From: a virus
IMG/VR virus record: IMGVR_UViG_3300017752_000168
Span: 1 to 23,602 of that record
Reading direction: 5' to 3' (one strand)
DNA: 23,602 nt
Shown: piece by piece, positions 1 through 23,602 of the stretch
How the letters are laid out: every line of letters begins with the position of its first letter
How positions within the stretch are numbered: position 1 is the first letter of the stretch
The notes under the pieces: generated by a model
What the model saw: only the letters and a program-made list of their open reading frames with translations
Told to the model about the DNA's origin: nothing
The model's database searches: none
Made by a program: the position numbers and the translations under genes

Positions 1-1
1 A

Positions 2-349
2 CCTAAAGATATTGTTAAGCCTACTATTGTTACTGGTGTTGAAGCACTAGGTAGAGGTAACGATCTTAATAGATTAGATATGTTCCTTGCTGGAGCTAAC
101 CAAGTAGTAGGACCACAAGCTGTAACTCAATACTTAAACGTTAGTGATTACTTTAAACGTCGTGCTACTGCTCTAGGTATAGAGACTGAAGGACTAATTA
201 AGACGGAAGAAGAAATTCAACAAGCTATGCAGCAAGCTCAACAACAAGAGATGATGATGAAGTTAGGCGGACCTGCTGTAGCACCTGCTATCAATGCTGC
301 ACAAGAGCAGTACATGGCACAACAACAAGAACCACCTCAAGAGGAATAA
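2..349 (+). CDS. Portal (head-tail connector) protein, C-terminal 115 residues
   Basis: This is the 3' end of a gene whose start lies outside the window; the frame is open from base 2 to TAA at 347-349. The fragment opens with TIVTGVEALGRGNDLNRL and ends in a Gln/Met-rich tail. That matches the C-terminus of T7 gp8-type portal proteins, where a VTGVEALGRG segment precedes a Gln-rich end. The portal forms the dodecameric ring at one capsid vertex, through which DNA is packaged and ejected, and to which the tail tubular A ring binds. The scaffold gene follows after 6 bases, as in T7. The first ATG in the fragment (80) is internal and not a start. Assignment is by recalled sequence pattern and by gene order. 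Confidence 0.9.
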   Translation, partial: PKDIVKPTIVTGVEALGRGNDLNRLDMFLAGANQVVGPQAVTQYLNVSDYFKRRATALGIETEGLIKTEEEIQQAMQQAQQQEMMMKLGGPAVAPAINAAQEQYMAQQQEPPQEE

Positions 350-355
350 CAAACA

Positions 356-1126
356 ATGGCTGAATTACACCGAGTAGAGATAAATGAGAAAGCACCAAGC
401 GAAATCGAACCCGAAGAAGAAACCAACGCCGAGAGCGAAGAACTATCGCAAGAGCAAAGCGACCGCCCGGAATGGCTCCCCGAAAAGTTCAAGAGTCCAG
501 AGGATATGTCGAAAGCGTACTCCGAGTTGGAAAAGAAACTTGGACAAAGTCCTGAAGAAGCTTCGGAAGAACCTGAACAAGTTGAAGAGAAAGCTGAGAA
601 CGAAACGGAACAAACTGAAGAGAATACTAGTGAAGCATACCAAGCGGTGGCGGAAGCAAGTAAAGAGTTCTTTGAAAACGACGGTCAACTTAGTGAGGAA
701 ACTTATAACACTTTAGAGAAAGCTGGACTACCTAGAGACTTAGTAGATAGCTACGCCGCTGGTCAGCAAGCTTTACAACAATCTGAAGAAGGACAAATCA
801 AAAGCGTGGCTCAAGGGAACTACGAAGCGATGGCTGAGTGGGCGAACGAGAATCTACCACAAGAAGAAGTCGATGCTTTTGATGAGGCTGTCACAGGTGG
901 TACAGTTTCGCAAGCTAAGTTAGCAGTCCAAGGTCTTTACGCTCGCTATCAAAATGATGTAGGAGCAAAGCCAAAGCTTACACAAGGAGGAGTCAATGGT
1001 GTATCTACTATGCCTTTTCGTTCTATGCAAGAGCTTGCTCGTGCTCAATCAGACCCACGATATAAGAGCGGTGACAAAGCTTATCACGAAGAGATTGACA
1101 GGCGTTTACAAGTAAGTAGTATTTAG
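356..1126 (+). CDS. Capsid assembly scaffolding protein
   Basis: The gene encodes 256 residues, very acidic and rich in Glu and Gln, with a low-complexity N-terminal half (residues 15-100) containing RPEWLPEKFKSPEDMSKAY. The C-terminal segment has FRSMQELARAQSDPRYK, the usual T7 gp9-type ending that binds the inner capsid. The scaffold directs assembly of the procapsid around the portal and leaves before packaging. The start is ATG 356, with an AGAGGAA ribosome-binding-like stretch ending about 10 bases upstream and the portal stop just before it. A strong terminator follows the stop. In T7 the capsid gene follows directly; here about 1 kb with a lysis-like cassette is inserted between them. 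Two other open frames across this gene (384-716 + and 443-688 -) result from its biased composition. Confidence 0.9.
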   Translation: MAELHRVEINEKAPSEIEPEEETNAESEELSQEQSDRPEWLPEKFKSPEDMSKAYSELEKKLGQSPEEASEEPEQVEEKAENETEQTEENTSEAYQAVAEASKEFFENDGQLSEETYNTLEKAGLPRDLVDSYAAGQQALQQSEEGQIKSVAQGNYEAMAEWANENLPQEEVDAFDEAVTGGTVSQAKLAVQGLYARYQNDVGAKPKLTQGGVNGVSTMPFRSMQELARAQSDPRYKSGDKAYHEEIDRRLQVSSI

Positions 1127-1153
1127 TTGTTCATTCATGTTATAGGTAGAGTT

Positions 1154-1196
1154 CCCCTAGCGTTGGTTATTGGTTTGCTGACGCTAGGGGTTTTTT
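1154..1196 (+). terminator. Intrinsic terminator after scaffold gene
   Basis: A perfect 10-bp stem pairs CCCCTAGCGT (1154-1163) with ACGCTAGGGG (1181-1190) around a 17-base loop, and six T follow (1191-1196). This is a classic rho-independent terminator. It closes the portal-scaffold unit and sits only three bases before the next start codon, so the next gene is reached by read-through from upstream or by another initiation event. Confidence 0.92.
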
Positions 1197-1199
1197 GTT

Positions 1200-1523
1200 A
1201 TGATGACTGTAATGAAAGAGTTAAACGAAAACACACAGGTTAAAGCTAACATAGCCTTCGTTGCTAAAGTAATAGCTATAGTAGGTACAGCTGTGTGGGG
1301 TTATAGTGTCCTATGGAACAAGCTTAATGCGTTAGACTTAGAGATACTAAGACTTAAACATGATGTAGAACTTAACGCGGAGTTCAGGATAAAGTGGCCT
1401 AGAGGAGAGCTTGGAGCTTTACCAGCTGATGCTACTCAAGATATGCGTTTGATGTTCATGGAGAAGCAAGTAGGTAAACATGAAGAACTACTAGACAGCC
1501 TACGATACAAGGAGCTACAGTGA
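1200..1523 (+). CDS. Small membrane-anchored coiled-coil protein (WPRGELGALPAD family)
   Basis: The gene encodes 107 residues. A hydrophilic N-terminus (1-17) precedes one transmembrane helix (about 18-39). A heptad-like Leu-rich helix follows (40-60), then a distinctive FRIKWPRGELGALPAD block (62-77) and a charged C-terminal helix. I recall this block from small proteins of marine phages, often near capsid genes; no function is established there to my knowledge. One N-terminal membrane helix followed by a soluble coiled coil, beside a holin-like gene and an Rz1-like lipoprotein, would suit an inner-membrane spanin, but this is inference. The start is uncertain: ATG 1200, 1203 and 1212 are in frame, none has a Shine-Dalgarno, and the terminator T-run ends at 1196. 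The stop overlaps the approach to the next gene. Confidence 0.75.
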   Translation: MMTVMKELNENTQVKANIAFVAKVIAIVGTAVWGYSVLWNKLNALDLEILRLKHDVELNAEFRIKWPRGELGALPADATQDMRLMFMEKQVGKHEELLDSLRYKELQ

Positions 1524-1524
1524 G

Positions 1525-1992
1525 ATGGGTGAATTACTTATGTTATTTATTACGGGCGGTGGTAGCACTGCTATGGGGGCGATTCTTAAAGGCGTATTCG
1601 GATATGTCTTTGAAGCAAAACAAAATAAGCACGATCTTGAAATGGCGAGAGAGAGCCGTGCGTCTGATAATTTCCTTCGACTACAAGCTGAAATCGCTAA
1701 AGGAGGTACTGGTGAGTTTGTTTCTTTTACTCGTCGTATTCTTGCTGTTATCGGGGTGTCTACGCTCTGTAGTTGTATCGTCCTCTGCACCATCTATCCC
1801 CAAGCAGAAATCGTTACCTTTACAAACGCAGACGGAGAAGGTGTCAACGAGTTCCTCTTCGGACTCATCAGTTTTCAAGCTCACCAAACACCGATCACCA
1901 TCTCTTCTGGACACATCAGCCTTATGGGATGTACGGTAATATTGCCTTGTATCTTAGGCTTTTACTTTGGTCCAAGTGGTCGAAGAGGTTGA
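1525..1992 (+). CDS. Putative holin-like membrane protein
   Basis: The gene encodes 155 residues. An N-terminal Gly-rich hydrophobic or amphipathic helix (about 4-27) precedes a charged helical linker (28-60). Two clear membrane helices lie at about 72-91 and 129-149, and the protein ends GFYFGPSGRRG. Size and layout resemble the three-segment holin-like proteins of marine phages and gene transfer agents (PF11351-like layout; similarity is by architecture, not checked). A holin would open the inner membrane to release or activate the lytic enzyme. ATG 1525 has AAGGAG at 1509-1514, spaced 10 bases. A GTG at 1520 in another frame (139-residue frame to 1939) sits closer to that site and could compete, but this frame has the family-like C-terminus. 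The lipoprotein candidate at 1712-1939 lies wholly inside it. Confidence 0.6.
   Translation: MGELLMLFITGGGSTAMGAILKGVFGYVFEAKQNKHDLEMARESRASDNFLRLQAEIAKGGTGEFVSFTRRILAVIGVSTLCSCIVLCTIYPQAEIVTFTNADGEGVNEFLFGLISFQAHQTPITISSGHISLMGCTVILPCILGFYFGPSGRRG
1699..1706 (+). promoter_or_regulatory. Internal ribosome binding site AAAGGAGG
   Basis: AAAGGAGG is nearly a full complement of the 16S 3' end and lies five bases before a GTG at 1712. It is inside the holin-like gene, where it has no use except to start a second, out-of-frame product. It is the main reason for calling the embedded lipoprotein gene. Confidence 0.55.
1712..1939 (+). CDS. Embedded Rz1-like lipoprotein (outer-membrane spanin candidate)
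   Basis: The frame encodes 75 residues, in the +1 frame relative to the holin-like gene and nested entirely within it. From GTG 1712 it opens with a hydrophobic stretch of Leu, Val and Phe (residues 3-13) ending in the lipobox L13-S14-G15-C16, cleavable by signal peptidase II. The predicted mature chain is a Ser-, Pro- and Lys-containing hydrophilic tail (SAPSIPKQKSLPLQTQTEKV and on to ALWDVR). A short lipoprotein overlapping another lysis gene out of frame is the hallmark of Rz1-type o-spanins, which link to an inner-membrane partner and disrupt the outer membrane at lysis. The ribosome binding site is excellent. Against it, the n-region lacks Lys or Arg (the upstream in-frame codons supply them but no good start), and the host gene is holin-like rather than an obvious i-spanin. 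Function is inferred. Confidence 0.5.
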   Translation: MSLFLLLVVFLLLSGCLRSVVVSSSAPSIPKQKSLPLQTQTEKVSTSSSSDSSVFKLTKHRSPSLLDTSALWDVR

Positions 1993-2017
1993 CAGTCAAG
2001 CATTTTTCCTGTTTACT
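1989..2017 (+). promoter_or_regulatory. Sigma70-like promoter upstream of capsid gene
   Basis: A perfect TTGACA -35 box (1989-1994), overlapping the holin-like stop codon, is followed by a 17-base spacer and TTTACT (2012-2017), four of six matches to TATAAT. It opens the 172-base noncoding stretch before the capsid gene. That stretch also holds an ACTAG/CTAGT hairpin (2039-2054) and a GC-rich patch near 2057-2075, and otherwise nothing I can assign. Confidence 0.4.
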
Positions 2018-2164
2018 AATAGATAAATTTAATCGACAACTAGCAACAACTAGTCCCTCGACCCGCTGCGGCGGACAATCCTGTGAAGACGAAAGAAGTG
2101 AAAGTCAAACGGTAATCAAATAACACAAACATTCACAAATAATTAACATAGGAGATCATATATT

Positions 2165-3223
2165 ATGGCAAATGGAAATACATCCCCATCACGTGTAGGT
2201 CTTATTGAAGGCGGTTCCGACAACGATGCTTTGTTTCTCAAGAAGTTTTCTGGAGAGATTTTGCAAACCTTTGACGAGTCTAACGTATTCAAACCTCTAC
2301 ACACAATCAGAACAATCGAAAGCGGTAAGTCTGCACAGTTCCCTGTAACTGGCATTGCTTCAGCTAACTACCACACTCCCGGCGAGAACATTGCTGACGG
2401 AGGTAACAGTTACTTGAGCGATATTGCTAAGACTGAAAAGATCATCACCATCGATAAGATGCTTGTTGCTTCTACTTTCTTGTCTAACATCGACGACGTA
2501 AAGAACCACTACGACATCCGCAGCGTCTACGCTAACGAGTTGGGTAAGGCTCTTGCTAAACGTTTCGATATTGCTTTAGCTAAAGTATTCTGTGCTGCTG
2601 CTCGTGATTCCGCTAACTTGACTCAAGTCGGAACTTCAGGTGGACAGCTTGACGTAGCTAACAACGACTTCTCAGCTCCTGATACTCCGGGTACTGTTGC
2701 TGCTACTACTGGTGCTGACCTCGTAGCTGCTTTCTTTACTGCTGCTCAGAAGCTTGACGAGAATGACGTTCCTAGTGACGGTCGTTTCTGCGTTCTTCGC
2801 CCACAAGAGTATTACAAATTAGTAACAGGTGCAGACAGCTCAAACAGCTTCAGCCTTACTTCTGCTATTAACTCTGACATTGGAGGCCAAGGAAGTTTAG
2901 CTTCTGGCTCTATTCCTCAGATCGCTGGTATCAGCATCTTGAAATCCAACCACATCCCATCAACTGATTTATCAGCTGTTTCTACTGGAGACGGATCGTC
3001 TGCTAATGATGTTTTCGGTGGCAGTGGTGTAGGATACAACGGAGACTTCCGTAACAGCTTGGGAATTGTTTCCCACTCTGCTGCTGTAGGAACCGTTAAG
3101 TTGCTCGACTTGGCTACTGAGTCTGAATATCAGATTGAGCGTCAAGGTACATTGTTCGTTGCTAAGTACGCAATGGGTCACGGAGTTCTCCGTCCTGAGT
3201 GTGCTATCGAACTTGTAGCGTAA
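2165..3223 (+). CDS. Major capsid protein (T7 gp10A-like)
   Basis: The gene encodes 352 residues, close to the 345 of T7 gp10A. The N-terminal part with FLKKFSGEILQTFDESNVF, then SGKSAQFPVTG and HTPGENI, followed by EKIITIDKMLVA and AKRFDIALAK, is the T7-like HK97-fold capsid pattern. The protein forms the icosahedral shell. ATG 2165 has AGGAG at 2150-2154, spaced 10 bases. The gene lies between a sigma70-like promoter and a hairpin terminator, so it can form its own transcription unit, as expected for the most abundant protein. Codon use is richer in C-ending codons (AAC, GAC, TTC) than in the tail genes downstream, fitting high expression. No gp10B-like frameshift extension is apparent. Confidence 0.96.
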   Translation: MANGNTSPSRVGLIEGGSDNDALFLKKFSGEILQTFDESNVFKPLHTIRTIESGKSAQFPVTGIASANYHTPGENIADGGNSYLSDIAKTEKIITIDKMLVASTFLSNIDDVKNHYDIRSVYANELGKALAKRFDIALAKVFCAAARDSANLTQVGTSGGQLDVANNDFSAPDTPGTVAATTGADLVAAFFTAAQKLDENDVPSDGRFCVLRPQEYYKLVTGADSSNSFSLTSAINSDIGGQGSLASGSIPQIAGISILKSNHIPSTDLSAVSTGDGSSANDVFGGSGVGYNGDFRNSLGIVSHSAAVGTVKLLDLATESEYQIERQGTLFVAKYAMGHGVLRPECAIELVA

Positions 3224-3230
3224 CTCTTCT

Positions 3231-3280
3231 CTCGGTGTTGGGGAGGTCTGGATTAGTTCCGCTCCCCTCACTGAGTATTT
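3231..3280 (+). terminator. Hairpin terminator after capsid gene
   Basis: Three matched blocks pair across the loop: CTC with GAG (3231-3233, 3273-3275), GTG with CAC (3235-3237, 3269-3271) and GGGGAG with CTCCCC (3240-3245, 3262-3267), with small bulges between them. TATTTTTA follows. This is the position of the T7 T-phi terminator, just after the capsid gene, where partial termination lowers expression of the tail genes relative to capsid. Confidence 0.75.
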
Positions 3281-3298
3281 TTATACTTATAATTTATC

Positions 3299-3877
3299 AT
3301 GGCTCTGACGACTAAACTAAACGCAGTAAACACAATGATAAGCGTAATAGGAGAAGCTCCTGTTAACACGCTAGGTGGTACTGCTGTACCTGTAACAGTC
3401 GTCCAAGCCGAGGCAGTCCTCAACGAAACCAGTAAGGCTATACAGTCAGAGGGCTGGCACTTTAATACGGAGCATGAGTATCCACTCTCTCCTGATGCTA
3501 CAACGTCTAAGATTAACTTACCGAGCAACACGCTTAGAGTAGACTTGGACCCAGAAATTTATACAGACAGCGATCCAGTACAGCGTGGGCTTTTGTTATA
3601 CGACAGGAAGAATCACACGGATGTATGGACTAAGGAGGTTAAAGCCTCCATTACTTTTGAGTTGGACTTTACAGATATGCCTGAACAGTTCCGACATTAC
3701 ATAACAGTTAAATCAGCTCGTATCTTTGCTAATCGATTCTTAGGCAGTAGAGAGATAGAAGGCTTTGCTTTGAGAGATGAGATAGAAGCTAAAGCACGTG
3801 CTATTGATAGTGACTCCGAGAATGCTGATCGTACTATCTTTGATCACTACAGCGTACTTAGAGTTTTAGATAGATAA
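3299..3877 (+). CDS. Tail tubular protein A (T7 gp11-like)
   Basis: The gene encodes 192 residues, close to the 196 of T7 gp11. It begins with KLNAVNTMISVIGEAPVNTL, typical of the family, and contains SEGWHFNTEHEYPLSPD and a C-terminal helix near REIEGFALRDE. The protein forms the dodecameric adaptor ring (gatekeeper) between portal and nozzle. ATG 3299 has no Shine-Dalgarno; an AT-rich TATAAT (3288-3293) lies just before the start. It is the first gene after the capsid terminator and is followed by tail tubular B after three bases, so the pair is co-translated. Confidence 0.93.
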   Translation: MALTTKLNAVNTMISVIGEAPVNTLGGTAVPVTVVQAEAVLNETSKAIQSEGWHFNTEHEYPLSPDATTSKINLPSNTLRVDLDPEIYTDSDPVQRGLLLYDRKNHTDVWTKEVKASITFELDFTDMPEQFRHYITVKSARIFANRFLGSREIEGFALRDEIEAKARAIDSDSENADRTIFDHYSVLRVLDR

Positions 3878-3880
3878 GAG

Positions 3881-6800
3881 ATGCCTCTGTTAGTAAACAG
3901 TGTTCCGAATCTCGCACAAGGCGTATCACAACAGCCTGACAACTTACGGTTTCCCGGTCAGTGCGACGAACAAATTAACGCTTGGGCTACTGTTGTTGAG
4001 GGGTTAGTTAAACGACCTCCTACTGAATATACTAAGAAGGTAAACAGTAGCAGTACTAACGCTGACAAGTTATTCACACACTTCGTCAAACGATCTGAGC
4101 AGAATAAATATTGTGTAGCTGTATCGCTTGGTGGTATAGGTGTTATCAATGTAGCAGACGGTACGCAAGTATCCATAGCTGTAACTTCTATAGCTAACAG
4201 TTATCTGAGCTTAGGAGGACAAGCATCGTTAGGTGGTGTAGCTAATCCGTTATCTGACCTACGAGCGTTAACAGTAGCTGACTATACGTTTCTTGTTAAT
4301 AAGAATAGAGTTATACAGAGGAGTGAAGCTGCTGAACAAAAGTCTACACCTCCACCTAATGAAGCTTTAATTGTTGTTAAGTTAGGAGACTATGAGAAGG
4401 CTTACAGTATATATGTAGATGATAAGTTAGTACCTATAGCTACAGCATTACAAGGACAACATCACGATTACAGTAGTACAAGCCACGGAAATACATCTGT
4501 CCAACCTGCTACTTATATCTCAGGACCAGCGGATGTAGAACCTAAAGGCAACCACGCTGATACAGCTTTTATAGCTAGAGATTTGTATGATTGTATAGAT
4601 GAAAGTGTAGTTAATACAAACTCAGGCGTCTCTGGCATTACTATAAATGCGGGACCATCTGCTACAGGGGACGGTTGGTTAGGTGGACACTCTACTGGTA
4701 CTTATGTTGTAGAAGCCAACGAACCTGTTAATAGGAGTGCTGCGGATGCTCGCTTGGGCGGTAGGACAAGGAAAGTTAAGACTGAGTACCAAGTAAAACT
4801 ACAAGTTAACATCATACAGTCAGGAGCTGCTACTGCATCAGCTGAATTAATAGTAACTAAAGGTGTTATAACAGCTGCTAGAGACATAAAGAAAGGTAGT
4901 GGTTTTAATCCTTCTAATCCTGTATCTTTACAGTACAAACCGTATAGGAGAGAAAAACCACAAGACGTATTTAACAAGTGGAGAGGATGGGAGGAAGTAA
5001 AAACGGGAGATATAGATTACTATGTACCTCCCGCTACCTTTAACTCATCCACTAACGTAAGCACCGACCCCGTTCAAGTAACCACTGTATCGTTTACTGA
5101 TGGCGGGTTTCAAGTAAGCTTAGGTGGTTCTGTTATTAAACTTACAAGTACAGAAGGTCCATTTAATATACGAGCAGAAGACGGTTTGGCAGACCAAGCG
5201 TTAGGCATTGTATACAGAGAAGTAAGTAACATTACAGAGTTACCTATTAAATGTTACAATGGATTTGGTCCTGTTAAAGTAATAGGTGATGCAGACATCG
5301 CCCAAGACGATTACTATGTACGGTTCTCTACTAAAGATAAGACTGACTTTGGTGACGGTAGTTGGATAGAAACAGTTGGTTATTTCCAAGACGAATCAGA
5401 AACAAGTGCGTTAGAAGGTATAGATACATTGTTAACAACTGATACAATGCCTGTAGCTCTTACACCTTTCTTCAACGGTAATACATTAACAGACTTTAGA
5501 TTGTCTACACCTAACGATATATTGTATGTAAAGCACAACAGTAAATACTATAGATTAGATGTAGAAAACAGAGCTACTGCTGATACGGAGCCGGGTGTAG
5601 GAACGGACTGGGAAGATGTATGGACTGAGGTAGACGAGACAAAAGATACAACTGCAACTGTTGGTTATCTAACTTGGAAGTTGGGTACATTCTACTATGG
5701 TTCTACTGATAGAAATAATAAGTCAGGTTGGTCAGCTAGAGCAGCAGGAGACGATAACACCAATCCTTTCCCTTCGTTCGTTGGTAAACAGATACGAGAC
5801 ATCTTCTTCTTTAAGAACCGCTTAGGTATACTTACAGACAGCAACATTATCTTTTCCGAAGCAGACGAATACTTTAACTTCTTTCGTACTACTACACAGC
5901 AGTTACTAGATAGTGCTGTTATAGATGTAGGACTCAGTCATACAAAGGTAGCTATACTAGAACACGCTGTACCGTTCCAAGAGAAGCTGATGCTATTCAG
6001 TCAAGGCTCACAGTTTGTATTGCGTGGAGCAGATGTGTTATCACCTAGAACTGTAGCTATATCTCCTGTTACTGAGTACGATCTATCAGACGGCATACAA
6101 CCAGTAGCATTAGGTAACTATATATACTTCCCATTTAAACGTAATGACTTTGAAGGAGTATACGAATACTTTGTAGATAACAACACTGAGACATTTAACT
6201 CAGAAGAGATCACTCAACAAATACCTAAGTATATAACATCTGACATACAAAAGATGGTAGGCTCACAAGCTGAGAATACTATTGTTATGAGTACTACAGC
6301 AGACCCTAAAACGTTGTTTGTATATAAGTACTTCTGGAGTAATAAGGAGAAGGTACAGAGTGCTTGGATGAAGTTTACTTTTGAGCGTGATGTACGAGGC
6401 TTTGACTTTATCGACAGTAACTTGCATTTAATAACAGCAGACACAGACGGTTTACATTTAGAGAAGCTCACACTTGAGGATGGACTGACTGACGAAGACT
6501 TAGACTATACATTGTATCTTGATAGTAAGAAGGACGGTAGTTCTTTGACTACTAGCTATGATGCTGCTGCTAAGACTACTACTATAAGTGGTTTCCCTTA
6601 TGACCCTACTAACGTAACAGTATACACGAAGACCGGTAATAACGTAGTGTTCACTCGTACATCTTCTTCTGCTGGTACTGTCGTAGGTGATCTTACTTCT
6701 ACTCCATTCTTCGCAGGTAAGCCGTACAATATGTTGTACAGGTTCTCCGATCAGACATTGAAGCAACCTACAGAAAGAGGAGGTCGTAGTGCTAGTGACT

Positions 6801-7099
6801 ATGCTTATCAAACTATTCGTAACGGTAGTATTAACTATGCAGACACTGGTCACTTTACTGTTGAAGTAACTGCTAAGTTTAGAGATACCTATAGCTATGC
6901 CTTTAACCCTGACATCGTAGGAGCTAACTTGACACTTAATCAATTCACACCACAGGACGGACACTTTAGATTTCCTGTACAAGCACAACCTAATGAAGCT
7001 ACTATCGAAGTTAAAAGTGATAGTGCATTACCAGTTAAGTTATTAGGTGCTGAGTTTGAATCGATGTTCATACCAAGGAGTAGAAGATATGGAGCTTAG
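3881..7099 (+). CDS. Tail tubular protein B (T7 gp12-like nozzle)
   Basis: The gene encodes 1072 residues, much longer than the 794 of T7 gp12. The N-terminus LVNSVPNLAQGVSQQPDNLR and the later KQIRDIFFFKNRLGILTDSN and EKLMLFSQGSQFVLRGADVL blocks (about residues 635-710) are family hallmarks. It forms the hexameric nozzle below the gp11 ring and closes the DNA channel. The extra length lies mostly in the N-terminal third (about residues 190-340), with Gly-, Ser- and Thr-rich sequence that may be an added surface domain. The start at 3881 follows the preceding stop by three bases. The stop overlaps the next start by 11 bases. A 162-residue antisense frame (6500-6988) has no family features and is not a gene. 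Confidence 0.94.
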   Translation: MPLLVNSVPNLAQGVSQQPDNLRFPGQCDEQINAWATVVEGLVKRPPTEYTKKVNSSSTNADKLFTHFVKRSEQNKYCVAVSLGGIGVINVADGTQVSIAVTSIANSYLSLGGQASLGGVANPLSDLRALTVADYTFLVNKNRVIQRSEAAEQKSTPPPNEALIVVKLGDYEKAYSIYVDDKLVPIATALQGQHHDYSSTSHGNTSVQPATYISGPADVEPKGNHADTAFIARDLYDCIDESVVNTNSGVSGITINAGPSATGDGWLGGHSTGTYVVEANEPVNRSAADARLGGRTRKVKTEYQVKLQVNIIQSGAATASAELIVTKGVITAARDIKKGSGFNPSNPVSLQYKPYRREKPQDVFNKWRGWEEVKTGDIDYYVPPATFNSSTNVSTDPVQVTTVSFTDGGFQVSLGGSVIKLTSTEGPFNIRAEDGLADQALGIVYREVSNITELPIKCYNGFGPVKVIGDADIAQDDYYVRFSTKDKTDFGDGSWIETVGYFQDESETSALEGIDTLLTTDTMPVALTPFFNGNTLTDFRLSTPNDILYVKHNSKYYRLDVENRATADTEPGVGTDWEDVWTEVDETKDTTATVGYLTWKLGTFYYGSTDRNNKSGWSARAAGDDNTNPFPSFVGKQIRDIFFFKNRLGILTDSNIIFSEADEYFNFFRTTTQQLLDSAVIDVGLSHTKVAILEHAVPFQEKLMLFSQGSQFVLRGADVLSPRTVAISPVTEYDLSDGIQPVALGNYIYFPFKRNDFEGVYEYFVDNNTETFNSEEITQQIPKYITSDIQKMVGSQAENTIVMSTTADPKTLFVYKYFWSNKEKVQSAWMKFTFERDVRGFDFIDSNLHLITADTDGLHLEKLTLEDGLTDEDLDYTLYLDSKKDGSSLTTSYDAAAKTTTISGFPYDPTNVTVYTKTGNNVVFTRTSSSAGTVVGDLTSTPFFAGKPYNMLYRFSDQTLKQPTERGGRSASDYAYQTIRNGSINYADTGHFTVEVTAKFRDTYSYAFNPDIVGANLTLNQFTPQDGHFRFPVQAQPNEATIEVKSDSALPVKLLGAEFESMFIPRSRRYGA
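7075..7080 (+). promoter_or_regulatory. Ribosome binding site fixing the gp13-like start
   Basis: AAGGAG lies eight bases before ATG 7089. It supports that start over the upstream in-frame ATG at 7047, which would add 14 residues and lengthen the overlap with tail tubular B. Confidence 0.7.
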
Positions 7100-7535
7100 G
7101 ATAGACGAAGCACAGCTTGATATAGACGCAGCTGACTTGTATGATGACTTACGAGAAGACGATATGCTAGAGATACTAGGACTTATGCACCACCCTAGAG
7201 ATGCTGTGTATGCGTCGTATAGTAGTTCTAGTAAATGCTACAGTGTAAAGGACGATATGAATAACTTGTACTGTTCCTTTGGTGTAGCTCCTATCGAAGG
7301 TTCTAATATAGGTAGTGCTTGGTTATTAGGTACTAGAAGATTACCTACGATTAAGAAGTTCTTTTTGAAACACTCCAAGGAACGTATGGAGGGATTGTTA
7401 GACGGCTTTGATTACCTCACTAACTTTGTTATGAAGAGTAACACGTTGAGCTATAGGTGGTTGAAGTGGTTAGGTGCTGAGTTTAACGATTGTCAGTTGG
7501 ACGGGTATCTGTCATTCATACTAGAAAGGAAGTAA
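7089..7535 (+). CDS. Internal virion protein A / GNAT-like (T7 gp13-like)
   Basis: The gene encodes 148 residues from ATG 7089, close to the 138 of T7 gp13. A central IGSAWLLGTRRLPTIKKFFL block and a C-terminal YRWLKWLGAEFNDCQL give the N-acetyltransferase-like fold signature known in T7 gp13 relatives (DUF2833). In T7, gp13 is needed for proper incorporation of internal proteins although it is not clearly part of the mature virion; acetyltransferase activity is not established. Position between the gp12-like and gp14-like genes supports the call. The ATG lies within the end of tail tubular B, an 11-base overlap that suggests translational coupling. Confidence 0.82.
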   Translation: MELRIDEAQLDIDAADLYDDLREDDMLEILGLMHHPRDAVYASYSSSSKCYSVKDDMNNLYCSFGVAPIEGSNIGSAWLLGTRRLPTIKKFFLKHSKERMEGLLDGFDYLTNFVMKSNTLSYRWLKWLGAEFNDCQLDGYLSFILERK

Positions 7536-7541
7536 CGATAT

Positions 7542-8138
7542 ATGTGTAGTATTGAATTAGCAGGTTTAGCGTTAGGAGCAGCATCGTCGGGTGCGTCGGC
7601 TATAGGTGCTAGGCAACAAGCCAAAGCACAGTATCAAGCACAGCTTCAACAAAATGAGATGCAACGTCGTTATCAAGCACAAGCAGCAGCAGCGGAACGG
7701 CAGAGAGCATTACGCCAGATGACAGGTGAGCGGATGCAACAAGCACAGCAAGAAGAAGCTATCGGTCGTCAAACTCGTGAGAGAGAATTAGCTACACAAG
7801 CAGCTGTAGGTTTAGAGCAAGCTAGAGATAGAGGAGTAGCTGGACAATCTGTTACTGCTGTTATGGGTGAATACTTAGCTAACTTAGGGGCGGCACGAGA
7901 AGCACTAGGTAGACAACAAGAATTGATAGGGGTCGGTAAAGGTTTTGCTCTTGAGGATATTGGGCTAGCTTCGCAACAACGTTTAATCAGTATAGACCAA
8001 CCTATATCGACACCAATACGTCCTAGAGGCCTAGGTATACAAGATGTATTAAGCGTGGCTACTGGTGGTTTGCAAGGTTATCAACTAGGTAGTAGTTTGT
8101 CTAAACCCACAGTTCCTAAAACTAAAACAACAGGATAA
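7542..8138 (+). CDS. Internal virion protein B (T7 gp14-like)
   Basis: The gene encodes 198 residues, nearly the same as T7 gp14 (196). A small hydrophobic N-terminal segment rich in Ala and Gly (about 5-22) precedes a long Gln-, Ala- and Arg-rich helix (about 25-110) and a flexible tail. In T7, gp14 is ejected first and forms the pore in the outer membrane. ATG 7542 has AAAGGAAG upstream. The TAA stop shares a base with the next ATG (TAATG at 8136-8140). Similarity to gp14 rests on size, composition and position. Confidence 0.87.
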   Translation: MCSIELAGLALGAASSGASAIGARQQAKAQYQAQLQQNEMQRRYQAQAAAAERQRALRQMTGERMQQAQQEEAIGRQTRERELATQAAVGLEQARDRGVAGQSVTAVMGEYLANLGAAREALGRQQELIGVGKGFALEDIGLASQQRLISIDQPISTPIRPRGLGIQDVLSVATGGLQGYQLGSSLSKPTVPKTKTTG

Positions 8139-10405
8139 TGGCTGAGAAAAGAGCAGTACCCGGTATACAACCAACAGTTGGCGGTTTAGGTCAATACTCA
8201 GTAGGACAGCGTCGTGCTGCTGCTGTAGCTGTACCTAGAAGTAAAGCGTTAGATTTAGCTGATACACTTAATGCGTTCATGGGTGCGGCTAAGAGCTACG
8301 GAGGTTTACAGAAGCAACAAGAACAAATAGGTTTAGAACAAGCTCAGTTAGTAGAAGAACAAAACATAACTGCTGAGTTAAAGAAACAGAAAGATGTAGA
8401 CGGATTCAGTTTGTTAGCTACTACCAACAGAGACAGAGCGTACAGAGATGCGTTGTTAAAACGACACATCAATAACACGATGTTGCCTAGTCTAAAATCG
8501 AAAGCTGCTGATTTAGTAAATGCTGAGAGTTATAAGACACAAGCGGACCACGGAAAAGCTGTTGATGATATGTTGTCAACAGAGTGGGAAACTTTAGTAG
8601 GACAAGTAGGAGAAGGTGCAGCTAATAGTACAGCAGGTAAAGCTCTTTGGAGTATGATTACATCTCCTTACAAGAATGAACTAGCTCTTAAATACGAGAA
8701 AGCTAGAGACGAAGTAATACTTAATAACAGTACGCAAGAGTTAGGATTACAATTATCAGTAGCGACTAAACCTATAGTAGACCCAGCTTCTGGCCGTGTT
8801 ATTCCCTTAGATACTTCTAACCTTCAAACAATAGCAGAGAACACGGAAGCTCGATTATCTGAAGACTTACCGCAGTTAAGTAACACTGATAGGAATAAAG
8901 TTTTAGTATCAGCCTACGCTACTGAAGTAGACAATTTATATGCACAACAAAGATATACAGATGCTAGTAGGATGTTAGCTGTTTTAAAAGCTACTAAAAT
9001 AAACGGTGTACCTGTTTTTAATACTACTCAAGCTAAGTCTGTACTTAATCCTATAGAATCTAAATTAAATAATAAGTTACTAAGTTTAGACGAGAAGCGT
9101 GATACTAAAGTAGGTAAGCGTTTCGCTAATAGAGTAGTAAGTGTTTTAGGAAACATAAAGAACATAGAGGAAAGAGATCAGTTATCTGATATATCCGCAG
9201 AAGAAATAAAAGATTCATTTGTATCTCTAAACCCTAACTTAACAGCAGAGCAATTAGACGCAGAGGTTGAAAACTTGTTTGATGGTACAGCTTCCCCTAT
9301 ACAGTTATTCATTCAAAGGTTGCGTGAGTTAGCTAATGAAAGTGGAGACGAGGGTGAGTATTTATACTACGAGAATGTGGATGATATAAGGGATGGATAT
9401 GAATCTGCCTTAAAATTTCCCTTTGACCCTATACCATTAACCAAAGAAAACAGAGATAATATAGTCCTAGAATATGAACAGGATAATAAGAAAACAGGCG
9501 TAGACGCTACAGAGTTTTTAAGGGATAAGTATAGTAACCAAGTTAAGATGTTCCCAGAGTTAAAATCTAAGTCAGAGGAGCTTACAGCTGGTAACTATAT
9601 TAAAGATCAACCTGTTTATAAAGATATAGATTCTAGGCTTGGAAGTTTATTGAAGGTTGTAGATCAGAGCTATGAAGATGATGGTTTCGAACTAGACTAT
9701 GGGAATTTCCTAAAGACAGCTGCTAATAAAATCCAAGAACAACTAGGTACTAAAGCTAAGGAACTATCGGGACCTCAGTACGACGAAACTAGAAACTCTA
9801 CTATTCAAACATTTGCTGATGAATTATTACAAGAGGAGAAGCTAAGGTACGAAGGTATAGTTCAAGCTAAAAGTATCTCCCTAGATATAGAACCATTGTC
9901 TAATAAAGAGATAGAGAGAATTGAAAAGATAATACCATCTAAAGATCAAGCCAAGAGAGGGGAAAGGGGTGAAATGCTTTACGAATCTCTAGGAGAAAAT
10001 AAAACTAGAAAAGCCCGAACAAGGAGAGGTAAGATAACATACACGACTGGAAAGATAGATCGCGGGTTAATAAATGAAGACAGGAAAGCTATGTTAAAAA
10101 ACAGGGACACTAACGATTTAAAGTTATCTCTGTATAAACATGGATTTGATGGTTATGTTCCTGAGTCTGCTAAACTACTAGAAGAAGCTAACATGGATTT
10201 TATGGATGTTAAACTTTTTGGGGACGATCAAGAGTTTAGAAACTTAATAGTTAAATGGGACCCAGTGCTTAAAAAGGATTTATCAAATGAACTCTTAACT
10301 CCAGTAGAAAAAGAAATAAGAGATGAGTTTCAAGCTTTCGGTGTTTACGATAACGCTACTATGTTTAAATTTGCAAGCAGCCAAGAGACTTTGCTGAATG
10401 ACTGA
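8138..10405 (+). CDS. Internal virion protein C (T7 gp15-like)
   Basis: The gene encodes 755 residues, against 747 for T7 gp15. It begins with a basic, Gly-rich N-terminus (KRAVPGIQPTVGGLGQYS) common in marine podovirus gp15 homologues. It is otherwise a mostly helical, charged protein with FRNLIVKWDP near the C-terminus. In T7, gp15 and gp16 form the periplasmic tunnel and motor for DNA ejection. No catalytic motif is apparent. The gene overlaps its upstream neighbour by one base and the gp16-like gene by eight (10398-10405), which fits a coupled operon. Confidence 0.87.
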   Translation: MAEKRAVPGIQPTVGGLGQYSVGQRRAAAVAVPRSKALDLADTLNAFMGAAKSYGGLQKQQEQIGLEQAQLVEEQNITAELKKQKDVDGFSLLATTNRDRAYRDALLKRHINNTMLPSLKSKAADLVNAESYKTQADHGKAVDDMLSTEWETLVGQVGEGAANSTAGKALWSMITSPYKNELALKYEKARDEVILNNSTQELGLQLSVATKPIVDPASGRVIPLDTSNLQTIAENTEARLSEDLPQLSNTDRNKVLVSAYATEVDNLYAQQRYTDASRMLAVLKATKINGVPVFNTTQAKSVLNPIESKLNNKLLSLDEKRDTKVGKRFANRVVSVLGNIKNIEERDQLSDISAEEIKDSFVSLNPNLTAEQLDAEVENLFDGTASPIQLFIQRLRELANESGDEGEYLYYENVDDIRDGYESALKFPFDPIPLTKENRDNIVLEYEQDNKKTGVDATEFLRDKYSNQVKMFPELKSKSEELTAGNYIKDQPVYKDIDSRLGSLLKVVDQSYEDDGFELDYGNFLKTAANKIQEQLGTKAKELSGPQYDETRNSTIQTFADELLQEEKLRYEGIVQAKSISLDIEPLSNKEIERIEKIIPSKDQAKRGERGEMLYESLGENKTRKARTRRGKITYTTGKIDRGLINEDRKAMLKNRDTNDLKLSLYKHGFDGYVPESAKLLEEANMDFMDVKLFGDDQEFRNLIVKWDPVLKKDLSNELLTPVEKEIRDEFQAFGVYDNATMFKFASSQETLLND

Positions 10406-13400
10406 AGAAGAGTACAAAAGATGGAAGGATCAACTAAAGGGTTCGTTAAGCGTAAAAGAACGCGAAGAGTTTGGTTCTCAATTAGAAAAAACAGATAGAC
10501 CTCAACCTATTCAAGAGACTATACCTGAATCCACTTTATTAGCACCTGAAGTACTTGAAGCTAGACAGATAGCAGAACAAGAACTAAGTACAGGACAGCA
10601 TATAACTGGAACTGCATTAGGCGTTAGTGCTGAGTTAGGTGTAGGTTTAGCACTTACCCACAAACTACACAGATCACAGAAGTATTTACAGTGGTTAAAC
10701 AACGCAAAGCGTATATCTACTGTTGGAATCTTAACACCAGAACCTGCAACTACTGTAGGTGGTGTTATTGGATTGGCTGCCTCTGAAGCTGCTATATGGG
10801 CGGGGTCTAATTTCATCGGACAGAAGATTAGGCAAGCTTACGGTTTACAAGATAAAGTATCTGGAGGTGAAATGATTGCGGCCTCTGTGTTTGGTGTAGG
10901 GCTTGTAACTAAAGCAGCTGATAAGGTTTTTAGATTAGGACCGGGAATCGGGGCAGCTAATGCGTGGAAAGGCCGCGAGGCTCTAGTAAACGGTGCTAAA
11001 ACTTTTGTTAGCGGCTCTGCTCTAGGTTTAGCTGAATCTGCAATGCGTCAAGAAATTGAAGCACAGTTAAATGGTAAAGACCGCGACGAGTATGACTATT
11101 TGTTTTCTAGTTTAGCTGGTGGTACTTTTAATAGTTTGTTTTCCGTTTGGTCTAGGACTGGTAAATGGGGGAGGGGTAAAGCGTCTGAGGCAGCTGAGAA
11201 CGCTAAAGCTAGATTAGATAAAGACATAAACGACTTACAAGAAAGATTGAAGGAGGGTAAAGGAAGGGCTAGAACTCAGTTTAAGATCAAGAAAGAAATA
11301 GCTACTTTAAAGCAAAGTAAGGAACTAATTGACGACTCTATTAATGAAATTAAAACAGCTGACGAAGCTTTATCTAAACAGGAAACAAATCCTAAAGAAG
11401 TAGAAGATATAGATGAACCTCTGATTAAGAAGGAAGAAGAAGTTGTTGAGCCGCCTATCGCAGATAAGGACAAACCAAAAGCAGAAGAACCTGATGAGGT
11501 TGAATTAGAGGAACCTGAGTTGCCTCGTTTTGTAGATAAGGAGAGGGAGGAAGCATTCGAAGTGTTACGTTCTAGGCTTTCTAAAATGAGCAAAGACAAT
11601 ATGTCTCAAGAGTCTGCACTGATAGAAAGAGAAGCTAAGAAAATATATAACCGAACATATACTAATTTAAATAATCAATTAAGGAAATTATCTAAGAATG
11701 CTGATGATACAGAATCTCTCGAAACTATGTTATCCGAAGTGCAGTTCTTCCGTAAACTTAATACCGAAGTAAAAGACATAGTTGAAACTACAGGGGGTCG
11801 TATATTACAAGCAGCACGTAGAGATGCAGATAAGTACAGATGGTTATCTAAGTATAGTTATCGTTCTCGTTTGGAAGATGCTGCGTTAGGTAAGTTAGAG
11901 ATAAGTCTTGAAGCTAAATTAGGTAGGACTGTTATAGCGGAAGATGCTGACATAAAAAATTTATTTGATGACTTTGTTAAAATAAAACCCCGGATTAAAG
12001 AAGCGGGTAAAGCTATAGATAAAAAGGTTACACGCAGAGCTAAGGCTAGGAAAAAGAAAGAAGTAACAGAACTTCAAAAAGCAGAACGTTTAAAGAAAGC
12101 CGTACAAACTAAACTAACAAAACTTCAAAAAGAACTAGACGAACTAAGAACTAGGTTTGGTGATGATATAGCACTAGAAGAGGCTGCCGCTAAAGTTAAA
12201 AAGAAAAAACCTAAAGACCCTAAGCAAAAAGATTTAGAAGATCGCATTAAGTATTATAAAGAAGTAGAAGCTGAAGTAGCTAAAATAGAACAGTTGGAAG
12301 CTAATCTAGCTAGAGTTGCTGATATAGAAGCTAGGAGTGTTATATCTGAGTTGAGGACTGAAGTAACACCTAAACCAAAAGGACCAACTAAACCTAGTAA
12401 AGTTAAAGAACTTCAGAAAAAGATTTCAGACTCTAAGAAAAGAATGAAGCAGAAGTTGTCTGACTTAGACAAAACTGTAGTAAAAGAAGCTAAAGAGAAA
12501 CAGAATGCTAGGTTGTATGGAGACATGGAGCAAGCATTCTTTGCGGCGTTAGAGGCAGATGTAGCTACTAAAGGTACTAAATTTATAAGAGGAGTTAAGC
12601 AAGCTAGACAGATGGCTTTGATTGATCAACTGCCTTCCGTGTTTGCTGGTGTTCCTACAGGTATAGGTGCAGGATTTAAACAGTTCTTTAGGATACCCGC
12701 TACTTGGTTATCCAGTTTACCACAAGGAATGCCTATAGCTAATAAGATGGCACAGATAGAAGCCGCCAGTGCCTTCAAGATGTTGACCGATTTAAACGGA
12801 CTAGGTGAATCGATGCGTCGTACATTCGCAGAAAACATAAGTGCTACAGATAGACGTGCGGGGCGATTATCAGATGAAATAAGTACGGTAGGATTACCAA
12901 GGGGGGAGCATGGATTGATAGCTAAAGCCGCTAGAGATGCTAAAAGGAGAGCGGAATCCGTAGATAATGTAGCTAAGTCTCTAGGAGATTTTGTTATCAT
13001 GGGTAAGTTTCATCAAATTTTATCTTTAGGCGTTCGTGGTATACAGACGGTAGATGACGTGTTTAAAAGGCAGATTATTAAATCTAGGATATACTCAGAG
13101 TCTAATAAAAAAGCGTTACTAGAGTTCCCTAACGACACTGCTAAACAGAAGCAGAAAGCAGAGGAATTATATAACTCAGCTTGGGTAGATAGCGACGGAC
13201 TTGAGGTGTTAAACGATACACACGAGTTCATGGACGAAGTTAACCAAGTGCGTGAAGAATTGTTATTCGCGGGTAATACAGATGACCTAGAAGATGTTTA
13301 TGTTAATTCTTCAGAGAAACTTATTAATAATCTTAAAGACCTAAGCAATGACGACGGTTTGCTAGGTTTCAGTATAAATGCTTTCTTACCCTATATCGGT

Positions 13401-14813
13401 GTTCCGATCAGAGCTGTATACCGAGGAGCTAGGCTTGTTGCTGCACCTGCTAAACGTTCACTAGGTTTACTAGAAGTTTCCCCTTTTGAGTTACCTAAAC
13501 GCATAGGTGAGACCTCAAACCCATATAACAAGATCATACGAAACCTTGAACTTGAGATGGATGTTGTCAGTAAGCAACTTGCTAAACCAGATTTAGATGC
13601 CGCAGCGAAAGCAAGTTTCCAAGAAGAGTTTAATTTATTAGATGACAGACTTAAAAACGCTTTTGTTCGTAGAGCTAAGTATAACAATGAATTACTTACA
13701 GATGCTTTAATTGCTACAGCTATAGGTGCTATTGGTTATCTTGGAGCTACTAGTGGTAGTGTTACTGGTTCTTTAGCTTGGATGACAGTCGATCAGAGAC
13801 AGAAGACGGGGATGGAATCATTCAAAGCGTTTGGTAGCGACTACTCAGCTGCTTTGCCTTGGTCGTTCCCTCTTGCTTTTATGGCGGACTGGGCTGCGTT
13901 TGAGAGAGTGAAGGAAATAGAAGAGAGGGAAGGTATAAAGATTTTAACTAAAGACCAAAATAGATGGTCGGTATTGAAGCAATCCTTGATACAGTTATCT
14001 AAGGCTATGCCTCTTGCTGAAGGTGTTAAGAACTTTGAGGAAATAGTAGGAGGAGAAGGTGAGGTTCTTACATCTGCGTTTACTCGATTAGTAGCTAGTT
14101 ATGTACCAGTACCTGCTCAAGCTAGAAAAATCGTACAAGCATACGAGGCAGAAGGAGACGCAGCTATAGCAGATTTAAGGGGAGGTACGTTTTATGATAG
14201 AGTTATGTATTCTGTATTAGGTATAGCTCCGTTAAATAAAAAGACAGATTTACTAGGTAACGATTTAGTTTCTAATAAAACTTGGGTTACTGAAGCTATA
14301 GTAAGACAAGCACCTAGAAGACAGAAACAACGATCAGATTTTGAAAAGATAGTAGCAGCAGATACACACGCCAACATAAGACGTAAACCTGCCACCCTTT
14401 ATCCCGGAATCCGCATGACTGAGTTTAGAAACTCTGAGGGGATGACGCTCTCATACGCCTTTGATAGAAGACTAAGGGACACTCAAGTTAGAATAAGAGG
14501 TAAAAAACAATACCTAGAAGATGCTATATATGATTTAATCTATAACAACCGTTGGAATAAAAAGTTTGATAAAGGGTTTATAGCTAGTGAAACTAATCCT
14601 GATGTTCTTGTTAATGAGGGCTTAGTAGATTTAAGTTCTTTATTACAGAAATTTTATAAACAAACTCAGAAGGATATGTTAAAAGACCCTTCAGTACTTG
14701 ATGACTTCATAAATAAAGAAGATGTACCATTGTTTGATATCATAGAAAGCCTTGAGCTAAAAGCAGATGAAACAGGACGACCTATATCTATATTAGAAAT
14801 CTTCTCAAACTGA
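10398..14813 (+). CDS. Internal virion protein D (T7 gp16-like)
   Basis: The gene encodes 1471 residues, longer than T7 gp16 (1318). Hydrophobic Gly/Ala-rich segments in the N-terminal 170 residues and again near residues 1095-1135 are candidate membrane-inserting parts. Residues about 270-720 are highly charged Lys/Glu coiled coil. The C-terminus, with RDTQVRIRGKKQYLEDAIYD, resembles other podoviral core proteins. In T7, gp16 spans the cell envelope during ejection and carries an N-terminal lytic transglycosylase. I see no recognisable transglycosylase motif here, so the cell-wall activity may be absent or placed elsewhere. Role is assigned from size, order and layout. It is the last gene before a 46-base gap and the fibre gene. 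Confidence 0.87.
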   Translation: MTEEEYKRWKDQLKGSLSVKEREEFGSQLEKTDRPQPIQETIPESTLLAPEVLEARQIAEQELSTGQHITGTALGVSAELGVGLALTHKLHRSQKYLQWLNNAKRISTVGILTPEPATTVGGVIGLAASEAAIWAGSNFIGQKIRQAYGLQDKVSGGEMIAASVFGVGLVTKAADKVFRLGPGIGAANAWKGREALVNGAKTFVSGSALGLAESAMRQEIEAQLNGKDRDEYDYLFSSLAGGTFNSLFSVWSRTGKWGRGKASEAAENAKARLDKDINDLQERLKEGKGRARTQFKIKKEIATLKQSKELIDDSINEIKTADEALSKQETNPKEVEDIDEPLIKKEEEVVEPPIADKDKPKAEEPDEVELEEPELPRFVDKEREEAFEVLRSRLSKMSKDNMSQESALIEREAKKIYNRTYTNLNNQLRKLSKNADDTESLETMLSEVQFFRKLNTEVKDIVETTGGRILQAARRDADKYRWLSKYSYRSRLEDAALGKLEISLEAKLGRTVIAEDADIKNLFDDFVKIKPRIKEAGKAIDKKVTRRAKARKKKEVTELQKAERLKKAVQTKLTKLQKELDELRTRFGDDIALEEAAAKVKKKKPKDPKQKDLEDRIKYYKEVEAEVAKIEQLEANLARVADIEARSVISELRTEVTPKPKGPTKPSKVKELQKKISDSKKRMKQKLSDLDKTVVKEAKEKQNARLYGDMEQAFFAALEADVATKGTKFIRGVKQARQMALIDQLPSVFAGVPTGIGAGFKQFFRIPATWLSSLPQGMPIANKMAQIEAASAFKMLTDLNGLGESMRRTFAENISATDRRAGRLSDEISTVGLPRGEHGLIAKAARDAKRRAESVDNVAKSLGDFVIMGKFHQILSLGVRGIQTVDDVFKRQIIKSRIYSESNKKALLEFPNDTAKQKQKAEELYNSAWVDSDGLEVLNDTHEFMDEVNQVREELLFAGNTDDLEDVYVNSSEKLINNLKDLSNDDGLLGFSINAFLPYIGVPIRAVYRGARLVAAPAKRSLGLLEVSPFELPKRIGETSNPYNKIIRNLELEMDVVSKQLAKPDLDAAAKASFQEEFNLLDDRLKNAFVRRAKYNNELLTDALIATAIGAIGYLGATSGSVTGSLAWMTVDQRQKTGMESFKAFGSDYSAALPWSFPLAFMADWAAFERVKEIEEREGIKILTKDQNRWSVLKQSLIQLSKAMPLAEGVKNFEEIVGGEGEVLTSAFTRLVASYVPVPAQARKIVQAYEAEGDAAIADLRGGTFYDRVMYSVLGIAPLNKKTDLLGNDLVSNKTWVTEAIVRQAPRRQKQRSDFEKIVAADTHANIRRKPATLYPGIRMTEFRNSEGMTLSYAFDRRLRDTQVRIRGKKQYLEDAIYDLIYNNRWNKKFDKGFIASETNPDVLVNEGLVDLSSLLQKFYKQTQKDMLKDPSVLDDFINKEDVPLFDIIESLELKADETGRPISILEIFSN

Positions 14814-14859
14814 CTAAGGACTTGCTCTTCTCTCTCAATAATTAATAATATATATCATC

Positions 14860-16095
14860 ATGGCTATAACTTTCGTAGACTATACAGCGACAGCTTCACA
14901 GACCGAGTTCTTGTTTAACTTTGACTACCTTGAGGACGAACACGTTGCTGTGTTTGTAGACGGCGTAAAGAAGACTATAGGTGCGGATCAAGATTACACA
15001 GTAGTAACATCTCCTAGTAAAAGGATTGTACTTAATGCAGCTGCAACAGGCGGAGAGATTGTAAGAGTACGTCGCATCTCAGCACCAGAGACTGACCTCG
15101 TAGACTTTCAAAACGGTTCTGTACTTACGGAGTCCGAACTAGACAGAGCTTACTTGCACAATCGTTATCTAGCTGAAGAGAGTGCTGAACAGAATGATAT
15201 ATCACTACGAGTAAAAGCTGGGTCAGATGGTTCATTCGACGCACTAAATAAAAAGATAGTTAATGTTGCTGATCCTACAGCCGATCAAGACGCTGCTACT
15301 AAGAACTACGTAGATGATACGGTTGCTGGTGTTGTGGGAGGTTCTATACCTGACGGTTCTGTTACTTACGCTAAGATACAAAACTCAGTAGGTAATAACG
15401 TACTGTTAGGTAATGACAACGGTGCGGACTCCGACGTACAGGAACTTACAGCTACTGAAGCACGAACATTATTAAACGTAGCGGACGGTGCTGAGGTAAA
15501 CGTACAATCCAACTGGAGTGAGGCAGACACTAATAGCGATGCTTTCATTCTGAATAAACCTACTATACCAACACCAACTGATCCCGTACCTACTGGAACC
15601 GTTTCTGCTTTTGCTGGAAGTGCTGCTCCTACGGGTTACGTATTATGCGATGGTGCAGAGTATGATGAAACTACAGAAGCTAGTTTATTTGCGGTCTTAA
15701 GCACTACTTACAACACAGGTGGAGAAACAGCTAACCACTTTAGAGTGCCTGACTTACAAGGACGAGTTATTGCGGGTATGGGCGGGAGCTTATTAAGCGG
15801 TGCAGACGCTGTAGGTGACGAAGGAGGCGTTAAAGAACACACGCTTCTTGAAACAGAGTTACCAGCACACGATCACCTTACTCTTAATAATGCTGCGGGA
15901 AATAGTGGGAATGGTGTGACTGCTACTAATTCAGCATCTTTTTCTACAAGTTTCGGTGGTGATTCTAGTTACCTAATGAAAGCACCTTCTGCGAATCCTA
16001 TAGCAAACGTAGGCCTATCAAGTGAGACTGGAGGAGACTCCGCACACCCCAATGTCCAACCCACAATGATCCTTAACTACATCATTAAAACATAA
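14860..16095 (+). CDS. Tail fibre with T7 gp17 N-domain and tail-collar domain
   Basis: The gene encodes 411 residues. Residues 1-130 match the T7 gp17 N-terminal domain that anchors fibres to the tail (FVDYTATASQTEFLFNFDYL, ESELDRAYLHNRYLAEES). A linker with the common KKIVNVADPTADQDAATKNY motif (131-150) follows, then LLNVADGAEVNVQSNW (205-219). A phage tail-collar-type domain runs from about 246 (GTVSAFAGSAAPTGYVLCDG) through HFRVPDLQGRVIAG (293-306), and the end is NVQPTMILNYIIKT. The protein is probably the central receptor-binding or adaptor fibre to which other adhesins may attach. ATG 14860 has no Shine-Dalgarno; the leader is AT-rich (TATATATCATC). Confidence 0.93.
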   Translation: MAITFVDYTATASQTEFLFNFDYLEDEHVAVFVDGVKKTIGADQDYTVVTSPSKRIVLNAAATGGEIVRVRRISAPETDLVDFQNGSVLTESELDRAYLHNRYLAEESAEQNDISLRVKAGSDGSFDALNKKIVNVADPTADQDAATKNYVDDTVAGVVGGSIPDGSVTYAKIQNSVGNNVLLGNDNGADSDVQELTATEARTLLNVADGAEVNVQSNWSEADTNSDAFILNKPTIPTPTDPVPTGTVSAFAGSAAPTGYVLCDGAEYDETTEASLFAVLSTTYNTGGETANHFRVPDLQGRVIAGMGGSLLSGADAVGDEGGVKEHTLLETELPAHDHLTLNNAAGNSGNGVTATNSASFSTSFGGDSSYLMKAPSANPIANVGLSSETGGDSAHPNVQPTMILNYIIKT

Positions 16096-16098
16096 GCG

Positions 16099-16350
16099 AT
16101 GATTGACTCCCTTCCTAGTCTTCTTAACACCGTCCTTGTAGTCACTCTTGGCGTGATCGGGTGGATTATAAAACGTATGATAGAACGCTTAGACATTGGA
16201 GATAAACGACTTACAAAGATAGAAGTAGAACTGGCAGCACAACGAGAACGAGACGCAGCCGTTGAAAATAGAATAGGTAAAGTTGAGACTGCTATCCAAG
16301 AGATGCACAACAAACTAGACCGCATGATGGAAATATTAGTAAGGAAATAA
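16099..16350 (+). CDS. Small membrane-anchored coiled-coil protein
   Basis: The gene encodes 83 residues. A single hydrophobic helix (about 7-25, LLNTVLVVTLGVIGWIIKRM) is followed by a highly charged heptad coiled coil (about 28-80). It starts three bases after the fibre stop. In T7 the genes after gp17 are the holin 17.5 and the spanin 18.5, so this could be a holin accessory or an inner-membrane spanin, the latter fitting a C-terminal periplasmic coiled coil. Equally it may be a structural or unknown membrane protein. I do not assign a function. An antisense frame over it (16077-16424) is a shadow. Confidence 0.8.
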   Translation: MIDSLPSLLNTVLVVTLGVIGWIIKRMIERLDIGDKRLTKIEVELAAQRERDAAVENRIGKVETAIQEMHNKLDRMMEILVRK

Positions 16351-16353
16351 ACG

Positions 16354-16479
16354 ATGAGCTTATATAAAAACATTAACAAACGTAAGAGCTTAGGCATCAG
16401 CCGTAGCAAGAAGAAGTCAACCATTACTCCTAAAGCGTACGCTAATATGAAGCGTGGGTTTCCGAAGAAGAAGAAGTGA
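16354..16479 (+). CDS. 41-residue very basic protein
   Basis: This is a short gene with good support: ATG 16354, AAGGAA seven bases upstream (16341-16346), and TGA at 16477-16479. The product is strongly Lys/Arg-rich, starting MSLYKNINKRKSLGISRSKKK and ending GFPKKKK. Similar MSLYKNINKRK mini-proteins occur, as I recall, in fibre regions of marine phages with unknown function. Its stop overlaps the GTG start of the next basic protein (GTGA), so the two are probably translated together. Nucleic-acid binding is possible from composition only. Confidence 0.72.
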   Translation: MSLYKNINKRKSLGISRSKKKSTITPKAYANMKRGFPKKKK

Positions 16480-16712
16480 GCGTATCGTTGTCGATAGGTA
16501 GAGGTGAGAAAAGCAAGAAGGGCGGACTCACTGCAAAGGGTAGAGCTAAGTATAACAGAGCTACTGGCTCTAAACTTAAAGCTCCTCAGCCCGGCGGTGG
16601 TCCTCGTAAGCGTTCCTTCTGTGCTCGTATGAGTGGTAACAAGGGACCTATGAAAGACAGTAAAGGTCGTCCTACCCGTAAAGCTTTAGCGTTGCGTAGG
16701 TGGAAGTGTTAA
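16476..16712 (+). CDS. Basic GGLTAKGRAKYNR protein (DUF6321-like)
   Basis: The gene encodes 78 residues, Gly-, Lys- and Arg-rich. It contains GGLTAKGRAKYNRATGSKLK, RKRSFCARMSGNKGPMKDSK, PTRKALALRRW and a C-terminal Cys. This is a strongly conserved small phage and environmental protein family (DUF6321-like by recall) without known function. It may be a structural or DNA-associated protein. The GTG start overlaps the previous stop by four bases. The two Cys (48 and 78) might bind metal or form a disulphide, but no classic zinc-finger spacing is present. Confidence 0.82.
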   Translation: MSVSLSIGRGEKSKKGGLTAKGRAKYNRATGSKLKAPQPGGGPRKRSFCARMSGNKGPMKDSKGRPTRKALALRRWKC

Positions 16713-16715
16713 CAG

Positions 16716-16946
16716 ATGGCTAGACCTGCTAGAAGACCTGTTGTTCGTCCTAACCCCTTATCGTTTCAACAACGAACGATTGCTGCTTCTTCGTCGGCGG
16801 TAGCTACAGAGAACAAAGAGAAAGCCGACAACTTGCAAACTAAAGTAACATCCTTAGAGAGTGATCCATTCTTTGTTACTATTGACGGAGGTGGACCAGT
16901 TTTAGAAGATACTGATATATTTGACGGAGGACAACCTGATGCCTAG
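16716..16946 (+). CDS. Small protein with basic N-terminus and coiled coil
   Basis: The gene encodes 76 residues. A basic Pro/Arg-rich N-terminus (ARPARRPVVRPNPLSFQQR) leads to a short helix (about 28-50) and an acidic C-terminus ending DIFDGGQPDA. Nothing gives a function. The gene lies between the basic mini-proteins and the fibre modules and overlaps the next start by eight bases, so it belongs to the same operon. It may be a minor virion or fibre-attachment protein. Confidence 0.75.
   Translation: MARPARRPVVRPNPLSFQQRTIAASSSAVATENKEKADNLQTKVTSLESDPFFVTIDGGGPVLEDTDIFDGGQPDA
16926..16930 (+). promoter_or_regulatory. Ribosome binding site fixing the Mtd-like protein start
   Basis: GGAGG eight bases before ATG 16939 favours that start over the TTG at 16921. 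The site lies inside the end of the preceding gene. Confidence 0.65.
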
Positions 16947-17175
16947 CTTTACCAAACGTATACAATTAAGAAGAGGAACTCGTACTGAATGGACATCACA
17001 GAATCCTGTTCTTTTAGAGGGTGAGGTAGCTATTGAGTTAGACACATACCGCAACCGTATTAAGATAGGTGACGGTACTACAGCGTGGAACTCATTGCCT
17101 TACTTCTTAGATGCTCGTGAAGAAGAGGTTGGTGATTATGATGAATTTATTGAAGGCTTGACAGGTGATCCGTGA
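16939..17175 (+). CDS. Small fibre protein with Mtd N-domain-like module
   Basis: The gene encodes 78 residues. QLRRGTRTEWTSQNPVLLEG, then GEVAIELDTYRNRIKIGDGT and TAWNSLPYF form the phage-fibre module found at the N-terminus of major tropism determinant-type proteins (PF18454-like by recall). Such modules trimerise and attach adhesins to tails. ATG 16939 is chosen over TTG 16921 because GGAGG (16926-16930) lies eight bases before it. Here the module stands alone, with a short acidic tail and no receptor-binding domain. It may serve as a spacer or adaptor for the following proteins. Confidence 0.85.
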   Translation: MPSFTKRIQLRRGTRTEWTSQNPVLLEGEVAIELDTYRNRIKIGDGTTAWNSLPYFLDAREEEVGDYDEFIEGLTGDP

Positions 17176-17219
17176 TTTACTAACAAGTGTCACAGTTAAC
17201 CAATTAAGCAAAACAAGAT

Positions 17220-17411
17220 ATGAGTGTATGGTATCAAATGGGACAAAGTGTTAGAAATTTACTAATATCTCTTACTAGTACGAGTAAGGCAATTTTAGAC
17301 ACCGAAAGTAATATACAAGCAAGGACAGGCGATGATTTAGGAACTATGGCTTTTGCCACTGATACTAATAAATTGTATGTATTTACTGAGTCAGGATGGG
17401 TATCTTCTTAA
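17220..17411 (+). CDS. Small fibre-associated protein with QMGQS motif and TDTNKLYVF module
   Basis: The gene encodes 63 residues in two parts. The N-terminus MSVWYQMGQSVRNLL resembles those of the proteins at 17455 and 18957. The C-terminal part (SNIQARTGDDLGTMAFATD then TNKLYVFTESGW) is a small beta module seen in many marine phage tail proteins. The C-terminal half is closely similar to that of the next protein, so the two are tandem paralogues. It is probably a structural adhesin or fibre tip part. The gap before it (17176-17219) has no clear Shine-Dalgarno or promoter. Confidence 0.75.
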   Translation: MSVWYQMGQSVRNLLISLTSTSKAILDTESNIQARTGDDLGTMAFATDTNKLYVFTESGWVSS

Positions 17412-17416
17412 TAGTT

Positions 17417-17445
17417 TTGACAATCAATAACCACTAACATAAAAA
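17417..17445 (+). promoter_or_regulatory. Possible sigma70-like promoter
   Basis: A perfect TTGACA (17417-17422) with a 17-base spacer leads to TAAAAA (17440-17445), a weak -10 box. It lies in the 43-base gap before the gene at 17455. The AT-rich setting makes chance likely. Confidence 0.25.
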
Positions 17446-17454
17446 TTACAAACA

Positions 17455-17712
17455 ATGGCTAATATACTTCAACAAATAGGAACAACTGTTAAGTCGAAGT
17501 TGGACGAAAAGGTAAACAAGACGGACGCAGTTACAGACTTCTTAAAGTCTATACTCGGCTTCCCTCAAGAGACCGTTGCTCCTTCTGTAGACACAGCTTC
17601 AAACATAACGGCTAGAACTAGCGACGACACAGGAACGATCATGTACGGAAGCGACTCTACAAAGCTTTATGTATTTGACGGCAGTGATTGGCAAATCTTT
17701 AACAACAGCTAA
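17455..17712 (+). CDS. Small fibre-associated protein, paralogue of preceding gene
   Basis: The gene encodes 85 residues. The N-terminus (NILQQIGTTVKSKLDEKV) has the QIG-x-(S/T) motif shared with its neighbours. A linker (about 25-45) leads to TASNITARTSDDTGTIMYG and STKLYVFDGSDWQIF, the same module as in the protein at 17220. The module ends in an exposed Trp as in its relatives. Likely a virion adhesin part. The leader ATTACAAACA before ATG is A-rich without a Shine-Dalgarno. Confidence 0.78.
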   Translation: MANILQQIGTTVKSKLDEKVNKTDAVTDFLKSILGFPQETVAPSVDTASNITARTSDDTGTIMYGSDSTKLYVFDGSDWQIFNNS

Positions 17713-17718
17713 TAAGAT

Positions 17719-18525
17719 ATGAGTGATATTACATTAATTGACGACAGTGAGCAATCTTCGCTAGTTACTAACGGTCTCGCTAAAAATGGCGAGATGTACC
17801 TAAAGAAGGAGGGAAGCACAGACGCTGGTTCTATTGTTGTATACGATAGTGGAGTGTGGAGAGGTTTTGCTAATGAGGCTAGTGCAAGCTTCAGTAACGA
17901 CTACAGCTTATCTTTAGATGGTACAAACGACTATGCTACAATAGGTTCAACGTACTCTATATCAGGTAATAAAAGTATTTCAGGTTGGTTCTATTTTGAT
18001 AGTGTAGCCACTAGGACTATATTTTCTCCCGTTGGTGCTTCACACTACTCGTCGCAAGGGTGGTTTATTCTTAACGCTGGTAGCATTAGATTTAGAGCGG
18101 GTACTACACTCCACACATTTAGCGTTCCGTCTTTAACAACAGGGGCTTGGCATCACTTAGCCGTAACGGGTGATGGAACTGATTTAAAATTATACATTAA
18201 CGGAACCCAACAAGGAGGCACAAAAGCTGATGGCGATTGGTCGATAGGTACGTTTTTCCGTACGCATACTTATTATTACTTCGATGGAAAGGTGGATGAG
18301 ATAGGTCTGTGGACTGGAACAACTCTTAGCTCTTCTGATATAACATCGATATATAATTCTGGCGGAGATTCGGGAGATAAAGCTATCGACCTGTCTTCTA
18401 TCTCAGGACTTACACATTGGTGGAGATTCGGAGACGGAGATAGTTCACCTACAGTTTCTGATAATGTTGGAAGCAATAATATAACCTTAGTAAACGGTCC
18501 TACTTTCGTAAGCGAAACTCCTTAA
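17719..18525 (+). CDS. LamG-domain tail adhesin
   Basis: The gene encodes 268 residues. A short N-terminal module (about 1-52) with GSIVVYDSGVWRGFANE recalls the YVF-x-x-x-x-W modules of the neighbours. It is followed by a concanavalin/LamG-like domain (about 58-215) starting SLSLDGTNDYATIGS, with SISGWFYFDS, GAWHHLAVTGDGTDLKLYIN and GKVDEIGLW as the characteristic strands. The C-terminus includes GLTHWWRFGDGDSSP. LamG-like domains commonly bind glycans, so this is a candidate recogniser of host surface polysaccharide. It starts seven bases after the preceding stop. Confidence 0.88.
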   Translation: MSDITLIDDSEQSSLVTNGLAKNGEMYLKKEGSTDAGSIVVYDSGVWRGFANEASASFSNDYSLSLDGTNDYATIGSTYSISGNKSISGWFYFDSVATRTIFSPVGASHYSSQGWFILNAGSIRFRAGTTLHTFSVPSLTTGAWHHLAVTGDGTDLKLYINGTQQGGTKADGDWSIGTFFRTHTYYYFDGKVDEIGLWTGTTLSSSDITSIYNSGGDSGDKAIDLSSISGLTHWWRFGDGDSSPTVSDNVGSNNITLVNGPTFVSETP

Positions 18526-18530
18526 AAATT

Positions 18531-18767
18531 ATGAGCGATAGACAATATGTAATAATTAACTCTGCTGATGTTTCATCCGTCAACTTTGAAGACGTGCTTG
18601 AGACTTCATCAGATACACTAAGATACAACGTAGCGGGGGATGAGACCTTTGTTAAATACGAAGGCCCTAAACCTCGTTGCTTGTACGGTAAAGACACACT
18701 GAGTTACTCAGCTATGCTTACTGTATTATCAGGAGAAGCTTGGACAGCACCAGAGGAGGAACTATAA
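18531..18767 (+). CDS. Conserved small phage protein (VLETSSDTLRYNVAGDETFVKY)
   Basis: The gene encodes 78 residues. It begins MSDRQYVIINSADVSSVNF and contains FEDVLETSSDTLRYNVAGDE then TFVKYEGPKP; it ends in WTAPEEEL. Proteins with this pattern occur next to fibre genes in marine phages, as I recall, with no known function; they may be minor structural or fibre-assembly proteins. It sits six bases after the LamG adhesin and three before the next small gene, in the same operon. Confidence 0.8.
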   Translation: MSDRQYVIINSADVSSVNFEDVLETSSDTLRYNVAGDETFVKYEGPKPRCLYGKDTLSYSAMLTVLSGEAWTAPEEEL

Positions 18768-18770
18768 GAC

Positions 18771-18914
18771 ATGGCTAAACTAGACTTAGTAACATCATCC
18801 ACCCGTCCCGCTTCACCTGTTGCAGGTAAAGTATACTTTGAGACGGACACTAATAAAGTTATCATTTGGAACGGTTCTGCTTGGACGGAACTTGCTTCAG
18901 ACGGTACTGCTTAA
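18771..18914 (+). CDS. 47-residue fibre module protein (TDTNKVIIWNGSAW)
   Basis: The gene runs from ATG 18771 to TAA 18912-18914. The product (MAKLDLVTSSTRPASPVAGK, then VYFETDTNKVIIWNGSAWTE) is essentially one copy of the small beta module of the proteins at 17220 and 17455. In marine phages the same module occurs within larger structural proteins. It is too short for many gene finders but has good codon structure and starts three bases after its upstream neighbour. AGAGGA at about 18753-18758 may serve as a ribosome binding site. Confidence 0.78.
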   Translation: MAKLDLVTSSTRPASPVAGKVYFETDTNKVIIWNGSAWTELASDGTA

Positions 18915-18956
18915 CACATTGATTTTTTTATAATCACTAACTAAACACATACTAAT

Positions 18957-20192
18957 ATGCCAGATACATCATCCATATTCTATCAAATCGGTCAATCGAC
19001 TAAATCTGCTATTGCAGCAGAAGAAACAAGAGCGTTAGCCGCTGAGGCTACTCTCCAGTCGAACATCACTGCTGAAGCTTCTAGCCGTTCAAGTGCCGAT
19101 TCGACCCTTCAAGCTAACATCGACAGTGAGGCTTCAAGCCGCTCGTCTGCTGACTCTACCTTACAAGGTAATATTGACAGTGAAGCAAGCAGCAGAGCAT
19201 CCGCTGACTCCGCTATTCAGTCCGAACTAGACGCTACTCAAAGTGGTGCTGGTCTTGCTGCTGGTGGTTCGTACTCCGCTAACTCCTCCACTAACTACAT
19301 TACTTCGGTAACTACATTGGTTGGAGCCGACGAAGCTCTTGACGGACAAATCAAAACTAACGCTGACGCTATCGCTTCTGAAGCTAGCTCACGTGCCTCT
19401 GCTGATTCCGCTTTACAAGCTGAGATTGACGCTGAAGAAACAGCTCGTGCATCTGCCGACACAACTCTTCAAAGCAACATCACAAGTGAAGCTTCCTCAA
19501 GAGCCGCTGCTGATACCACCCTTCAAGGTAACATTGATTCCGAAGAGAGTGCCCGTCAAGCTGCTGACTCCACACTTCAAACAAACATATCTGACGAAGC
19601 AACTGCTAGAGCATCCGCTGATACAACCTTACAGTCCAACATCGACGCCGAAGAAACTGCACGTATTACTGCTGTTTCTGGTGAGGCTACTGCTAGAGCT
19701 TCTGCTGACACGACTCTTCAGTCTAACATTGACTCTGAAGCTTCGACTGCACGTGCTGCTGAATCTGCTCTTGACGCTGCCAAAGCTAACCTTGCTGGTG
19801 CTGCTTTTACCGGCGACGTAAGCGGAACTAACCTTGTACTTAGCGGTAACTTAACTGTTAACGGTACAACTACTTCCGTTCAGACCACTAACTCCGAGAT
19901 CAAGGATTCTATTCTTTTGATCAACGATGGTGCTGCTGGTTCAACTAACAACTCAAACGACGCTGGTCTTATCATTGAGCGTGGTACTGGAGACGGTGGA
20001 AACATCGCTGCTGTATACGACGAAGGTATCGATAAGTTTGCGTTCTACAAAACCTCGGCTGCTGCTTCCTCAACTGACATCACTGGAGACGACTCAAGTG
20101 CTTCCTTGATTGACGTTAAAGCAAACGACGTTGTTCTTGGAGACGGTAACAATCTTGGATCATTGGCTGACTTTACAGCTGCAATGGCCTAA
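18957..20192 (+). CDS. Repeat tail fibre protein
   Basis: The gene encodes 411 residues. The N-terminus (SSIFYQIGQSTKSAIAAEE) carries the QIGQS motif shared with two smaller proteins upstream. Residues 22-261 hold about eleven 18-residue repeats of the form ASSRASADSTLQSNIDSE, split by a 48-residue insert (95-142). They form a long rod, probably a trimeric coiled coil. The C-terminal 140 residues (GDVSGTNLVLSGNLTVNGTT, EIKDSILLINDGAAG, GLIIERGTGDGGN) are a beta-rich domain typical of marine phage structural proteins. Likely an elongated fibre shaft with a distal head. The leader has a T7 tract and TATAAT (18929-18934) but no good -35. Confidence 0.9.
   Translation: MPDTSSIFYQIGQSTKSAIAAEETRALAAEATLQSNITAEASSRSSADSTLQANIDSEASSRSSADSTLQGNIDSEASSRASADSAIQSELDATQSGAGLAAGGSYSANSSTNYITSVTTLVGADEALDGQIKTNADAIASEASSRASADSALQAEIDAEETARASADTTLQSNITSEASSRAAADTTLQGNIDSEESARQAADSTLQTNISDEATARASADTTLQSNIDAEETARITAVSGEATARASADTTLQSNIDSEASTARAAESALDAAKANLAGAAFTGDVSGTNLVLSGNLTVNGTTTSVQTTNSEIKDSILLINDGAAGSTNNSNDAGLIIERGTGDGGNIAAVYDEGIDKFAFYKTSAAASSTDITGDDSSASLIDVKANDVVLGDGNNLGSLADFTAAMA
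19020..19739 (+). repeat. 54-bp coding repeats of the fibre shaft
   Basis: About eleven units encode 18-residue repeats (consensus around ASSRASADTTLQSNIDSE), with one 48-residue insertion and one shortened unit (residues 233-243). The repeats make long open frames in other phases, such as 19321-19821, which are not genes. They are also a substrate for length change by recombination. Confidence 0.9.
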
Positions 20193-20212
20193 TTGAATTA
20201 ATATAACACCAG

Positions 20213-20410
20213 ATGAGCACGAAAGAGAAAAAAGGTGATACGTCATCTATATCTTTTCGTCTCAAACGGTCACAGAAGAAGGATGTGGCTGGCATCGCTA
20301 ATAAACTCGGTGTCAGCTCATCCGCTCTTTTGAACACATGGATCACTAGAATACTCAATAATATGAACGGACTAGGTGATCACAGTGAAGAAATACCGAG
20401 AGAGGAATAG
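20213..20410 (+). CDS. Ribbon-helix-helix (CopG/Arc-like) DNA-binding protein
   Basis: The gene encodes 65 residues. A basic N-terminus is followed by a beta-strand-like SISFRLKRSQ (about 12-21), a helix KKDVAGIANKLG (22-33), the turn VSSS and a second helix ALLNTWITRILN (38-49). This is the ribbon-helix-helix order; such dimers bind DNA through the paired strands. It could regulate late genes or host transcription, or aid packaging from its place before terminase. It starts 20 bases after the fibre gene without a Shine-Dalgarno and is followed by a terminator, so it is probably expressed at the end of the fibre operon. The assignment is by pattern only. Confidence 0.7.
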   Translation: MSTKEKKGDTSSISFRLKRSQKKDVAGIANKLGVSSSALLNTWITRILNNMNGLGDHSEEIPREE

Positions 20411-20438
20411 ATAGAAGTTTACTCATATCATACACATT

Positions 20439-20474
20439 AAAGGGGTGGTTCTTAGGAGCTGCCTCTTTTTGTTT
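20439..20474 (+). terminator. Probable intrinsic terminator before terminase genes
   Basis: AAAGGGGTGG (20439-20448) pairs with CTGCCTCTTT (20459-20468) over ten positions with three G-T wobbles and a ten-base loop. Together with the following TTGTTT this gives a near-continuous T tract. It separates the fibre/RHH unit from the terminase genes. On the minus strand the hairpin is followed by a short T run only, so it acts in the + direction. Confidence 0.55.
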
Positions 20475-20506
20475 ACAAAGATAACAAGCTTTATTACTAT
20501 AACAAT

Positions 20507-20761
20507 ATGCTGAGTCACAAAGAAGGAAGTAAGCTGCACGACAAGATAGCAGACGCATACAGGAACAGTATAGACCTCATGGACGATCACGGAGAGTACA
20601 ACGCTGCTCTACTTAACGGTGCTCGTCAGTTCCTTAAAGATAACAATGTTACTATGGACAGTGGTCTAGGGACACCCTTACAAGCGTTAAACAGTCAGAT
20701 AGAAGCATTACCATTTGAAGAAGAACAACATCGAGATACCACCCAAGCTCAAGGACTTTAG
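20507..20761 (+). CDS. Terminase small subunit (T7 gp18-like)
   Basis: The gene encodes 84 residues, close to the 89 of T7 gp18. A helical protein with HDKIADAYRNSIDLMDDHGE, then a short hairpin and ALLNGARQFLKDNNVTMD, the characteristic core of podoviral small terminases; the tail is acidic. It regulates the large subunit and recognises concatemeric DNA for packaging. The 3' end overlaps the large subunit gene by 47 bases, as happens with T7 genes 18 and 19. No Shine-Dalgarno is seen before ATG 20507 (ACTATAACAAT). Confidence 0.88.
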   Translation: MLSHKEGSKLHDKIADAYRNSIDLMDDHGEYNAALLNGARQFLKDNNVTMDSGLGTPLQALNSQIEALPFEEEQHRDTTQAQGL

Positions 20762-22406
20762 AAACTTTCTATACCTAGTTTGGAAACACCTTAACCTACC
20801 AGACCCTACACCGCTTCAATACGATATAGCGGAGTACATGCAACACGGTCCTAAGAGATCGTTAATCATGGCGTTCCGTGGTGTGGGTAAGTCTTGGGTG
20901 TGTAGTGCTTATGTAGTACATCAACTACTGCTAGACCCCTCCAAGAACATACTTGTTGTATCTGCCAGTAAGAATAGATCAGATGACTTCTCTACGTTTA
21001 CCTTGAGGATCATTCAAGAGATTCCTATTCTTCAAGGATTAAAACCCTCTGAGAACCAACGCTTCTCTAAGATAGCTTTTGATGTAGGTCCAGCTCCGGC
21101 AGCTCACGCTCCCTCCGTTAAGTCGTTAGGTATAACATCACAGCTTACAGGTTCTCGTGCTGATATAATCGTAGCAGATGACGTAGAAGTTCCTAACAAC
21201 TCAGCTACTCAAGGTATGCGTGACAAGCTAGACGAACAAGTAAAAGAGTTTGAAGCTATCCTTAAACCCTTAGACACCTCTCGTATCCTCTTCCTAGGTA
21301 CTCCACAGTGTGAAGACTCTATCTATAACAAACTGCGAGACAGAGGCTACAACGCTCGTATATGGCCTTCTGAGTATCCTAACGCTAAAGAAGCTGCCTA
21401 CAACTATGCAGGCGATCTAGCACCCCTTCTAGCGGACGCTATAGACGAAGACACTATAGGTACTACAACAGAACCTCTTAGATTCTCTGACTTAGACCTA
21501 GAAGAACGTAAGATGTCCTACGGACGTACAGGCTATGCTTTACAGTTCATGCTCAATCCGAAGCTATCTGATGCTGATAGATACCCGTTAAAGATTAACG
21601 ATCTTATTATCATGGATGTAGATGTAGACTTAGCTCCTGAAAAAGTAGTGTGGTCTAGTGACGATGATAACACAGATAGAGAGTTACCTAATGTAGGACT
21701 TAGTGGTGACCGTTATAGACGACCTTCTAACACTGTAGGTGATATGATACCTTATACTGGTTCTGTACTCTCCATTGACCCCTCAGGACGTGGTAAGGAT
21801 GAAACTGGATACGCAGTTGTTAAGATGCTTAACGGTCAACTGTACGTACCAGATGCCGGAGGTATTCGTGGAGGTTACGATGAGAAGACTTTAAAGCATC
21901 TAGTAGCTATAGCTAAAGATAACAAAGTTAATAAAGTAGTTATAGAATCTAACTTTGGAGATGGTATGTTTATGGAGCTTATAAAGCCGCTATTTAGAAC
22001 AACCTATCCTGTAACTATAGAAGAGGTACGTCATAACAAACAAAAGGAGTTACGTATAGTCGATACCTTAGAACCCGTTCTAAATAGTCATAAGCTTATT
22101 GTTGATCCAAAGGTTATAACATATGATTATAAATCAGCTCTTACATATCCTATAGAACAACAAACTAGATACATGTTATTTTATCAGCTATCTAGAATAA
22201 CAAGAGATAGAGGAAGCTTAGTTCATGATGACCGTTTAGACGCTCTATCTATAGCTATAGCTTATTGGGTTGAACAGATGGCTAACGATGTAGATCAAAG
22301 TATGTTAGATCGTAAACAAGAGTTACTACATAATGAACTTCAAACGTTCACGGAAAGCTTCCATAAAACTAACAACAACAATAGAAGTAATAACTTATGG
22401 ATGTAA
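20715..22406 (+). CDS. Terminase large subunit (T7 gp19-like)
   Basis: The gene encodes 563 residues, against 586 for T7 gp19. The ATPase half has Walker A FRGVGKS (54-60) and Walker B IIVADDVE (151-158), with LFLGTPQ (192-198) as the coupling-motif region. The nuclease half has the RNase H-like acidic residues D355 (SIDPSGRGKDE), E411 (VVIESNFGDG) and the HDDRLDAL cluster (504-511). It drives DNA into the procapsid and cuts concatemers. The start is TTG 20715; the first in-frame ATG is codon 42, too far into the conserved part. The overlap with the small subunit suggests coupled translation at a weak start. Confidence 0.96.
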   Translation: MKKNNIEIPPKLKDFRNFLYLVWKHLNLPDPTPLQYDIAEYMQHGPKRSLIMAFRGVGKSWVCSAYVVHQLLLDPSKNILVVSASKNRSDDFSTFTLRIIQEIPILQGLKPSENQRFSKIAFDVGPAPAAHAPSVKSLGITSQLTGSRADIIVADDVEVPNNSATQGMRDKLDEQVKEFEAILKPLDTSRILFLGTPQCEDSIYNKLRDRGYNARIWPSEYPNAKEAAYNYAGDLAPLLADAIDEDTIGTTTEPLRFSDLDLEERKMSYGRTGYALQFMLNPKLSDADRYPLKINDLIIMDVDVDLAPEKVVWSSDDDNTDRELPNVGLSGDRYRRPSNTVGDMIPYTGSVLSIDPSGRGKDETGYAVVKMLNGQLYVPDAGGIRGGYDEKTLKHLVAIAKDNKVNKVVIESNFGDGMFMELIKPLFRTTYPVTIEEVRHNKQKELRIVDTLEPVLNSHKLIVDPKVITYDYKSALTYPIEQQTRYMLFYQLSRITRDRGSLVHDDRLDALSIAIAYWVEQMANDVDQSMLDRKQELLHNELQTFTESFHKTNNNNRSNNLWM

Positions 22407-22428
22407 ACTCTTGTAGCTATAGCTTTCT

Positions 22429-22454
22429 AAACGTAACTTTAAACGTAAACGTAG
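22429..22454 (+). repeat. AAACGTAA short repeats downstream of terminase
   Basis: AAACGTAA occurs at 22429-22436 and 22441-22448, and AAACGTAG at 22447-22454 overlapping the second. They lie in the noncoding 22407-22592 stretch, where I see no other clear feature except a 19-codon frame at 22498-22557 that is too short to support. Confidence 0.4.
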
Positions 22455-22592
22455 TACAGCAGTAAAGCGTTGATTATAACTTTCTCAAGCCGAAGGAATG
22501 TTGTCAACACCTAATCGTAAATCAGTAAGGAGAAAAAGTAAGTTACTTATAACCTAGTAGAAGCTCTCAACTTTTGTTATAGTACAGCTGTT

Positions 22593-22802
22593 ATGGATAT
22601 AAACGAACAGACAGACACCTTCCAGTACGAGCTATTCAAACTTATACATAGGTTCAAAAGTGAATACGATCTTAACGACTACACTATAGCGGGTAGCTTA
22701 GACTTCGCTAAACTGTCTGTACTGACTGAAACAGATGATGTTATCTTCTCAAGCGATGATGTAGTAGAAGATGATACGGACGATCTATCGCCACTCTTCT
22801 AA
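22593..22802 (+). CDS. Small acidic protein of unknown function
   Basis: The gene encodes 69 residues. An N-terminal helix (FQYELFKLIHRFKSEYDLND) and YTIAGSLDFAKLSVL lead to a very acidic C-terminus (SSDDVVEDDTDDLSPLF). Small proteins of this general shape, with a helix pair ending in GSLDFAK-like sequence, occur in phages without a known role; the acidic tail might mimic DNA or bind a basic partner, which is speculation. The preceding 186 bases hold short AAACGTAA repeats and a possible -10 (TATAGT, about 22579-22584) but no clear terminator. Confidence 0.7.
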   Translation: MDINEQTDTFQYELFKLIHRFKSEYDLNDYTIAGSLDFAKLSVLTETDDVIFSSDDVVEDDTDDLSPLF

Positions 22803-23224
22803 ATCCAGAAGACGGTCTCCCATGCGTACAGTGGGACCGAAGGGTCGTCAGCTATAGGTATCGGGTCGAGTTCAGTAAAGGTTGCTCTTAGCATATAACG
22901 TACAACGTAGCACATAAGAGACACGCTTGGCGAAAGGTTTAGAAGAAAAAATGTGAGAGGCTTACGCTATATACGCCCGCGTTTAATTACCCCCGCGTGT
23001 ACCCGCAAGTTTTTATAGGGAGGGGGTATTACTTCATACAGTTAAAAAGTTAACCTATTGCAAGTCTATTGGACATAATGCTTATAGTCTGAACTAAATA
23101 CACGAGTAAAGCAGGCTGTTAGTTTAAATGCATAAGTATTATTGCTGTTTTATTATATAATTACCAGACAAGCCTAACAATCTACCTACTAAATATCTAT
23201 GTAGTTAGTTTAATTGGTGTAAGT
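22803..23224. other. Noncoding region with hairpins and possible right-end signals
   Basis: These 422 bases have no frame worth calling. They hold alternative hairpins near 22811-22849 (GACG/CGTC outer stem, GACC-GAAG-GGTC inner hairpin), three CCCGC motifs (22976-23005), a nested C-tract/G-tract hairpin (22988-23028) containing a TATAGGGAG core, and one copy of a bipartite direct repeat. In T7 the equivalent place after gene 19 holds the right-end promoter and the terminal repeat. The terminal repeat itself cannot be recognised without its other copy. Confidence 0.6.
22988..23028 (+). promoter_or_regulatory. C/G-tract hairpin enclosing T7-promoter-like TATAGGGAG
   Basis: TACCCCC (22988-22994) pairs with GGGGGTA (23022-23028), and CCC (23002-23004) with GGG (23018-23020) inside. 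TATAGGGAG (23014-23022) equals the -4 to +5 part of the T7 promoter consensus. The upstream recognition part (CCGCAAGTTTT) differs, as expected for a divergent phage polymerase. Position after terminase matches the T7 right-end promoter. Confidence 0.35.
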
Positions 23225-23226
23225 AT
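23118..23226. repeat. Bipartite direct repeat, two copies
   Basis: GTTAGTTTAA, a five-base gap and TAAGTAT (23118-23139) recur as GTTAGTTTAA, a six-base gap and TAAGTAT (23204-23226), 86 bases apart. The second copy runs into the ATG at 23225. The form suggests paired protein-binding sites or tandem promoters at the start of the early region. Confidence 0.5.
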
Positions 23227-23572
23227 GGACCGCGTTGTCATTGGTTCGCTTAATGCAAGTAGTTTGCGTTTACTCTTCTATTTGCTTTTCGCTTTCTTAG
23301 TTCAAGTCTCAACTGAGTCTCAATCTCAACTCCAACCTACTTACAACTTACGCCATCATTACCTACTCCGAACCGCTTACCTATCGCAATCTTATCAAAT
23401 CAATCTCGCCAAGTCTAACAACATCAACAACTTACGGCAATACTTAACGATCAAAACAACACCATCAAGCAAGCTACAGACCGCTTACCTATCACGATTG
23501 CACTTTTTTATTTGCTATTATTTGGAAACTTGGCACATTGGGAAAGCATACTTTAAATTAACCAACAAATAA
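23225..23572 (+). CDS. Doubtful 115-residue frame in a G-poor repeat-bearing segment
   Basis: The frame is open from ATG 23225 to TAA 23570-23572. Residues 12-30 (SSLRLLFYLLFAFLVQVST) look like a signal peptide or membrane helix, and the rest is Leu-, Tyr- and Asn-rich with two similar segments (RTAYLSQ and QTAYLSR). Those come from the DNA repeat ACCGCTTACCTATC (23372-23385 and 23480-23493). No Shine-Dalgarno is present, the + strand is strikingly G-poor from about 23290 to 23520, and another frame gives an equally protein-like end (NDQNNTIKQATDRLPITIAL and a hydrophobic tail, to 23555) without a start. It may be a real small membrane protein or an untranslated leader; I cannot decide. Confidence 0.25.
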   Translation: MDRVVIGSLNASSLRLLFYLLFAFLVQVSTESQSQLQPTYNLRHHYLLRTAYLSQSYQINLAKSNNINNLRQYLTIKTTPSSKLQTAYLSRLHFFICYYLETWHIGKAYFKLTNK

Positions 23573-23573
23573 C

Positions 23574-23602
23574 ATGAAAATTACAACAAACAATCAATAC
23601 CG
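23574..23602 (+). CDS. Start of a new gene, cut by the window edge
   Basis: ATG 23574 opens MKITTNNQY, and the frame stays open to the window end. It lies one base after the stop of the doubtful frame at 23570-23572 and is preceded by an A-rich leader (ACCAACAAATAAC) like those of other starts here. By position it is probably the first gene of the early region. Too little is seen to say more. Confidence 0.4.

Follow-up and report, generated by a model that had tools for sequence, protein, structure and literature searches.

Judged from its sequence, a 155-codon gene in a marine phage DNA harbours a genuine second gene in its +1 frame, which encodes a predicted lipoprotein of about 90 residues. 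It is likely that the product of this lipoprotein gene is an o-spanin, and its partner would most likely be the 107-aa protein encoded just upstream. The window, that is the whole stretch of 23,602 nucleotides that was analysed, is a 23.6 kb IMG/VR virus record of a T7-like podovirus, which also encodes a tail tubular protein and a T7-type terminase.

The embedded gene and its neighbourhood

The interval between the scaffold and capsid genes of the window holds the 107-aa gene (1200-1523), followed by the 155-aa gene (1525-1992). The features of this region are:

356-1126, scaffold-like gene
1200-1523, + strand, 107-aa protein whose N-terminal TM is followed by a coiled-coil-like C-terminal part, candidate i-spanin, directly upstream of the outer gene
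1525-1992, + strand, outer (host) gene for a 155-aa membrane protein, conserved family of 280 loci in 21 clusters
1658-1939, + strand, candidate o-spanin (lipoprotein) gene embedded in the +1 frame, 93 aa from GTG 1658, open in 78/78 relatives
1718-1759, + strand, hydrophobic h-region and lipobox LSGC, with the lipid Cys codon at 1757-1759, then LRS
1904-1930, + strand, C-terminal motif LLDTSALWD of the lipoprotein, overlying host codons 127-135
2165-3223, capsid gene, Gp10A-like (E 5e-68)

An earlier note on this DNA had described AAAGGAGG, five bases, a GTG, a hydrophobic stretch running to LSGC and a 59-residue tail, all out of frame within the outer gene. We confirmed this in the window sequence, where AAAGGAGG at 1699-1706 is followed by TACTG and by the GTG at 1712. 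From there the +1 frame reads VSLFLLLVVFLLLSGC plus 59 residues, and the stop ends at 1939. As a whole, the frame is uninterrupted between 1520 and its stop codon at 1937-1939, and LFLLLVVFLLLSGC lies within it. Judged by pattern, the short lipoprotein has a type II signal with the lipobox LSGC, and its mature tail of 60 residues is Ser/Pro-rich with the conserved LLDTSALWD end. Standard annotation would miss such a gene. Few phage genes are overlooked as often as those for o-spanins: of the 528 pairs surveyed in SpaninDB, 196 had an unannotated o-spanin (PMC6139136).

An intrinsic-terminator-like hairpin (CCCCTAGCG...CGCTAGGGGTTTTTT) was seen at 1150-1197, just 5' of the coiled-coil gene, and a similar hairpin was found in 39/70 relatives in a crude scan.

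Conservation of the second frame in close relatives

Two IMG/VR scans gave relatives of the 155-aa protein with 83-100% identity (132 hits, 78 distinct sequences), and all 78 have the full 155 codons without gaps. The earlier note had named stop codons in the +1 frame or a lost Cys among relatives as refuting its proposal. Neither was found: none of the 78 relatives had a stop between the upstream start/stop overlap and the terminal one at 1937-1939, and the lipid Cys was kept in 78/78. The lipobox was conserved, in its strict form in 77/78 (LSGC in 77, LLGC in one); the ribosome binding site at 1699, which the note had expected to be kept as well, was not. The residues around the Cys read CLRS, CLHS or CPRS in 78/78 with no Asp at +2, and the C-terminus was LLDTSALWD in 77/78. 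The +2 frame had stops in 78/78 relatives over codons 1-36 and again over codons 37-62, and in 54/78 over codons 63-137.

The reduced synonymous change that the note had predicted was observed as a strong local constraint at codons 65-81, which cover the signal and lipobox, and at codons 127-135. The third-position entropy of the outer codons was 0.10-0.11 over 65-81 and 0.00 over 127-135, and about 0.70-0.75 in the non-overlapping ends of the outer gene (1-36 and 139-154). When genes of the same loci were compared, the lowest 17-codon window had an entropy of 0.11 in the outer gene, versus 0.28 in the capsid, 0.48 in the tail tubular and 0.92 in the upstream gene (72 loci for the last).

Codon evolution was then simulated in 1200 runs at three rates. 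Each run followed the tree, began with the window sequence and constrained the outer amino acids, but assumed no second gene. In none of the 1200 runs was the +1 frame stop-free over codons 63-137; at least 6 of the 78 leaves carried stops there and the means were 49-62, versus 0 observed. The runs also gave more +1 amino-acid variation than observed at 63-81 and 127-137. The test is conservative because the control codons vary more in the real sequences than at any of the rates, the fastest included. At the two rates that came closest to the observed control variation, the real +1 amino acids were better conserved than the simulated ones at 37-62, 63-81 and 127-137. An OLGenie-like dNN/dNS of 0.42 was obtained for the +1 frame over codons 37-138 and was not relied on, because a control segment outside the overlap came out much the same (0.45).

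The embedded gene in distant relatives

A search baited with the coiled-coil gene that lies upstream uncovered outer-protein relatives with 46-64% identity, and a profile scan added more. The +1 frame was surveyed in 280 loci forming 21 clusters. In all 21 cluster representatives the +1 frame had a lipobox-type open reading frame with a start upstream of the Cys, the Cys itself within host codons 72-87, and no fewer than 45 codons after it. When synonymous codons were reshuffled, 0.27 clusters with a +1 lipoprotein were expected versus the 21 observed; the clusters share descent and are thus not 21 independent trials, but the synonymous sites between them are far diverged. Most of the distant tails end in an [ST].P[LI]W-like motif, which is weaker evidence than the synonymous constraint because conserved outer residues may dictate part of it. 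The predicted embedded arrangement is kept across divergence to about 46% identity. With no stops, a kept Cys, the constraint and 21 divergent clusters alike, the central proposal of the earlier note, an Rz1-like lipoprotein lying out of frame inside a membrane-protein gene, withstood the refuting conditions set for it. The two reading frames in 21 clusters also provide a deep natural data set on the mutual constraint of overlapping genes.

Some distant loci (L353, L355-L357 and similar) indicate that the family spans quite different phages, and a small membrane protein of 49-52 aa encoded nearby could be a holin there.

The start site of the embedded gene

Two further features bear on the start:

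1647-1655, + strand, GA-rich, Shine-Dalgarno-like site for the internal start, GAGAGAGAG in the window and GGGAGG in the distant homologue L222 and others
1699-1714, + strand, AAAGGAGG and GTG, possible lineage-specific secondary start

GTG 1712 was rejected as the start for all members, being unconserved: the codon was GTG in 31/78 relatives and GGG, GCG or CTG in the others, and AAAGGAGG in its exact form was likewise not conserved among the 78. In the region 1699-1714, AAAGGAGG was combined with the GTG in 31/78 and with a shifted ATG in 12/78, and 31/78 had no ATG or GTG. An ATG or GTG at 1658 or 1664 was present in 68 of 83 sequences compared, and most of the remaining ones had an ATG or GTG at 1709 or 1712. 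In the cluster representatives, the codon aligned with window position 1664 was ATG in 16/21. The codons around the 1647-1655 site showed little synonymous variation.

Several distant homologues (L222, L285, L286, L294, L300 and others) have +1 stops at codons 38-40, which exclude a long product, and an ATG aligned with 1664 behind a GGGAGG-like or GA-rich site. The stops lie just upstream of this ATG and therefore force an internal start there. The L222 product is classical and reads MSSHLNFKNSLTMVKVVCLLGLLGGC, then a Pro/Ser-rich tail and LLNSRPLW.

The start codon is therefore lineage-dependent, and the window has GTG or CTG and no ATG. Its options are GTG 1658 (93 aa), CTG 1664 (aligned with the ATG of the relatives) and GTG 1712 (75 aa), and the best standard start would be GTG 1658. 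GTG 1712 with AAAGGAGG is probably not the true start, because this pair is lineage-specific and the homologues start at the ATG aligned with 1664; the earlier proposal of a conserved ribosome binding site in front of GTG 1712 was thus not upheld. The weak point conceded with that proposal, a missing basic n-region, is removed as well. Two or three Lys/Arg precede the hydrophobic core in 78/78 and belong to the n-region only with a start at 1658 or 1664, so that a lipoprotein starting at GTG 1712 would lack it. A start at 1658 or 1664 supplies the n-region IISFDYKLKSLKE (basic n-region, MRLIISFDYKLKSLKEVL).

A full-length +1 product from the GTG/ATG at 1520 was rejected, since the +1 amino acids of codons 1-36 are not conserved and stops interrupt the frame there in distant clusters. 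We also noted that the +1 frame 5' of the lipoprotein start (1525-1632) is stop-free in 78/78 relatives, with a simulated chance P of about 0.002-0.007.

The outer membrane protein

By hydrophobicity, the small outer protein has two clear membrane segments (residues 72-90 and 131-149), both in its second half and separated by a loop of roughly 35 residues, and one weaker segment near the N-terminus (3-21). Structure models had mean pLDDT values of 37 and 54; these low-confidence models show a helix, a long loop and a helix in the second half, and searching with them gave no useful fold match. Neither Pfam nor PHROGs contained a match or any relative of the family, and none was found among about 50,000 phage records. 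A tblastn search against cultured phages found no homologue of the outer protein or of the lipoprotein, and no relative was found in the bacterial genomes searched. In a profile scan, the outer protein was encoded in over 500 IMG/VR stretches; the phage family with the embedded lipoprotein was seen here in metagenomes only and is marine. The host codon Leu5 of the outer gene is invariant.

From its topology, the product is a 2-3 TM membrane protein and possibly a holin. The holin-like label given to the gene by the earlier note agrees with topology and hydrophobicity and found no backing in family, profile or fold matches. Homology to the 3TM holin-like family of pelagiphages found no support, as hhalign gave a probability under 1% and no profile-profile similarity.

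The candidate partner and the proposed lysis function

The 107-aa protein has one TM by hydropathy, and the same gene lies directly upstream in 72/72 close relatives where it is complete. Some of the distant clusters have the coiled-coil gene at a position that does not adjoin the outer gene. Weak distant homologues occur in pelagiphages, one of them two genes from a peptidase M15 gene. The TM half of the 107-aa gene is constant and its C-terminal half is swapped between two unrelated types, with the embedded lipoprotein unchanged. A second candidate i-spanin is encoded elsewhere in the window:

16099-16350, + strand, 83-aa TM and coiled-coil protein

By eye only, this protein resembles the TM/coiled-coil proteins of 74-76 aa encoded beside the outer gene in the distant loci L250 and L354.

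In the proposed mechanism, the lipoprotein would be exported and lipidated at the Cys and, given that Asp is missing at +2, sorted to the outer membrane, where it would act as an o-spanin. Its C-terminus would meet a TM/coiled-coil partner in the inner membrane, most likely the 1200-1523 product, and after the wall is cut the complex would fuse the inner and outer membranes, as Rz/Rz1 does. Both the lysis function and the lysis cassette are inferred. The finding provides these phages with an outer-membrane lysis candidate that had been missing; no other convincing lipoprotein open reading frame was found in two relatives of nearly full length (39-42 kb).

A real lipoprotein gene might instead encode a product of another kind, such as a superinfection-exclusion, a regulatory or a bacteriocin-release-type lysis lipoprotein, which we regard as unlikely. 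In its favour, no significant match to any spanin family was obtained (the best PHROG hits were Rz-like spanins with E values of 0.02-0.3, which is chance level), and the lysis cassette is incomplete, as no endolysin was found in five relatives, including the 39-42 kb pair, with PF01510, phrog_7 and PF08291. Periplasmic Cys residues are also absent from both partners, namely from the mature lipoprotein (in the window and in 72/78 relatives) and from the 107-aa protein. Such a Cys is common in spanin pairs and not strictly defining: 507 of 528 two-component spanins have at least one, and about 4% of pairs lack any (PMC6139136). Against a non-spanin product, the size, the Ser/Pro-rich tail and the conserved C-terminus fit Rz1, and a TM/coiled-coil gene adjoins. 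The scaffold-capsid interval also carries a different embedded lipoprotein in a related phage and, in Chosvirus KM23C739, a TM/coiled-coil gene together with a small lipoprotein-like gene.

The o-spanin reading also bears on the outer protein. In lambda, the embedded o-spanin is encoded in the +1 frame of the i-spanin gene, and an i-spanin has a single TM at its N-terminus and a coiled coil in the periplasm. That the 155-aa protein is itself an unusual i-spanin, and the pair an ordinary embedded Rz/Rz1, seems improbable. Embedded o-spanins elsewhere do sit in the i-spanin gene, and other lineages of the family have a further small membrane protein as a possible holin. The outer protein, however, has its two strong TM segments with the intervening loop in the second half and lacks the coiled-coil i-spanin form, so that the lambda architecture of an o-spanin gene wholly within an i-spanin gene is not seen here, and a separate TM/coiled-coil gene lies next door. 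An o-spanin-like gene can reside in a gene that is not recognisable as an i-spanin gene. We suggest tentatively, as a serious possibility, that this marine phage family encodes its outer-membrane lysis lipoprotein inside a holin gene and not inside an i-spanin gene. If so, one mRNA segment would give both the inner-membrane-opening and the outer-membrane-opening protein, and with a holin as the outer product a single DNA segment would couple the two steps of lysis in timing and dose.

A constraint on the RNA, either a secondary structure or a regulatory site, with the open frame as a by-product, is very improbable. A 14-pair helix of 1642-1655 with 1720-1737 was predicted and is mostly paired in the 78 sequences, yet no fold was clearly more stable than shuffles (z -1.3 to +1.55) and no compensatory pair was seen, the changes being rare, one-sided or pair-breaking. 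An RNA constraint also leaves unexplained the 90 codons without stops, the Cys in 78/78 and the 127-135 block, and clusters with different RNA sequences carry the same lipoprotein. Chance, by which the hydrophobic outer codons (xTx in TM segments, favouring F, L, S and C in the +1 frame) would yield a functionless hydrophobic second frame, is refuted by the reshuffled clusters (0.27 expected, 21 observed) and by the simulations, none of 1200 being stop-free over codons 63-137.

Comparison with known arrangements

Like Rz1 of lambda, the candidate is a small lipoprotein with a lipobox and a Pro/Ser-rich tail, and its gene starts internally and lies entirely within another gene, in the +1 frame. 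Unlike lambda Rz, the outer gene encodes a multi-TM protein that is not recognisable as an i-spanin; no sequence similarity was found, and the lambda pair has periplasmic Cys residues. Overlapped or separated spanins (P2, T4 PseT.3/PseT.2) likewise have a lipoprotein and a TM/coiled-coil protein as separate genes, whereas the lipoprotein gene here is embedded in a third gene adjoining the presumed i-spanin gene. SpaninDB distinguishes embedded, overlapped and separated two-component spanins, embedded meaning inside the i-spanin gene (Kongari et al. 2018, PMC6139136). The earlier note held an Rz1-like gene in a holin-like gene to be undescribed, and our literature search, incomplete in coverage, indeed found no o-spanin inside a holin gene.

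The 3TM holin-like proteins of pelagiphages (phrog_2524; some homologues are annotated DUF3154) are also small and multi-TM, and in Stopavirus HTVC011P, Fussvirus S30C28 and Chosvirus KM23C739 their gene occupies the position that the outer gene has here, between scaffold and capsid. This shared position is no more than suggestive for the holin identity of the outer gene. The 3TM family shows no profile-profile similarity to the outer protein, and a simple scan found no +1 lipoprotein in it.

The gene BAQ94255.1 of Ayaqvirus S45C18 and its relatives also have a +1-frame lipoprotein (LMSGC) between the scaffold and capsid genes, but the outer protein is unrelated in sequence and the lipoprotein tail is different. 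In the Ayaqvirus S45C18 locus (L082, 2827-3141), the +1 frame of the 104-aa gene reads MKRN.MLS...LLMSGCTPTLRPTKLPYFLEKA.. and is unannotated in the record. This Ayaqvirus-type embedded lipoprotein is conserved in IMG/VR relatives (L150-L180).
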